NCBI RefSeq assembly: GCF_900129495.1
Contig: NZ_FQVX01000003.1
Location: 558,001-622,000 of the forward strand
Reading direction: 5' to 3'
Length of the DNA: 64,000 bases
Source of the DNA: Geodermatophilus nigrescens
GTDB taxonomy: Bacteria; Actinomycetota; Actinomycetes; Mycobacteriales; Geodermatophilaceae
Shown: positions 1 through 64,000 of the stretch, piece by piece
Position numbering within the stretch: position 1 is the first letter of the stretch
How the letters are laid out: every line of letters starts with the position of its first letter
Made by a program: the position numbers and the translations under genes
Notes under the pieces: model-generated
What the model was told of the DNA's origin: nothing
The model's database searches: none
The model's input: only the letters and a program-made list of their open reading frames with translations

Positions 1-554
1 ACCGGGATGGCCTGGTCGTCCTCGCACACGACGTAGGTGCTCGGCACGTGCCGCCACGCCGCGCCGGTCAGCGGCTGCTCCACCGAGGCGCGGGACTGCA
101 GCCCGACGCGGGCCACCGCGTCGCGCGTCAGCTCCTCGGGCACCCCGTTGTAGAAGACCGCCGCCGGGTCCGTCACCCCGATCGCGTGCTCCCCGACCTC
201 CCACCAGGGCGGCGCCTGCCCGCCGACGCTCCCGAGGAGGGAGTCCCCGACGTCGAGCTGGAAGGCGCACAGGTAGACGAGGTGCGCGACGCCGCTGTCC
301 GCGGCGACCGCCTCGGTCACCACCGCGCCCCCGTACGAGTGGCCGAGGACGACGACCGGGCCGTCGACCCGCGCGAGGGCGTCCCGCACGGCCGCGGCGT
401 CGGCACGGAGGTCGCCCAGCGCGGCCGGGTCCTCGCCGACGCTGGGCAGGTCGACGGTGTGCGCCCGCACGTCGTCGCCGAGCTCCTCCACCAGGGGGCG
501 CCAGCACCACGAGCCGTGCCAGGCGCCGTGCACGAGCAGCAGTGATGCGGTCAT
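1..554 (-). CDS. alpha/beta hydrolase (esterase-like), 3' end outside window
   Basis: The reverse strand reads from an ATG at 554 to the window edge without a stop, giving 184 residues of a cytosolic alpha/beta hydrolase. The N-terminus MTASLLLVHGAWHGSWCW carries the oxyanion-hole HGAWHG motif, and GHSYGG near residue 71 is the nucleophile elbow with Ser as the likely nucleophile. This resembles the EstC/salicylate-esterase-like group of small hydrolases without a signal peptide. A ribosome site (AGAGGA) lies 7-9 bases before the ATG. The acid and His of the triad fall near or past the edge, so completeness cannot be judged. The substrate is unknown. Confidence 0.85.
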   Translation of the reverse strand, partial: MTASLLLVHGAWHGSWCWRPLVEELGDDVRAHTVDLPSVGEDPAALGDLRADAAAVRDALARVDGPVVVLGHSYGGAVVTEAVAADSGVAHLVYLCAFQLDVGDSLLGSVGGQAPPWWEVGEHAIGVTDPAAVFYNGVPEELTRDAVARVGLQSRASVEQPLTGAAWRHVPSTYVVCEDDQAIP

Positions 555-626
555 CGGCGTCCTCTTCCCCGACGGCGTGGGCCGGGCGATCCTGCCCGAC
601 CGGGCCGCCGGGCGACAACGGCTGAC

Positions 627-632
627 TACGCT
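627..632 (+). promoter_or_regulatory. predicted -10 element of tsaB (leaderless type)
   Basis: TACGCT lies 8 bases before the tsaB GTG. With start-site selection about 7 bases downstream, the transcript would begin at or next to the start codon. No convincing -35 box or ribosome site is present, as at several other starts in this window. Confidence 0.4.
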
Positions 633-640
633 GGCCGGTC

Positions 641-1279
641 GTGCTGGTCCTCGTCCTCGACACCGCGACCCCCACGCTGGTCGCCGGCGTCGCCCGCCGC
701 TCCGACGACGGCGGCGTGGAGGTCCTCGCCGAGCGGGCGGTGCCCTCCGGCAACCGGCACGCCGAGCTGCTCGTCCCCGCCGTGCGCGAGGCCCTGGCCG
801 AGGCCGGCGTGGCGCTGGCCGACGTCGGCGCCGTCGTCACCGGCCTCGGGCCCGGCCCGTTCACCGGCCTGCGGGTCGGCGTGGTCACCGCGGCCGCCCT
901 GGCCGACGCCGGCGGCGTCCCCGCCGTGGGCGTCTGCTCGCTCGACGCCGTCGGGTCGGGGGAGCGGACGGTGGTCACCGACGCGCGGCGCAAGGAGGTC
1001 TACTGGGCCGCCTACGACGCCGCCGGCGCGCGCGTCGACGGGCCGGGCGTCGTCCGCCCCGAGGAGCTCGCCGCGCGCGGCCCGCTGGTCGGCGACCCGC
1101 GCTTCGCCGAGCGGCTCGGCGCCGCGGTCACGCCCGCCGAGGTGACGGTCGCCGGTCTGCTGCGGGCGGCGGCGCCGCTGCTCGACGACCCGTCGTCGGC
1201 CGGGCCGCTCGTCCCGCTGTACCTGCGCCGCCCCGACGCGGTCCCGCCGACGTCGTTCAAGCCGGTGACGACGTCGTGA
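641..1279 (+). CDS. tsaB: tRNA threonylcarbamoyladenosine biosynthesis protein TsaB
   Basis: A 212-residue ASKHA-fold protein that begins with the phosphate-loop strand [16 protein letters not shown] and contains the family [13 protein letters not shown] segment. TsaB is the inactive TsaD paralogue that dimerises with TsaD to make t6A37 on ANN-decoding tRNAs. It heads the tsaB-rimI-tsaD operon and overlaps rimI by four bases (GTGA). The GTG start has no Shine-Dalgarno but is preceded by a -10-like TACGCT, so leaderless expression is inferred. The length is normal for actinobacterial TsaB. Confidence 0.93.
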
Positions 1280-1740
1280 GCGCGCGGCTGCGGCCGATGC
1301 GGCTGGCCGACCTCGACGCCGTGCTGGCGCTGGAGGACGAGCTCTTCGCGCCGGACACCTGGACCCGCGCGATGTACCGCGACGAGCTGTCGCGCACCGA
1401 CACCCGGCACTACCTCGTGGCCGTCGACACGGACGGCGAGGACGACGGCGCCGTCGTCGGGTACGCGGGCCTCATCGCCTACGACGACGAGGCGCACGTG
1501 TCCACGATCGGCGTCGCCCGCGACCGGCAGGGCGAGGGCCTCGGCGCGCTCCTGCTCGACGCGCTGCTCGCCGAGGCCGACCGGCGCAGCCCCGTCGTGC
1601 TGCTCGAGGTGCGCGCCGACAACGAGGTGGCGCAGGGCCTCTACCGGCGCCGCGGGTTCGCCGAGATCGGCCGGCGCCCGCGCTACTACCAGCCGAGCGG
1701 CACCGACGCCGTCGTGATGAAGCGGGAGGTGCGGCGGTGA
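1276..1740 (+). CDS. rimI: ribosomal protein S18 alanine N-acetyltransferase-like GNAT protein
   Basis: A 154-residue GNAT acetyltransferase starting at the GTG that overlaps the tsaB stop. The acetyl-CoA loop [11 protein letters not shown] (about residues 84-94) is the R/QxxGxG/A motif, followed by [20 protein letters not shown], the typical RimI C-terminal block. RimI acetylates the N-terminus of ribosomal protein S18. Actinobacterial homologues may act on other N-termini. Its place between tsaB and tsaD is conserved in actinobacteria, and the coupling suggests translational co-expression. It also overlaps tsaD by four bases. Confidence 0.9.
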
Positions 1741-2771
1741 GCGAGCCGCTGGTCCTGGGGTTCGAGACCTCGTGCGACGAGACCGGGGTCGGCCTGGTGC
1801 GCGGCCACACCCTGCTGTCGGACGCGCTGGCGACCTCGATGGCCGAGCACGAGCGCTTCGGCGGCGTGGTGCCCGAGATCGCCTCGCGGGCGCACCTGGA
1901 GGCGATGGTCCCGACCGTGCACCGCGCGCTCGCCGAGGCCGGGGTGTCGGCGTCCGACGTCGATGCCGTCGCGGTCACCGCGGGACCCGGCCTCACCGGC
2001 GCGCTGCTGGTCGGGCTGGCCGCCGCGAAGGCCTACGCCCTGGCGCTGGACAAGCCGCTGTACGGGGTCAACCACCTGGCCGCGCACGTCGCCGTCGACG
2101 AGCTGCAGCACGGCCCGCTGGCCGAGCCGTCGCTGGCGCTGCTGGTGTCGGGCGGGCACAGCTCGCTGCTGCTCGTGCCCGACCTCGCCCGCGAGGTCAC
2201 CTCGCTCGGCCGCACCATCGACGACGCCGCCGGCGAGGCCTTCGACAAGGTCGCCCGCGTGCTCGGCATGCCGTTCCCGGGCGGCCCGCCCATCGACCGC
2301 GCCGCCCGCGACGGCGACCCGGCGGCCATCGACTTCCCGCGCGGGCTCACCGGCCCCCGCGACGCGCCCTACGACTTCTCCTTCTCCGGCCTGAAGACCG
2401 CCGTCGCCCGCTGGGTGGAGGCGCGGCGGAAGGCGGGGGAGCCGGTACCGGTGGCCGACGTCGCGGCGTCGTTCCAGGAGGCGGTCGCCGACGTGCTCAC
2501 CGCCAAGGCGGTGCGCGCCTGCCGCGACTCCGGCGTCGACCACCTCGTGCTCGGCGGGGGAGTGGCGGCCAACTCGCGGCTGCGGGCGCTGGCGGAGGAG
2601 CGCTGCGCCGCGGCCGGGATCGTGCTGCGCGTGCCCAGCCCGCGGCTGTGCACCGACAACGGCGCGATGGTCGCGGCGCTCGGCTCCCGGCTGGTCGCGG
2701 CGGGCGTCGAGCCCTCGGCGCCCGACCTGGGCGCCGACAGCAGCCTGCCGATCCAGACGGTGAGCCGCTGA
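1737..2771 (+). CDS. tsaD: tRNA N6-adenosine threonylcarbamoyltransferase TsaD
   Basis: A 344-residue Kae1/TsaD protein that transfers the threonylcarbamoyl group to A37 of tRNA with TsaB (TsaE is not in this window). It opens with [16 protein letters not shown], the nucleotide-binding strand. The metal-binding HxxxH motif appears as NHLAAH near residue 107, and LVSGGHSSL is the family glycine-rich loop. The length matches the family. It is translationally coupled to rimI (GTGA) and ends in front of a strong bidirectional hairpin. Confidence 0.96.
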
Positions 2772-2793
2772 GCGACGACTGTTGCGGTCGCGG

Positions 2794-2842
2794 CCCCGTC
2801 CAGAGGCTCACCCCGAGCGTGCGAGGGGTGAGGGGGACGGGG
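2794..2842. terminator. bidirectional terminator hairpin between tsaD and the methyltransferase gene
   Basis: Two nested arms pair: CCCCGTCC with GGACGGGG outside, and CTCACCCC with GGGGTGAG inside. The hairpin lies between convergent genes. There is no long T-run, as is common in this GC range. Confidence 0.75.
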
Positions 2843-2849
2843 TCCTTCC

Positions 2850-4058
2850 TCACCCGCTGACGTCGCACACCAGGGCGGTCGGGGCGCCGGCCACCCGGGT
2901 GACGACGACGGTGGCGCTCCGGTCGCCCGGGCCGCGCAGCTGCCGCGCCAGGGTCTCCGGCTCGATCGCCGACCCGCGCTTCTTCACCACCACCCGGCCG
3001 ACGCCGCGGGCCCGCAGCAGCGCGCGCAGCCTCTTCAGGCCGAACGGCAGCACCTCGTCGACGCGGTACGAGGTGACCCACGGGGAGTCCGGGGCAGCGC
3101 CGGAGGTCAGGTAGGCGATCGTCGGGTCGACCAGCGTCGCGCCGAGCTCCGCGGCCACGAGGGACACCAACCCGGAGCGGATGACGGCGGGGTCGGGCTC
3201 GTGCAGCCACGCCCCGACCGGGCCGGCCTGCGCGGGCCCGGGGTCGGCGCCGGCGGTGAGCTCGTGCACGTCGTCGCCGCGGACGACGGTCGCCCGCCGC
3301 CACACCTCGGACACCCCGCGGCCCCACAGCAGCGCCTCGACGATCGACCCGCGCACCGACACCCACTCGGCCTCGACGCCCTCGGGCACCCGGTCGTGGT
3401 CGAGGCCCGGCGCCACCTTCACCACGGCGCGCGGCACCCGGTCGAGCAGCGCCGTCACCGTCGACCAGGGCGGCGACCAGCGGTCGGGGTCGAGCTGCCG
3501 GCGGCCGCCCGCCCGCCGCGCGGGGTCGAGGACGGCGGCCGCGCACCCGGCGATCTCGCCCCCGCGGGCGGCGTCCACCAGCTCGACGACGTCGCCCGCG
3601 ACCACCCACACGTCGTCGGCCACGCCGAGCGCCTCGGCGTTGGCGGCCGTGAGCTCGCGGGCCACCGGGTCGAGGTCGACGGCGAGCACCCGCGCGCCGG
3701 CCCGGGCGAGCGCCACGGTGTCGGTGCCCGACGCGCAGCCGAGGTCGGCGGCGGAGTCGGTGCCGTCGGCGAGCAGGCGGGCGGCCCGGCGGGCGGCGAG
3801 CGCGGGACGGCCGGCCTGCTCGAGCGTGTCGGCGGTGAGGAACAGCCGGTCGGCGTCGGCGCCGAACACCGGGCGGGCCCGCGCCCGCAGCCGGGCCAGC
3901 TCCCAGGCGGGACCGGCCAGCTCCGGCCCGACCTCCGCGCGCAGCGCGGCGACCCCCGCCAGCACGTCGGCGCCCCCGGCGAGTAGCGCCGCTGCGCGGG
4001 CGGTCGCGGCGGCTCCCTCGGGCGTGCGCAGCAGGGTCAGCGCGGCGGGATTGGGCAC
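2850..4058 (-). CDS. THUMP-like class I SAM-dependent methyltransferase
   Basis: A 402-residue protein with a GTG start at 4058. Residues about 110-130 hold the SAM-binding motif I AADLGCASGTDTVALA followed by the acidic VLAVDLDPVA, and AAVLDPARR is the motif IV-like catalytic strand. The last ~70 residues (RVDEVLPFGLKRLRALLRAR and onward) match the THUMP-like tail found on this actinobacterial family. RNA is the likely substrate, but the target base is unknown. It is convergent to tsaD and divergent from groES, so it is probably monocistronic. The start is uncertain because no clear ribosome site precedes the GTG. Confidence 0.8.
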   Translation of the reverse strand: MPNPAALTLLRTPEGAAATARAAALLAGGADVLAGVAALRAEVGPELAGPAWELARLRARARPVFGADADRLFLTADTLEQAGRPALAARRAARLLADGTDSAADLGCASGTDTVALARAGARVLAVDLDPVARELTAANAEALGVADDVWVVAGDVVELVDAARGGEIAGCAAAVLDPARRAGGRRQLDPDRWSPPWSTVTALLDRVPRAVVKVAPGLDHDRVPEGVEAEWVSVRGSIVEALLWGRGVSEVWRRATVVRGDDVHELTAGADPGPAQAGPVGAWLHEPDPAVIRSGLVSLVAAELGATLVDPTIAYLTSGAAPDSPWVTSYRVDEVLPFGLKRLRALLRARGVGRVVVKKRGSAIEPETLARQLRGPGDRSATVVVTRVAGAPTALVCDVSG

Positions 4059-4105
4059 GGCGACCAGCCTCCCGCAGCGGCCCGTCCTCCGAGCGGTGGA
4101 CCCGG

Positions 4106-4135
4106 TTGAGGGGCTGGCACTCTCGTGGGTAGAGT
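4106..4135 (+). promoter_or_regulatory. groES promoter overlapping CIRCE
   Basis: A TTGAGG -35 (4106-4111) and a TAGAGT -10 (4130-4135) are separated by 18 bases. The -10 falls inside the CIRCE dyad, so bound HrcA would block RNA polymerase. The transcript would carry a roughly 100-base leader before groES. Confidence 0.6.
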
Positions 4136-4140
4136 GCCAA
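4114..4140. promoter_or_regulatory. CIRCE element (HrcA operator)
   Basis: CTGGCACTC and GAGTGCCAA are separated by 9 bases. This matches the CIRCE consensus TTAGCACTC-N9-GAGTGCTAA with only outer-base changes. HrcA is not encoded in this window. The site predicts heat-shock derepression of groES-groEL. Confidence 0.93.
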
Positions 4141-4241
4141 TCGACACGGGCAGGCGCCTGACCCCCGCGACGGCAGGCCCGGCCCCCGTGCCACAACGTG
4201 CAACCCCACCAGCCGTCCGATCCCGAAGGGGGCGTCACCTC

Positions 4242-4550
4242 GTGACGACCGCTACCAAGGTCTCCATCAAGCCGCTCGAGGACCGCGTCGTCGTCCAGGC
4301 CAACGAGGCCGAGACCACCACCGCCTCCGGCCTGGTCATCCCGGACACCGCCAAGGAGAAGCCGCAGGAGGGCACGGTCATCGCCGTGGGCCCCGGCCGC
4401 ATCGACGACAACGGCAACCGCGTCCCGCTCGACGTCAACGTCGGCGACGTCGTCATCTACTCGAAGTACGGCGGCACCGAGGTCAAGTACGCCGGCGAGG
4501 AGTACCTCGTGCTCTCCGCCCGCGACCTGCTCGCCGTCGTGGAGAAGTAG
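4242..4550 (+). CDS. groES: co-chaperonin GroES
   Basis: A 102-residue GroES. The GTG start at 4242 gives [19 protein letters not shown], and an AAGGGGG ribosome site lies about 9 bases upstream. The mobile loop (roughly residues 20-35, [20 protein letters not shown]) and the C-terminal strand are intact. GroES caps the GroEL chamber in the cytosol. It lies 155 bases before groEL under the CIRCE-controlled promoter. A strong hairpin in the gap may change the groES:groEL message ratio. Confidence 0.97.
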
Positions 4551-4625
4551 AAGGACCACCCTTCCCCCCACGCCGAGCGAGCTCGGCGCGGGCCCCTGGA
4601 GAGTGGCCGTTCCAGCACGGCACCA

Positions 4626-4666
4626 GACCGCCCCGGCGACCCGACTGACCGGGTCCCGGGGCGGTC
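4626..4666 (+). terminator. strong intercistronic hairpin between groES and groEL
   Basis: GACCGCCCCGG...GACCCG pairs with CGGGTC...CCGGGGCGGTC around a short loop. It sits inside an operon, so it may be a partial terminator, a processing site or an mRNA-stabilising element rather than a full stop. No promoter was identified between it and groEL. Confidence 0.6.
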
Positions 4667-4684
4667 GCCGTCTCACCCCCGTAG

Positions 4685-6349
<1,665 letters not shown>

Positions 6350-6356
6350 CCCCGTT

Positions 6357-6385
6357 CCGCACGATCAGGTGAGCTGATCGTGCGG
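6357..6385. terminator. hairpin 1 after groEL
   Basis: CCGCACGATCAG and CTGATCGTGCGG form a perfect 12-bp stem with a 5-base loop, 8 bases after the groEL stop. It is the first of three adjacent hairpins. Confidence 0.7.
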
Positions 6386-6419
6386 CGTCCTGGCTCACCG
6401 CCGACGGTGAGCCAGGACG
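6386..6419. terminator. hairpin 2 after groEL
   Basis: CGTCCTGGCTCACC and GGTGAGCCAGGACG form a perfect 14-bp stem with a 6-base loop, directly abutting hairpin 1. Confidence 0.6.
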
Positions 6420-6450
6420 CACGGACGTGGGCCAGGACGGCCCGCACACC

Positions 6451-6488
6451 GGGAGGGCCGGCCCAGCGTCTGCTGGGCCGGCCCTCCC
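6451..6488. terminator. hairpin 3, terminator of the marR-type gene
   Basis: GGGAGGGCCGGCCCAGC and GCTGGGCCGGCCCTCCC form a perfect 17-bp stem with a 4-base loop, 18 bases past the stop of the opposing regulator gene. It can serve both strands. Confidence 0.75.
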
Positions 6489-6506
6489 GTCGTCTCAGGG
6501 TCCGCC

Positions 6507-6947
6507 TCAGGGACCGTCGAGCGCGGCGACCAGGCGCCGGAGGACCTCCCGGCAGGCCAGCAGCTCCTCGGCGGAGGTGCCCGCCGCGGCCAGGACGCGC
6601 GCCCGGTCGGCGTCCCCGCGCTCGACCAGCGCCGCCAGCGCCGCCCGCCCCGCGCTGGTCAGCTCCAGCAGGGGAGCGGTGCGGTGGTCGGGGTTGGGTG
6701 CGCGGTCGGCCAGGCCGTCGGCGACGAGGTCGTCGGCCACCCGCTGCACCGACTGGCGGGCGAGGCCCAGCCGGCGGGCCACGGCGGCCACCGTCGACGG
6801 CGCCCCGGACAGGACGCTGAGCACGTGCCACCGGGCGGTGGTCTGCCCGGCCGTCGCGGCGATCGCCTCGCTGGTGCGCCGGGACGTGCCGGCGAGCTCG
6901 TAGACGTCGGCGACGAGCAGCCGGTAGGCCTCCTGGACGTCGGTCAT
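6507..6947 (-). CDS. MarR family transcriptional regulator
   Basis: A 146-residue winged-helix regulator. The core runs from TARWHVLSVLSG through STVAAVARRLGLARQSVQRVADDLVADGLADR (recognition helix near residues 62-75). The wing RAPNPDHRTAPLLELTSAG carries the conserved D-x-R of MarR proteins. No cysteine sensor is evident, so a small-molecule ligand is likely. It is divergent from the 6996 gene, with a perfect 14-bp palindrome just before its own start, so autoregulation and control of the neighbour are inferred. Confidence 0.92.
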   Translation of the reverse strand: MTDVQEAYRLLVADVYELAGTSRRTSEAIAATAGQTTARWHVLSVLSGAPSTVAAVARRLGLARQSVQRVADDLVADGLADRAPNPDHRTAPLLELTSAGRAALAALVERGDADRARVLAAAGTSAEELLACREVLRRLVAALDGP

Positions 6948-6950
6948 GAT

Positions 6951-6964
6951 GACAGTCTACTGTC
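6951..6964. promoter_or_regulatory. palindromic operator between marR-type gene and its neighbour
   Basis: GACAGT-CT-ACTGTC is a perfect inverted repeat 4 bases upstream of the MarR start. A partial echo, CTGACAGGAGACTG, follows at about 6968-6981. Placement in the 48-bp divergent gap fits a MarR binding site. Confidence 0.65.
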
Positions 6965-6995
6965 GTCCTGACAGGAGACTGACGAGGAGGTCGCC

Positions 6996-7505
6996 GTGCT
7001 GCACGAGGTCCTGCACTCGCCCGAGCCCGACGGCGAGGACGCGCTGGCGCTGTTCGGCCGGCTGGCGGGGAGCTGGCGGCTGTCCTGGCGCGGCCTCGGG
7101 CCCGACGGGGACTGGGCGACGGCGGAGGGGGAGCTGCACGTCGGCCGCGTGCTCGGCGGCCGGGCGGTGCAGGACGTCTGGGTGGTGCCCGGTCCGGGAC
7201 GGCCCGGCGCCGGCGTCCCGCCGCGGGCGTTCCACGGGACGACGGTCCGCTTCCCCGACCCGCACGCCCCCGGGACGTGGCGCTCGACGTGGATGGACCC
7301 GGTCAACGGGCGCGTGCGGCGCTTCACCGGCCGCCCCACCGGCGACGGCGGCGTCCTCCTGCTCAGCGACGACGAGGAGCCGTGGCTGCGCTGGCGCTTC
7401 TCCGACGTCCGCCCGCGCTCGTTCACCTGGTCGGCCGAGACGTCCCCCGACCGGGGCGTCACCTGGGTGCACGACGAGCTGATGACCGCCGAGCGGGTCG
7501 ACTGA
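6996..7505 (+). CDS. uncharacterised DUF1579-like protein
   Basis: A 169-residue protein without signal or membrane segment. An ideal ribosome site, GAGGAGG, lies 5 bases before the GTG. Blocks such as LFGRLAGSWRLSWRG, EGELHVGRVLGGRAVQDVW and the W-R-x-T-W-x-D pattern in the middle resemble the beta-barrel DUF1579/lipocalin-like families that bind small hydrophobic ligands. The assignment is by pattern only. It is divergent from a MarR-type regulator across a palindrome, so it is the likely target of that regulator, possibly in response to an aromatic or antibiotic-like ligand. Confidence 0.6.
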   Translation: MLHEVLHSPEPDGEDALALFGRLAGSWRLSWRGLGPDGDWATAEGELHVGRVLGGRAVQDVWVVPGPGRPGAGVPPRAFHGTTVRFPDPHAPGTWRSTWMDPVNGRVRRFTGRPTGDGGVLLLSDDEEPWLRWRFSDVRPRSFTWSAETSPDRGVTWVHDELMTAERVD

Positions 7506-7518
7506 CCCCGGACGCAGC

Positions 7519-7556
7519 GAGAGGGCCGGTCCAGCGAGTGCTGGACCGGCCCTCTC
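7519..7556. terminator. bidirectional terminator between the DUF1579-like gene and whiB3
   Basis: GAGAGGGCCGGTCCAG and CTGGACCGGCCCTCTC form a perfect 16-bp stem with a 6-base loop, centred between convergent stops. Confidence 0.85.
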
Positions 7557-7569
7557 GTCGTCCGTGCGG

Positions 7570-7869
7570 CTAGACGCCCGCGGCGACGGCGGCGGGCTCC
7601 GCGGCGATCAGCCGGGCCCGCTCCTCCTCGCTCATGCCGCCCCACACGCCGTAGGGCTCGCGGACGCTCAGCGCGTGCTTGAGGCACGCCTCCACGACGG
7701 GGCAGGAGGCGCAGACGGCCTTCGCGGCCGCCTGGCGACGGGCCCGCGCGGGGCCGCGCTCGCCGTCGGGGTGGAAGAACAGGGCCGTGCTCTCTCCACG
7801 GCAGGCGCCGTGCAGCTGCCAGTCCCAGACCTCGGCCACGGGCGTCGGCAGTCGGCGGATGTCGGCCAT
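7570..7869 (-). CDS. whiB3: WhiB-family iron-sulfur regulator (WhiB3 type)
   Basis: A 99-residue Wbl protein. Cys23, Cys53, Cys56 and Cys62 give the C-x29-C-x2-C-x5-C ligand set for a [4Fe-4S] cluster, and the G-V-W-G-G turn is at residues 74-78, followed by a basic/Ser-rich helix. The N-terminus WDWQLHGACRG and the FFHPDGERG segment resemble mycobacterial WhiB3, and the location between groEL and guaB agrees. Wbl proteins respond to redox or NO and bind the primary sigma factor. The gene is divergent from a BldM-type gene with 244 bp between the starts, so shared control is plausible. Confidence 0.9.
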   Translation of the reverse strand: MADIRRLPTPVAEVWDWQLHGACRGESTALFFHPDGERGPARARRQAAAKAVCASCPVVEACLKHALSVREPYGVWGGMSEEERARLIAAEPAAVAAGV

Positions 7870-8113
7870 GTCGGTCCTCCTCGGCTCGGTGCGAGCCGGA
7901 GGGGGCGGTCCGGCTGCTGGGGTGCCGGTGCCCGAGGGTCCCCGGGGTCAAACACACCGGGATCGGACATTTTCCCGGCTCCCGTCTCCCCCCGCAGGGT
8001 GAGCACGGGTGTTCCCCGTCCTGACCGGCGGTCAAGGTGACTGCAGGCCGTGCCGTTCCCCGGGTCGAGTGACCCGGGCGCCCCGCCCGGCCGGGGGAGA
8101 CGAGGAGCAGCGA

Positions 8114-8851
8114 GTGATCGACGACAGGATGCGTGGACCGGGACACGGTGCCACGACCGTGTGGGTGTACGACGAGCGCCGCCGCGTGCGCGACGACGTC
8201 GCCGCCCGCCTGGTGGCCCTCCCGTTCGTGGGACGCGTCGAGGTCGTCGGTGACGCGGTCGCGCTGATGCAGCGGCTGGCCACCCGGCAGCCCGACGTGC
8301 TGCTGGTCGGCACGCAGCGCGCCGTGGACACCGGCCTGAGCGTCGCGACGACGGTGCTGCGCAGCCACCCGGGCGTGCCCGTGCTGGTGCTCGGCGCCCC
8401 CGACGACGCCGAGACCGTCCGCGGCGCGGTCGCCGTCGGTGCACGGGGCTACCTGCGCTGGGATGCGAGCGCGCTGGAGATGGGCCTGGGCCTGTCCCGC
8501 GTCGGCCTGCGCCCGGAGGGCCCGCGCCCGCCGCAGCAGGTCAGCGCCTCCGTGCCGCTGGCCTCCGTCGGCGCCCCGGTGCCCGCGTGGGCCACGCCGC
8601 TCAACGGCGCCGGCCCGCGCGCGGTGAGCACGCCGGTCCGCGAGGCCGCGCCCGCGGTGACGCTGTCCATGCGTGAGATGCAGGTCCTCACCGGCATGAG
8701 CCAGGGCAAGAGCAACGCCCAGATCGGGCGCGAGCTCTACCTGTCCGAGGACACCATCAAGACCCACGCCCGCCGGCTGTTCCGCAAGCTCGGCGCCAAG
8801 GACCGGGCCGAGGCCGTCGCGACGGGCTTCCGTCGCGGGATGATGACCTGA
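8114..8851 (+). CDS. BldM-like orphan response regulator with degenerate receiver
   Basis: A 245-residue NarL/FixJ-type regulator. The GTG start at 8114 follows a GAGGAG site by 6 bases. The LuxR helix-turn-helix near the C-terminus (GMSQGKSNAQIGRELYLSED, then TIKTHARRLFRKLGAKDRAEAV) closely follows BldM of Streptomyces, whose gene also lies in the gro-guaB region. The receiver has lost its chemistry: the phosphoacceptor position in PDVLLVG is Gly66, and the Lys of the usual GYLxKDAS is replaced by Trp (GYLRWDAS). Phosphorylation is therefore unlikely, and dimerisation or ligand control is inferred. No kinase gene is adjacent. Confidence 0.85.
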   Translation: MIDDRMRGPGHGATTVWVYDERRRVRDDVAARLVALPFVGRVEVVGDAVALMQRLATRQPDVLLVGTQRAVDTGLSVATTVLRSHPGVPVLVLGAPDDAETVRGAVAVGARGYLRWDASALEMGLGLSRVGLRPEGPRPPQQVSASVPLASVGAPVPAWATPLNGAGPRAVSTPVREAAPAVTLSMREMQVLTGMSQGKSNAQIGRELYLSEDTIKTHARRLFRKLGAKDRAEAVATGFRRGMMT

Positions 8852-8864
8852 GACGACGGACGCA

Positions 8865-8906
8865 CGCCGAGGGCCCCCTCCGGAGCACGGGAGGGGGCCC
8901 TCGGCG
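8865..8906. terminator. terminator after the BldM-like gene
   Basis: CGCCGAGGGCCCCCTC and GAGGGGGCCCTCGGCG form a perfect 16-bp stem with a 10-base loop, 13 bases after the stop. Confidence 0.85.
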
Positions 8907-9009
8907 CGTTCTCGTCCCGGTGCACGCGGAACGCGCCGGTACCCCTGGCCCGGACGGCCGTCCCGGCGCACGCTGACCGTGCACGGGGCCGCCGCCGGAG
9001 GGGACGACG

Positions 9010-9180
9010 ATGAAGGAGCTGCGCTGCCGCGACGCCGGGTTCGACTGCGAGGCGGTCGTCCGGGCCGAGTCGGTCGACGAGCTGATGGCGCAGGTCGGGC
9101 CGCACGCCCGGGAGGCGCACCGCGTCGAGGTGACCCCCGAGCTGGAGGGACGCCTCGCGACCCTCGTCCGGGACGTCTGA
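9010..9180 (+). CDS. DUF1059 small protein
   Basis: A 56-residue protein, MKELRCRDAGFDCEAVVRAE and onward. It shows the DUF1059 pattern: C-x-D-x-GFDC near the N-terminus, an acidic middle helix, and two His in HAREAH. The spaced Cys/His residues suggest metal binding, but the function is unknown. A GGAGGGG ribosome site lies 6-8 bases before the ATG. Its stop is 2 bases from the stop of the convergent DUF5319 gene. Confidence 0.8.
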   Translation: MKELRCRDAGFDCEAVVRAESVDELMAQVGPHAREAHRVEVTPELEGRLATLVRDV

Positions 9181-9182
9181 GC

Positions 9183-11296
<2,114 letters not shown>

Positions 11297-11299
11297 CCC

Positions 11300-12435
11300 A
11301 TGCCCAGCCGCGACACCGTCGAGATCGGTCTCAACCGCTTCGCCCGGCGGGGCTACGACCTCGACGAGGTCTCCATCGTCCCGTCCCGCCGCACCCGCGA
11401 CGTCGACGACGTCTCCACCGCCTGGCAGATCGACGCCTTCCGGTTCGAGATCCCGCTGGTCACCAGCCCCAGCGACGCCGTCGTCAGCCCGGCGACGGCG
11501 ATCGCCGTCGGGCAGGCCGGCGGCCTCGGCGTGCTCAACGCCGAGGGGCTGTGGACCCGCTACGACGACCCGCTGCCGGTCTACCGCCAGCTGCGCGACG
11601 CCGCGGCCGAGGCGCCGCCGCCGATCGCGCTGCTGCAGCAGGTCTACGCCGAGCCGGTGAAGCCCGACCTGATCAGCGCCCGCATCAAGGAGATGCGCGA
11701 CGCCGGGGTGACGACGGCGGTGCGGGTCTCCCCGCAGCACACCGAGCTGCTCGCCCCGTCCGTGCTCGCCGCCGGGGTCGACCTGCTGGTCATCCAGGGC
11801 ACGATCGTCTCCGCCGAGCACGTGACCACGCAGGGCTCCGCGCTGAACCTCAAGTCGTTCATCGCCGACCTCGACGTCCCGGTGATCGTGGGCGGGGCGG
11901 CGAACTACCAGACGGCGCTGCACCTCATGCGCACCGGCGCGGCCGGCGTGATCGTCGGCGTCGGGGCCGACAGCTTCTCCACCGGCGACGCCGTCATGGG
12001 CGTGCGCGTGCCGCTGGCCAGCGCGATCGCCGACGCCGCCGCGGCCCGCCGCGACTACCTCGACGAGACCGGCGGGCGGTACGTGCACGTCATCGCCAAC
12101 GGCCGGATCGAGACCAGCGGCGCGATCGCGCGGGCGCTGGCCTGCGGGGCCGACGCCGTCCAGGTCGGCGAGCCGCTGCGCGCGGCGAAGGAGGCCCCGG
12201 CCGGTGGCGTGTGGTGGGACTCGGTGGCCGCCCACCCGCGGCTGCCCCGCGGCGGGACGTCGGCGCCGGTCCCGGCGGCCGGGTCGCTGGAGCAGGTGCT
12301 GCTCGGGCCGGCCGAGACCTCCGACGGCCGCACCAACCTCTTCGGCGCGCTGCGCCGCACCATGGCCAAGACCGGCTACCGCGACCTCAAGGAGTTCCAG
12401 CGGGTGGACCTCGTGATCGGCGGTCGACCCGACTG

Positions 12436-12436
<1 letters not shown>
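11300..12436 (+). CDS. guaB3: GuaB3 family IMP dehydrogenase-related protein
   Basis: A 378-residue IMPDH-barrel protein without CBS domains, three bases after the guaB stop and overlapping guaA by one base (TGATG). At the catalytic loop it reads [15 protein letters not shown], so the position of the IMPDH Cys appears to be Ser. The following block [20 protein letters not shown] is the GuaB3 signature. GuaB3 is widespread in actinobacteria and its reaction is unsettled. Absence of the Cys argues against classic IMPDH chemistry. Coupling to guaA points to a guanine-nucleotide role. Confidence 0.92.
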
Positions 12437-13998
<1,562 letters not shown>

Positions 13999-14047
13999 CC
14001 GTCGCGCGCTCCCGCTGAGCGGGGTCACCATCCGTCACGCCGCGCGG

Positions 14048-14063
14048 TGTGACGTGGACCACA
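14048..14063. promoter_or_regulatory. CRP/GlxR-like box upstream of the sugar dehydrogenase
   Basis: TGTGA-CGTGGA-CCACA matches the actinobacterial CRP/GlxR consensus TGTGA-N6-TCACA at 9 of 10 positions, 98 bases upstream of the 14162 start. It suggests cAMP-dependent control of a carbon-oxidising enzyme. Confidence 0.55.
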
Positions 14064-14161
14064 GTGCGATGCCGTGAGGGCGATGAGGTCGCGGGAGGAC
14101 CGGCGGATCTAGCGTCCCGTCCCCTCGGCCACGGCAGGCCGGGTGGACACGGGGAGTGACC

Positions 14162-16963
14162 ATGGTCGGCTGTTCCGGGCACCTGCGACGCACCGTCCAC
14201 GCCGCCGGAGCAGGGGCCGCCGCGCTCCTGCTCGTCGTCGCGGCCTGCCTCGCGGTCGTGGGGACGTCGGCCGCGCCGGCCGCCGCGGCGCCGCAGGCCG
14301 GCTTCACCGACACCACCGCCTTCAGCGGGCTGGTCAACCCGACGGCGGTGCGGTTCGCGCCGGACGGCCGGGTCTTCGTCGCCGAGAAGCGCGGCACCAT
14401 CCAGATGTTCGACGGGCTCGGCGACACGACGGCCACCCAGGTCGCCGACCTGCGCACCGAGGTGCACAACTTCTGGGACCGCGGGCTGCTCGGCCTCGCC
14501 GTCGACCCCGGGTTCCCGGGGCGGCCGTACCTCTACGCCCTGTACACCTTCGACGGACCGGTCGGCGGCACCGCTCCCCGCTGGGGGACGGCCGGTGCCG
14601 ACAGCGACCCCTGTCCCAACCCACCCGGAGCCACGAGCGACGGCTGCGTGGTGAGCGGCAAGCTGGTCCGGCTGGTGCTCACGGGCACGACGACGACCAA
14701 GCAGGACCTGGTGCACGACTGGTGCCAGCAGTACCCGAGCCACAGCACCGGCGACCTGGTCTTCGGCCGGGACGGCGCGCTGTACGCCTCCGCGGGCGAC
14801 GGCGCCAGCTTCGACTTCGCCGACTTCGGTCAGGACGGCAACCCGGTCAACCCCTGCGGTGACCCGCCGGGCGGCGTCGGCGGCGCGATGAGCCCGCCGA
14901 CCGCCCAGGGCGGGGCGCTGCGCTCCCAGGACCTGCGCACGGCCGGGGACCCGGTCACGCTCGACGGCACCGTCATCCGCGTCTCCCCGGACACCGGTGC
15001 CGCGCTGCCGGACAACCCCAACGCCTCCTCGGCGGACGCCAACGCCCGCCGGATCGTGGCGTACGGCCTGCGCAACCCGTTCCGCATGACGCAGCGGCCC
15101 GGTACCGACGAGCTGTGGATCGGCGACGTCGGGTGGGGCACGTACGAGGAGATCGACCGCCTGGCGTCCCCGACCGGCGGCGTCACCAACTTCGGCTGGC
15201 CCTGCTACGAGGGCAACGACCGGCAGCCGGCCTACGACGGGCTGGACCTCGCGGTGTGCGAGGACCTGTACGCCCAGGGCGCGTCCGCCGTCACGGCGCC
15301 GTACTACCCATACCGGCACGGCCAGCCGCTCAACGCCAACGACAACTGCAACGTCACCCGCGGCTCGTCGACGTCCGGCGTCTCGTTCCAGTTCTACGCG
15401 GGCGGCCCCTATCCGGCCGAGTACGACGGCGCCCTGTTCTTCTCCGACTACTCGCGCAACTGCATCTGGGTGATGACCCGGGGGACAGACGGGCTGCCCG
15501 ACCGCCTCAAGGCCCGCCCGTTCGTCACCGACGCGGCCGGCCCCGTCGACCTCGAGCTCTCGCCCCAGGGCGAGCTGTTCTACGCCGACCTGGGCGGCGG
15601 GACGATCCGCCGGGTGGTCTACGGCGGGACCACCCCGACGCCGACGACCTGCCCGGCCGGGCAGTACCTCGCCGAGTACTTCCCCAACAGGACGCTCACC
15701 GGGACGCCGGCGGTCACGGCCTGCGAGGCCGCCCCCCTGGCGCACGACTGGGGCGCCGGCGCCCCGGCCGGAGTCGGGCCGGACAACTTCTCCGCCCGCT
15801 GGACCGGCACGTTCGACTTCCCGGCCGGGGACACCACCTTCACCGCGGTCAGCGACGACGGCATCCGGGTGGCGGTCGACGGGACCACGGTCATCGACGA
15901 GTGGCGCGACCAGTCGGCCACCACCTTCACCGGCGTCCGGCCGCTGACGGCGGGCGCGCACCAGGTGCGCGTCGAGTGGTTCGAGACCGGCGGCGACGCG
16001 GTCGCCCGGCTCGCCTGGACCACCTCCGCGCCCACCGGCGCTCCCGTCCCGCAGATCACCACCCCGGCCGCGGGGACGACCTGGCAGGTCGGCGGGACGA
16101 TCTCCTTCACCGGCTCGGCCACCGACGCCGCCGGGCAGCCGCTGCCGGCGAGCGCGCTCAGCTGGGAGATGGTCCTGCGGCACTGTCCCGACGCCTGCCA
16201 CGACCACCCGCTGCAGACCTGGACCGGCGTGGCGGGTGCCTCGATCGCCGCACCCGACCACGAGTACCCGGCGCACCTCTCGCTCCGCCTGACGGCCCGG
16301 GACGCCTCCGGGCGGACGGCCACGGTGACCCGGGACCTGCAGCCGCGCACCGTCCCCGTCACCGTGACCACGCAGCCGGCCGGCCTGCAGGCGACGCTCG
16401 GGACCAGGACCGCCACGACGCCGTTCACGGCCACGCTCATCGTGGGCGCCACGACCAGCCTGTCCACGCCGTCCCCGCAGACGGCGGGCGGTGCCCTGCA
16501 GGAGTTCGTCGCGTGGTCCGACGGGGGAGCCCAGACCCACCAGGTGACCGCCGGGTCGACCGCGGTCACCCACACGGCGACCTTCCGGGCCACCTGTCCG
16601 GGCGGCCAGTACCGGGCGCAGTACTTCTCGAACCGCAACCTGTCCGGCACCCCCGTGTCGACCGCCTGCGAGGCGGCGCCGCTGAACCAGAACTGGGGGA
16701 CCGGTGGGCCGCCGGGGGTCGGGCAGAACAACTTCTCGGCCCGCTGGACGGGGGTCTTCTCCTTCACCGCCGGTCCGCACACGTTCACGGCGACCGCCGA
16801 CGAGGGGATCCGCGTCTTCGTGGACGGGCAGCTCCGGATCGACCGCTGGACGACCGGCGGCACGGGCTCGGCGACGGTGACCCTTCCCGAGGGGGCGCAC
16901 GAGGTCCGGGTCGAGTACTTCGAGAAGACCGGCCCGGCCTCCGCCCGGGTGACGTGGACCTGA
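14162..16963 (+). CDS. secreted PQQ-dependent sugar dehydrogenase with two PA14 domains
   Basis: A 933-residue exported protein. The ATG follows GGGGAG by 5 bases, and residues 1-45 form an Ala-rich signal peptide. Residues ~48-480 are a six-bladed glucose/sorbosone dehydrogenase propeller (NPTAVRFAPDGRVFVAEKRG, LLGLAVDPGF, NPFRMTQRPGTDELWIGDVG). Two PA14 lectin-like modules follow, near residues 498-620 and 810-930. Both begin with C-P-x-G-Q-Y and contain CEAAPL and NNFSARWTG-like segments. Ig-like linkers separate them. The likely role is extracellular oxidation of a sugar, with PA14 binding glycans. Substrate and cofactor are inferred from the family. Confidence 0.85.
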   Translation: MVGCSGHLRRTVHAAGAGAAALLLVVAACLAVVGTSAAPAAAAPQAGFTDTTAFSGLVNPTAVRFAPDGRVFVAEKRGTIQMFDGLGDTTATQVADLRTEVHNFWDRGLLGLAVDPGFPGRPYLYALYTFDGPVGGTAPRWGTAGADSDPCPNPPGATSDGCVVSGKLVRLVLTGTTTTKQDLVHDWCQQYPSHSTGDLVFGRDGALYASAGDGASFDFADFGQDGNPVNPCGDPPGGVGGAMSPPTAQGGALRSQDLRTAGDPVTLDGTVIRVSPDTGAALPDNPNASSADANARRIVAYGLRNPFRMTQRPGTDELWIGDVGWGTYEEIDRLASPTGGVTNFGWPCYEGNDRQPAYDGLDLAVCEDLYAQGASAVTAPYYPYRHGQPLNANDNCNVTRGSSTSGVSFQFYAGGPYPAEYDGALFFSDYSRNCIWVMTRGTDGLPDRLKARPFVTDAAGPVDLELSPQGELFYADLGGGTIRRVVYGGTTPTPTTCPAGQYLAEYFPNRTLTGTPAVTACEAAPLAHDWGAGAPAGVGPDNFSARWTGTFDFPAGDTTFTAVSDDGIRVAVDGTTVIDEWRDQSATTFTGVRPLTAGAHQVRVEWFETGGDAVARLAWTTSAPTGAPVPQITTPAAGTTWQVGGTISFTGSATDAAGQPLPASALSWEMVLRHCPDACHDHPLQTWTGVAGASIAAPDHEYPAHLSLRLTARDASGRTATVTRDLQPRTVPVTVTTQPAGLQATLGTRTATTPFTATLIVGATTSLSTPSPQTAGGALQEFVAWSDGGAQTHQVTAGSTAVTHTATFRATCPGGQYRAQYFSNRNLSGTPVSTACEAAPLNQNWGTGGPPGVGQNNFSARWTGVFSFTAGPHTFTATADEGIRVFVDGQLRIDRWTTGGTGSATVTLPEGAHEVRVEYFEKTGPASARVTWT

Positions 16964-16970
16964 CCCGGCG

Positions 16971-17663
16971 TCAGCCCGGCGCCCGGACGGCGCGGGCGTC
17001 GGGCGGGGGAGTGCCGTAGGCGGCGGGGTCCCGTTCCGGCGCCGTCTCGGCGGTGAGCGACGCCGCCTCGATCCGGTCCCACCGGAACCAGCGCGGCGCG
17101 TCCCGCTCCCGGCACCAGCCGACCAGGTACCAGCGGTCACCGGTGCGGGCGAGCAGGTGCGGCTCCACCCGCCGCCGGGACGCCGTCCCCACCCGGTCCC
17201 GGTAGGTGATGGCGACGACGCGACGGCGGGCCAGCGCCTCCTCGACCACCGGCGCCGGGTCCGGCCGGCCGGCGCCGGACCGCACCCACACCCGCCCGCC
17301 CAGCCGCTCGGCCTCCGCCCGCGCTCCCGGGCCCAGGACGTCGAGCACCTTCTCCAGCGCCGCCCGGCCGTCGGCGGCGAACGGCGCGTCGCCCGCGCCG
17401 GCCAGCGCCACCGCGACGGCGACCGCCTGCGCCGGCGTCAGGTTCACCGGCGGCAGCGTGGCCGCGGCGTCGAGCACGTAGCCGCCGCCCGGCCCCGACG
17501 ACGCCCAGATCGGCACGCCGGCCTGCTGCAGCGCGTCGACGTCGCGCTTGACCGTTCGGGTGGACACCTCCAGCCAGGCCGCCAGCCGCCCGGCGGTGCG
17601 CCCGCGCGGCCCGGCGCGGCGCAGCTCCTCGGTCAGCGCGTGCAACCGGTCGGTGCGGTTCAC
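16971..17663 (-). CDS. WYL-domain transcriptional regulator (HTH_11 type)
   Basis: A 230-residue YafY-like regulator. The N-terminal winged helix (residues 1-60) contains RTAGRLAAWLEVSTRTVKRD and the SGPGGGY wing. The WYL region near residues 140-205 has DRWYLVGWCRERDAPRWFRW. WYL domains bind ligands such as nucleic acids or nucleotides. The GTG at 17663 is chosen because translation then starts at the HTH. It is divergent from a hydrolase gene across a 47-bp dyad, which is the likely operator. It is convergent with the sugar dehydrogenase at a 7-bp gap. Confidence 0.9.
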   Translation of the reverse strand: MNRTDRLHALTEELRRAGPRGRTAGRLAAWLEVSTRTVKRDVDALQQAGVPIWASSGPGGGYVLDAAATLPPVNLTPAQAVAVAVALAGAGDAPFAADGRAALEKVLDVLGPGARAEAERLGGRVWVRSGAGRPDPAPVVEEALARRRVVAITYRDRVGTASRRRVEPHLLARTGDRWYLVGWCRERDAPRWFRWDRIEAASLTAETAPERDPAAYGTPPPDARAVRAPG

Positions 17664-17672
17664 GGGCGGGAT

Positions 17673-17719
17673 CCTGTCAGGGGTCGGTGACAGGACGGTG
17701 TCACCGACCCCGCGACAGG
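17673..17719. promoter_or_regulatory. 47-bp inverted repeat, probable WYL operator
   Basis: CCTGTC-A-GGGGTCGGTGACA, a 6-base centre, then TGTCACCGACCCC-GC-GACAGG. Nineteen base pairs match with one bulge difference. It spans almost the whole 64-bp gap between the divergent regulator and hydrolase starts, so binding would block both promoters. Confidence 0.75.
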
Positions 17720-17727
17720 GTCGTCGC

Positions 17728-18315
17728 ATGGCAGCGATCGCGCTCTTCCACTCCGTCCTCGGCGTCCGGCAGGGCGTCACCGACGCGGCCGGCCGGTTCC
17801 GCGCCGCCGGGCACGACGTCCTCGTCGTCGACCAGTACGACGGCCGGGCCTTCGGCGACGACTACGCGGAGGCCGGCGCCTTCGTCGAGGAGGTCGGCTT
17901 CCCGGCGCTGATGGCACGGGCGGAGGATGCCGTGCGGCACCTGCCCGACGGGTTCGTGGCCGCCGGTTTCTCCAACGGCGCCGGGATGGCCGAGCACGTG
18001 GCCACCCGGCGGCGGTGCGGCGGTGTCCTGCTGTTCTCCGGCGCGCTGCCGATGGCGGTGCTCGGGGCCGCCGGCTGGCCCGCCGGCCTCCCGGCCCAGC
18101 TGCACCGGGCGACGGGGGACCCGCTCGCGTCGCCGGAGTGGGACGCGGCGTTCGCCGCCGACGTCGAGGCGGCCGGCGCGGAGCTCGAGGTGTTCACCTA
18201 CGACACCGCGGGCCACCTGTTCACCGACGCGGGCCTGCCGGCCGAGTACGACCCGGCCGCCACGGAGCTGCTGTTCGGGCGGGCGCTGGACTTCGTCGCG
18301 CGCGTGACCGCCTGA
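17728..18315 (+). CDS. dienelactone hydrolase family protein
   Basis: A 195-residue alpha/beta hydrolase of the dienelactone hydrolase type, starting IALFHSVLGVRQGVTDAA. The nucleophile elbow is AAGFSNGAG, with Ser82 where classical dienelactone hydrolases have Cys. The His is in TAGHLFTD near residue 163, and an Asp lies in the ATGDPLASPE region. It is cytosolic. It is the only gene divergent from the WYL regulator and shares its dyad, so it is probably the regulated target. The substrate is unknown. Terminator hairpin 18352-18385 follows. Confidence 0.85.
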   Translation: MAAIALFHSVLGVRQGVTDAAGRFRAAGHDVLVVDQYDGRAFGDDYAEAGAFVEEVGFPALMARAEDAVRHLPDGFVAAGFSNGAGMAEHVATRRRCGGVLLFSGALPMAVLGAAGWPAGLPAQLHRATGDPLASPEWDAAFAADVEAAGAELEVFTYDTAGHLFTDAGLPAEYDPAATELLFGRALDFVARVTA

Positions 18316-18351
18316 CCCGGAGGCCCCGGGTCGCAGCGCCCCGGCACGGCG

Positions 18352-18385
18352 GAGGGCCCGGGGAGCAGCAGCTCCCCGGGCCCTC
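18352..18385. terminator. bidirectional terminator
   Basis: GAGGGCCCGGGGAGC and GCTCCCCGGGCCCTC form a perfect 15-bp stem with a 4-base loop between convergent stops at 18315 and 18408. Confidence 0.85.
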
Positions 18386-18407
18386 GTGACCACCGTCTCC
18401 CTGTCGG

Positions 18408-18710
18408 TCAGCGCCTCCGGCGCGCCTTCCGCAGCTCGCTCACCAGGAGCAGGACCCCCGCGCCGACCAGCAGCAGCCACAGCAGGCCGCCGTCGGCGAG
18501 GAACTCCAGCGGCAGGGTGACCCCGGCGAGGAAGGTCAGCGCCAGGAGGACGAAGGCGACGCCGGGCACCAGGGCCACCAGGTCGGGACGGCGCCGGCGC
18601 GGCGGCTCCTCGACGGGCAGGAGGCTCGCGGTGTGGTGCTGCCAGTCCTCGGCCAGCGCCCGCTCCTGCCAGCCGGTCGGGGTGGTGGGGAACTCGCTGT
18701 AGTCAGGCAC
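18408..18710 (-). CDS. small two-helix membrane protein of the PspC operon
   Basis: A 100-residue protein with a soluble N-terminal ~40 residues (WQERALAEDWQHH, then a basic patch), two membrane helices (VALVPGVAFVLLALTFLAGV and a second Leu-rich helix) and a basic C-terminal end. The GTG at 18710 overlaps the end of the PspC gene by 8 bases, so the two are translationally coupled. No known domain was recognised. By position it is an accessory part of the PspC envelope-stress module. Confidence 0.8.
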   Translation of the reverse strand: MPDYSEFPTTPTGWQERALAEDWQHHTASLLPVEEPPRRRRPDLVALVPGVAFVLLALTFLAGVTLPLEFLADGGLLWLLLVGAGVLLLVSELRKARRRR

Positions 18711-19593
18711 GGGACACCTCCACGTTGCCGACCTGGTGGTCGATGGTCAGGCGGAACTCGGGACGGTTGTCGCTCTCGTCCTCGTCCTCGGCGGGGAAGA
18801 AGCCGCCGTCGCTCTGGCCGAAGACGTCCACGTCGCCGATCCCCTGGTCGAGGACCACCCGGACGTCGGCGTCCTCGGGCACCGTGATCTCGAGGTCGCC
18901 GGCGCCGTGGTCGATGGCGATGTCGACGGTCTGCCGGATGTCGTCGACGTCGATCTCGGACAGGTCGAGCTCGAGGTTGCCGGCACCGAGCGCGTACTCG
19001 GGCCGGATCTGGGCCACGGTCGACGGCTCGTAGGAACGGTCGCCGACGCCGCCGCGCGGGCCCTCGCCGTCGTGCCAGGCCGACACCGACGAGGTGAACA
19101 GCAGCGCGAGGGTGAGCACCGAGCCGAGCGCGATGAGCCCGCCGCGCGGAGCGCGGTTGCGGACGAAGGCCGAGGCGACCAGGCCGAGTCCCACCACGAG
19201 CAGCGCCCCGGCGAGGAAGCCCCGCGGGCCCAGGTCGAGGGGCGTGTAGCGGGTGACCAGCACCATCAGGCCGACGACGATGAGCAGTCCGGCGACGGTG
19301 ATCCCGGCGACGGGGGAGCGCGGCCCCGGCGGGGCGGCGGGCGCGCCGTCGGTGTGCCTCGGGCCGGCCGGCATGAGCAGCCACAGCAGCAGGTAGATCG
19401 CGATGCCGGTGCCACCGGCCAGGGTGAGGGCGACGAAGCCGACCCGCCACAGCAGCGGGTCGACGCCGCTGTACTGGGCCAGCCCGCCGGCGACACCGCC
19501 GGCGTACTTGTCGGTGCGGCTGCGCCGGAGGGCGGGCCGGACCGGTGGTGGTTCGACGGGGGGAGCGGGGGGAGGAGGGGATGCGGCGGTCAT
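18703..19593 (-). CDS. PspC domain protein with C-terminal LiaF/toast-rack-like domain
   Basis: A 296-residue membrane protein. After a Pro-rich cytosolic start, a PspC domain (residues ~22-85: RRSRTDKYAGGVAGGLAQYS, then DPLLWRVGFVALTL) is followed by further membrane helices to about residue 165. The final ~110 residues are a beta-rich repeat (LGAGNLELDLSEID, then HGAGDLEITVPEDADVRV, then GIGDVDVFG) typical of LiaF/toast-rack domains. Such proteins sense or relay envelope stress and can modulate an adjacent kinase. It is divergent from a PspC-fused histidine kinase with 124 bp between starts. Confidence 0.87.
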   Translation of the reverse strand: MTAASPPPPAPPVEPPPVRPALRRSRTDKYAGGVAGGLAQYSGVDPLLWRVGFVALTLAGGTGIAIYLLLWLLMPAGPRHTDGAPAAPPGPRSPVAGITVAGLLIVVGLMVLVTRYTPLDLGPRGFLAGALLVVGLGLVASAFVRNRAPRGGLIALGSVLTLALLFTSSVSAWHDGEGPRGGVGDRSYEPSTVAQIRPEYALGAGNLELDLSEIDVDDIRQTVDIAIDHGAGDLEITVPEDADVRVVLDQGIGDVDVFGQSDGGFFPAEDEDESDNRPEFRLTIDHQVGNVEVSRA

Positions 19594-19717
19594 GGCACAG
19601 AGCGTGCCCAGCGGGCCGTCCGCGGGGCATCGGGGAAGGCCCCCATCCGACCCTGGTCCTGCCCGTCCGGGGTCTTCCCGGTACCGGGAGCGGCCCGCGC
19701 GGTGCGACGATCGCACC

Positions 19718-21052
19718 GTGACGAGGACCGTGCCGACCTCCGTGGGCGGGCTCCCGGTCGGTGTGCAGCCGCCGGCGGGCGTGCCGGCCGCGGCCGCCGC
19801 GCAGCCACCGGCCGGCGTGCCGGCCCCGGCGCCCGTACCGACCCCCGCGCCGGACCCGGCCGCCGCGCCGGCACCGCTGCTGACGGTGTCCCCGGCGGCG
19901 CCCGCGCAGCCCGAGCGGCCGCCGCTGGTCCGGCCCCGGTCGGGCCGCATGCTCGCCGGCGTCGCCGCCGGCACCGCGCACCACCTGCGCGCGGACCCGC
20001 TGGTGGTGCGCGCCCTGTTCGTGGCGCTGGCGATGACCGGCATCGGCGTCGTCGCCTACGTCCTGCTGTGGTTCTTCGTGCCGCTCGGCGAGGTGGACCC
20101 GGCGCAGGCCGCGCAGCCCAGCCGGCGGCAGACGCTGGGGCTCGCGTTCGTCGGCCTCGGCGCCCTGGTGCTGGTCACCAACCTCGCCACCTGGGGCAAC
20201 AACGACCTCATCGCGCCGCTGCTGCTGGTCGGCGGCGGCCTGGCGGTCATCTGGCGGCAGCTGGACACCGACCGGACGCTCACCCGCCCCGGCGTCCGCT
20301 GGGTGCTCGCCGGTGGCGCCGCGCTCGCCGCGCTCGGGCTGGTGCTCCTGCTGGCCACCACCGGGCAGCTGGCCAACGCGCGCAACGGCTTCGTCGCGAC
20401 GGTCGTCATCCTCGCCGGCATCCTGCTGGCCACCGCCCCGTTCTGGCGCCGGCTGCTGGACTCCCGCGAGGACGAGCGCACCGCCCGCATCCGCTCGGAG
20501 GAGCGGGCCGCCGTCGCCGCGCACCTGCACGACTCGGTGCTGCAGACCCTCGCGCTGATCCAGCGGCACGCCGACGACCAGCAGGCCGTCGCCCGTCTCG
20601 CCCGCAGCCAGGAGCGCGAGCTGCGCACGTGGCTGTACGAGCCGCGGACGGCGGCCGGCGGCACCTGGGCGGCGCTGGTCTCGGAGATGATCACCGAGGT
20701 GGAGGGCGACCACGCGCTCACCGTCGACCCCGTCGTCGTGGGTGACGCGCCCGTCGACGACGCCCTCGCCGCCCTCGGGGCCGCCACCCGCGAGGCGCTG
20801 GTCAACGCGGCGAAGCACTCCGGCGTGACCTCCGCCGACCTCTACACCGAGGTCACGGCGGGTCAGGTGTCGGTGTTCGTCCGCGACCGCGGCGCCGGCT
20901 TCGACCCGGCCGCCGTCCCGGTCGACCGGCGCGGGCTGCGCGACTCGGTCACCGGGCGGATCACTCGGCTGGGCGGCACGGCGACCGTGCGGTCCGCGCC
21001 CGGTGAGGGCACCGAGGTCGAGCTCGTGCTGCCGCGCGAGGCCGCCGCGTGA
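19718..21052 (+). CDS. PspC-domain sensor histidine kinase
   Basis: A 444-residue membrane kinase. The first ~70 residues are Pro/Ala-rich. A PspC domain (RSGRMLAGVAAGTAHHLRAD and on) and several membrane helices run to about residue 245. The HisKA_3 dimerisation box AAHLHDSVLQTLALIQ has the phospho-accepting His271, and the ATPase domain shows EALVNAAKHSG (N box) and DRGAGFDP. The GTG start at 19718 has no ribosome site. It is coupled to its response regulator by a GTGA overlap. The PspC domain in place of a classical sensor points to envelope or membrane stress. Confidence 0.9.
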   Translation: MTRTVPTSVGGLPVGVQPPAGVPAAAAAQPPAGVPAPAPVPTPAPDPAAAPAPLLTVSPAAPAQPERPPLVRPRSGRMLAGVAAGTAHHLRADPLVVRALFVALAMTGIGVVAYVLLWFFVPLGEVDPAQAAQPSRRQTLGLAFVGLGALVLVTNLATWGNNDLIAPLLLVGGGLAVIWRQLDTDRTLTRPGVRWVLAGGAALAALGLVLLLATTGQLANARNGFVATVVILAGILLATAPFWRRLLDSREDERTARIRSEERAAVAAHLHDSVLQTLALIQRHADDQQAVARLARSQERELRTWLYEPRTAAGGTWAALVSEMITEVEGDHALTVDPVVVGDAPVDDALAALGAATREALVNAAKHSGVTSADLYTEVTAGQVSVFVRDRGAGFDPAAVPVDRRGLRDSVTGRITRLGGTATVRSAPGEGTEVELVLPREAAA

Positions 21053-21705
21053 CCGTCCGGGTCTACCTCGTCGACGACCACGCGATGGTCCGGGCCGGCG
21101 TCCGGCACGAGCTCGGCGACTCGGTCACGGTCGTCGGCGAGGCCGCCGACGCCGACTCGGCGATCGCCGGCATCCGCGCCGCGGCGCCCGACGTCGTGCT
21201 GCTCGACGTCCACCTGCCCGGTGGTGGTGGGCGCGCGGTGCTCGAGGCGCTGCGCGGCGAGCTGCCGGACGTGCGCTGGCTGGCGCTGTCGGTGTCCGAC
21301 GCCGCCGAGGACGTCATCGCGGTGATCCGCGCGGGCGCCCGGGGGTACGTCACGAAGACCATCTCCGGCCCCGACCTGGTGTCCGCGGTGCAGCGCGTGG
21401 CCGACGGCGACGTCGTCTTCAGCCCCCGGCTGGCCGGGTTCGTGCTCGACGCCTTCGCGGCCAGCTCGCCGTCGGCCCCGCAGCCGGAGGACCCGGCCAC
21501 CGACCCCGGCCTGGACCTGCTCAGCGCGCGGGAGCGCGAGGTCATGCAGCTGCTCGCCCGCGGCTACACCTACCGGGAGATCGGCTCACGGCTGTTCATC
21601 TCGGTGAAGACGGTGGAGTCGCACGCCTCGAACGTGCTGCGCAAGCTCCAGCTCTCCAACCGCAACGAGCTCACCCGCTGGGCCGCCACCAACCGCCTGC
21701 TCTGA
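21049..21705 (+). CDS. NarL/LuxR-type response regulator
   Basis: A 218-residue regulator. The receiver has the acidic pair D9-D10, phosphoacceptor Asp53 in VVLLDVHLPGG and the Lys in GYVTKTISG. The LuxR helix-turn-helix (LSAREREVMQLLARGYTYRE, then KTVESHASNVLRKLQLSNR) forms the C-terminus. All phosphorelay residues are intact, unlike the BldM-type gene at 8114. It is co-translated with the PspC kinase. The likely targets are its own locus and the divergent PspC operon. Confidence 0.95.
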   Translation: MTVRVYLVDDHAMVRAGVRHELGDSVTVVGEAADADSAIAGIRAAAPDVVLLDVHLPGGGGRAVLEALRGELPDVRWLALSVSDAAEDVIAVIRAGARGYVTKTISGPDLVSAVQRVADGDVVFSPRLAGFVLDAFAASSPSAPQPEDPATDPGLDLLSAREREVMQLLARGYTYREIGSRLFISVKTVESHASNVLRKLQLSNRNELTRWAATNRLL

Positions 21706-21708
21706 CGG

Positions 21709-21751
21709 GCGGGACCCGCGCACCCGGACGCCCCGGGTGCGCGGGTCCCGC
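21709..21751. terminator. bidirectional terminator
   Basis: GCGGGACCCGCGCACCCGG and CCGGGTGCGCGGGTCCCGC form a 19-bp perfect stem with a 5-base loop, 4 bases after the response-regulator stop and 7 before the stop of the opposing gene. Confidence 0.88.
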
Positions 21752-21757
21752 GCGGCC

Positions 21758-23140
21758 TCAGGCGAAGTGGTCCTTGTAGATCACGCCGTGGACGCCCACG
21801 GTGCGGTCGACGACCTGGGACACCTCGAAGTCCGCGGCCGCCGAGAGGTACGCGTACGCCACCGACCGGTCCATCCCCCGGTCGTGCTCGAGGAAGTCGA
21901 GGGCGTTGACGACCGCGCGACGGGCGGCGACGTCGAGGTCGACGAACTGCCCGTCCCGGTAGCCGTCGGGGTCGGACAGGCCGATGGGCAGCCAGGCGTC
22001 GGGGCTCTCGCCGAAGGGGTACCGGAAGGCCACCGACGGCGCGTCCCCGGAGCCCGGCCGGCAGACGGTCAGCCGGAAGGTCAGCCGCAGTGACCCCTCC
22101 AGCGCGGTGAGCGCGACCTCGCCGTGGCCCATCGACATGTGCGGGTCGCCGACGGAGAACAACGCGCCCTCGGCGACCACCGGCACGTAGAACGCCGAGC
22201 CGACGGTGAGCCGCCGGATGTCGATGTTCCCGCCGCCTCGCGTCGGCGGGATGGAGTTGACCAGCGGGTCGTTCGGCGCGGGCGCGTCCGCGACGGTGGC
22301 CACCGCCATGAGGCCGGGGAAGCAGTCGACCGGCCAGGAGACCCGGTTCCCGCCGGTGCCCACCGGCAGCGACGCCCGGAGGACCCCGCCCCGTCCCCGG
22401 GCGACGGGGGTGAACACCGAGACGTTGCCGTAGCGGGTCGGGTCCCCGGTGGCGCGTCCGTCGGTCCCGACCGGCGGCATGACCTCCGCCTCGGTGATCC
22501 CGCCCGCCGGGGTGGCCAGCTGCCGGGCGAGCGCGCCCTTGCCGTGGCGGCTGGAGACGACGCCGTAGGGGACCCGCGGCAGGGCCGTGAGCGGCTCGAT
22601 CTTGAGGACGTCGCCGGGCCGGGCGCCCTCCACGTACACGGGCCCCGTGACGACGTGCGGGCCGTCGGCGTCGAAGTCGCGGGGGTGACGGGCGTATCCC
22701 GCGGCGATGGCCACCGCGTCGTCGAGGACCTGGTCGCGCGGCACACCCCGCGCCGCGAACCAGCCGACCGGGTCGCGGCCCTGGTCCTCGAGGATGCCCT
22801 CGTGGCTCACCGTGTCCACCGTGACGGTGCGGCCGGAGGCGACCCGGAGGACCGGCGCGTCGGTGGTGCGCGGGAGGTACCCCCAGAGGACCTCCTCGAC
22901 CCGGGAGGGCAGGTAGACGTCGCCGTCCACCGGTCCGCGTCCCGGCTGCAGGACCTCTCCGGGCAGCCGGCTCCGCCCGCCCGGCGTCGCGCTCGCCGGC
23001 CCGGCCGCGGCGAGTCCGGCGCCGAGGGCGGCGCTGGCGAGCGCCGCCTGGACGAAGGCCCGTCGGCCGAGGGCGCGCTCCACGACGGCCGCGGCGGTCG
23101 CGGGATCCGGGCCGGTCGGCTGCTGCGGGATGTCGCTCAC
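21758..23140 (-). CDS. Tat-exported acetamidase/formamidase family protein
   Basis: A 460-residue FmdA/AmdA-like protein. The N-terminal region has twin Arg followed by FVQAALASAALGAGLAA (residues ~27-47), a Tat-type signal that ends at about ASA-TP. The amidase core has HMSMGHGEVALTALEGSL and RYPFGESPDAWLPIGL, family hallmarks. The GTG follows GGAGG by 6 bases. Most relatives are cytosolic, so export is notable. Hydrolysis of short amides to acid and ammonia is inferred. It is divergent from the M28 peptidase with a CRP-like box between them. Confidence 0.85.
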   Translation of the reverse strand: MSDIPQQPTGPDPATAAAVVERALGRRAFVQAALASAALGAGLAAAGPASATPGGRSRLPGEVLQPGRGPVDGDVYLPSRVEEVLWGYLPRTTDAPVLRVASGRTVTVDTVSHEGILEDQGRDPVGWFAARGVPRDQVLDDAVAIAAGYARHPRDFDADGPHVVTGPVYVEGARPGDVLKIEPLTALPRVPYGVVSSRHGKGALARQLATPAGGITEAEVMPPVGTDGRATGDPTRYGNVSVFTPVARGRGGVLRASLPVGTGGNRVSWPVDCFPGLMAVATVADAPAPNDPLVNSIPPTRGGGNIDIRRLTVGSAFYVPVVAEGALFSVGDPHMSMGHGEVALTALEGSLRLTFRLTVCRPGSGDAPSVAFRYPFGESPDAWLPIGLSDPDGYRDGQFVDLDVAARRAVVNALDFLEHDRGMDRSVAYAYLSAAADFEVSQVVDRTVGVHGVIYKDHFA

Positions 23141-23351
23141 GGGATCCTCCGGGTGCTGCGGGCGGTCGGTCCCCGCCGGTCTACGGACCCCGTGTTGCGG
23201 CCCCGTGCCGCCCGTGTCGGCCGCGTTTCGGGGGCGCGTGCCCGCTGCGGAACGTCACCTGGCGACCACGGGGGACGCGCTCCGAGGCCGGGAGGACGAG
23301 GACACCGGAACGTCTCCGTCCGCCCACGAGGAGTCACGTCCCGCCGGAGTG

Positions 23352-23367
23352 TGTGTCCTGGATCACA
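23352..23367. promoter_or_regulatory. CRP/GlxR-like box in the amidase/peptidase gap
   Basis: TGTGT-CCTGGA-TCACA matches TGTGA-N6-TCACA at 9 of 10 positions. It is 116 bases before the peptidase start and 212 before the amidase start. Confidence 0.55.
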
Positions 23368-23438
23368 CCGATCCTGGGCGTTCCCTGTACGTCCCCTGGG
23401 CGCCGGGCCATCCTCACCCGATCGGGGGACCGGTACGC

Positions 23439-23464
23439 GCCCGCCGGCCACCACGCCGGCGGGC
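23439..23464 (+). other. hairpin in the leader of the M28 peptidase
   Basis: GCCCGCCGGC and GCCGGCGGGC form a perfect 10-bp stem with a 6-base loop, ending 5 bases before the GAGGGG ribosome site. It could influence translation or message stability. Confidence 0.5.
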
Positions 23465-23482
23465 CCGACGAGGGGACACGGG

Positions 23483-25159
23483 ATGGCAGATCGCCGAACG
23501 AGATCCACGAGGACCGGCACCAGGGCCCTGGCGGCGGGCGCGGGAGGGCTGCTGGTGGCGTTGACGCTGCCGGCGACCGCCGCGGTCGCGGCCCCGGGCG
23601 GCGGTGGCGGCCACGGTGGAGGCCACGGTGGTGGGTGCGAGAACCGCAGCAACAACACCTACGAGAAGCTGCTGCACTGCGTGACGGTCGGCGGCGTCCT
23701 CGAGCACATGGAGGAGCTCCAGAAGATCGCCGACAACAGCACCGACCCGGTCTACCCGGGCACCCGGGCCGCGGGCACCGACGGGTACGCCGACAGCGTC
23801 GACTACGTCGCCGGGCTCCTGCAGGAGGCGGGGTACGAGGTCTCGTTCACCGACGTGGAGATCACCTTCAACTTCCCGGCCGAGCTCGAGCAGCTCACCC
23901 CGGTCGCGGCCGAGTACGAGACGGGCGTCTACACCGGTAGCGGGTCGGGCGAGGTGAGCGGGGCCGTCGTCCCCGTGGACCTCAACCTCACCGGCGACCG
24001 CGCGAGCACGAGCGGCTGCGAGGCGGATGACTTCGCCGGCCTCGACCTCTCGGGGCCCGCCGACATCGTGCTGATCCAGCGCGGGACGTGCACCTTCGGA
24101 CTCAAGGCGCAGAACGCTGACGCCGCGGGCGCCGAGGCGGTCATCGTGATGAACCAGGGCAACAGCCCGGACCGCGAGCCCCTGTTCATCGGTGACGCCA
24201 CCAGCCTCGACCTCGAGGGCACGCAGCCGGCTGACTACGACGTCCCGGTGGTCGGCGCCAGCTTCGCCGACGGCGTGGCGCTGTCCCAGCCGGGCTCGAC
24301 GGCGCGCGTCAACGTGTTGCCGAGCGAGACCCGTACCGACCGCAACGTGATCGCCGAGCTGCCCGGGAAGAACCGGGACAACGTCGTCATGGCCGGCGCT
24401 CATCTCGACAGCGTGATCGAGGGGCCGGGCATCAACGACAACGGTTCCGGCTCGGCCGCGCTGCTCGAGACGGCGCTGGCGATGGCCAACCTCCGCCCCG
24501 AGAACACGCTGCGGTTCGCCTGGTGGGCCGGCGAGGAGCAGGGCCTGCTCGGCTCAGCGGCCTACGTTGAGGGCCTGCCCGCAGCCGAGCTCGACCGGAT
24601 CGCGCTGTACATGAACTACGACATGGTCGGGTCGCCGAACCACATCTTCATGGTCTACGACGCCGACCAGTCGACGTTCCCGGCGCCCGAGGGGGTCCCG
24701 ATCCCCGAGGGCTCGACGGCGATCGAGGACGTCTACGAGTCCTTCTACACCGCCATCGGGCAGCCGTACGACGACACCGAGTTCTCCGGCCGGAGCGACT
24801 ACGAGGCGTTCATCCTCGCCGGCATCCCGTCGAGCGGCCTGTTCACCGGGGCGGAGGAGATCAAGACCGAGGAGCAGGCGGCCATCTGGGGCGGAACGGC
24901 CGGTGACGCGTTCGACCCCTGCTACCACCAGGCCTGCGACACGATCGCGAACCTCGACCTGTTCGCGCTCGACGTGAACAGCGACCTGATCGCCTTCGCG
25001 ATGCTCACGTTCGCCTACTCGACGGAGAGCGTGAACGGCGTCGTCGGCAAGCAGGTCCCGGGCCGGCCGTTCACGCTGCCGGAGCCGGCCGGTCCCGAGG
25101 GGACGTTCGCCGAGGACGGCGGCGGGGGGCTGGCGCACTCCCACCACGCCGTCGCCTGA
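23483..25159 (+). CDS. secreted M28 family zinc aminopeptidase with PA domain
   Basis: A 558-residue exported peptidase. Residues 1-36 are a signal peptide (ALAAGAGGLLVALTLPATAA region) followed by a Gly/His run. A PA domain lies near residues 140-260 (GLDLSGPADIVLIQRGTCTF). The M28 catalytic core has GAHLDS (His, Asp), INDNGSG, WWAGEEQGLLGS (catalytic Glu), NYDMVGS and a late CYHQACD, which supplies the last zinc His. It resembles Streptomyces griseus-type aminopeptidases. ATG 23483 follows GAGGGG. Extracellular peptide scavenging is inferred. Confidence 0.92.
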   Translation: MADRRTRSTRTGTRALAAGAGGLLVALTLPATAAVAAPGGGGGHGGGHGGGCENRSNNTYEKLLHCVTVGGVLEHMEELQKIADNSTDPVYPGTRAAGTDGYADSVDYVAGLLQEAGYEVSFTDVEITFNFPAELEQLTPVAAEYETGVYTGSGSGEVSGAVVPVDLNLTGDRASTSGCEADDFAGLDLSGPADIVLIQRGTCTFGLKAQNADAAGAEAVIVMNQGNSPDREPLFIGDATSLDLEGTQPADYDVPVVGASFADGVALSQPGSTARVNVLPSETRTDRNVIAELPGKNRDNVVMAGAHLDSVIEGPGINDNGSGSAALLETALAMANLRPENTLRFAWWAGEEQGLLGSAAYVEGLPAAELDRIALYMNYDMVGSPNHIFMVYDADQSTFPAPEGVPIPEGSTAIEDVYESFYTAIGQPYDDTEFSGRSDYEAFILAGIPSSGLFTGAEEIKTEEQAAIWGGTAGDAFDPCYHQACDTIANLDLFALDVNSDLIAFAMLTFAYSTESVNGVVGKQVPGRPFTLPEPAGPEGTFAEDGGGGLAHSHHAVA

Positions 25160-25176
25160 TCCTCGACGCCCGACAC

Positions 25177-25210
25177 GACGGGGCCGGTCCCTCCGGGGGC
25201 CGGCCCCGTC
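25177..25210. terminator. bidirectional terminator
   Basis: GACGGGGCCGG and CCGGCCCCGTC pair, with an inner imperfect extension, between convergent stops at 25159 and 25218. Confidence 0.8.
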
Positions 25211-25217
25211 CGCGTCG

Positions 25218-25952
25218 TCAGGCGGTGTGCACCACGTGGAAGGTCTCGGCGAGCCGGCCGTCCGGGAGGCCGTGGGTGCGGGCGTTCTGCGCCATCCACC
25301 CGGTGACGAAGGCCTCCAGGTCGTCGAGGTGGCCCACCTGCGACACGTGGCTCTTGAGCGCCGCGAACTTGAGCTCGACGACGTCGGTCACGTCGACGGC
25401 GTGGTCGGCGCGCGGGCTGGCACCCAGCCACACCTCCGACACCGTCCACGCCTCCAGCCCCTCCTCGCCCAGCAGCTCGGGGAAGGCGAACGGGTTGCGG
25501 GCGTCGGGGTAGACGGCGCGCAGCGTCGACTCGCCCACCGTCATGTGGTCGGGGTGGCTGGCGCCGATCCGCTCGTAGTACCGCTCGGGCGAGCTGGTGA
25601 GCACCCGCTGCGGCCGCACCTGCCGGATCACCCGGGAGATGTCGCGGCGCAGGTCGAGGGTCAGCTCGAGCCGGCCGTCGGGGTAGCCGAGGAAGCGGAC
25701 GTCGGTGACGCCGACCGCCTTGGCCGCCGCCGTCTGCTCCTCGCGGCGCAGCGGGCCCATCCGGTCGCGCGGGGTGTCGTCGAAGCCGCCGGCGTCGCCG
25801 TCGGTGACGATCAGGTAGGTCACCTCGGTGCCCGCGGCGGCCCAGGTGGCCACCGTCCCGGCGCTCCCGAAGTCGACGTCGTCGGGGTGGGCGAGCACGC
25901 AGAGGGCGCGCTCGACGTGCTCGGCGGGCCTGCGGGGCGGCGGTGCGGTCAC
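25218..25952 (-). CDS. PIG-L family N-acetylglucosaminyl deacetylase-like protein
   Basis: A 244-residue LmbE/MshB-type zinc hydrolase. The N-terminal metal motif is VLAHPDDVDFGSAGT (A-H-P-D-D), the second metal His is in SHPDHMTVGEST, and GDAGGF and YPDGRLE are family blocks. Relatives deacetylate GlcNAc-linked small molecules such as mycothiol precursors or bacillithiol. It begins 9 bases after the ECF41 sigma gene stop, so it is probably the third gene of that unit. A link to thiol or oxidative stress is inference. The GTG start is supported by homology. Confidence 0.85.
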   Translation of the reverse strand: MTAPPPRRPAEHVERALCVLAHPDDVDFGSAGTVATWAAAGTEVTYLIVTDGDAGGFDDTPRDRMGPLRREEQTAAAKAVGVTDVRFLGYPDGRLELTLDLRRDISRVIRQVRPQRVLTSSPERYYERIGASHPDHMTVGESTLRAVYPDARNPFAFPELLGEEGLEAWTVSEVWLGASPRADHAVDVTDVVELKFAALKSHVSQVGHLDDLEAFVTGWMAQNARTHGLPDGRLAETFHVVHTA

Positions 25953-25961
25953 CGGCGGAGC

Positions 25962-26876
25962 CTATGCGGGGGCCGCACCGGCCCCCAGTCCGGACAGCTT
26001 GTCGGGGTTGAGCACCACGAGGACCTGCTGCACGAGCCCGTCGGCGACGCCCAGCGACACCGCCACGAACGGCCCGGCGTCGGTCCACGCCGCCACGCCG
26101 GGCAGGCCGTTGACGTCGGCCAGCTCCATCCGCAGCCCGGGCAGCGCCGCCCCGCCGGAGGCGACCGCGGCCAGGAAGCGGGCCACCTTGTCCGCGCCGG
26201 TGATCGGCCGCAGCGCCGCCTTGGACCGCCCGCCGCCGTCGGTGACCAGCACGGCGCCGGGGGCGAGGGCCGCCAGCAGCGCGCCGACGTCGCCCCCGAG
26301 GCACGCGGCGAGGAAGCGCTCGGTCACCTCGCGGTGGGCGCGGCGGTCGGCGTCGAACCGGGGTCGTCGGGCCTCGACGTGCTCGCGTGCCCGGTGGGCG
26401 AGCTGCCGGACGGCGGCCTCCGAGCGACCGAGCGCCGCGCCCACCTCGGCCGCCGGCAGGCCGAACACCTCGCGGAGCACGAAGACGGCCCGCTCGGCGG
26501 GGGAGAGCGTCTCCAGGACGACGAGCAGCGCCAGCGACACCTGCTCGCCGAGCGCCACCTCGTCGGCCGGGTCGGGCGCCGTGGCGGACCCCGTGGAGGG
26601 AAGCGCCCCGCCGGTGAGCAGCGGCTCGGGCAGCCACGGGCCGACGTAGGTCTCGCGGCGGGCCCGGGCGGAGGTCAGCCGGTCGAGCGCCAGGCGGGTC
26701 GTCGTCCGCACCAGCCAGGCGCGCGGGTCGGCGACGTCGCCCCGGTCGGCCGCCGACCAGCGCAGCCAGGCGTCCTGCACGGTGTCCTCGGCGTCGGCGA
26801 CGCTGCCCAGCATCTGGTAGGCGACGCCGAACAGCAGCCGCCGGGCGGCGTCGAACGGCGGCAGCGGGTCGGTCAC
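25962..26876 (-). CDS. ECF41-type RNA polymerase sigma factor (SigJ-like)
   Basis: A 304-residue ECF sigma factor with regions 2 and 4 (residues ~10-165) fused to a SnoaL-like C-terminal domain. The three ECF41 signature motifs are all present: WLPEPL (81-86), DGGGR (213-217) and NPDKL (290-294). In this group the fused tail acts as a built-in regulator instead of an anti-sigma factor. The GTG overlaps the CMD gene stop by 4 bases. ECF41 genes are typically next to a carboxymuconolactone decarboxylase-like or oxidoreductase gene, as here. A matching promoter lies at 27475-27501. Confidence 0.94.
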   Translation of the reverse strand: MTDPLPPFDAARRLLFGVAYQMLGSVADAEDTVQDAWLRWSAADRGDVADPRAWLVRTTTRLALDRLTSARARRETYVGPWLPEPLLTGGALPSTGSATAPDPADEVALGEQVSLALLVVLETLSPAERAVFVLREVFGLPAAEVGAALGRSEAAVRQLAHRAREHVEARRPRFDADRRAHREVTERFLAACLGGDVGALLAALAPGAVLVTDGGGRSKAALRPITGADKVARFLAAVASGGAALPGLRMELADVNGLPGVAAWTDAGPFVAVSLGVADGLVQQVLVVLNPDKLSGLGAGAAPA

Positions 26877-27442
26877 GTCCCGGCCGGGACGTCGCAGCGG
26901 TCGCGGAAGCCCTGGCTGTGCAGCCCCATCGCGGCGTTGAACCGCGACCGGCTGTTCTCCACGGCGACCATCATCGTCAGCTCGACCAGCGCCGCCTCGC
27001 CCAGCTCGCGCCGCAGCGCCTCCACCATCCCGTCGGTGACGCCGGGCGGCGTGGTGCTCATCGCCTCGGCGTACTCGACGACCCGCCGTTCGCGGTCGGT
27101 GAGCGCGTCGCTCGTGCGCCACGAGGGCACGGCGCGCACCTTGGCCGGGTCGACGCCGTCCTGCGGGCTCACCCAGTACCCGAAGTCCACGCACCACGAG
27201 CAGCCGATGGTGACCGCCGACGACATGACGGCCAGCGCCTTGAGCGTCGGGTCGAGCCGGTCCCACCGGGCGAGGGCCTGCTCGTGCCGCAGCTCGGTGA
27301 GCAGCAGGCGCGGGTGGTGGCCCATCGCGGCGGCGGGCTGCAGGCGCGCGCCGTACCGGCGGCGCGAGTACAGGTCCACGACGCGGGTGAGCAGCGTGCG
27401 CGGCGGGTCGAGCGGGATGCGGGCGGTGCGGGTCCCGGTCAC
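26873..27442 (-). CDS. carboxymuconolactone decarboxylase (CMD/AhpD-like) family protein
   Basis: A 189-residue CMD-fold protein. VTIGCSWCVDFGYW carries the redox pair Cys81-Cys84, and VENSRSRFNAAMGLHSQGF closes the domain. The C-x-x-C pair suggests AhpD-like peroxidase or disulfide chemistry rather than decarboxylation. GTG 27442 is preferred over an ATG at 27466 because AGAGGA precedes it and the predicted ECF41 promoter would start transcription at about the ATG. It is the presumed direct target of the coupled sigma factor. Confidence 0.88.
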   Translation of the reverse strand: MTGTRTARIPLDPPRTLLTRVVDLYSRRRYGARLQPAAAMGHHPRLLLTELRHEQALARWDRLDPTLKALAVMSSAVTIGCSWCVDFGYWVSPQDGVDPAKVRAVPSWRTSDALTDRERRVVEYAEAMSTTPPGVTDGMVEALRRELGEAALVELTMMVAVENSRSRFNAAMGLHSQGFRDRCDVPAGT

Positions 27443-27474
27443 GGCGGCGTCCTCTCGTCGGGGCATGCCCTCCG

Positions 27475-27501
27475 GACGACGCAGCCGGCCGATCCGTGAC
27501 A
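27475..27501 (-). promoter_or_regulatory. predicted ECF41 target promoter
   Basis: On the minus strand TGTCACG (-35), exactly 16 bases, then CGTC (-10). The consensus recalled for ECF41 promoters is TGTCACA-N16-CGTC, so one base differs. It lies between the chorismate mutase stop and the CMD start and would drive CMD, sigma factor and PIG-L genes. Confidence 0.78.
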
Positions 27502-27507
27502 CCGGCG

Positions 27508-27771
27508 CTAGAGGCGGCCGCGCCCCTGGCGGAGCAGCATCATCCCGAGCGCGGCGCCGTCGGCACCCAGGGCGTCCTGGAAGCGGGCGATGACCTGCTG
27601 CTCGCGGGCGAGCGAGAGCCGGGTGCCGCCGGAGTCCCGGCGCAGCTGCCCGATCTCCTGCGACACGGCGAGGCGGCGCTGCACGAGCCGGATCAGCTCG
27701 GCGTCGCAGGCGTCGATCTCCCCGCGCAGCTCGGCGATGCGCTCGTCGGCGGGGGTGCTGGTGGCGTTCAT
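27508..27771 (-). CDS. chorismate mutase (AroQ type)
   Basis: An 87-residue all-helical chorismate mutase. ELRGEIDACDAELIRLVQRR is the first active-site helix with conserved Arg, Asp and Leu spacing, followed by SQEIGQLRR and a third helix. It converts chorismate to prephenate for Phe and Tyr synthesis. The ATG has an AGGAG site. It is divergent from pcrA/uvrD, an arrangement shared with mycobacteria (Rv0948c/uvrD1). Upstream on the same strand lie a short Phe-Tyr-Tyr leader ORF and a terminator hairpin, suggesting attenuation. Confidence 0.9.
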   Translation of the reverse strand: MNATSTPADERIAELRGEIDACDAELIRLVQRRLAVSQEIGQLRRDSGGTRLSLAREQQVIARFQDALGADGAALGMMLLRQGRGRL

Positions 27772-27818
27772 CTCGGTCTCCTGGCGGGGCGGGAGCCTCC
27801 GGGCCCAGGAACGAGAGA

Positions 27819-27845
27819 CGCCCCGGGCTCCTCGGGCCCGGGGCG
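27819..27845 (-). terminator. attenuator hairpin upstream of chorismate mutase
   Basis: On the minus strand CGCCCCGGGC pairs with GCCCGGGGCG around a 7-base loop and is followed by TCTCTCGTTCCT. It lies between the leader ORF stop (27863) and the chorismate mutase ATG (27771), the expected place for a transcription attenuator. Confidence 0.7.
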
Positions 27846-27862
27846 TTCGTCGCGGCGGCTGC

Positions 27863-27928
27863 TCAGCCAGCGGCTACGGACACCGGAACCCGGTGCCCGT
27901 AGTAAAAGCTGACGGTGGCGAGCAGCAC
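27863..27928 (-). CDS. putative aromatic leader peptide of chorismate mutase
   Basis: A 21-codon ORF from GTG 27928 to TGA encodes V-L-L-A-T-V-S-F-Y-Y-G-H-R then VPVSVAAG. The run TTT-TAC-TAC (Phe-Tyr-Tyr) matches the end products of the pathway, and TTT is rare in this GC-rich sequence. Bases 27874-27902 can fold as CTACGGGCACCGG/CCGGTGTCCGTAG with one mismatch, covering the codons after YY. A terminator follows. No clear ribosome site precedes the GTG, so leaderless translation is possible. The peptide itself is inferred. Confidence 0.6.
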   Translation of the reverse strand: MLLATVSFYYGHRVPVSVAAG

Positions 27929-28003
27929 GTCGTCGAGTGTGACACACGCCGGTCCCCGTCCCCAGGGGGTCCGACGGCGGCCGGGACCGTCACCCGGTCG
28001 AAC

Positions 28004-28009
28004 TACAGT
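28004..28009 (+). promoter_or_regulatory. predicted -10 element of pcrA/uvrD (leaderless type)
   Basis: TACAGT lies 9 bases before the ATG, and no ribosome site is present. The divergent 27772-28018 region otherwise holds the leader ORF and attenuator of the opposite gene. Confidence 0.45.
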
Positions 28010-28018
28010 GGTGTGGCT

Positions 28019-30310
28019 ATGAGCAGCGTGCAGCAGGCCCTCCCCGGAACCGCCGCGCTCCAGCGTTCCGCTCCCGGCTCGGCCGGCCGGGAACTGGACC
28101 GCATGCTGGCCGGACTCAACGGTCCCCAGCGCCAGGCCGTCGTCCACGAGGGCGGCCCGCTGCTCATCGTGGCCGGCGCCGGGTCGGGCAAGACCCGCGT
28201 GCTGGCCCACCGCATCGCCTACCTCCTCGGCGCGCGCGGCGTGCAGCCCGGCGAGGTCCTGGCGATCACGTTCACCAACAAGGCCGCCGGTGAGATGAAG
28301 GAGCGGGTGGCCCAGCTCGTCGGGCCGCGCGCCCGCGCCATGTGGGTGTCCACGTTCCACTCGATGTGCGTGCGCATCCTGCGCGCCGAGGCGGCCAAGC
28401 TCGGCCTCAAGTCGTCGTTCACGATCTACGACCAGGGCGACTCGGTCCGGCTCATGACGATGGTCGCGCGCGACCTCGACCTCGACGCCAAGCGCTACCC
28501 CGGCCGCAGCCTCACCGCCCAGGTGTCGAACCTGAAGAACGAGCTCGTCGACGAGGAGTCGTTCGACCCCCAGACGGCGCCGGAGAAGGTGCTCAAGGAG
28601 GCCTACACGCTCTACCAGCGGCGGCTGCGCGAGGCGCACGCGCTGGACTTCGACGACCTGATCATGACGACGGTCAACCTGCTGCAGGCCTTCCCCGACG
28701 TCGCCGAGCACTACCGGCGCCGGTTCCGGCACGTCCTGGTCGACGAGTACCAGGACACCAACCACGCCCAGTACGTCCTGGTGCGCGAGCTGGTCGGCAC
28801 GGGGGAGGGGCCGGTCCCGCCCGGCGAGCTGTGCGTCGTCGGTGACGCCGACCAGTCGATCTACGCCTTCCGCGGCGCCACGATCCGCAACATCGACGAG
28901 TTCGAGCGCGACTACCCGCAGGCCACCACGATCCTGCTGGAGCAGAACTACCGCTCCACGCAGCGCATCCTCAAGGCCGCGAACACCGTCATCGCGAAGA
29001 ACACCGGCCGCCGTCCCAAGAACCTGTGGACCGACGCCGGTGACGGCGAGCTGATCGAGGGCTACGTCGCCGAGAACGAGCACGACGAGGCCGCCTGGGT
29101 CGCCGAGCAGATCGACGCGCTGGTCGACGAGGGGAAGGCCCGGCCCGCCGACATCGCCGTCTTCTACCGGACCAACAACGCCTCCCGGGTGTTCGAGGAG
29201 GTGTTCATCCGCGTCGGCATGCCCTACAAGGTCGTCGGCGGGGTGCGCTTCTACGAGCGCAAGGAGGTCCGCGACGCGCTGGCCTACCTGAAGGTGGTCG
29301 CCAACCCGGCCGACGTCGTCAGCCTGCGCCGCGTGATCAACACGCCCAAGCGCGGCATCGGTGACAAGGCGGAGTCCTGCGTCGAGCAGTTCGCCGACCG
29401 GGAGCGGATCGCGTTCGCGACGGCGCTGCGCCGGTGCGGGGAGATCACCACCCTGGCGCCGCGCTCGCTCAAGGCGCTGCAGGAGTTCGTGACGCTGCTG
29501 GAGGAGTTCGAGCAGCTCGTGGAGACCGGCTCCGGGCCGGCCGCGCTGCTGGAGAGCATCCTCGACCGCACCGGCTACCTCGCCGAGCTCGAGGCCAGCA
29601 CCGACCCGCAGGACGAGGGCCGCGTCGACAACCTCAACGAGCTCATCTCGGTGGCCGCCGAGTTCGAGGCCACCAACCCCGGCGGCACGGTCACCGACTT
29701 CCTCGAGCAGGTCTCGCTCGTGGCCGACGCCGACCAGGTGCCCGTCACCGGCGACGAGGCCGGCGTCGTCACGCTCATGACGCTGCACACCGCCAAGGGG
29801 CTGGAGTTCCCGGTCGTCTTCCTCACCGCGCTGGAGGACGGCGTCTTCCCGCACCTGCGCGCGCTCGGCGACCCCAAGGAGCTGGAGGAGGAGCGCCGGC
29901 TGGCCTACGTGGGCATCACGCGGGCGCAGCAGCGGCTGTTCCTCTCCCGCGCCACGGTGCGCACGAGCTGGGGCCAGCCGGCCTACAACCCGCCGTCGCG
30001 CTTCCTCGACGAGCTGCCGGGCGACACCGTCCACTGGGCGCGCACCGACCCGACGCCGGCGCCGAGCACCGGGTCCGCGCAGCAGCGGGTGGCGGCCACG
30101 GGCCTGTCCACCGGCGGCCTGCGCGGCGGTCGCGGCAACCGGGCGGTGATCTCCGTCGAGGTCGGCGACCGGGTCAGCCACGACGCGTTCGGCCTGGGCA
30201 CCGTCGTCGAGGTCAACGGAGTGGGGGAGAAGGCGCAGGCCACGGTCGACTTCGGCTCCGGCGGCACCAAGCGCCTCGTCCTGCGCTACGCCCCGCTCGT
30301 CAAGCTCTAG
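28019..30310 (+). CDS. pcrA: ATP-dependent DNA helicase PcrA/UvrD (UvrD1)
   Basis: A 763-residue superfamily 1A helicase for DNA repair and replication. Motifs in order: Q-motif LNGPQRQAV, Walker A GAGSGKTR, Ia ITFTNKAAGEM, II VDEYQDTN, III GDADQSIYAFRGA, IV QNYRST, V TLHTAKGLEF, VI VGITRAQQRLFLSR. The C-terminal ~60 residues (GDRVSHDAFGLGTVVEV and on) form the Tudor-like fold that binds RNA polymerase in PcrA. The mycobacterial counterpart UvrD1 interacts with Ku. It lies divergent from chorismate mutase, as in Rv0949. Confidence 0.97.
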   Translation: MSSVQQALPGTAALQRSAPGSAGRELDRMLAGLNGPQRQAVVHEGGPLLIVAGAGSGKTRVLAHRIAYLLGARGVQPGEVLAITFTNKAAGEMKERVAQLVGPRARAMWVSTFHSMCVRILRAEAAKLGLKSSFTIYDQGDSVRLMTMVARDLDLDAKRYPGRSLTAQVSNLKNELVDEESFDPQTAPEKVLKEAYTLYQRRLREAHALDFDDLIMTTVNLLQAFPDVAEHYRRRFRHVLVDEYQDTNHAQYVLVRELVGTGEGPVPPGELCVVGDADQSIYAFRGATIRNIDEFERDYPQATTILLEQNYRSTQRILKAANTVIAKNTGRRPKNLWTDAGDGELIEGYVAENEHDEAAWVAEQIDALVDEGKARPADIAVFYRTNNASRVFEEVFIRVGMPYKVVGGVRFYERKEVRDALAYLKVVANPADVVSLRRVINTPKRGIGDKAESCVEQFADRERIAFATALRRCGEITTLAPRSLKALQEFVTLLEEFEQLVETGSGPAALLESILDRTGYLAELEASTDPQDEGRVDNLNELISVAAEFEATNPGGTVTDFLEQVSLVADADQVPVTGDEAGVVTLMTLHTAKGLEFPVVFLTALEDGVFPHLRALGDPKELEEERRLAYVGITRAQQRLFLSRATVRTSWGQPAYNPPSRFLDELPGDTVHWARTDPTPAPSTGSAQQRVAATGLSTGGLRGGRGNRAVISVEVGDRVSHDAFGLGTVVEVNGVGEKAQATVDFGSGGTKRLVLRYAPLVKL

Positions 30311-30382
30311 CGGCGGGCGTCCGCCGCACCTCCTGGGGTGTCCCTCGTCCTCCCGGGGTCCTGCGGGGCTCCGGGGGCGCGG

Positions 30383-30428
30383 GCAACGCCCCAGGAGCGG
30401 CGCAGTGCCGGCGTTCCTGGGGCGTTGC
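30383..30428. terminator. bidirectional terminator between pcrA and the M23 gene
   Basis: GCAACGCCCCAGGA and TCCTGGGGCGTTGC form a perfect 14-bp stem around an 18-base loop between convergent stops at 30310 and 30475. Confidence 0.78.
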
Positions 30429-30474
30429 GGGTGCTGCAGGGCCGGCGATCCGCGAGGAACACCGGCAACGGAGA

Positions 30475-31389
30475 TCAGATGGCGACGCCGCGGTCGGCGA
30501 GCCACTCCTCGGGGTCGATCGGGCGGCCGGTCATGCCGCCGCGGTGGATCTCGTAGTGCAGGTGCGGCCCGGTCGACTGGCCCTCGTTGCCGACCTTCGC
30601 GATCTGGTCGCCGGCGTGCACGATGTCGCCGGCCGAGACGTCGTAGTAGCGCATGTGCCCGTAGATGTGCACGTTGCCGTCGGCGTCCTGGATGTAGACG
30701 GCGTTGCCGTAGCCCGACGCGCGCCCGGCGCGCAGCACGACGCCGTCGGTGGCCGAGTAGATCGGCGTGCCCAGCGGGGCGGCGAGGTCGAGGCCCCAGT
30801 GCATGGAGCCCCAGCGCTGGCAGAAGCAGGTGGTCATGCGACCCGACGTCGGCAGCACGGTCTCCGGCTCGCGGGCCGCGCGGGAGGCGGCCAGCTCGGA
30901 CAGCCGGACGGCGGCCTCGGCCTCGGTGATCCCGCGACGGGCGCCGGCCTCGTCCAGGCCGCCGGAGAAGCCGATGTCGGCGGCGCCCAGGCCGTAGTCG
31001 GCGGCGCTCGCGGTGACCGGCTGCGGCTCGTTGCCGGTGAAGGTCGGGACGGCGGCCACGAGCGCACCGGCGACCAGCGCGCCGAGCCACATGCCGCCGC
31101 GGCGGCCGGGAGGACGGCGGACGGCGAGGCGCGCGGCCGGCTCGGCGGACCGGGCGGGCCCAGCAGCGGGCTCGGCGGCCGGCGCCGGGGTGGCGGGAGC
31201 GGCGGGAGAGGTGACCGGCGCGGCCGGGGCGGGAACGGCGGGAGCGGAGGCGGTCGCGGGCGACACGGCCGGGACGGACGCCGTGCGCGGCGGCGGCACC
31301 GCGGCCACCGGGCGCAGGCCCGGGATGCGGCCGGTCGCCTCCAGCTCGGCCGACGCGCGGCCGGCGGCAGGCTCGAGGAGCGCGGTCAC
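30475..31389 (-). CDS. M23 family metallopeptidase (membrane-anchored)
   Basis: A 304-residue peptidoglycan peptidase. A Pro/Ala-rich cytosolic start (~95 residues) precedes one membrane helix (MWLGALVAGALVAAVPTF). The LytM/M23 domain (residues ~185-300) has zinc ligands in HWGLDLAAPLG and GPHLHYEIH, so catalysis looks intact. GTG 31389 follows AAGGGGA by about 6 bases. It faces pcrA convergently, matching Rv0950c in mycobacteria. The 188-bp upstream region shows no riboswitch I recognise. Cell-wall remodelling is inferred. Confidence 0.9.
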   Translation of the reverse strand: MTALLEPAAGRASAELEATGRIPGLRPVAAVPPPRTASVPAVSPATASAPAVPAPAAPVTSPAAPATPAPAAEPAAGPARSAEPAARLAVRRPPGRRGGMWLGALVAGALVAAVPTFTGNEPQPVTASAADYGLGAADIGFSGGLDEAGARRGITEAEAAVRLSELAASRAAREPETVLPTSGRMTTCFCQRWGSMHWGLDLAAPLGTPIYSATDGVVLRAGRASGYGNAVYIQDADGNVHIYGHMRYYDVSAGDIVHAGDQIAKVGNEGQSTGPHLHYEIHRGGMTGRPIDPEEWLADRGVAI

Positions 31390-31577
31390 GCAGATCCCCT
31401 TCGTCTCCGCTCCCGGGACCACGAGGTGCAGCGGTCCGTCGGGTGAGCGACGGCGGTGGAGGCGTCCAGTGGACGCCCGCCGGTGGGTACCGGCGCCGTG
31501 ATCGGACCGTAACGTTCCGTCAGTCCGTACCGCGGTAGGCGACGCTGCGTGTCGCCATGTCTCCCGAGGGTGACCGG

Positions 31578-32474
31578 TCAGGCGACGGCGGCCGCGACGT
31601 CCATCGGCGTCGCGACGGGGCGCAGGCCGGCGAGGGTGGCCGCGACCTCGTCGACGACGACCCGGGAGAACGGCAGCGTCATGTGCCCGAGGCCCCGCAC
31701 GAGCACGTTGCGCGCCCGCAGGTCGGGGTGGTCGCACCGGCCGTTGCGCGTGGGGATGACCAGCTGGTCGAGGTCGCTGTAGACGGCGGTCATCCGGGTG
31801 TCCCACTGCGGCGCGGGCGCGGCGAGCTCCTCGAGCACCGCCGACCCCGGGCGCAGCTGGCGGACCATCGGCGTCGGCAGCAGGTGGGCCAGCACCGACC
31901 CGCCGTGCGGGGTGCCCAGCGTCGTCAGCGACTCCACGCGCCGCCCGCCGCCCTGCAGCTGGACGTAGTGGCGGGCGATGAGGCCGCCCAGGCTGTGCCC
32001 GACGACGTGCACCCGGTCGTGCCCGGTCTGCGCGCAGATCCGCTCGACGTGCTCGCCGAGGTCACGGGCGCCCTCGGCCACGTCGCCGAGCAGCGGGCTG
32101 TAGTTCCAGGTGCACACCTGCGCGAAGCCGCGCCGGCGCAGGCCACGGCGCATCAGGGTGAAGATCGAGCGGTTGTCGACCAGGCCGTGCACCAGCAGCA
32201 CCGGGATGCGGGCGGCCAGGGGGTCGGCGGCGAACAGGGCCCGGACCGACGGCGACTGCTCGCCCGGGCGGCAGCGGACGTCGGGACGCAGCGCCTCGGT
32301 GCGCGTACCGAGCGGGTACATGAGCACGTGGGCGCCGACCCAGGCCAGCTCGGCGATGCCGCCGGTCACCGTGGCCGGCGTCGCCAGCGCCCGCAGCACG
32401 CCCCGTGGCGTCCCGGAGGAGACCTCGCCCGTGTGCGACTCTGGACCGGGCCCCCGATAACCGGTCGTGCGCAT
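31578..32474 (-). CDS. lipase/esterase-like alpha/beta hydrolase
   Basis: A 298-residue hydrolase. PVLLVHGLVDNRSIF is the oxyanion strand, VHVVGHSLGGLIARHYVQ the Ser nucleophile elbow, and GLGHMTLPFS the catalytic His region. Asp is probably in YSDLDQLVIP. The pattern resembles bacterial triacylglycerol lipases (LipA/EstB type), but no clear export signal precedes the domain. The ATG has a GGAGGA site. It is divergent from a membrane-protein gene, with a CRP-like box about 110 bases upstream. Confidence 0.82.
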   Translation of the reverse strand: MRTTGYRGPGPESHTGEVSSGTPRGVLRALATPATVTGGIAELAWVGAHVLMYPLGTRTEALRPDVRCRPGEQSPSVRALFAADPLAARIPVLLVHGLVDNRSIFTLMRRGLRRRGFAQVCTWNYSPLLGDVAEGARDLGEHVERICAQTGHDRVHVVGHSLGGLIARHYVQLQGGGRRVESLTTLGTPHGGSVLAHLLPTPMVRQLRPGSAVLEELAAPAPQWDTRMTAVYSDLDQLVIPTRNGRCDHPDLRARNVLVRGLGHMTLPFSRVVVDEVAATLAGLRPVATPMDVAAAVA

Positions 32475-32582
32475 GGACAGGTCCTCCCGTCTGTCGGCCA
32501 CCGGCCTGGTCCAGGGACCTGGGTCCCGTCGGCGGCCGGAGCACCACTGCTGTGCTCCGTTCACCTGACGGTAATGCCCGTG

Positions 32583-32598
32583 TGTGGCCACGGTCACA
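32583..32598. promoter_or_regulatory. CRP/GlxR-like box upstream of lipase and membrane-protein genes
   Basis: TGTGG-CCACGG-TCACA matches TGTGA-N6-TCACA at 9 of 10 positions, in the 242-bp divergent gap (109 bases before the lipase ATG and 119 before GTG 32717). Confidence 0.55.
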
Positions 32599-32716
32599 CG
32601 ACGAGCGCCGCGTCTCGACGAGATCGAGGCCGGATCGCAACACATCTCGACGAAGACGCGATGACACGACCGCGACGATCACAGGACGACGATCGGATCG
32701 CGACGAAGGGGGAACC

Positions 32717-33790
32717 GTGGCCGGCCGCGACCGCTCCGCCCGTGACGACCGCACGCGCGGCGCCACCGCCCGGCGCGCCGCCTCCGCCGACGGCCCCGGA
32801 CGGCGCGGCACCGGCAACCGGCCCGCCGGGGACCGCCGGACGCCGCGCACCCCCGCCGCCCCCGTCCCCGCCGACGGGCTGGTGGTCGGCGACGTCCCGC
32901 CGGTCGCCCGCGCCGCCGGTGTCGCGCTCGTGCTGGCCGGCCTGGCCGGGATCGCCGCGCTGTTCCCGTCCTACCTCGTCGTCGGCGGGCAGGAGCTCGT
33001 CCTCGGCCGCGGCCTCGGCGCCGTCCTCGTGGGCCTGCTCGTCCCGGTGGCGTCGATCGCCGTCGGTGCGGGCCTCGCTGCCGGCCGCGTGCCGCGCCTG
33101 GGGCTGGCCTACGCCGGGGTCGGCGGCGCGCTGGCCCTGGGCTCGCTGCTCATCGAGGTCTACCGCGGCAGCAGCTCCACCGTGCGCCCGGGCATCGAGG
33201 TGCTCGCGGGGGAGCGGGTGCTCACCAGCTCCGTGACCACCGGCGCCGGCTGGTGGCTCTCGGTCGCCGCGCTCGCCCTGACCGTGCTCGCCGGCGCCCT
33301 CGCCGCCGCGTCGTGGGGCCGCACCGTCATGGAGGACCGCGGCGCGCTCGACCCCGCCCGCCCCGGGCTCGCCGGCGCCGCGGTGCTGCTCGGCGTCCTC
33401 ACCGTGCTGTGCCTGGCGCTGCCCGCCGCCGACGTCCCCGACCGGCTCGTCGACGACCCCTCCACCGGCCTCGAGGTCGTCGTCGAGCAGCAGGGACCGC
33501 AGGCGCTGCTCGAGCGGCCCGGCCTCGCCCTCCTCGGCGGCCTGCTGCTCGCCGGCGCCGTCGTCCTCGCCTCGGTGCTCGCGCCCTCGCTGCGCCCGCG
33601 GCTGGCCGCCGTCGGTGGCCTGCTGGCCGTCGCGGTGACCGTGCTCGCCGCCGCCCTCGCGGGCCTGCGCGACGCCGTCACCTCCGACGACCTCGAGTGG
33701 ACGGTCCCCGGCGCCGGCCTGCTCGCCGCCGGCCTGGGCTACGCGCTGCTCACCGTGCTGGCCTGGCGGCTGCGCCGCGCCGCCGCGTGA
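32717..33790 (+). CDS. multi-pass membrane protein of unknown function
   Basis: A 357-residue protein with a basic, low-complexity N-terminal ~60 residues, then about eight hydrophobic helices (for example [20 protein letters not shown] and [17 protein letters not shown]). A ~25-residue polar extracytoplasmic loop, [20 protein letters not shown], is followed by a second loop near residue 240. No family was recognised. AAGGGGG precedes the GTG. Its stop overlaps the start of a degenerate B12-domain gene (GTGA), and both lie directly upstream of sucC. A link with central metabolism is only positional. Confidence 0.75.
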
Positions 33791-34146
33791 CCCCGGTCGA
33801 GCGGCTGCGCGTCGTCGTCGCCGGCCCGGACGGGCAGGACGACCCGCGGGCGGTCGCGCTCGCGCGGGCGCTGCGCGACGCCGGGGCCGAGGTCGTCCTC
33901 ACCGGCGTGCCCGCGTCGCCGGACCGGCTGGCCGCCACCGTCGTCCAGGAGGACGCCGACGCCGTCGGCCTCGCCGGCGCGCCTCCCCGGCTGCTCGCCG
34001 GGCTGCTCGGCCGGCTGGCCGGCGACGGCGCCGACGACGTGACCGTCTTCGTCCTCGGCGACGACGGCGAGCCGCCCGCCGGCGTCCTCCGGTTCCCCGA
34101 CGGCACCCCACCCGACGACGTCGTCGCAGCGCTGCGGCGCGCCTGA
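33787..34146 (+). CDS. small protein resembling a cobalamin-binding domain, ligand His lost
   Basis: A 119-residue Rossmann-like protein resembling the B12-binding domain of methylmalonyl-CoA mutase: [20 protein letters not shown], then [18 protein letters not shown] and a C-terminal helix. The canonical DGHDRG that supplies the cobalt-ligating His is DGQDDP here, with Gln17 in place of His. Base-off cobalamin binding is therefore unlikely. It is coupled to the upstream membrane protein and precedes sucC by 104 bases. It may be a regulatory or structural remnant of the mutase domain. The function is unknown. Confidence 0.72.
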
Positions 34147-34236
34147 CCTGCGGGCCCGGCCGGGAGGCCCACCCGGGAGCATGTGACCCCGCGCACGGCA
34201 CCCACCGCCGGTGCGGCAGGCCGGTTTCACGGGGGC

Positions 34237-34242
34237 TACGGT
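34237..34242 (+). promoter_or_regulatory. predicted -10 element of sucC (leaderless type)
   Basis: TACGGT lies 8 bases before the sucC GTG, without a ribosome site. A weak CRP-like half site (TGTGA at 34182) lies upstream. Confidence 0.4.
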
Positions 34243-34250
34243 GCCTGTCC

Positions 34251-35411
34251 GTGGATCTCTTCGAGTACCAGGCGCGTGACCTGCTGGCCTCGCACGGCGT
34301 GCCCGTGCTCCCCGGCGGCGTCGCCGAGACACCCGAGCAGGCCGAGGCGATCGCCCGCGAGATCGGGCAGACCGTCGTCGTCAAGGCGCAGGTCAAGACC
34401 GGCGGGCGCGGCAAGGCGGGCGGCGTCAAGCTGGCCGACAACGCGGAGGACGCCAAGGCGCGCGCCCAGGACATCCTCGGGCTGGACATCAAGGGGCACG
34501 TCACCCACAAGGTGATGGTGGCCCAGGCCAGCGACATCGCCGAGGAGTACTACTTCTCCTACCTGCTCGACCGGTCCAACCGCACCTTCCTGGCCATGGC
34601 CAGCGTCGAGGGCGGCATGGAGATCGAGCAGCTCGCCGTCGAGCGCCCCGAGGCCCTCGCCCGGATCCCGGTCGACGCCGGCAAGGGCGTCGACGAGGCC
34701 AAGGCCGCCGAGATCGTCGACGCCGCCGGGTTCGCCCCCGAGGTGCGCGACCAGGTGATCGCCATCGCCGTGCAGCTGTGGGAGGTCTTCAGCAAGGAGG
34801 ACGCCACGCTCGTCGAGGTCAACCCGCTGGCCAAGGCGCCCGACGGCACCGTCCTCGCGCTCGACGCGAAGGTCACCCTCGACGAGAACGCCGCCTTCCG
34901 GCACGCCGAGCACGCCGAGCTCGCGGACACCGCCGCCGCCGACCCGCTCGAGGCGCGCGCCAAGGAGAAGGACCTCAACTACGTCAAGCTCGAGGGCGAG
35001 GTCGGGATCATCGGAAACGGTGCCGGCCTGGTCATGAGCACCCTCGACGTCGTCGCCTACGCCGGTGAGGAGTTCGGCGGCGTCAAGCCGGCCAACTTCC
35101 TCGACATCGGCGGCGGCGCCTCGGCGGAGGTCATGGCCAACGGCCTGGAGATCATCCTCTCCGACCCGGCCGTGAAGAGCGTCTTCGTCAACGTCTTCGG
35201 CGGGATCACCGCCTGCGACGCCGTGGCCAACGGCATCGTCTCCGCCCTCGGCATCCTCGGCGACGAGGCGACCAAGCCGCTGGTCGTCCGGCTCGACGGC
35301 AACAACGTCGAGGAGGGCCGCCGGATCCTCGCCGAGGCCAACCACCCGCTGGTGACCGTGGTCGACACGATGGACGGCGCCGCGCGCCGGGCCGCCGAGC
35401 TCGCCGCCTGA
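34251..35411 (+). CDS. sucC: succinyl-CoA synthetase beta subunit
   Basis: A 386-residue ATP-grasp subunit of succinate-CoA ligase (TCA cycle; succinyl-CoA + ADP/GDP + Pi to succinate + NTP). It starts [37 protein letters not shown] is the nucleotide-grasp loop, and the C-terminal [10 protein letters not shown] and VFGGITACD form the CoA/phosphohistidine contact. The length is typical. It is followed after 33 bases by sucD. The GTG is placed behind a -10-like TACGGT. Confidence 0.97.
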
Positions 35412-35444
35412 TCGCCGTCCCGACTCCCGACAGGACCTGAAGAG

Positions 35445-36323
35445 ATGTCGATCTTCCTCAACGAGAACAGCAAGGTCATCGTCCAGGGCATGACCGGCTC
35501 GGAGGGCAGCAAGCACACGCAGCGCATGCTGGCCTCCGGCACCGCGATCGTCGGCGGCGTGAACCCCCGCAAGGCCGGCACCAGCGTCGACTTCGAGGGC
35601 GCCAGCGTGCCGGTGTTCGGCGGCGTCGCCGAGGCGATGAAGGAGACGGGCGCCGACGTCAGCGTCATCTTCGTGCCCCCGCCGTTCGCCAAGGCGGCGG
35701 TCATCGAGGCGATCGACGCCCAGATCGGGCTCGCCGTCGTCATCACCGAGGGCATCCCGGTGCACGACTCGACCGCCTTCTGGGCGCACGCCCAGGGCAG
35801 CTCGACGCGGATCATCGGCCCGAACTGCCCGGGCCTGATCAGCCCCGGGCGCTCGAACGCCGGCATCATCCCGGCCAACATCACCCAGCAGGGCAAGATC
35901 GGGCTGGTCAGCAAGTCCGGCACGCTGACCTACCAGATGATGTACGAGCTCCGGGACATCGGTTTCTCCACCGCCATCGGCATCGGCGGCGACCCGGTCA
36001 TCGGCACCACGCACATCGACGCGCTGCAGGCCTTCCAGGACGACCCGGAGACCGAGGCCATCGTGATGATCGGCGAGATCGGTGGCGACGCCGAGGAGCG
36101 CGCGGCCGACTTCATCAAGGCCAACGTCACCAAGCCCGTCGTCGGCTACGTCGCGGGCTTCACCGCCCCCGAGGGCAAGACGATGGGCCACGCCGGCGCG
36201 ATCGTGTCCGGCTCGGCAGGCACCGCGCAGGCGAAGAAGGAGGCCCTCGAGGCCGCCGGCGTCGGCGTCGGCAAGACGCCGTCGGAGACCGCCCGCCTCA
36301 TGCGGGAGCTCGTCGGCGCCTGA
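35445..36323 (+). CDS. sucD: succinyl-CoA synthetase alpha subunit
   Basis: A 292-residue CoA-binding subunit. It starts [20 protein letters not shown], with [10 protein letters not shown] as the CoA loop. The phosphorylated His is in [15 protein letters not shown] near residue 246. It forms the SucCD heterodimer with the upstream gene. The ribosome site is weak (GGACC/GAAGAG). A strong terminator hairpin follows 14 bases after the stop. Confidence 0.97.
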
Positions 36324-36336
36324 CCGCCATCCCCGC

Positions 36337-36374
36337 GAACTGCCCCGGCCCCTGTCCAGGAGCCGGGGCAGTTC
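36337..36374 (+). terminator. terminator of sucCD
   Basis: GAACTGCCCCGGC and GCCGGGGCAGTTC form a perfect 13-bp stem with a 12-base loop, followed by CGTTCGTCGG. Confidence 0.85.
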
Positions 36375-36513
36375 CGTTCGTCGGGGCCCCGTCGCGGCCC
36401 GGTCACGATCCCGCCCCTTCGTGGGGAGGCGTGGGCGTGGCGGGGTTGCAGCCCCGCGACGGCGGGGGAGAGCATCCGCGACGCCGTACCCAGGAACGAG
36501 AGAGAGCCGAACC

Positions 36514-37593
36514 ATGACGTCCAGTCAGCCGCCGCAGCAGCCCGGGGGCCCCGGCCAGCCGGGTCCGGGCGGCCAGCCGGGGTACGGGCAGCAGCCGCCG
36601 CCGCCGTACGGCGCCCCCCAGGGTCAGCCCGCGTACGGCCAGCAGCCGTACGGGCAGCAGGCGCCCTACGGCCAGCAGTCCCCCTACGGGCAGCAGCCGC
36701 CGTACGGCGCGCCCCAGGGGCAGCCCCCGTACGGCCAGCAGCCCCAGGGCCCGTACGGCCAGCAGCCGCCCTACGGCCAGCCGTGGGGGCAGCCCCCGCG
36801 CCCGGCGGGCGCAGGCCTCGACCTCAAGCGCCTCAAGGTGGCCGACTACGTCGTCGCCGCCGGTGCGCTGCTGTTCCTCGTCCTGGCGATCCTGCCGTGG
36901 ATCGACTTCGACGACAGCTACTTCTCCACCGACTACAACGTGAACGGCTTCTCGTTCAGCGGCCTGGTCACCTTCAGCTTCATCCTGCTGCTGGCGGCGG
37001 CCGTCTGGGCGCTGCTGCCGGCGGTCACCGAGCTGCGCCTGGGCTTCCCGCGCAGCTGGGTCACCGTGGCGCTGGCCGGGCTCGCGCTGCTGCTCACGCT
37101 GATCGCCTGGATCCAGACCTTCGACTGGGAGTTCAGCCTGGTCGGGCTGCTCGCGCTGCTGGTGACCGCCGCGGTCACCGCCGTCGCCGTCCTGCGGCTG
37201 ATCCCGGAGCTGCGCAACCGCCCGGCGCTCCCCGGTGCCGTCGCCGGGGCCGCCCAGTGGGCCAACCAGCAGGCGCCGGAGTTCGGCCAGCACGGCTCGT
37301 CCACCAACCCCGGCCCGCCCGCGTCCTCCGGGCAGCCCGGCCCCTACGGCCAGCCGCAGCCGTACGGCCAGCCGCAGCCCTACGGGCAGCCCCAGCCCTA
37401 CGGCCAGCCGGGGCAGTACGGCCAGCCGGCCCCCTACGGCCAGCCGGGCCAGCAGTGGGGGCAGCCGCAGCCGGGCCAGCAGCCGGGCCAGCAGCACGGC
37501 CAGCACGGCGCCCAGCCCGCCACCCCGTCCCCGGCCACCGACCCGGGCCGGCAGCCCGGCGGCTCGAGCGCCTCGGGCCAGGGCCAGCCCTGA
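36514..37593 (+). CDS. PYGQ-repeat membrane protein (DUF5336-like, Rv0954 type)
   Basis: A 359-residue protein. The first ~105 residues are Gln/Pro/Gly/Tyr-rich with repeated PYGQQ and PYGAPQGQP units. Four membrane helices follow ([20 protein letters not shown] onward) to about residue 235, then a second repeat tail of PYGQPQ units. The layout and the sucCD-PerM-purNH context match the mycobacterial 34-kDa antigen homologue Rv0954. The role is unknown. The Tyr/Gln-rich tails resemble low-complexity interaction regions and may be cytosolic scaffolds at the division site, which is inference. Confidence 0.82.
37339..37455 (+). repeat. in-frame tandem repeat encoding PYGQPQ units
   Basis: Successive copies of an 18-base unit (ccc-tac-ggc-cag-ccg-cag with third-base variation) encode four near-identical hexapeptides followed by diverged ones. 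A related repeat encodes the N-terminal PYGQQ region at about 36590-36790. Copy number may vary between strains. Confidence 0.7.
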
Positions 37594-37637
37594 GCTGAGC
37601 GCGCACGCGAGCACCGCGTCCCCGGACGCACCCGTCC

Positions 37638-37675
37638 CGACGAGGGCCGGCGGCACCCGCCGCCGGCCCTCGTCG
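37638..37675. terminator. terminator after the PYGQ-repeat gene
   Basis: CGACGAGGGCCGGCGG and CCGCCGGCCCTCGTCG form a perfect 16-bp stem with a 6-base loop. Confidence 0.85.
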
Positions 37676-37741
37676 GCGTCCGGGACCCGGTCCCGGCGCG
37701 TGCGACCGGCGTCCGGCCGCCGCGCTTGCGACAGTGGGGAC

Positions 37742-38926
37742 GTGGTCTCCCTGCTGGCACGCCTGCCCGTCCCCGGCCGGCAGCAGTCGGCCGCACGCGG
37801 AGCCGGGCTGGCGGTCGCGGCCACCGCGGCGGTGACGCTGCTCGGCCTCGTCGGCCTGGGCCTCGCGGTCGTCGTCGTCCAGGCGCTGGACCCCACCGGC
37901 GGGCTGCCCGTCGGCGGGTCGGTCCGGGTGGCCGGCCGGCTGTGGCTGCTGGCCAACGGCGGCGGCCTCGACCTCGGGTCGGGGCCGGTCGTGCTCGCCC
38001 CGCTGCTGCTCACCCTCGCCGTCGCCGTCGGTCTGTCCCGCGCGGGACGCGGGGTCACCCGCGTGACCGGGCCGGCGGGGGCCGGCGGGGCCGGTGTCGT
38101 CGTGGCGACCGTCGTGGCGGTGCACGCGCTGCTCGCCGTGCTGCTGGCGCTCGCCGTCGACGGGCCCGGCGCGCGCACCGACCTGCTGCGCTGCGGGGCC
38201 GGTGCGGCGGTCCTCGCGCTGGTGGCGGGCGGCTGGGGCGTGCTGCGGGAGAGCGGCCTGGCGGACGCCGCCCTCGACCGGCTGCCCGGGCCGGTCCGGC
38301 CCCTGCTGCCGGCCGTCCTGGCGGGCCTGCTCGCCGCCGGCGGGCTGTGCTGCGCGGTGGTCGCGGTCGCCGTGGGCGCCGACGCCGCCGGGTACGCGGC
38401 GGTCGAGGAGTCGCTGGGCGGGTCGGCCGCCGGCGTCCTCGGGCTCCTGGCGCTCGGCGCGCTGCTGCTGCCCAACGCCGCCGCCGCGGCCCTCGGGGTC
38501 GCCGCCGGGCCGGGCTTCTCCGTCGGCGCGGCGACCGTCGTCTCCGTGCACGGGGTCAGCCTCGGCCCGGTCCCCGCGCTGCCGCTGCTGGCCGCGCTCC
38601 CCGACACCCAGGCCGTGCCCCTGCTGGCCTTCGCCTCGCAGGCGGTGCCCGCGCTGGCCGGCCTCGCGGCCGGCACGGTGCTCGGCCGCCGGATGGGCGA
38701 CGACGACGGCGGCTCGGTCTCCGCGGGCCTGTGGGGCGTCCTCGCCGGGCTGCTGCTGGGGGTCGCCTCCGGGCTGGCCGTCGCGGTCGCCGGCGGCTCG
38801 CTGGGCGACGGCGCGCTGGCCGACGTCGGGGCGCCGCCGGCGGCCACCGCGCTGGCCGTCGCGCTGCAGGCCGGCATCGCCGCGGCCCTCGCGGCGGCCG
38901 TGGCCCGCTGGCGGGCGCGGGACTGA
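37742..38926 (+). CDS. DUF6350/PerM-like integral membrane protein
   Basis: A 394-residue protein with about ten hydrophobic helices and almost no soluble domains, starting VVSLLARLPVPGRQQSA. The helix pattern with GLLALGALLLPNAAAAALGV and the sucCD to purNH context match PerM (Rv0955), a membrane protein needed for cell division under magnesium limitation in mycobacteria. The identification rests on context, size and topology rather than catalytic motifs. GACAGT lies 6 bases before the GTG and no ribosome site is visible. Confidence 0.8.
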   Translation: MVSLLARLPVPGRQQSAARGAGLAVAATAAVTLLGLVGLGLAVVVVQALDPTGGLPVGGSVRVAGRLWLLANGGGLDLGSGPVVLAPLLLTLAVAVGLSRAGRGVTRVTGPAGAGGAGVVVATVVAVHALLAVLLALAVDGPGARTDLLRCGAGAAVLALVAGGWGVLRESGLADAALDRLPGPVRPLLPAVLAGLLAAGGLCCAVVAVAVGADAAGYAAVEESLGGSAAGVLGLLALGALLLPNAAAAALGVAAGPGFSVGAATVVSVHGVSLGPVPALPLLAALPDTQAVPLLAFASQAVPALAGLAAGTVLGRRMGDDDGGSVSAGLWGVLAGLLLGVASGLAVAVAGGSLGDGALADVGAPPAATALAVALQAGIAAALAAAVARWRARD

Positions 38927-38960
38927 CGCCCCGTCCGGCGGGCAGGAACGGGCCGCCGTC

Positions 38961-38966
38961 TAGGGT
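38961..38966 (+). promoter_or_regulatory. predicted -10 element of purN (leaderless type)
   Basis: TAGGGT lies 7 bases before the purN GTG, within the 47-bp gap after the PerM gene. No ribosome site is present. Confidence 0.45.
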
Positions 38967-38973
38967 CGGCGGC

Positions 38974-39582
38974 GTGCCGGCCGCTCCATCCCCCGCGCGG
39001 GCGCGGGTCGTGGTGCTGCTGTCGGGCACCGGGTCGCTGTGCGCGGCGCTCCTCGACGCCGCCGACGCCCCCGGCTACCCCGCGGAGGTCGTCGCCGTCG
39101 GCGCCGACCGCGACGCCGCCGGCCTCGGGCACGCCCGCCGCCGCGGCCTGCCCACCTTCACCGTCCCGCTGCGCGCCTTCCCCGACCGGGCCGCCTGGGA
39201 CGCCGCGCTGGCCGACGCGATCGCCGCGCACCGTCCCGACTGGGTGGTCTCCGCGGGGTTCATGAAGATCGTCGGCCCCGCCGTGCTGGCGCGCTACGAG
39301 GGCCGGCTGGTGAACACCCACCCCGCGCTGCTGCCGGCGTTCCCGGGCGCGCACGCCGTCCGCGACGCCCTGGCCGCCGGCGCGGAGGTCACCGGCAGCA
39401 CGGTCCACCTCGTCGACGCCGGCGTGGACACCGGCCCGGTGCTGGCGCAGCGCGAGGTGCCGGTGCTGCCCGGCGACGACGAGGACCGACTGCACGAACG
39501 GATCAAGGCCGTGGAGCGCACGCTCCTGGTGGAGACGGTGGCGCGACTCGTCACCGGGACGACGGAGGAGAGCGCGCGATGA
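38974..39582 (+). CDS. purN: phosphoribosylglycinamide formyltransferase
   Basis: A 202-residue GAR transformylase (10-formyl-THF dependent, purine synthesis step 3). [18 protein letters not shown] is the phosphate loop. The catalytic Asn and His are in [16 protein letters not shown] and the Asp in [12 protein letters not shown]. The length is normal for bacterial PurN. The gene overlaps purH by four bases (ATGA). folD, which supplies the folate pool, lies 3 kb downstream. Confidence 0.96.
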
Positions 39583-41132
39583 CCGAGAGCCGGACCCCGG
39601 TGCGCCGAGCCCTGCTGGGCGTGTACGACAAGACCGGGATCGAGGAGCTCGCCCGCGGGCTGGCCGACGCCGGCGTCGAGCTGGTGAGCACGGGAGCCAC
39701 CGCCCGCCGCATCGCCGAGGCCGGCATCGCCGTCACCCCGGTCGAGCAGGTCACCGGCTTCCCCGAGTGCCTCGACGGGCGGGTGAAGACCCTGCACCCG
39801 GCGGTGCACGCCGGCATCCTCGCCGACCGCCGGAAGCCCGAGCACACAGCGCAGCTCGACGAGCTCGGCATCGCGCCCTTCGACCTCGTCGTGGTCAACC
39901 TCTACCCGTTCACCGAGACCGTCGCCTCGGGCGCGACGCCCGACGAGTGCGTCGAGCAGATCGACATCGGCGGCCCGGCGATGGTGCGTGCCGCGGCGAA
40001 GAACCACCCGTCGGTGGCCGTCGTCGTCGACCCGGCGCGCTACGGCGACGTGCTCGCCGCCGTCACCGCGGGCGGGTTCACCCTCCCCGAGCGGCAGCGG
40101 CTCGCCGCGGCGGCCTTCCGGCACACCGCGAGCTACGACGTCGCCGTCGCCTCCTGGATGGGCAGCGTGCTCGCACCCGACGACGAGTCGGCGTTCCCCG
40201 CGTGGGTCGGCGCCTCGTGGGAGCGCGCCGACGTGCTGCGCTACGGCGAGAACCCGCACCAGCAGGCCGCGCTCTACCGCGGCGGGACGCCGGGCCTCGC
40301 GCACGCCGAGCAGCTGCACGGCAAGCAGATGTCCTACAACAACTACGTCGACACCGACGCCGCCTGGCGGGCCGCGCAGGACCACAACGACCCCTGCGTC
40401 GCGATCATCAAGCACGCCAACCCGTGCGGCATCGCCGTCGGCGCCGACATCGCCTCCGCGCACCGCAAGGCGCACGCCTGCGACCCGGTCTCGGCGTTCG
40501 GCGGGGTCATCGCCGCCAACCGCGAGGTCGACCTCGCCATGGCCGAGCAGGTGGCCGGGGTGTTCACCGAGGTCGTCGTCGCGCCGTCGTTCACCGAGGA
40601 CGCGGTCGGCGTGCTGACGGCGAAGAAGAACATCCGGCTGCTGCGGCTCGACGGCGCCGCGCGGCCCGCGGTCGAGATGCGGCCGGTCAGCGGCGGGCTG
40701 CTGCTGCAGACGGCCGACCGGATCGACGCCGCCGGCGACGACCCGACGACGTGGACGCTCGCCTGCGGGGAGCCGCTGGACGCCGCGGGCCTCGACGACC
40801 TGGTGTTCGCCTGGCGCTCGGTGCGCGCGGTGAAGAGCAACGCGATCCTGCTCGCCCACGACAAGGCGACCGTCGGCGTCGGCATGGGCCAGGTGAACCG
40901 GGTGGACTCCGCCCGCCTGGCGGTCTCGCGGGCGGGGGAGCGGGCCGCCGGGTCGGTGGCCGCCTCCGACGCGTTCTTCCCCTTCGCCGACGGCCTGCAG
41001 GTGCTCCTCGACGCCGGGGTGCGCGCGGTGGTGCAGCCGGGCGGGTCGGTGCGGGACGAGGAGGTCGTCGCTGCCGCGAGCGCGGCCGGCGTGCCGCTCT
41101 ACCTCACCGGGACCCGCCACTTCGCCCACTGA
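39579..41132 (+). CDS. purH: bifunctional AICAR formyltransferase/IMP cyclohydrolase
   Basis: A 517-residue PurH performing the last two steps to IMP. The cyclohydrolase domain (residues ~1-195) has [23 protein letters not shown] and [13 protein letters not shown]. The transformylase domain has [24 protein letters not shown] (catalytic Lys-His) and [10 protein letters not shown]. It is translationally coupled to purN and by TGATG to a pentapeptide-repeat gene. Confidence 0.97.
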
Positions 41133-41761
41133 TGCCGGGGTCGCGGCCGCACGTCCGGCCCCCGGAGGACGACGCCGAGGTCACCGACGCCGACCTCTCC
41201 TCCGTGGACTGGTGGGGCGCCGAGCTTGAGGGCGTCACGTTCACCCGCTGCCGGTTCCACGACGCGGACCTGACCGAGCTGGTCACCCGGCGCTGCGTGT
41301 TCGACTCCTGCGTGCTCACCGGGGTGCGGATGAGCGGCTCGCGGCACCGCGGGTCGGCGTTCCTGTCCTGCCGCTTCGACCGCGCGCGGCTCATCGACGT
41401 CGTGTGGGACGGCTGCAAGCTCACCGGCTCGCACTTCCCGGGCGCGACGCTGCGGCCGCTGACCAGCACCGACTGCGACTGGAGTTGGACGTCGCTGCGC
41501 GGGGCGGACCTGTCGGGCACCGACCTGTCGGGCCAGCGGTTCCGCGAGGCCGACCTGACCGACGCCGACCTGCGCGAGTGCGACCTCACCGGCGCCGACC
41601 TCGACCGGGCGCGGATGCAGGGCGCGAAGCTGCGCGGGGCCGACCTGCGCGGCGCGGCCACCGAGGCGTGGCCGTGGCGCGGCCTGGAGCTGACCGGCGT
41701 CCGGCTCGACCTGCCCCAGGCCGTCCAGGTGACGCAGTCCCTCGGCGCGAGAGTCGAATAG
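41132..41761 (+). CDS. pentapeptide-repeat protein
   Basis: A 209-residue right-handed beta-helix protein. Repeats of A(D/N)LXX type are clear in two runs: VTFTRCRFHDADLTELVTRR early, and SLRGADLSGTDLSGQRFREA to LRGADLRGA later. The ATG shares one base with the purH stop. Pentapeptide proteins such as MfpA/Qnr mimic DNA and protect gyrase, but many have other roles. The interrupted centre (residues ~95-115) makes a full DNA-mimic rod uncertain. A role in purine synthesis is not implied beyond co-expression. Confidence 0.88.
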   Translation: MPGSRPHVRPPEDDAEVTDADLSSVDWWGAELEGVTFTRCRFHDADLTELVTRRCVFDSCVLTGVRMSGSRHRGSAFLSCRFDRARLIDVVWDGCKLTGSHFPGATLRPLTSTDCDWSWTSLRGADLSGTDLSGQRFREADLTDADLRECDLTGADLDRARMQGAKLRGADLRGAATEAWPWRGLELTGVRLDLPQAVQVTQSLGARVE

Positions 41762-41907
41762 GTGACTCGCCGTGACACCTGGTCGGCCTACCGGCCTCCA
41801 CCGCGGCCAGGTGCCGTCCCCCTGCTGCGCGGAGCCCCGTCACGACGTCCCGACCGGGAGCCTCCGGCCCCGCGGACGGGCCGCCGTCCCCGCAGGGCGG
41901 CTCACCC
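41762..41907. other. 146-bp intergenic region
   Basis: This lies between convergent genes. CACCTGG...CCAGGTG (about 41777-41816) and several GC-rich dyads could terminate transcription, but none is clean. No gene was seen. Confidence 0.4.
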
Positions 41908-42510
41908 CTACCGGTACTTGGGGCCCTTGAGCATCGCCCAGAGGGCGCCGAGCAGGCCGAGGACGCCGACGGCGCAGCCGAACCAGAAGCCGAGGGCGAA
42001 CCGGCCGGCGTCCCACTCCTCGCGGGCCAGCGGGACGAGCACCGCCGCGATCGCCAGGGCGCTGACGAACAGCGCCAGCACGCCGAGCGTGCGGTGGGTG
42101 CGGGCCGGCAGCCACAGCAGGATGCCCAGCACGAACAGCACCGCGCCGCCGAGCACCACGGCCAGCGGCTGCCAGAAGCCCGACGACGTCAGCTGCGAGA
42201 GACCGTCGCCGAGCTCGGTGAACCCGCGCCCGACGAGGTCCCAGCCGCGGTCGGGGGTGTCGGCCAGCCAGCGCAGCAGCACGCTGATGCCGGCGGCGAT
42301 CCCGGCGAGGATGCACAGCAGCCCGGCGAGCGACGCCGGCCGGCGCACCGCCACCGGCCGGGTCGAGTAGTTGGGCGAGGTGTAGTAGTTCTCGCCCGTC
42401 CCGGCGTAGCCGTGCGCCCCGGAGCCGCCGGCCCCCGGCGCCGTCTGCTCCCGCCACCCACCGGCCTGCGCGGCGGGCATCTGCCGGGTCGACGGGTCGG
42501 GCTCGCTCAT
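41908..42510 (-). CDS. four-helix membrane protein of unknown function
   Basis: A 200-residue protein. The first ~55 residues are a flexible Gly/Tyr-containing segment ([19 protein letters not shown]). Four membrane helices follow ([38 protein letters not shown] and two more), ending in [13 protein letters not shown]. The ATG at 42510 follows GAGGAG by 5 bases. A GTG six bases further upstream is possible. No family was recognised. It is divergent from folD. Confidence 0.75.
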
Positions 42511-42611
42511 CGGCACTCCTCGCGGGGCGGGCGGGACGGCGCCGGGGAGGCGCCGCCGCGAGCGTAGGGCCGGGAGGGCCCCGCCGGGGACGACTCCGGC
42601 ACACTGTCGGG

Positions 42612-43481
42612 GTGCCCGCGACGATCCTCGACGGCAAGGCCACCGCCGCCACGATCCGCCAGGAGCTCACCGCGCGGGTCGAGGCCCTCACCGCGGCCGG
42701 CCGCCGGCCGGGCCTGGGCACCCTGCTGGTCGGCGACGACCCGGGCAGCCGCTGGTACGTGAACGCCAAGCACTCGGACTGCGCGCAGGTCGGCATCGCC
42801 AGCATCCAGCGCGAGCTGCCGGCCACGGCCACGCTCACCGACGTCCTCGGCGTCGTCGAGGAGCTCAACGCCGACCCGGCCTGCACCGGCTACATCGTCC
42901 AGCTCCCGCTGCCCCGCCAGGTCGACGAGTACGCCGTCCTCGAGGCGATGGACCCGGCCAAGGACGCCGACGGGCTGCACCCCACCAACCTCGGCCGCCT
43001 GGTGCTCGGCGTCGACGGGCCGTTGCCGTGCACGCCGGTCGGCATCGTCGAGCTGCTCCGCCGGTACGACGTCCCGGTGGCCGGCGCCGAGGTGGTCGTC
43101 GTCGGGCGCGGGATCACCGTCGGCCGGCCGCTCGGGCTGCTGCTCACCCGGCGCACCGAGAACGCCACGGTGACCCTCTGCCACACCGGCACCCGCGACC
43201 TCGCCGCCCACCTGCGCAGCGCCGACGTCGTCGTCGCCGCGGCCGGCGTGCCCGGGCTGGTCACGGCCGACGTCGTCAAGCCGGGCGCCGCGGTGCTCGA
43301 CGTCGGGGTCAGCCGGGTCGACGGGAAGATCGCCGGCGACGTGGCGGCGGACGTCGCCGGGGTGGCCGGCCACGTGGCGCCCAACCCCGGCGGCGTCGGC
43401 CCGATGACGCGGGCGATGCTGCTGCAGAACGTGGTGCTCGCCGCCGAGCGCGCCGTCGCGGCCGAGGTGCTCACCGCCTGA
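42612..43481 (+). CDS. folD: methylenetetrahydrofolate dehydrogenase/cyclohydrolase
   Basis: A 289-residue FolD interconverting 5,10-methylene-THF and 10-formyl-THF with NADP+. Substrate residues are in [13 protein letters not shown] (Tyr, Lys) and [14 protein letters not shown]. The nucleotide loop is [17 protein letters not shown], and the C-terminus ends [16 protein letters not shown]. It supplies one-carbon units for PurN and PurH. The GTG has no ribosome site (CACACT 6 bases upstream). It overlaps a DUF3017 gene by one base. Confidence 0.96.
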
Positions 43482-43780
43482 TGAGCCGGCCGCCCCTCTA
43501 CACGCGCCGGCCGTTCCTGGCCGGACTGCTGCGCCAGCTGCCGCTGTTCGCGGTCCTGGTCGCGGTCGCGGTGGGGCTGGGCATGGTCGCGCTGGAGCAC
43601 TGGCGGCGCGGCCTGCTGGTGGTCGGGCTGGCGCTGGTGGGCGCCGCGGTGCTGCGGCTGGTGCTGCCGGTGCGGCGGGTCGGCTTCCTCGCCGTCCGCA
43701 GCCGCCCGGTCGACGTCGTCCTCATGGCCGGGGCCGGGGTGGCGGTCACGGTGCTGTCCGTCCTGGTGCCGGGCAGTTGA
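43481..43780 (+). CDS. DUF3017 membrane protein
   Basis: A 99-residue protein with three membrane helices (PLFAVLVAVAVGLGMVAL, LLVVGLALVGAAVLRLVLPV and DVVLMAGAGVAVTVLSVLVP) and basic loops containing RRVGFLAVRSRPVDV, the DUF3017 core. It is translationally coupled to folD (TGATG), an arrangement conserved in actinobacteria (Rv3356c-Rv3355c). The function is unknown. Confidence 0.88.
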   Translation: MSRPPLYTRRPFLAGLLRQLPLFAVLVAVAVGLGMVALEHWRRGLLVVGLALVGAAVLRLVLPVRRVGFLAVRSRPVDVVLMAGAGVAVTVLSVLVPGS

Positions 43781-43820
43781 GCGGACCGGCCCGCGGGCGC
43801 GGCCGCGGGGGTCCCGGGTC

Positions 43821-43826
43821 TAGGTT
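43821..43826 (+). promoter_or_regulatory. predicted -10 element of mdh (leaderless type)
   Basis: TAGGTT lies 7 bases before the mdh ATG. No ribosome site or recognisable -35 was seen. Confidence 0.45.
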
Positions 43827-43833
43827 GACGCCC

Positions 43834-44787
43834 ATGGCAGAGCAGCCCAGGAACGGCAAGGTCACCGTCGTCGGTGCCGGCTTCTACGGCTCCACCACCG
43901 CCCTGCGACTGGCGGAGTACGACGTCTTCGAGACGGTCGTGCTCACCGACATCGTCGAGGGCAAGCCCGAGGGCCTGGCCCTCGACATCAACCAGTCACG
44001 CCCGATCGAGGGCTTCGAGACGCGCGTCGTCGGCGTCGGCGGGGGCTCCTACGAGGGCACCGAGGGCTCCGACGTCGTCGTGGTCACCGCGGGCCTGCCC
44101 CGCAAGCCCGGCATGAGCCGCATGGACCTCATCGAGACCAACGCCGGCATCGTCCGCTCGGTCGCCGAGAACATCGCGCAGAGCTCGCCGGACGCCGTCG
44201 TCATCGTGGTGAGCAACCCGCTCGACGAGATGACCGCCCTCGCCCAGCTCGCCACCGGCTTCCCGAAGGAGCGGGTCATGGGCCAGGCAGGGATGCTCGA
44301 CACCGCCCGGTTCACCAACAACGTCGCCGAGGAGCTCGGCGTCCCGGTCTCCTCGGTGCGCACCCTGACCCTGGGCTCGCACGGCGACACGATGGTGCCG
44401 GTGCCCTCGCGCTGCACCGTCGACGGCAAGCCGCTGGCCGACGTGATGGCCCCCGACCGCGTCGAGCACCTCGTGCAGCGCACCCGCAACGGCGGCGCCG
44501 AGGTCGTGGCGCTGCTCAAGACCGGCTCGGCGTACTACGCGCCCTCGGCGGCCGCGGCCCGCATGGCCCGCGCCGTCATCGAGGACTCGGGCGCGGTCAT
44601 GCCGGTGTGCGCGTGGGTCGACGGCGAGTACGGGATCTCCGGCGTGTACCTCGGCGTCGAGGCGGAGATCGGCCGCGGGGGTGTGCGCCGGGTGGTCGAG
44701 GGGGACCTGACCGACAGCGAGCTGGCCGGGCTGCGCGAGGCCGCCGAGGCGGTGCGTGCCAAGCAGGCCGACGTCGCGGACATGTGA
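43834..44787 (+). CDS. mdh: malate dehydrogenase (LDH-like type)
   Basis: A 317-residue NAD-dependent malate dehydrogenase of the TCA cycle. The dinucleotide fold begins VTVVGAGFYGSTTALRLAEY with Asp (LTDIVEG) at the end of strand 2, favouring NAD+. The mobile loop AGLPRKPGMSRMDL has the substrate Arg residues, and the catalytic His is in LTLGSHGDTMVPVP. LDH-like MDH is the form found with icd here. The downstream 56-bp gap to icd contains a short hairpin. Confidence 0.94.
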   Translation: MAEQPRNGKVTVVGAGFYGSTTALRLAEYDVFETVVLTDIVEGKPEGLALDINQSRPIEGFETRVVGVGGGSYEGTEGSDVVVVTAGLPRKPGMSRMDLIETNAGIVRSVAENIAQSSPDAVVIVVSNPLDEMTALAQLATGFPKERVMGQAGMLDTARFTNNVAEELGVPVSSVRTLTLGSHGDTMVPVPSRCTVDGKPLADVMAPDRVEHLVQRTRNGGAEVVALLKTGSAYYAPSAAAARMARAVIEDSGAVMPVCAWVDGEYGISGVYLGVEAEIGRGGVRRVVEGDLTDSELAGLREAAEAVRAKQADVADM

Positions 44788-44810
44788 GAGCGACCGCGAC
44801 CTGACCGACT

Positions 44811-44829
44811 CCCGGCCCGACGGGCCGGG
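44811..44829 (+). other. hairpin between mdh and icd
   Basis: CCCGGCCC and GGGCCGGG form a perfect 8-bp stem with a 3-base loop, 15 bases before the icd ATG and close to its AGAGAGGG ribosome site. It may separate or balance the two messages. Confidence 0.5.
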
Positions 44830-44843
44830 GCTGCAGAGAGGGA

Positions 44844-46067
44844 ATGTCTGACGTGAGCAAGATCAAGGTCGAGGGCACCGTCGTCGAACTCGACGGCGAC
44901 GAGATGACCCGGATCATCTGGCAGTTCATCAAGGACCAGCTGATCCTGCCGTACCTCGACGTGAACCTGGAGTACTACGACCTGGGCATCGAGCACCGCG
45001 ACGCCACCGACGACCAGGTCACGATCGACTCCGCCAACGCGATCAAGAAGCACGGCGTGGGCGTCAAGTGCGCCACCATCACGCCGGACGAGGCGCGGGT
45101 CGAGGAGTTCGGCCTCAAGAAGATGTGGCGCTCCCCGAACGGGACGATCCGCAACATCCTCGGCGGCGTGATCTTCCGCGAGCCGATCATCATGCAGAAC
45201 GTGCCGCGGCTCGTGCCGGGCTGGACCAAGCCGATCATCGTCGGCCGCCACGCCTACGGCGACCAGTACCGCGCCACCGACTTCAAGTTCCCCACCTCGG
45301 GGAAGCTGACCGTCACCTTCACCCCGGACGACGGCTCGCAGCCGATCGAGCACGAGGTCTTCCAGGCGCCCGGCGCCGGCGTCTCGCTGTCGATGTACAA
45401 CCTCGACGACTCGATCCGCGACTTCGCCCGCGCCTCGCTGAACTACGGCCTCTCGCGCGGCTACCCGGTCTACCTGTCCACGAAGAACACGATCCTCAAG
45501 GCCTACGACGGCCGGTTCAAGGACATCTTCGAGGAGACCTTCGAGGCCGAGTTCAAGGACCAGTTCCAGGCGGCCGGCATCACCTACGAGCACCGGCTCA
45601 TCGACGACATGGTCGCCGCGTCCCTCAAGTGGGAGGGCGGCTACGTCTGGGCCTGCAAGAACTACGACGGCGACGTCCAGTCCGACACGGTCGCGCAGGG
45701 CTTCGGCTCGCTCGGCCTCATGACCTCGGTACTGGCCACCCCGGACGGCCGCACGGTCGAGGCCGAGGCCGCCCACGGCACGGTGACCCGCCACTACCGG
45801 CAGCACCAGCAGGGCAAGGAGACGTCGACCAACCCGATCGCGTCGATCTTCGCCTGGACCCGGGGCCTCGCCCACCGCGGCAAGCTGGACGGCACCCCCG
45901 AGGTCACCCGGTTCGCCGAGACCCTCGAGAAGGTCTGCATCGACACCGTCGAGGGCGGTCAGATGACCAAGGACCTCGCGCTGCTGATCAGCAAGGACCA
46001 GCCGTGGCTGACCACCCAGGACTTCCTGGCGGCTATCGACAGCAACCTGCAGAAGGCCATGGCCTGA
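44844..46067 (+). CDS. icd: NADP-dependent isocitrate dehydrogenase (dimeric eukaryote-like type)
   Basis: A 407-residue type II IDH that oxidises isocitrate to 2-oxoglutarate. [14 protein letters not shown] is the characteristic start, [20 protein letters not shown] binds isocitrate, and [15 protein letters not shown] contains the NADP-specific segment. [20 protein letters not shown] forms the metal and adenine site. An AGAGAGGG ribosome site lies 4 bases before the ATG. It is followed by a strong terminator. Confidence 0.97.
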
Positions 46068-46093
46068 GCAGTGCGCTGACGCGCTGAGCTCTC

Positions 46094-46129
46094 CAGCGGC
46101 CCCCTCGCCCCCGGGTGAGGGGGCCGCTG
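46094..46129 (+). terminator. terminator of icd
   Basis: CAGCGGCCCCCTC and GAGGGGGCCGCTG form a perfect 13-bp stem with a 10-base loop, 26 bases after the stop. Confidence 0.85.
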
Positions 46130-46151
46130 CGCGTCCGGGGGCCGAACTCCT

Positions 46152-46214
46152 GCAACGACTCCCGGGAAGTCGCTGTCCACCGGGCCCTACAGACGACGAC
46201 TTCCCCGTAGTTGC
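46152..46214. repeat. imperfect inverted repeat upstream of the DUF559 gene
   Basis: GCAAC-GACTCCC-GGGAAGTCG at 46152-46172 faces CGACTTCCCCGTAGTTGC at 46197-46214. The common core is GCAACTAC/GGGAAGTCG with a 24-base centre. It lies 52 bases before the 46266 start and may be a regulatory site or a mobile-element scar. Confidence 0.55.
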
Positions 46215-46265
46215 GGCCTGTGGACGGCGCCGACGTCGGCGGGCCCGCTCGGGGACGCTCCTCGG

Positions 46266-47144
46266 GTGCCCCCGCCCCTGCGCCCCGAGCGCCTGCGCGG
46301 TCGCGTCTTCCGCGGTGCCGACGCCGTGCGCCTGGGCCTGCTGACGCCGGCCGCCCTGCGCAGCAGCGCCTGGAGGCGCCTGTACCGCGGCGTCTACGCC
46401 GACGCCGCACTGCCCGACGACGTCGGCGTCCGTGTCCGGGGCGCCCTGCTGCTGATGCCACCGGCGGCCGTCCTCAGCGGGCGGACGGCGGCGTGGCTGC
46501 ACGGCGCCGTCGAGCTCGCCGACACTGCGGCACCCGTGGACGTGTCGGTCCCGACGGGCGTGCGCTTCGGGCCGGTCGCCGGGCTCCGTGTGCGCCAGGT
46601 GGCGCTCCCGTCCACCGACGTCGTGGAGGTCCGGACACGCCGGTGCACGAGTGCCACGCGCACGGCGCTCGACCTGGCGCGGGACGAGCCGCTCGCGGAG
46701 GCCGTCGTCGCCCTGGACGTCCTCCTGGCCCGCGACGTCGTCACCCGCGCCGAGCTGCAGCACGCCCTCGCCGCTCCGCCCTCGTCCCGCGGGATCCGGC
46801 GTGCGCGCCGGGCCGTCGAGCTCGCCGACCCACGCGCGGAGTCGCCGCAGGAGTCGCGGTTGCGGGTGCTGCTCGCCCTGGCAGGTCTCACTCCCGTGCC
46901 GCAGTACACGGTGCGGGACGCCGAGGGGGGCTTCGTCGCCCGCGTCGACCTGGCGTTCCCGGACCAGCGGCTCGCCGTCGAGTACGACGGGGCCTGGCAC
47001 GGCGCGCCTCAGCAGCTGGCCCGGGACCGGCGGCGTCTCAACCGGCTGACGGCGGCCGGCTGGAGGGTGGTGTTCGTGACCGCCGCGGACCTCCGCGACC
47101 CGGAGGCGCTCGTCGCCCGGGTGGTCGCGGCGCTGCGGTCGTGA
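46266..47144 (+). CDS. DUF559 endonuclease-fold protein with AbiEi-like N-terminus
   Basis: A 292-residue protein. The N-terminal ~80 residues (GADAVRLGLLTPAALRSSAW, RRLYRGVYAD) resemble the winged helix of AbiEi-type antitoxins. The middle (VRTRRCTSATRTALDLARDE) is typical of the actinobacterial family. The C-terminal Vsr/DUF559-like fold has VARVDLAFPDQRLAVEYDGA, with Asp and Glu placed as in PD-(D/E)xK nucleases, then a basic RDRRRLNRLTAAGWRVVFVT. No cognate methylase or toxin gene is adjacent. Such genes occur as multiple orphan copies in actinobacteria. Activity is unproven. Confidence 0.82.
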   Translation: MPPPLRPERLRGRVFRGADAVRLGLLTPAALRSSAWRRLYRGVYADAALPDDVGVRVRGALLLMPPAAVLSGRTAAWLHGAVELADTAAPVDVSVPTGVRFGPVAGLRVRQVALPSTDVVEVRTRRCTSATRTALDLARDEPLAEAVVALDVLLARDVVTRAELQHALAAPPSSRGIRRARRAVELADPRAESPQESRLRVLLALAGLTPVPQYTVRDAEGGFVARVDLAFPDQRLAVEYDGAWHGAPQQLARDRRRLNRLTAAGWRVVFVTAADLRDPEALVARVVAALRS

Positions 47145-47147
47145 GGG

Positions 47148-48218
47148 TCAGGCGAGCAGGAGGGTCCAGAACGGGCCGCCGGGGCCGCCGACGACGGCCG
47201 CGCCCGCGCTGGTCAGCGAGCAGTCGAGCAGGTCCCCGGCGGCGGAGCCGGCAAGCCAGCCGGCGACGACCGTGCCGCCGTCTCGGGTCCCGGACGCCAC
47301 CGCGCCGCTGCCCACCGGCACCTCGCCGCCCGCGCGCCGCATCTCCTCGCCGTGCGCCTCGGCCTGCGCGGCCAGGCCGGCGTCGCGGGTCAGCGGGTCG
47401 CAGCCGGCGGCCACCCGGGCGACGTCGACCGCCGCCAGCACCGCGGCCGCCCCGCCGGGCACCGCGGCCGCGGTCGCGCCGGGCGCCGGGAGGGCCGCCG
47501 GGCCGGGGGAGGGAGCCGGCGCGCTGCTCCGCGACGGCGTCGGCGAGGGAGCCGGCGCCGGCGACGTGGTGCCCGGCGCGGGCACGGCCGGCGCGGCGGG
47601 GGCCGCCTGCGGCGCAGGCGCGGCCGCCGACGCGGAGGACGAGCCGGCCGCGGAGGGCGACCCGGCCGGAGGCGCCCCCGCCGACGCGGACGGGGCCCCC
47701 GCGGGGGACGGCGACGGCTGGTCCGCGGGGGAGTGCGGCGCCTCCGCCGCGGACGACGCGGCGGACGACGCGGCGGACGACGGGACGCCTGCCGGAGCGG
47801 AGGACGAGGCGATGCCCGGGGCCGCGGCGGTCCCGGACCGGGACCCGGCCGGCGAGGACGCCGACGCGGACGACGCCGAGCCCGACGAGGACGTAGCCGA
47901 GGACGAGGACGGGCCCGACGACGCCGAGCCGGCCCCCGCGGACCCCGGCGCGGGCTCGCCGTCGACGCCCATCGTCACCACGCCGGTCCGCTGCCCGGCG
48001 TCCTCGGCGGTGGTCATGACGGCCGACTCCGCCGTCGACAGCGCACCGCGGCCGGCCATCACCAGCGGGACCACCAGCGCGATGCCGGCGACGACCACCG
48101 TCACGGCCAGGACGGACAGCGCGCGCCGGCCGAGCAGGACGCGGAACAGCGACGGGAGCAGCCGACGGCCCGCGGCGGCGAGGCGGGCGGACAGCGGGGA
48201 AGACCGGCGGTGGCGCAC
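47148..48218 (-). CDS. membrane-anchored protein with Ser/Ala/Pro-rich linker and CAP-like C-terminus
   Basis: A 356-residue protein with GTG at 48218. A basic start is followed by one membrane helix (ALSVLAVTVVVAGIALVVPL, residues ~34-53). A low-complexity Ser/Ala/Pro linker of roughly 170 residues follows, then a short CAP/SCP-like domain (AAVDVARVAAGCDPLTRDAG, AQAEAHGEEMRRAGG and a final WTLLLA). Two Cys could form a disulfide. The domain is about 100 residues, shorter than usual CAP domains, and ends abruptly. It is probably extracytoplasmic and possibly cell-wall associated. It is convergent with the DUF559 gene at a 3-bp gap. Confidence 0.7.
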   Translation of the reverse strand: MRHRRSSPLSARLAAAGRRLLPSLFRVLLGRRALSVLAVTVVVAGIALVVPLVMAGRGALSTAESAVMTTAEDAGQRTGVVTMGVDGEPAPGSAGAGSASSGPSSSSATSSSGSASSASASSPAGSRSGTAAAPGIASSSAPAGVPSSAASSAASSAAEAPHSPADQPSPSPAGAPSASAGAPPAGSPSAAGSSSASAAAPAPQAAPAAPAVPAPGTTSPAPAPSPTPSRSSAPAPSPGPAALPAPGATAAAVPGGAAAVLAAVDVARVAAGCDPLTRDAGLAAQAEAHGEEMRRAGGEVPVGSGAVASGTRDGGTVVAGWLAGSAAGDLLDCSLTSAGAAVVGGPGGPFWTLLLA

Positions 48219-48304
48219 GAGGAGGACGTCCTCACGGGACTCGACAGAAACGGACCGTGACTTCGTCGAGACTAGCCGTAGCGGCCGTTCACCCGGGAGA
48301 GGGA

Positions 48305-48320
48305 CGTGACCGAGGTCACA
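48305..48320. promoter_or_regulatory. CRP/GlxR-like box
   Basis: CGTGA-CCGAGG-TCACA matches TGTGA-N6-TCACA at 9 of 10 positions. It lies between divergent starts at 48218 and 48416. Confidence 0.55.
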
Positions 48321-48415
48321 CACCTGCGCCCGGGGAGCCCCAGGCGCCGCCCGAGCGGACCGGGCGGGCAGCATGGACGGCTCACCCCGCCCCCATCTCC
48401 GAGGAGCACGCCGCC

Positions 48416-49735
48416 GTGAGCGACGTCTGGCTCGACATCGTCCTGGTCGTCGTCTTCGTGCTGGTGGGGGGCTTCTTCGCCGGCGCGGAGATCGCCCTGG
48501 TGTCGCTGCGGGAGGCCCAGGTCCGCGTGCTGTCCGAGCGGGGCGGCCGCGGCCGCGCGCTGGCCCGCCTGCTCGCCGACCCCAACCGGTTCCTCGCCGC
48601 CGTCCAGGTGGGCGTCACCCTCGCGGGCTTCCTGTCCGCCGCCTTCGGCGCGAGCACCCTCGCCGAGCCGTTCAGCGACTGGCTGGTCACCCGCGGCGTG
48701 GGGGAGGGTGTGGCCGACCCGCTGGCCCTCGTCCTGGTCACCGTGGCGATCAGCTACCTGTCGCTCGTGGTCGGCGAGCTGACGCCCAAGCGCCTGGCGC
48801 TGCAGCGCGCCGAGGGCTTCTCGTTGATGGTCGCGCGCCCGCTGAACACCATCGCGCGGCTGTCGCGGCCGGTCATCTGGCTGCTGTCGGCCTCCACGAA
48901 CGTGCTGGTGCGGCTCCTCGGCGGCGACCCGAGGGCCAGCGGCGAGGCGATCAGCCAGGAGGAGCTGCGCGACCTCGTCGCCGCGCACGAGTCGCTGTCC
49001 AGCGACGAGCGCCGGCTCATCGACGAGGTGTTCCGCGCCGGCGACCGCGAGGTCCGCGAGGTGATGACCCCGCGCACCGAGGTCGAGTTCCTCGAGGCCT
49101 CGACGACGGTCAGCCGCGCCGCGCGCCAGGTGGCCGAGTCCGGCTGGTCGCGCTACCCGGTCACCGGCCGCGACCAGGACGACGTCGTCGGCTTCGTGCA
49201 CGTCCGCGACCTGCTGCTGCCCACCCACCCGGCCGGCCGCGCGGCCACCGTCGGCGACCTGGCCCGCGAGGTGAAGCGGCTGCCCGGCACCGCCGGCGTG
49301 CTCACCGCACTGTCGGAGATGCGCCGGGAGAACCAGCACCTGGCGATCGTGGTGGACGAGTACGGCGGCACCGACGGGATCGTCAGCCTCGAGGACCTCA
49401 TCGAGGAGGTCATCGGCGAGATCTACGACGAGTACGACGAGGAAGTCGTCGCCGACGCCGACGAGCGTCCCGGCGGACCGCACGAGGTCGACGGCCTGCT
49501 CAACCTCGACGACTTCGCGGAGGTCACCGGCCTGCGGCTGCCCGAGGGCCCCTACGAGACGGTGGCCGGCTTCGTCCTCGCCGAGCTCGGCCGCATCCCC
49601 GGCGTCGGGGACTCGGTCGAGGTGGAGGGCCGCACCCTCGGCGTCCTGGAGCTCGACGGACGGCGGATCGCCCGGCTGTCGGTCACCGGCGCGCCGGACG
49701 CCGAGCCGGCCGGGGAGGACGCCCCGGCCGGCTGA
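48416..49735 (+). CDS. CNNM/CorC-type transporter (hemolysin family)
   Basis: A 439-residue membrane protein. The DUF21/CNNM transmembrane domain (residues ~1-190) opens DVWLDIVLVVVFVLVGGFFA and contains LVVGELTPKRLALQ. A pair of CBS domains (about 205-330; REVMTPRTEVEFLEAS, VDEYGGTDGIVSLEDLIEE) and a CorC_HlyC domain follow. Such proteins move or regulate Mg2+/Co2+. GTG 48416 follows GAGGAG by 9 bases. Its stop lies within a hairpin shared with the convergent galE gene. Confidence 0.93.
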   Translation: MSDVWLDIVLVVVFVLVGGFFAGAEIALVSLREAQVRVLSERGGRGRALARLLADPNRFLAAVQVGVTLAGFLSAAFGASTLAEPFSDWLVTRGVGEGVADPLALVLVTVAISYLSLVVGELTPKRLALQRAEGFSLMVARPLNTIARLSRPVIWLLSASTNVLVRLLGGDPRASGEAISQEELRDLVAAHESLSSDERRLIDEVFRAGDREVREVMTPRTEVEFLEASTTVSRAARQVAESGWSRYPVTGRDQDDVVGFVHVRDLLLPTHPAGRAATVGDLAREVKRLPGTAGVLTALSEMRRENQHLAIVVDEYGGTDGIVSLEDLIEEVIGEIYDEYDEEVVADADERPGGPHEVDGLLNLDDFAEVTGLRLPEGPYETVAGFVLAELGRIPGVGDSVEVEGRTLGVLELDGRRIARLSVTGAPDAEPAGEDAPAG

Positions 49736-49747
49736 GCCCGGCCGGGG
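49722..49747. terminator. hairpin spanning the stop of the CNNM gene
   Basis: CCCCGGCCGG and CCGGCCGGGG form a 10-bp stem, with the TGA stop in the loop region. It lies between convergent genes (galE stop at 49760). Confidence 0.65.
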
Positions 49748-49759
49748 AGCCCGGGTCCG

Positions 49760-50716
49760 TCAGCTCCGCCCCCGCGAGACCTCCCACGCGTCGCGCACGA
49801 TCCCGGTCAGGTCGGTGTGCCGCGGGCTCCAGCCGAGGTCGGCCCGGATGCGGTCGCTGGCGGCCACCAGCTGCGCCGGGTCGCCCGCCCGCCGCTCGCC
49901 CACCTGCACCGGCACCGGGTGCCCGGTGACCTCGCGGACGGCGTCGACCACCTGCTGCACCGAGAAACCCGTGCCGTTGCCCAGGTTGTAGACCCGGTGC
50001 TCGCCCGGCTGCGGCGCGGTCAGCGCCAGCAGGTGCGCGTCGGCGAGGTCGGAGACGTGGATGTAGTCGCGGATGCAGGTGCCGTCCGGCGTCGGGTAGT
50101 CCTCGCCGTAGACGGTCATCGCCTCCCGCGTCCCGGCCGCGACCTGCAGCGCGATCGGGATGAGGTGCGTCTCGGTGGTGTGCCGTTCGCCCCGGCCGTA
50201 CGCCGCGCCGGCCACGTTGAAGTAGCGCAGGCTCACCGCGGCGAAGTCGTACGCGGTGGCGTAGGAGGTCAGCATCGCGTCGACGGCGAGCTTCGTGGCG
50301 CCGTAGGTGTTGGTGGGCCGGGTCTGCGCGTCCTCGCGGATCGGCACCTGGTCGGGCTCCCCGTAGGTGGCCGCCGTGGACGAGAACACGATCCGCCGGC
50401 AGTCGACCGCGCGCATCGCCTCGAGCAGCGCCAGCGACCCGCCGACGTTGTGCTCCCAGTAGATCTCCGGCTTGACCTGCGACTCGCCGACCAGGCTCTT
50501 GGCCGCGAAGTGCAGCACCGCCTCGGGCCGCACCTCGGCCAGCACCGGCGCCGACTCCTGCAGCCTGGCCTGTACGAACCGGGCGCCCTCCGGGACGGCG
50601 TCGGCGTGCCCGGTCGAGAGGTCGTCGAGCACGGTGACCTCGTGGCCGCCCTCGAGGAGGGCGGCGGTGACTACGCTGCCGATGTAGCCGGCCCCACCGG
50701 CGACGAGTACGCGCAT
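49760..50716 (-). CDS. galE: UDP-glucose 4-epimerase
   Basis: A 318-residue extended [23 protein letters not shown] is the NAD-binding G-x-x-G-x-x-[13 protein letters not shown] provides the Ser, and [13 protein letters not shown] has the catalytic Tyr-x3-Lys. It interconverts UDP-glucose and UDP-galactose for cell-envelope glycans. It is divergent from the aminotransferase with only about 40 bases between starts, so promoters must overlap. The length is slightly below the E. coli enzyme but all motifs are present. Confidence 0.93.
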
Positions 50717-50755
50717 GGGGCCACCCTAGGAGCCGTCGCCCGGGAGGACCTGTCC

Positions 50756-51904
50756 GTGGTGAGCGCACGTCCGGCGGTGCAGGCGCTGCCGGCCTACAAG
50801 CCCGGCCGCAACCCGGCCGACCTCGCCCGCGAGCTCGGCGTCGACCGCGCCGTCAAGCTGGCCAGCAACGAGGTGCCGTTCCCGCCGCTGCCGGCGGTCG
50901 TCCAGGCGCTGTCGGCGACGGCGGGGGAGACCTACCGCTACCCCGACAACGGGGCCGCCGTCCTCACCCGGGCACTGGCCGAGCACTACGACGTCGACCC
51001 GGTGCAGGTCGTGCCCGGCTGCGGCGCGGTGATGCTCTGCCAGCAGCTCGCGCAGTCGTTCAACGACCCCGGGACGGCGATCGCCTTCGCCTGGCGCTCG
51101 TTCGAGATGTACCCGCTGCTGGCGCAGGTGGCCGGGGCGCGCAGCCTGCAGGTGCCGCTGGTGCCCTCCCGCCCCGGCGGGTCCCCCGACACCCACGACC
51201 TCGACGCGCTCGCCGCCGTGGTCGACGACGACACGCGTCTGCTGTTCGTCTGCAACCCCAACAACCCGACGTCGACGGCGGTGCGCCGGGCCGAGCTCGA
51301 GCGGTTCCTCGACCGGGTGCCCGAGTCCGTGCTGGTCGTCCTCGACGAGGCGTACCGGGAGTTCGTCACCGACCCCGACGTCCCCGACGGGCTCGAGCTC
51401 ATGCGCGGCCGGCCGAACGTCGCGGTGCTCCGCACGTTCTCCAAGGCGTGGGGGCTGGCCGGCCTGCGGGTGGGCTACCTGGTCGCCGAGGACCCGGCCG
51501 TCGCCGACGCCGTCCGCCGCACGCACGTGCCCTTCAGCGTGTCCAGCCTCGCGCAGGCCGCCGCGGTCGCCGCGCTGGCCAGCGCCGACGAGGTGGGCCG
51601 GCGGGTGGCCGCCGTCGTCGCCGAGCGGGACCGGCTCACCGCGGCCCTGCGCGAGCGCGGCCACGAGGTGCCCGACAGCCAGGCCAACTTCGTGTGGCTG
51701 CCGCTGGGGGAGCCGACGGCGGAGGTCGCGGCGGCGCTCGAGGGCCGCGGCGTCATCACCCGTCCCTTCGCCGGCGAGGGCATCCGGGTGACGGTCGGCA
51801 CGCCCGAGGAGGACGACGTCTTCCTCGCGGCGCTCGACGAGGTCACCACCGGCGCGTCGGGTGCGGCGGGCGACGACGTGCGCACCGGCGCGCCTGTCGG
51901 CTGA
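50756..51904 (+). CDS. histidinol-phosphate/aromatic aminotransferase (HisC/Pat type)
   Basis: A 382-residue class I/II PLP aminotransferase. The PLP Lys is in RTFSKAWGLAGLRVGY, the PLP-contacting Asp/Tyr in VVLDEAYREFV, and VCNPNNPTST and SNEVPFPP are HisC-family blocks. Isolated actinobacterial copies outside his operons often act as phenylalanine aminotransferase (Pat), and the sequence alone does not separate the two. GTG 50756 is followed at once by a second GTG, and GGAGG lies 8 bases upstream of the first. Confidence 0.88.
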   Translation: MVSARPAVQALPAYKPGRNPADLARELGVDRAVKLASNEVPFPPLPAVVQALSATAGETYRYPDNGAAVLTRALAEHYDVDPVQVVPGCGAVMLCQQLAQSFNDPGTAIAFAWRSFEMYPLLAQVAGARSLQVPLVPSRPGGSPDTHDLDALAAVVDDDTRLLFVCNPNNPTSTAVRRAELERFLDRVPESVLVVLDEAYREFVTDPDVPDGLELMRGRPNVAVLRTFSKAWGLAGLRVGYLVAEDPAVADAVRRTHVPFSVSSLAQAAAVAALASADEVGRRVAAVVAERDRLTAALRERGHEVPDSQANFVWLPLGEPTAEVAAALEGRGVITRPFAGEGIRVTVGTPEEDDVFLAALDEVTTGASGAAGDDVRTGAPVG

Positions 51905-53514
<1,610 letters not shown>

Positions 53515-53551
53515 CCTGCGCCGCGGTCCCCGAGGCAGCAGACTGGACGGG

Positions 53552-54577
53552 GTGGGCACCCCTCCGGACGACCGGCCCCCCGCCGACGCCGGACGCAGCC
53601 CCTGGGCCCGCGTCGCCGGTGCCGGCGCCCGGGTCGCGGGCTCCGTGGACTCCCTCGTCCGCACCCAGCGCCGCCGGCGCCCGTGGTTCGACCACCTGGC
53701 CCGGGCCGGCGGCCGCTACCAGCGCAGCCAGGGCGACCTGCTGGCCGCCGGGGTCACCTACTTCGTGTTCCTCGGCCTGTTCCCGGTGCTGCTGCTGGTC
53801 GCCTCGGTCATCGCCCTGGTCCTGTCCGGCGACGCGATCCTGCAGCGGGAGCTCTACACCGCCATCCGGGAGTCCTTCCCCGGCGGCACGGGGCGGCAGA
53901 TCGTCGACGAGCTGCGCTCGGCGGTGGGCGCGGCCGGCCTGACCGGGATCATCGGCGCGGCCGGTTTCCTCTACGCCGGGCTGCGCGCCATGGACAAGCT
54001 GCGCATCGGCATGGAGCAGATCTGGAAGGGCTCCGTCGACGAGCCGGAGTTCTGGCGCGACAACCTCGCCGACGTCGTCGCGCTCGTCGCCCTCGGCGGC
54101 GCCGGCCTGCTCAGCATCGGCCTCACCGGCTTCGCCACCCAGGCCACCTCGGTGGTGCTCGACGTCCTGGGCCTGCAGGACGCGCCGGGGCTGGCCGTGG
54201 GGACCAGCCTGCTCGGCATCGCGCTCGCGTTCGCCGGCGACGTCGTCGTCTTCCTGTGGCTGCTGCGGGTGGTGCCCTCGACGTCGCACCCGCTGCGGCT
54301 GCTGCTGCCCGGCGCGCTGTTCGGCGCCGCCGGGTTCGAGCTGATGAAGCTGGCCGGCAGCCTCTACCTGTCGCTGATCTCCGGCAGCGTGACCTCGTCG
54401 GCCTTCGGCGGGGCGGTCGGCGTCCTGGTGTGGATCAACCTGGTGGTCCGGTTCGCGTTCTTCACGGCGGCGTGGACGGCGACCCTCCCGCGCCTGACCC
54501 CGGCGGTGCCCGCCGCCCCGGAGACGCGGCCGCCGGTGGCGGCGGCGTCCGGCGCACCGCCCGCCGTCGGCCGATGA
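53552..54577 (+). CDS. YihY/virulence factor BrkB family membrane protein
   Basis: A 341-residue protein with six membrane helices. GDLLAAGVTYFVFLGLFPVL is the family-defining first helix block, and LRAMDKLRIGMEQIWKG and ITSGSV-like SLISGSVTSSAFGG segments are typical. The soluble N-terminal ~60 residues are basic. The function is uncertain (once called RNase BN, now discounted). GTG 53552 has a CAGACT element 7 bases upstream. The C-terminal Ala/Pro tail overlaps the opposing carboxypeptidase gene by 116 bases. Confidence 0.9.
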   Translation: MGTPPDDRPPADAGRSPWARVAGAGARVAGSVDSLVRTQRRRRPWFDHLARAGGRYQRSQGDLLAAGVTYFVFLGLFPVLLLVASVIALVLSGDAILQRELYTAIRESFPGGTGRQIVDELRSAVGAAGLTGIIGAAGFLYAGLRAMDKLRIGMEQIWKGSVDEPEFWRDNLADVVALVALGGAGLLSIGLTGFATQATSVVLDVLGLQDAPGLAVGTSLLGIALAFAGDVVVFLWLLRVVPSTSHPLRLLLPGALFGAAGFELMKLAGSLYLSLISGSVTSSAFGGAVGVLVWINLVVRFAFFTAAWTATLPRLTPAVPAAPETRPPVAAASGAPPAVGR

Positions 54578-55769
54578 CCGTGGCGGCGACGACCGCGGCC
54601 GCGGCTGCACCGAGCGCCAGCAGGCCGAGCGCGGGCGGGCCGCCGTCGCCGGCCGCCGGCGCCGCCGCGGGCGGGCCCGCCGCCACCTGCGCGGGGCCGG
54701 CCGGCGTCGGCGTCGCCGTCCGGGTCGGGGGAGGAGCGGGGACCTCGTCGGCCGAGGCGACCAGGCGGCCGACGCCGGCCAGCGACGCCGGGACGGCGAA
54801 GCCCCAGTCGAGCAGGCGCGCGGCCTGGTCTGCGGCGCGCAGCGGCACGTTCTCGGTGCCCATCACGCTGACGACCAGCCGCCGGCCGTCCCGCTCGGCG
54901 GCGGTCACGTAGGTGTGCCGGGCGGCGTCGGTGAACCCGGTCTTGCCGCCCAGCGTCCCCGGGTAGCCGGCCAGCGGGTTCTGGTTCTGGATCTGGAAGC
55001 CGGGCGAGCGGCCCTCGACGCCGGGCATCTGCGCCGTCGGCGTCAGGAGGAGCCCCGCGGTGACCGGGTCCGCGACCAGCTCCCGGAAGAACAGGGCGAG
55101 GTCGTAGGGGGAGGAGGACTGCCCGGCGACGTCGAGGCCCGACACCGAGCCCGCGACCGTGTCGAAGGCGCCCAGCTGCAGCGCCCGGGCGTTCATCGCG
55201 GCGATCGTGGGCGCGGTGCCCCCGGCCGCCCGGGCCAGCGCGTTGGCGGCGTCGTTGCCCGACTGCATCACCAGCGCCTGGAACAGCAGCCCGACCGGGT
55301 AGCGGCCGCCGGCCACGATGCCGACCTTGCTGCCCTCCATCTTCTCGTCCTCGACGGTGCCCTCCACCACCAGCGCGGGGTCCAGCCGGTGGGCGAGGGT
55401 CAGCAGGGTCAGCGTCTTGAGCGTGCTCGCCGGGTAGTGGCGGCCGTGCGGGTCACGGGCGGCCAGCACCTCGCCGGTGCCCGCGTCGGCGACGAGCCAG
55501 CCGGCCGCCACGACGCCGTCGGGCAGCGGCGGCGCCCCGTCGGCCACCACGGTGCCGCGGGTGTCGAGGCCGTCCCCGCCGACGGTGACCCCGCCCGGCG
55601 CCGAACCCTGCGGCGGCCCGCCGGCGGGCGGCGCGGTGGGCGTGGGGGCGGCCGGGTCGGCTGTGGGGCGCGGGGTGTCGTCGGCCGGTGCCGCCGCGGC
55701 GGGAGCGGCGCCCAGGAGCACCGCCAGCGCGGCCAGCACGGCCACCAGCGCACCCCACCGTCGCCGCAC
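54462..55769 (-). CDS. D-alanyl-D-alanine carboxypeptidase (S11, DacB1-like)
   Basis: A 435-residue penicillin-binding protein that trims peptidoglycan pentapeptides. A signal peptide (residues 1-27) and Pro-rich linker precede the S11 domain with S115-x-x-K118 (PASTLKTL), S170-G-N (MQSGNDAANA) and K276-T-G (LGGKTGFTDAA). A C-terminal membrane helix (LGLLALGAAAAAVVAATVIG) anchors it. The last ~38 residues lie antisense to the yihY 3' end. The GTG at 55769 sits 7 bases after TAGCGT and lacks a ribosome site. Confidence 0.92.
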   Translation of the reverse strand: MRRRWGALVAVLAALAVLLGAAPAAAAPADDTPRPTADPAAPTPTAPPAGGPPQGSAPGGVTVGGDGLDTRGTVVADGAPPLPDGVVAAGWLVADAGTGEVLAARDPHGRHYPASTLKTLTLLTLAHRLDPALVVEGTVEDEKMEGSKVGIVAGGRYPVGLLFQALVMQSGNDAANALARAAGGTAPTIAAMNARALQLGAFDTVAGSVSGLDVAGQSSSPYDLALFFRELVADPVTAGLLLTPTAQMPGVEGRSPGFQIQNQNPLAGYPGTLGGKTGFTDAARHTYVTAAERDGRRLVVSVMGTENVPLRAADQAARLLDWGFAVPASLAGVGRLVASADEVPAPPPTRTATPTPAGPAQVAAGPPAAAPAAGDGGPPALGLLALGAAAAAVVAATVIGRRRAVRRTPPPPAAASPGRRAPPGSGAGGSPSTPP

Positions 55770-55776
55770 GGGGAGG

Positions 55777-55782
55777 ACGCTA
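55777..55782 (-). promoter_or_regulatory. predicted -10 element of the carboxypeptidase (leaderless type)
   Basis: On the minus strand TAGCGT lies 7 bases before the GTG at 55769. Confidence 0.45.
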
Positions 55783-55985
55783 GCCGCGGGCCGGCGGGGC
55801 CGGGTCGCCGGGCGCGGGCGGCCGTGGCCGGGGCTCCGCGCGGGCGGGGCGTTCACAACGATCCCGTCTCGGTCCGTCGCACGGATGGCGGCGGGGGGCC
55901 GGAGCGCGGTTAGCGTGCCGGGGTCGTCGCGTCCGGCGTCCCGGCCGTGCCGGGGTGTGCCCGGGCGTGACGGACCAGGACCCAC

Positions 55986-56016
55986 GGGAGCTCCCCCGTC
56001 TGTGCCGGGAGCTCCC
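55986..56016. promoter_or_regulatory. tandem palindromes upstream of the BMP lipoprotein gene
   Basis: Two identical self-complementary decamers GGGAGCTCCC occur at 55986-55995 and 56007-56016, 21 bp centre to centre (two helical turns). The second ends 4 bases before the ribosome site. They could be a double operator, or fold with each other as an RNA hairpin that covers the ribosome site region. Confidence 0.6.
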
Positions 56017-56034
56017 CCCAGAGAGGAGTGCGTC

Positions 56035-57099
56035 TTGCGCCGAGCGCGGAAGATGAAGGTCGCGGCCCTGCTGCTGGCCGGCAGCATGGCCCTGGCCGCC
56101 TGTGCCAGCGACGAGACCGGCGGCGGCAGCAGCGGGAGCGGCGGCGGCGAGGGTGGCGGCAGCGAGGAGCCCCGCATCGGCCTCGCCTTCGACACCGGCG
56201 GCCGTGGCGACCGCTCGTTCAACGACGCGGCGGTCGCGGGCCTCGAGGCCGCCGTCGAGGAGCACGGCGGCGAGTTCCAGGACCTCAGCCCCAACGCCGA
56301 CGGCTCCAACCGCGCCGACCTGCTGACCCAGCTGGCCGACGAGGGCTACAACCCGATCATCGCGGTCGGCTTCGCCTACGGCGAGGTCATCGGCGACGTC
56401 GTCGAGCAGTACCCGGACACGACGTTCGCGATCATCGACTCCTCCGCGGCGGAGGTCGGCGCGGACAACCTCACCGGCCTGCTGTTCAGCGAGGAGGAGG
56501 GCTCCTTCCTCGCCGGTGTCGCCGCGGCGCTCAAGTCCGAGACGGGCCACGTCGGCTTCGTCGGCGGCGTCGAGACCCCGCTGATCCAGAAGTTCGAGGC
56601 CGGCTACGTGGCCGGCGCCCAGGCGGTCAACCCGCAGATCATCATCGACCGGCAGTACATCTCGCCGGCCGGTGACTTCTCCGGCTTCAACGCCCCCGAC
56701 CGCGGCCTGCTGGTCGCCCAGGGCATGTACGAGGGCGGCGCCGACATCGTCTACCACGCGGCGGGCGGCTCGGGCCTCGGCGTCTTCCAGGCGGCCGCGG
56801 CGGCCGGCGCGCGCGCCATCGGCGTCGACTCCGACCAGTACCAGACGGTCGACGACCCGGCGCTGCAGGCGGTCATCCTGACCTCGATGCTCAAGCGCGT
56901 GGACACCGCGGTGTCCTCGTTCATCGACTCCTTCGTCGACGGCAGCGTCCAGGGCGGCGAGGACATCGTCTACAACCTGGAGCAGGACGGCGTCGGCCTG
57001 TCCACCTCGGGTGGCTTCATCGACGACATCCAGGACCAGATCGAGGAGTACCGCACGCAGATCGTCGACGGCGAGATCACGGTCCCGTCGACCCCGTGA
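56035..57099 (+). CDS. BMP family nucleoside-binding lipoprotein
   Basis: A 354-residue ABC substrate-binding lipoprotein. TTG 56035 is chosen because GAGAGGAG lies 6 bases upstream. The next in-frame ATG is 18 bases further and lacks a site. The signal ends in LAAC with lipid-bearing Cys23, followed by a Gly/Ser linker. The BMP/PnrA core has IGLAFDTGGRGDRSFNDAAV, a typical opening for purine nucleoside binding, and VGFVGGVETPLIQKFEAGY. The associated ABC genes and cdd-deoA support nucleoside uptake. Ligand specificity is inferred. Confidence 0.92.
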   Translation: MRRARKMKVAALLLAGSMALAACASDETGGGSSGSGGGEGGGSEEPRIGLAFDTGGRGDRSFNDAAVAGLEAAVEEHGGEFQDLSPNADGSNRADLLTQLADEGYNPIIAVGFAYGEVIGDVVEQYPDTTFAIIDSSAAEVGADNLTGLLFSEEEGSFLAGVAAALKSETGHVGFVGGVETPLIQKFEAGYVAGAQAVNPQIIIDRQYISPAGDFSGFNAPDRGLLVAQGMYEGGADIVYHAAGGSGLGVFQAAAAAGARAIGVDSDQYQTVDDPALQAVILTSMLKRVDTAVSSFIDSFVDGSVQGGEDIVYNLEQDGVGLSTSGGFIDDIQDQIEEYRTQIVDGEITVPSTP

Positions 57100-57139
57100 C
57101 GGCGGCCGGCCGCAGGGCCGGCTGACCCCACGCACGACC

Positions 57140-57176
57140 GGAGGGCCCGGGGGCGCACACGCACCCCGGGCCCTCC
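57140..57176 (+). terminator. hairpin between BMP lipoprotein and ABC ATPase genes
   Basis: GGAGGGCCCGGGG and CCCCGGGCCCTCC form a perfect 13-bp stem with an 11-base loop. It lies in a 256-bp gap inside the transport locus, so it may let the lipoprotein message exceed that of the membrane components. Confidence 0.78.
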
Positions 57177-57355
57177 GCCATGAGGGGGATCCCCGGTCGT
57201 CACACTGATCGGGGAGGATGCCCAGCCGACGCACCCGCCGCTTCCCCGGCGCGGTGCGCACGCCGGAGACCGCGGTCGATCCCGCGCCGCCGGTGCAGCA
57301 GAGTGGACGCGTGCCCGCGCACCCGCGGGCCGCAGGAACGCAGGAGGGGCCCACC

Positions 57356-58975
57356 ATGGCCACACCAGGCTCCCCGGCAGGCGGCTCGGCGGGAACGCCG
57401 ACCGACCTGGGCAAGGGCGCGACCGGGGCGCACGGCGAGGACGGCAGCGCTGCCGCGGGGGCGCCGCTCGCCGTCGAGCTGCGCGGCATCACCAAGCGCT
57501 TCCCCGGCGTCGTCGCCAACAAGGACATCGAGCTGCGCGTCCGGCGCGGCGAGGTGCACGCGATCGTGGGGGAGAACGGCGCCGGCAAGTCGACGCTGAT
57601 GAAGACCCTCTACGGGATGCACCGCCCCGACGAGGGCTCGATCCTGCTGCACGGGCGCGAGGTGCACTTCAAGAGCCCGGCCGACGCGATCGCCGCGGGG
57701 ATCGGCATGGTGCACCAGCACTTCATGCTGGCCGACTACCTGACCGTGCTGGAGAACGTGGTGCTGGGCGCCGAGAAGGCGCACGGCATCGGCGCGGAGG
57801 CCCGCCGGCGGATCCGCGAGATCTCCGACGCCTACGCCCTCGGCCTCGACCCCGACGTCCTCGTCGAGGACCTCGGCGTCGGCGACCGGCAGCGGGTCGA
57901 GATCGCCAAGGTCCTCTACCGCGGCGCCACGACGCTGATCCTCGACGAGCCGACCGCGGTCCTCGTGCCGCAGGAGGTCGACGAGCTGTTCGGCAACCTC
58001 GCCGAGCTCAAGCGCGAGGGCCTGACGGTCATCTTCATCTCGCACAAGCTCGACGAGGTCCGCAAGGTCGCCGACTCGATCACCGTCATCCGCCGCGGCA
58101 CCACGGTCGGCACCGCCGACCCGAAGACGACGACGGCGCGCCAGCTCGCCGAGCTCATGGTCGGCACCGAGCTGCCCTCGCCGGAGATCCGCACCTCCAC
58201 CGTGCGCGAGACGCCGGTGCTCCAGCTGCGCGACGTCACCGTCGCCGCGCCCACCGGCCGCCCGCCGGTCGACGACGTCACGCTGACCGTCCGCGAGGGC
58301 GAGGTCGTGGGCATCGCCGGCGTCGAGGGCAACGGCCAGGCCGAGCTCGTCGACGCCGTCATGGGCCTGCGCGCCCTCGCCGCCGGCACCGTGCTGCTCG
58401 GCCCCGACGACATCACCGCGTGGAGCACCCGCGCCCGCCGCGACGCCGGGCTCGGGTTCATCCCCGAGGACCGCCACCGCCAGGGCATGCTGCTCGAGGC
58501 GCCGCTGTGGGAGAACCGCATCCTCGGACACCAGACCCGGCCGCCGGCGGTCAAGGGACCCTTCATCGACCGCCGCGGCGCGCGTACCGACACCGCGCGG
58601 ATCATGCGCGACTACGACGTCCGCGCCCCGGGCCCGGACACCCTGGCCGTCGCGCTGTCCGGTGGCAACCAGCAGAAGCTGATCGTCGGCCGCGAGATGA
58701 GCGCCGCCCCGCGGCTGCTGCTCGCCGCCCACCCGACCCGCGGTGTCGACGTCGGCGCGCAGGGGGCGATCTGGCGGCTGCTCGAGGAGGCCCGCGCCGA
58801 GGGGATGGGCATCCTGCTCATCTCGGCCGACCTCGACGAGCTGATCGGCCTGTCCGACACGCTGCACGTCATGCTGCGCGGCCGGCTGGTGGCCACCCTC
58901 GACCCGTCCGCGGTCACCCCCGAGGAGCTCGGCGGGTACATGACCGGGGCCCGGACGACGGCGGGTGCGGCGTGA
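57356..58975 (+). CDS. ABC transporter ATPase for nucleosides (dual-domain)
   Basis: A 539-residue fused double ATPase of the RbsA/NupO class. The first domain has Walker A GENGAGKST, signature LGVGDRQRVE and Walker B LILDEPTAVL. The second has a degenerate Walker A (GVEGNGQAEL), signature LSGGNQQK and a Walker B without the catalytic Glu (LLLAAHPTRGVD), which is normal for this class. Residues 1-40 are a Gly/Ala-rich extension. ATG 57356 follows AGGAGGGG by 6 bases. It energises the two permeases encoded next and overlaps the first by GTGA. Confidence 0.94.
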   Translation: MATPGSPAGGSAGTPTDLGKGATGAHGEDGSAAAGAPLAVELRGITKRFPGVVANKDIELRVRRGEVHAIVGENGAGKSTLMKTLYGMHRPDEGSILLHGREVHFKSPADAIAAGIGMVHQHFMLADYLTVLENVVLGAEKAHGIGAEARRRIREISDAYALGLDPDVLVEDLGVGDRQRVEIAKVLYRGATTLILDEPTAVLVPQEVDELFGNLAELKREGLTVIFISHKLDEVRKVADSITVIRRGTTVGTADPKTTTARQLAELMVGTELPSPEIRTSTVRETPVLQLRDVTVAAPTGRPPVDDVTLTVREGEVVGIAGVEGNGQAELVDAVMGLRALAAGTVLLGPDDITAWSTRARRDAGLGFIPEDRHRQGMLLEAPLWENRILGHQTRPPAVKGPFIDRRGARTDTARIMRDYDVRAPGPDTLAVALSGGNQQKLIVGREMSAAPRLLLAAHPTRGVDVGAQGAIWRLLEEARAEGMGILLISADLDELIGLSDTLHVMLRGRLVATLDPSAVTPEELGGYMTGARTTAGAA

Positions 58976-60228
58976 ACGTCCTCCGCAAGATCGGGCTGGC
59001 GCTCTTCGCGCCGGTCCTCGCCGTCGTCGTCGCCGTCGTCATCTCCTCGGCCGTCATGGCCGCGCTGCAGGTCGACCCGTTCGAGGTCTTCGCCGTCATG
59101 GTCGACTTCGGCGACACCCCGTCCCAGCAGGTCACCGCCCTCGTGGTGATCCTCAACCGGGCGGTGCCGCTGTTCCTGGCCGGCCTCGCGGTGGCCATCG
59201 CCTTCCGCATGGGCCTGTTCAACATCGGCGTCGAGGGCCAGTACCGGCTGGCCACGATCCTCGCCGCGGGCGTCGGCGCCGCCGTCGCGCTGCCGGGCCC
59301 GCTGCACGTGCTGCTCATCGTGGTCGTGGCGATGGCCGTGGCCGCCATCTGGGCCGGCATCGTCGCGGTGCTCAAGGTGACCCGCGGCGTCAGCGAGGTC
59401 ATCAGCTCGATCATGCTCAACGTCATCGCGCTGGGCATCGCCTCGTTCCTGCTCACCGGCCCGCTGCGGGGCAGCCCCGAGGGCGCCTCGATCATCGCCA
59501 CCGCCGAGATCCCCGAGTCCGGCTGGATGCCGAGCCTCAACGGCGTCTTCGGGCTGCTCGGCCTGGCCACCCCGCCGCGGCAGCTCTACGGCTTCCTGCT
59601 CGTCGCGGTCGTGGTGGGCGCGGTCATCGCCGTGCTGCTCAACCGGACCCGCTTCGGCTTCGACCTGCGCGCGGCGGGCCTGTCGCCGTCGGCGGCCAGC
59701 GCCAGCGGCGTCGACTCCCGCGGCATGGTCGTCAAGACGATGCTGCTGTCCGGCGCCGTCGCCGGGCTGATCGGCATGCCCGACCTGCTCGGCTCCACCC
59801 ACGCCTACACCACCGACTTCACCTCGGGGCTGGGCTTCCTGGGCATCGCGGTGGCGCTGCTCGGCCGCAACAAGCCCGTCGGCATCGCCCTCGGCGCGCT
59901 GCTGTTCGCCTTCCTCGACCGGTCGCTGGTGCCGCTGCAGATCCAGGACTTCCCGGCCTCGGTCGTGACGATCATCCAGGGCACGATCGTGCTCGCCGTG
60001 GTCGTGGCCAACGAGATCGCCCGCCGGGTGGCCCGCCGCTCCGCGGAGCGCGGCTCGGCGGCCCCCGCCGTCGTCGCCGGCGACGGCAGCACCGGCCCGG
60101 GGCAGGCCGCCTCGGGCGCCGCGTCCGACGGCGGCGCCGCCGACGGCGGGGTGGGCACCGGGGCCGGTGTGAGCCGGTCGGCCGGGGCAGGCCAGCGTTC
60201 CGACGAGCGTCAGGAGTCCGGGCTGTGA
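58972..60228 (+). CDS. nucleoside ABC transporter permease 1
   Basis: A 418-residue BPD_transp_2 permease with about ten helices. FRMGLFNIGVEGQYRLATIL and VSEVISSIMLNVIALGIASF are hallmarks of the nucleoside (NupP/YufP) branch. The last ~60 residues are a Gly/Ala/Ser-rich cytosolic tail not needed in relatives. It overlaps the ATPase and the second permease genes by GTGA at both ends. Confidence 0.93.
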   Translation: MNVLRKIGLALFAPVLAVVVAVVISSAVMAALQVDPFEVFAVMVDFGDTPSQQVTALVVILNRAVPLFLAGLAVAIAFRMGLFNIGVEGQYRLATILAAGVGAAVALPGPLHVLLIVVVAMAVAAIWAGIVAVLKVTRGVSEVISSIMLNVIALGIASFLLTGPLRGSPEGASIIATAEIPESGWMPSLNGVFGLLGLATPPRQLYGFLLVAVVVGAVIAVLLNRTRFGFDLRAAGLSPSAASASGVDSRGMVVKTMLLSGAVAGLIGMPDLLGSTHAYTTDFTSGLGFLGIAVALLGRNKPVGIALGALLFAFLDRSLVPLQIQDFPASVVTIIQGTIVLAVVVANEIARRVARRSAERGSAAPAVVAGDGSTGPGQAASGAASDGGAADGGVGTGAGVSRSAGAGQRSDERQESGL

Positions 60229-61508
60229 GCACCGTGGCCACCCCACCCAGCGGGACCCGGCCGAGCCGCGGACCGCTGACCGACCTGTTCACCGGCGGCG
60301 GGCGGTCCCGCCGCCTGATGTGGCTGCTGCTCGGCGTCGTGCTGCTCGTCTCGCTGGTCCGGGTGATCAGCGGCGAGGCGCAGCTCACCAGCTCCTCGAC
60401 GATCGCCGCGGCCCTGCTGCTGGCGGTGCCGATCGGCCTGGCCGCGCTGGGCGGCCTGTTCGCCGAGCGCGCCGGCGTCGTCAACATCGGCCTCGACGGG
60501 ATGATGACGCTCGGCACCTGGGGCGCCGGGTTCGCCGGCTACCAGTGGGGCTGGGGCGCCGCCGTCGTCGGCGGGCTGCTGTTCGGCGCGGTCGGCGGCC
60601 TGCTGCACGCGCTGGCCACCGTCACCTTCGGCGTCGACCACGTGGTCTCCGGCGTGGCGATCAACATCCTGGCCGGCGGCGTCGTGCGGTTCCTCTCCGA
60701 GCTGCTCTACACCGACAACCCGGCCGGCGGCGGCGTCACGCAGTCCCCGCCGGTCGACGGCAACCCGCCGTCGTTCTCGGTGCCGGTGCTGTCCTCGGGG
60801 CCGGACCTGCTCGGCTCGCTGGAGCGCCAGCGCTGGTTCCTCGTCAGCGACGTGGCGGGCATCCTGCGCGGGCTCACCAGCGGCATCGGCCTGCTGACGC
60901 TCATCGCGGTGCTGCTCGTCCCGGCGAGCTACCTGCTGCTGTGGCGCACCTCCTTCGGGCTGCGCCTGCGCTCGTGCGGGGAGAACCCGGCCGCCGCCGA
61001 CTCGCTCGGCGTGCCGGTCTACCGCCTCAAGTACATCGCGGTGGTCATCTCCGGCGCGCTGGCCGGCCTGGGTGGCGTCTTCCTCGTCTTCATCGCGGGG
61101 ATCTACCGCGAGGGCCAGGTCAACGGGCGCGGGTTCATCGGCCTCGCCGCGCTGATCTTCGGCAACTGGCGCCCCGGCGGGCTCGCGGCCGGCGCCGGCC
61201 TGTTCGGGTTCACCGACGCGCTGCAGCTGCGCAGCCGCTCCGCCGTCGTCGCGCTGTTCCTGCTGGTGGCGATCCTGCTCGCGGTGATCGCGGTCGTGCA
61301 GGCCCGGCGCGGCAAGCTGCTGCCGGCGGGCATCGCCGCCGTCGTGGCCGCGGCCGCGCTGGTCGGCTTCCTCACCGTCGACGAGCTGCCGCCGGGCCTG
61401 GTGTCGTTCACGCCGCACTTGACCACGCTGCTGGTCCTGTCGCTGGCGTCCCAGCGGCTGCGGATGCCCAAGGCCGACGGGCTGGTCTACCGACGAGGAG
61501 AGCACTAG
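60225..61508 (+). CDS. nucleoside ABC transporter permease 2
   Basis: A 427-residue BPD_transp_2 permease of the NupQ/YufQ branch. GLFAERAGVVNIGLDGMMTL and FGVDHVVSGVAINILAGG are the family blocks, and GLGGVFLVFIAGIYREGQVN lies near the C-terminal coupling region. Two extra helices extend the end. Its stop is immediately followed by the cdd ATG with no gap. Confidence 0.93.
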   Translation: MSTVATPPSGTRPSRGPLTDLFTGGGRSRRLMWLLLGVVLLVSLVRVISGEAQLTSSSTIAAALLLAVPIGLAALGGLFAERAGVVNIGLDGMMTLGTWGAGFAGYQWGWGAAVVGGLLFGAVGGLLHALATVTFGVDHVVSGVAINILAGGVVRFLSELLYTDNPAGGGVTQSPPVDGNPPSFSVPVLSSGPDLLGSLERQRWFLVSDVAGILRGLTSGIGLLTLIAVLLVPASYLLLWRTSFGLRLRSCGENPAAADSLGVPVYRLKYIAVVISGALAGLGGVFLVFIAGIYREGQVNGRGFIGLAALIFGNWRPGGLAAGAGLFGFTDALQLRSRSAVVALFLLVAILLAVIAVVQARRGKLLPAGIAAVVAAAALVGFLTVDELPPGLVSFTPHLTTLLVLSLASQRLRMPKADGLVYRRGEH

Positions 61509-61952
61509 ATGGCGGACGTCGACTGGGAGGCGCTGCGCGCGGCGGCCCGGGAGGCCATGACGCACGCCTACGCGCCGTACTCGCGGTTCCCCGTGGGCGT
61601 GGCCGGGCTGGTCGACGACGGCCGGGTGGTCACCGGCTGCAACGTCGAGAACGCCAGCTACGGCCTGGGGCTGTGCGCCGAGTGCGGGATGGTCAGCGAC
61701 CTCGCCCGCACCGGTGGCGGCCGGCTGGTCGCGGTGGCCTGCGTCGGCGGCGACGGGCAGCCGCTCATGCCGTGCGGGCGCTGCCGCCAGCTGCTGTGGG
61801 AGCACGGCGGCGCCGACATGCTCATCGAGACGGTGTCGCTGGGCATCGTGCCCATGCGCGAGGTGCTGCCCGACGCCTTCGGCCCCGAGGACCTGGTGGC
61901 CGCGGCCGCCCGGGACGGCGGCGCGGGCGCGGGCGAGGGGGGACGGGGCTGA
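61509..61952 (+). CDS. cdd: cytidine deaminase
   Basis: A 147-residue homotetramer-type cytidine deaminase. The zinc site is C-A-E (LCAECGMVSDL) plus PCGRCRQLL, and YAPYSRFPVGVAGLV and GCNVENASYG bind the ribose and base. It converts (deoxy)cytidine to (deoxy)uridine. It starts at the base after the permease stop, with its ribosome site inside the permease gene (GAGGAGAG), and overlaps deoA by TGATG. This pairs uptake directly with salvage. Confidence 0.96.
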   Translation: MADVDWEALRAAAREAMTHAYAPYSRFPVGVAGLVDDGRVVTGCNVENASYGLGLCAECGMVSDLARTGGGRLVAVACVGGDGQPLMPCGRCRQLLWEHGGADMLIETVSLGIVPMREVLPDAFGPEDLVAAAARDGGAGAGEGGRG

Positions 61953-63223
61953 TGGACGCCATCGACGTGCTGCGCGCCAAGCGCGACGGCGGGGAACTCA
62001 CGCCCGAGCAGATCCGCTGGGTCATCGGCGCCTACACCGACGGCACCGTTCCTGACGAGCAGATGAGCGCGCTGCTCATGGCGGTGTTCTTCCGGGGCAT
62101 GTCGCCGGGCGAGCTGTCGGTCTGGACGCAGGCGATGATCGACTCCGGCGAGCGCAAGGACCTGTCCTCGCTGGGCCGCCCGACCGCCGACAAGCACTCC
62201 ACCGGCGGGGTGGGCGACAAGATCACGCTGCCGCTGGCGCCGCTGGTCGCCGCGTGCGGGGTCGCGGTGCCGCAGCTGTCGGGTCGCGGTCTCGGGCACA
62301 CCGGCGGCACGCTGGACAAGCTCGAGTCGATCCCCGGCTGGCGCGCCGACGTGCACGAGGACGCCTACCTGCGGCAGCTCGCCGAGGTGGGCGCGGTGAT
62401 CTGCGCGGCCGGGCACGACCTCGCGCCCGCGGACAAGAAGCTCTACGCGCTGCGCGACGTGACGGCGACGGTCGAGTCCATCCCGCTGATCGCCAGCTCG
62501 ATCATGAGCAAGAAGATCGCCGAGGGCGCCGACGCGCTCGTGCTCGACGTCAAGACCGGGTCCGGGGCGTTCATGAAGGACCCGGAGGCCTCCCGCGAGC
62601 TGGCCCGCACGATGGTCGGCCTGGGCGAGGCGGCCGGGGTGAACACCGTGGCGCTGGTGACCGCGATGGACCGGCCGCTCGGCCGCGCCGCGGGCAACGC
62701 CGTCGAGGTGGCCGAGTCGGTGGAGGTGCTCGCCGGCGGCGGCCCGGCCGACGTCGTCGAGCTGACCCTCGCCCTGGCGCGCGAGATGCTCACCGGCGCC
62801 GGGCGGCCCGACGTCGACCCCGCCGACGCGCTGCGCGACGGCCGGGCCATGGACGTGTGGCGGCGGATGGTCGCCGCGCAGGGCGGGGACCCCGACGCCC
62901 CGCTGCCGCAGCCGGCGGAGCGGCACGTCGTGACCGCCCCGGCCACCGGCACGCTGACCCGGCTGGACGCCTACGCCCTCGGTGTCGCCGCGTGGCGGCT
63001 CGGGGCCGGGCGGGCGCGCAAGGAGGACCCGGTCTCGGCCGCGGCCGGCGTCACCTGGACGGCGACAGTGGGGGAGCAGGTGACCGAGGGCCAGCCGCTG
63101 CTGGAGCTGCACACCGACGACCCCGCGCGCATCGAGCGGGCGCTGGAGGCCCTGGAGGACGCCGTCGGCGTGGACACCGGCGACGAGCCGCTGCCGCTGC
63201 TGCTGGACCGCATCTCGGCTTGA
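61952..63223 (+). CDS. deoA: thymidine phosphorylase
   Basis: A 423-residue pyrimidine nucleoside phosphorylase. KHSTGGVGDKITLPLAPLVA is the phosphate-binding signature, LSGRGLGHTGGTLDKLES and KTGSGAFMKD are active-site blocks, and SSIMSKKIAEGADALVLDVK completes the core. It cleaves thymidine or deoxyuridine to base and deoxyribose-1-phosphate. With cdd it degrades imported pyrimidine nucleosides. The order cdd-deoA matches Rv3315c-Rv3314c. Confidence 0.96.
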   Translation: MDAIDVLRAKRDGGELTPEQIRWVIGAYTDGTVPDEQMSALLMAVFFRGMSPGELSVWTQAMIDSGERKDLSSLGRPTADKHSTGGVGDKITLPLAPLVAACGVAVPQLSGRGLGHTGGTLDKLESIPGWRADVHEDAYLRQLAEVGAVICAAGHDLAPADKKLYALRDVTATVESIPLIASSIMSKKIAEGADALVLDVKTGSGAFMKDPEASRELARTMVGLGEAAGVNTVALVTAMDRPLGRAAGNAVEVAESVEVLAGGGPADVVELTLALAREMLTGAGRPDVDPADALRDGRAMDVWRRMVAAQGGDPDAPLPQPAERHVVTAPATGTLTRLDAYALGVAAWRLGAGRARKEDPVSAAAGVTWTATVGEQVTEGQPLLELHTDDPARIERALEALEDAVGVDTGDEPLPLLLDRISA

Positions 63224-63230
63224 CGAGCGG

Positions 63231-63270
63231 GCCCTCCGTGCGCACGTCCGCGGACATGCGCACGGAGGGC
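63231..63270 (+). terminator. terminator of the nucleoside salvage operon
   Basis: GCCCTCCGTGCGCA and TGCGCACGGAGGGC form a perfect 14-bp stem, with GTCCGCGGAC nested inside, 7 bases after the deoA stop. Confidence 0.85.
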
Positions 63271-63311
63271 GGTCGGCGCAGGGCCGGAACCGAGGAGCAG
63301 ACTGGGTCCTC

Positions 63312-64000
63312 GTGACCAGCACGTCCGCGGCGCCGACCTCCGCCGCCGCCCCGCAGGCCGGGGCGCCCCTCGACCCGGACGCGGCGATCTCGGTCCGCGG
63401 GCTGGTGAAGCGCTACGGCGCCGCCACCGCCGTCGACGGCCTCGACCTCGACATCCGCCGGGGCGAGATCTTCGCGCTGCTCGGCCCCAACGGCGCCGGC
63501 AAGACGACGACGGTCGAGATCTGCGAGGGCTTCCGCGACCGCGACGGCGGCGAGGTGCGGGTGCTCGGCACCGACCCGGCCTCGGGCGGGCGCCGGTGGA
63601 AGGCGCAGCTGGGCATCGTGCTGCAGTCCGGCGCGGGCGACAGCCAGCTCACCTGCCGCGAGCTGCTGCGGGCGCAGGCGTCCTACTTCCCCGATCCGCG
63701 CGACCCCGACGAGGTGCTCGAGCTGGTCGGCCTGACGGAGAAGGCGGGCTCGCGTGGCCGGTCGCTGTCGGGCGGGCAGCGCCGCCGGCTCGACGTCGCG
63801 CTCGGCATCGTCGGCCGGCCCACCCTGCTGTTCCTCGACGAGCCGACCACCGGCTTCGACCCCGAGGCCCGCCGGCAGTTCTGGTCGCTGATCCGGTCGC
63901 TGCGCGACCTGGGCACCACCATGCTCCTGACCACCCACTACCTCGACGAGGCCGAGGCGCTCGCCGACCGGGTCGGCGTGATCGCCCGCGGCCGGCTGGC
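63312..64000 (+). CDS. ABC transporter ATP-binding protein (ABC-2 exporter type), 3' end outside window
   Basis: The 229 visible residues form an almost complete ATPase domain: Walker A LLGPNGAGKTTTVEICEG, signature SLSGGQRRRLDVALGI, Walker B LLFLDEPTTGFDPEARRQ and the H-loop LLTTHYLDEAEAL. This is the DrrA/CcmA-like class that pairs with an ABC-2 permease, which would lie past the edge. GTG 63312 is 8 bases after CAGACT, without a ribosome site. The first ~20 residues are Ala/Ser-rich. The substrate is unknown. Confidence 0.92.
   Translation, partial: MTSTSAAPTSAAAPQAGAPLDPDAAISVRGLVKRYGAATAVDGLDLDIRRGEIFALLGPNGAGKTTTVEICEGFRDRDGGEVRVLGTDPASGGRRWKAQLGIVLQSGAGDSQLTCRELLRAQASYFPDPRDPDEVLELVGLTEKAGSRGRSLSGGQRRRLDVALGIVGRPTLLFLDEPTTGFDPEARRQFWSLIRSLRDLGTTMLLTTHYLDEAEALADRVGVIARGRL

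Follow-up and report, generated by a model that had tools for sequence, protein, structure and literature searches.

The region ahead of the chorismate mutase gene (aroQ) of Geodermatophilus nigrescens raises the question of whether a short open reading frame (ORF) and the hairpins that accompany it control aroQ in response to the supply of phenylalanine and tyrosine. In the window, by which we mean the whole 64,000-nucleotide stretch of DNA that was analyzed, the aroQ product matched Pfam CM_2 at 1.2e-11 and NCBIfam NF005894 above its cutoff, and its nearest solved structure was Rv0948c (PDB 2qbv, E = 1.5e-17). On the minus strand, a CACACT box is followed after 7 nt by a GTG-initiated ORF, a GC-rich hairpin, a tail, an AGGAG sequence, and the aroQ ATG. 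A PcrA/UvrD-type helicase gene (PcrA above the NCBIfam cutoff) runs divergently from position 28019 on the plus strand, which means that no upstream gene has the hairpin as its terminator. Downstream of aroQ, a carboxymuconolactone-decarboxylase-family gene adjoins a minus-strand gene (approximately 25962 to 26873) for a sigma-70-type regulator with regions 2 and 4 and a SnoaL-like match under its cutoff; this looks like an ECF sigma gene pair. The features of the aroQ region are as follows.

27508 to 27771, minus strand: aroQ, chorismate mutase, 87 amino acids, ATG at 27771 (Pfam CM_2, NCBIfam NF005894, PDB 2qbv)
27778 to 27782, minus strand: Shine-Dalgarno (SD) sequence AGGAG of aroQ (from sequence)
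27810 to 27817, minus strand: U-rich tail CTCTCGTT, weak in Geodermatophilus nigrescens (from sequence; absent from terminator scan calls)
27818 to 27846, minus strand: terminator hairpin 3:4, ACGCCCCGGGC-CCGAGGA-GCCCGGGGCGT (from the MFE fold and covariation)
27833 to 27850, minus strand: segment 3, predicted antiterminator partner (from covariation and partner-swap tests)
27863 to 27928, minus strand: predicted leader ORF, 21 codons, GTG...TGA, MLLATVSFYYGHRVPVSVAAG (from sequence; kept in relatives)
27875 to 27886, minus strand: segment 2, 3' arm of the in-ORF hairpin (CCGGTGTCCGTA, encoding PVSV), with the loop the predicted antiterminator strand (from pair counts)
27890 to 27901, minus strand: segment 1, 5' arm of the in-ORF hairpin (TACGGGCACCGG, encoding YGHR) (from pair counts)
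27899 to 27907, minus strand: sensor codons TTT TAC TAC (Phe-Tyr-Tyr), the middle codon variable among relatives (from sequence and comparison)
27936 to 27941, minus strand: -10-like box CACACT, 7 nt ahead of the leader GTG (from sequence; predicted leaderless start)

The 21-codon minus-strand ORF with TTT-TAC-TAC that the initial annotation had placed upstream of aroQ is present, with its GTG at 27928 and its TGA ending at 27863. At 52 of the 53 loci from named records, CAnACT lies 6 to 7 nt ahead of a leader start. The box played no part in picking the leaders, although where there were several possible starts, the box-bearing one was counted. The position of this box suggests that the transcript is leaderless and starts at the GTG. 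Several Streptomyces leader peptides are described as leaderless in the available part of an earlier report (PMC8079986).

We found aroQ by protein search in all 61 genomes analyzed (that of the window and 60 relatives), and because this set was picked via the AroQ protein, it was chosen independently of the leader. By reading, a short upstream ORF with Phe/Tyr codons was present in 60 of these 61 genomes, the exception being L046. A blind rule, which required a short ORF with a -10-like box 5 to 8 nt before its start and at least two aromatic codons within 8, found a leader with Phe/Tyr codons at 56 of 60 protein-chosen loci; L054, which was missed by tblastn and kept out of the rule survey, has a leader on reading. 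The leader was also present at all 53 aroQ loci from named records, nearly all of them Geodermatophilaceae (Geodermatophilus, Klenkia, Blastococcus, Modestobacter, and unclassified members of the family, with one record labeled Frankiales and one labeled Bacillus sp., both labels unverified). Nine of 86 genomes had no aroQ leader by the blind rule. At 30 control loci, those of type-II DAHP synthase, the rule matched five times, and four of these matches were similar VERYAEVEVFFG/VDRYAEVEVFFG peptides that we attribute to the end of the coding sequence before the locus; within the tested sets, certain picks (L279, L288, L123, and L303) look spurious as well. Since the leader, the hairpins, and the order of parts recur in relatives chosen by AroQ protein, the layout goes beyond chance. 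Some genera of family f8 (L046, L277, L279, L280, L282, and L283) are without a clear Phe/Tyr leader at aroQ, and these are apparent losses, since f8 relatives (g19) have the leader. At L060, we observed an unusual leader, VTGRAYPRFVFAYAYAFAGTGPVFAR, with many Phe/Tyr codons approximately 185 nt before the aroQ match.

As read from the aligned leaders, the peptide signature is F-x-Y-G-H/Y-R, in which the Phe is constant and usually encoded by TTT. Conservation of the leader Phe and Tyr codons across relatives, which had been proposed as a check, was therefore seen in the form of F-x-Y: of the Phe-Tyr-Tyr signal first described, the Phe and the last Tyr are conserved, but the middle Tyr is not. 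The motif takes the forms F-Y-Y, F-S-Y, F-P-Y, F-F-Y, F-L-Y, and F-A-Y. At the middle position, the 37 family rows carry Y, S, P, F, or L and most of the 55 order rows carry F, so that the FYY of the window is one case among several. The expression used to select rows required Phe, and the independent support for this residue comes from the protein-chosen and model-chosen loci. Base pairing accounts for part of the Tyr codon conservation, and in several relatives the signal is thin, with a single Phe and a single Tyr codon (F-S-Y or F-P-Y). The Phe codon was TTT in 36 of 37 family rows and in 50 of 55 order rows, for a total of 86 of 92, while TTT was used for none of the 50 Phe codons of six window genes and for none of the 292 counted in type-II DAHP synthase genes, mostly from Geodermatophilus (30 loci were given, and those passing length and stop filters were counted).

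The MFE fold of positions 27960 to 27769 (192 nt) has a z score of -3.85, with none of 200 shuffled sequences as stable. It holds both the hairpin that had been noted inside the 3' half of the leader ORF (27901 to 27875) and the terminator hairpin (27846 to 27818). The initial annotation had given this second hairpin a T-rich tail; the hairpin stands, but the tail CTCTCGTT is without a T run, and a rule-based scan called no terminator here because the window species lacks a clear T run. Across relatives, a run of at least three Ts occurs within 9 nt after the CGGGG of the stem in 71 of 92 rows, with 2 rows that could not be anchored. A search of positions 27300 to 28300 against Rfam gave no T-box or other match near a gathering score.

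If the stem is only terminator-like, the leader could instead act on translation, governing access to the aroQ SD sequence through a further hairpin after the stem. The window MFE fold pairs the SD sequence with bases right after the 3:4 stem (27817 to 27771), and at least four of its five bases were paired in 19 of 30 family rows, a count made without a control (34 rows were given, of which 4 were not parsed). However, the SD pairing differs among rows, with some folds cut short on the 5' side, and the 3:4 stem is better conserved than this pairing and is followed by the T runs counted above. We consider translational attenuation an unlikely account of the element as a whole. Pairing of the SD sequence after the terminator could possibly provide extra translational control.

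For transcription attenuation, the helices themselves are informative: the compensatory stem changes that had been proposed as a second check were found, and both the 3:4 and 1:2 stems covary. In alignment A1 (50 rows, without L044 and L053), 86.0% of cells were paired in hairpin 1:2 and 96.1% in the terminator. In the more divergent alignment A4 (55 rows, without L330, L339, L038, L044, L049, L051, L053, and most family rows), 90.6% of cells were paired in hairpin 1:2, compared to 29 to 49% in slid versions, and there were 53 double-changed cells, compared to 9.8 ± 2.6 in shuffles; the covariation score was reached by 0 of 500 shuffles, and the six pairs with changes on both sides by 9 of 500. 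The terminator 3:4 in A4 had 95.2% of cells paired, a covariation score reached by 0 of 500 shuffles, and 26 double-changed cells, compared to 10.8 ± 2.0 in shuffles, while its three double-changed pairs, reached by 60 of 500 shuffles, were not clearly above them. These shuffle controls overstate the independence of the counts, as the rows share ancestry.

Residues of the conserved half of the peptide, YGHRxPVSV, change as the base pairs change, with GHR..PVS becoming GRR..PAS in L031 and with GYR..PV and GNR..PAP also found among relatives, which indicates that this half is largely an RNA palindrome written in codons. The same observation bears on the idea that the element works by nascent-peptide arrest, as in TnaC, with the conserved peptide FxYGHRxPVSV stalling the ribosome itself. 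Such an idea draws on the strong conservation of the C-terminal half of the peptide within the family, but the conserved residues come after the sensor codons and vary with the pairing as a coded palindrome would. A TnaC-type peptide has conserved residues before its stall site, and the residues before F-x-Y vary. Peptide arrest is, in our estimate, extremely improbable.

An attenuator that acts on transcription also needs an antiterminator, which the initial annotation had left open. From the aligned sequences, we identified a predicted pairing of the loop and 3' arm of the in-ORF hairpin with the 5' arm of the terminator and the bases preceding it. In the window, 27850 to 27842 faces 27884 to 27876 with 8 of 9 pairs, and 27841 to 27833 faces 27891 to 27883 with 7 of 9; some rows have perfect nine-base pairing (GGACUCCGG with CCGGAGUCC). 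In A1, the pairing of 27884 to 27876 with 27850 to 27842 covered 79.3% of cells, compared to 31 to 49% when slid, and helix 2:3 had 3 double-changed pairs, reached by 53 of 500 shuffles and so not clearly above them. In A4, the adjoining helix (27891 to 27883 with 27841 to 27833 in the window) had 85.1% of cells paired, compared to 19 to 67% when slid. Helix 2:3 in A4 had 27 double-changed cells, compared to 12.9 ± 2.5, and a covariation score reached by 0 of 500 shuffles; its 4 double-changed pairs, reached by 317 of 500, were not above shuffles. Since related rows share ancestry, these antiterminator counts are strong and not independent.

Partner-swap tests also support this pairing. With fixed columns in the 55 A4 rows, the native mean duplex energy was -20.1 kcal/mol, whereas 500 partner swaps had a mean of -16.1 (standard deviation, 0.42; minimum, -17.2), none as low as native, and 200 shuffled duplexes had a mean of -13.5 kcal/mol. 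The native partner beat at least three quarters of foreign partners in 40 of the 55 rows, and in the other 15 at least one quarter of the foreign partners gave the better fit. This test repeated, with fixed alignment columns, one on 61 rows (native, -18.6; 300 swaps, -15.2; 100 shuffles, -13.8) in which an automatic choice of the terminator 5' arm extended, for several rows (e.g., L011, L037, L041, L055, L058, and L059), into the loop or 3' arm. Counting the rows with at least four pairs in a stalled nascent fold failed to set native partners apart, the tally being 16 of 18 order rows for native partners, compared to means of 14.5 for swapped and 12.6 for shuffled ones.

On the basis of sequence comparison, we conclude that the leader element before aroQ is very probably a ribosome-mediated transcription attenuator that senses charged Phe-tRNA and probably Tyr-tRNA. 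The layout of attenuation by Phe/Tyr tRNA charging that had been proposed for this locus is thus supported by its anatomy, by codon conservation, and by the covariation of three competing helices. A short ORF with codons for the end products lies upstream of a biosynthetic gene, and hairpin 1:2 overlaps the sensor codons and competes with antiterminator 2:3. Transcription would start at the GTG, and leader translation would begin without an SD site. The layout agrees with classical attenuation: by ribosome footprint reasoning, a ribosome stalled at the sensor codons would cover segment 1, and one at the stop codon would cover segment 2. When Phe-tRNA (or Tyr-tRNA) is charged, the ribosome would reach the TGA and cover segment 2, and the 3:4 terminator would fold. 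When Phe-tRNA or Tyr-tRNA is scarce, it would stall at TTT-x-TAC, abutting and overlapping segment 1 and so hiding it; segment 2 and the loop would then pair with segment 3, the terminator would be blocked, and RNA polymerase would enter aroQ.

The distribution of the element was surveyed with a covariance model, R1, which used 31 rows of 48 candidates (52 less L038, L044, L051, and L053). R1 scored at least 40 bits upstream of aroQ at 55 of 61 loci, including 24 of the 30 loci outside the model, and in the genome of the window the aroQ element was the sole strong match. The second full-length match in that genome (32.8 bits, L064) is a hairpin rich in GC that follows a different coding region, and weak matches are therefore taken as background. 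In an order-wide sample, 266 of 298 genomes had a match at an E value of 0.01 or better, which is an upper bound because background matches reach approximately 33 bits. All 40 fetched matches, picked for genus spread among the better-scoring matches listed, had a leader followed by a chorismate mutase gene. Matches at 1e-6 were present in 55 of 246 genomes of a class-wide sample. Among the 20 regions fetched from this sample (two from the window's own order), seven of family f33 had leaders such as MLTQTTFLFTYGNRPTGCHGRAA before chorismate mutase, six of family f31 had leaders such as MQRKFWRFYGYRPTGTVARRALR before type-I DAHP synthase (two of these enzymes were checked by NCBIfam), and one, L110, had neither leader nor chorismate mutase. 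The leader described at the Geodermatophilus aroQ is thus confirmed but is not specific to this genus, as relatives throughout the order and members of other families in the class also carry it.

DAHP synthase feeds Phe, Tyr, and Trp, whereas chorismate mutase feeds only Phe and Tyr. By the blind rule, leaders were present in 77 of 86 aroQ genomes and in 29 of 59 type-I DAHP synthase genomes, with no leader at the other 30 DAHP synthase loci. Trp occurred within 3 residues of Phe/Tyr in 21 of the 29 type-I DAHP synthase leaders, compared to 1 of the 77 aroQ leaders; counted by genus, the contrast was 17 of 22 to 1 of 39 (Fisher, 8e-10). The presence of Trp in DAHP synthase leaders and hardly ever in aroQ leaders is as codon sensing predicts. 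For example, G048 has MVRLTARFFYGSGHPAAVFVV at aroQ and MQQRFYFWYGYRPGSPRRLVALH at DAHP synthase, G040 is alike, and the same contrast is seen in G039 and G051, whose DAHP synthases are AroFGH-type. Outside this count, Trp was found near Phe in two aroQ leaders, those of G043 (VLSWQRRFFYGYR, four residues from Phe) and L349 (VQTTGRWFFYGYR), the latter being the only Trp-bearing aroQ leader among the 40 fetched model matches. L117 and L118, which have no anchor motif, were kept out of the DAHP synthase count; NCBIfam identifies both as DAHP synthases, and both leaders contain Trp. L128 to L146 were not entered either; these PF00793 loci, like the type-II (L161) and AroFGH-type (L139) DAHP synthases of the window's own genome, both named by NCBIfam, had no small upstream ORF in which three aromatic codons cluster.

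In many families of the class, short ORFs that look leaderless and contain codons for Trp, Phe, and Tyr, such as VTRWFGYFTGSGL and MRTAFWFWYGDGP, lie upstream of type-I DAHP synthase (L106, L109, L111 to L114, L121, L125, L234 to L237, L240, L247, L248, L250, L251, L255 to L258, L291, L292, L294, L296, L298, and L302). From their sequences, these ORFs are probably attenuators of the first pathway step.

The Trp contrast helps to weigh one more alternative, that aroQ has a conserved terminator close to its promoter, an upstream ORF that is constitutive or there by chance, and no amino-acid response. Regulation is a prediction here, and to that extent this reading has a case, but it does not account for the conservation of the Phe/Tyr codons, the otherwise unseen TTT, the difference from the DAHP synthase leaders, or the coadapted antiterminator, and we regard it as very unlikely.

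Leader-peptide attenuation, the mechanism that we favor for aroQ, is of a kind already well known. Neshat et al. (2014) is reportedly the source study of the Corynebacterium glutamicum aroR leader of aroF. In the available parts of PMC4046766 and PMC11802643, this leader (Phe-Tyr-Phe) precedes aroF, and in the latter readthrough rises under Phe limitation, with Tyr availability having no effect. Like the aroQ leader, aroR is an actinobacterial Phe/Tyr leader peptide before an aromatic-pathway gene, but it controls DAHP synthase, so the aroQ leader, which sits before chorismate mutase, is not classed as an aroR-aroF attenuator, and the parts of these sources available describe no family-wide RNA structure for aroR-aroF. 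Among the leaders described here, those of type-I DAHP synthase may be relatives of aroR. The pheL-pheA attenuator of Escherichia coli is named in the available part of PMC11802643. Like the aroQ leader, it places a Phe leader peptide ahead of a gene whose product has chorismate mutase activity, and it has competing hairpins. It differs in its many Phe codons and SD-led start, and the pheA product is a proteobacterial chorismate mutase-prephenate dehydratase fusion, unlike AroQ. The comparison is one of layout.

Streptomyces lividans attenuator peptides, like the aroQ leader, are short ORFs, several of them leaderless, with hairpins. In the available part of an RNA-seq reannotation of this species (PMC8079986), eight leader peptides, including leuL, trpL, ilvL, alaL, metL, and thrL, precede genes for amino-acid biosynthesis, tRNA charging, or import, and none is for Phe, Tyr, or chorismate mutase; the word "chorismate" is absent from the text. 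The mycobacterial ilvB1 attenuator resembles the aroQ leader in having an upstream ORF with sensor codons, a terminator, and an antiterminator, but it senses branched-chain amino acids and precedes another gene, according to the part of PMC13236596 available. In the part available, a 2005 survey saw no conserved RNA structure associated with actinobacterial Phe/Tyr operons (PMC1262725), and the available parts of PMC13236596, PMC4833913, PMC2965389, and PMC1173090 contain nothing on the chorismate mutase gene in actinobacteria. At the level of titles and abstract openings, we found no report of an attenuator on an actinobacterial chorismate mutase, and an earlier report is possible.

The aroQ element provides a concrete, testable regulator for the Phe/Tyr branch point in a large actinobacterial group. 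AroQ of this type binds type-II DAHP synthase and is activated by it, so a switch that sets how much AroQ is made could influence flow into the pathway as a whole. The aroQ and DAHP synthase leaders form a natural experiment on codon sensing, with a similar layout and codons that match the products fed, and the rare TTT at the sensor position provides an easy way to ask whether the sensitivity of an attenuator is set by its choice of codon. More broadly, we lean toward the view that Actinobacteria have widespread leaderless aromatic-amino-acid attenuators with sensor codons tuned to place in the pathway (Phe/Tyr at chorismate mutase and Trp/Phe/Tyr at DAHP synthase), and that the UUU of the aroQ sensor, unseen in the other genes sampled, would make aroQ hypersensitive to Phe-tRNA.
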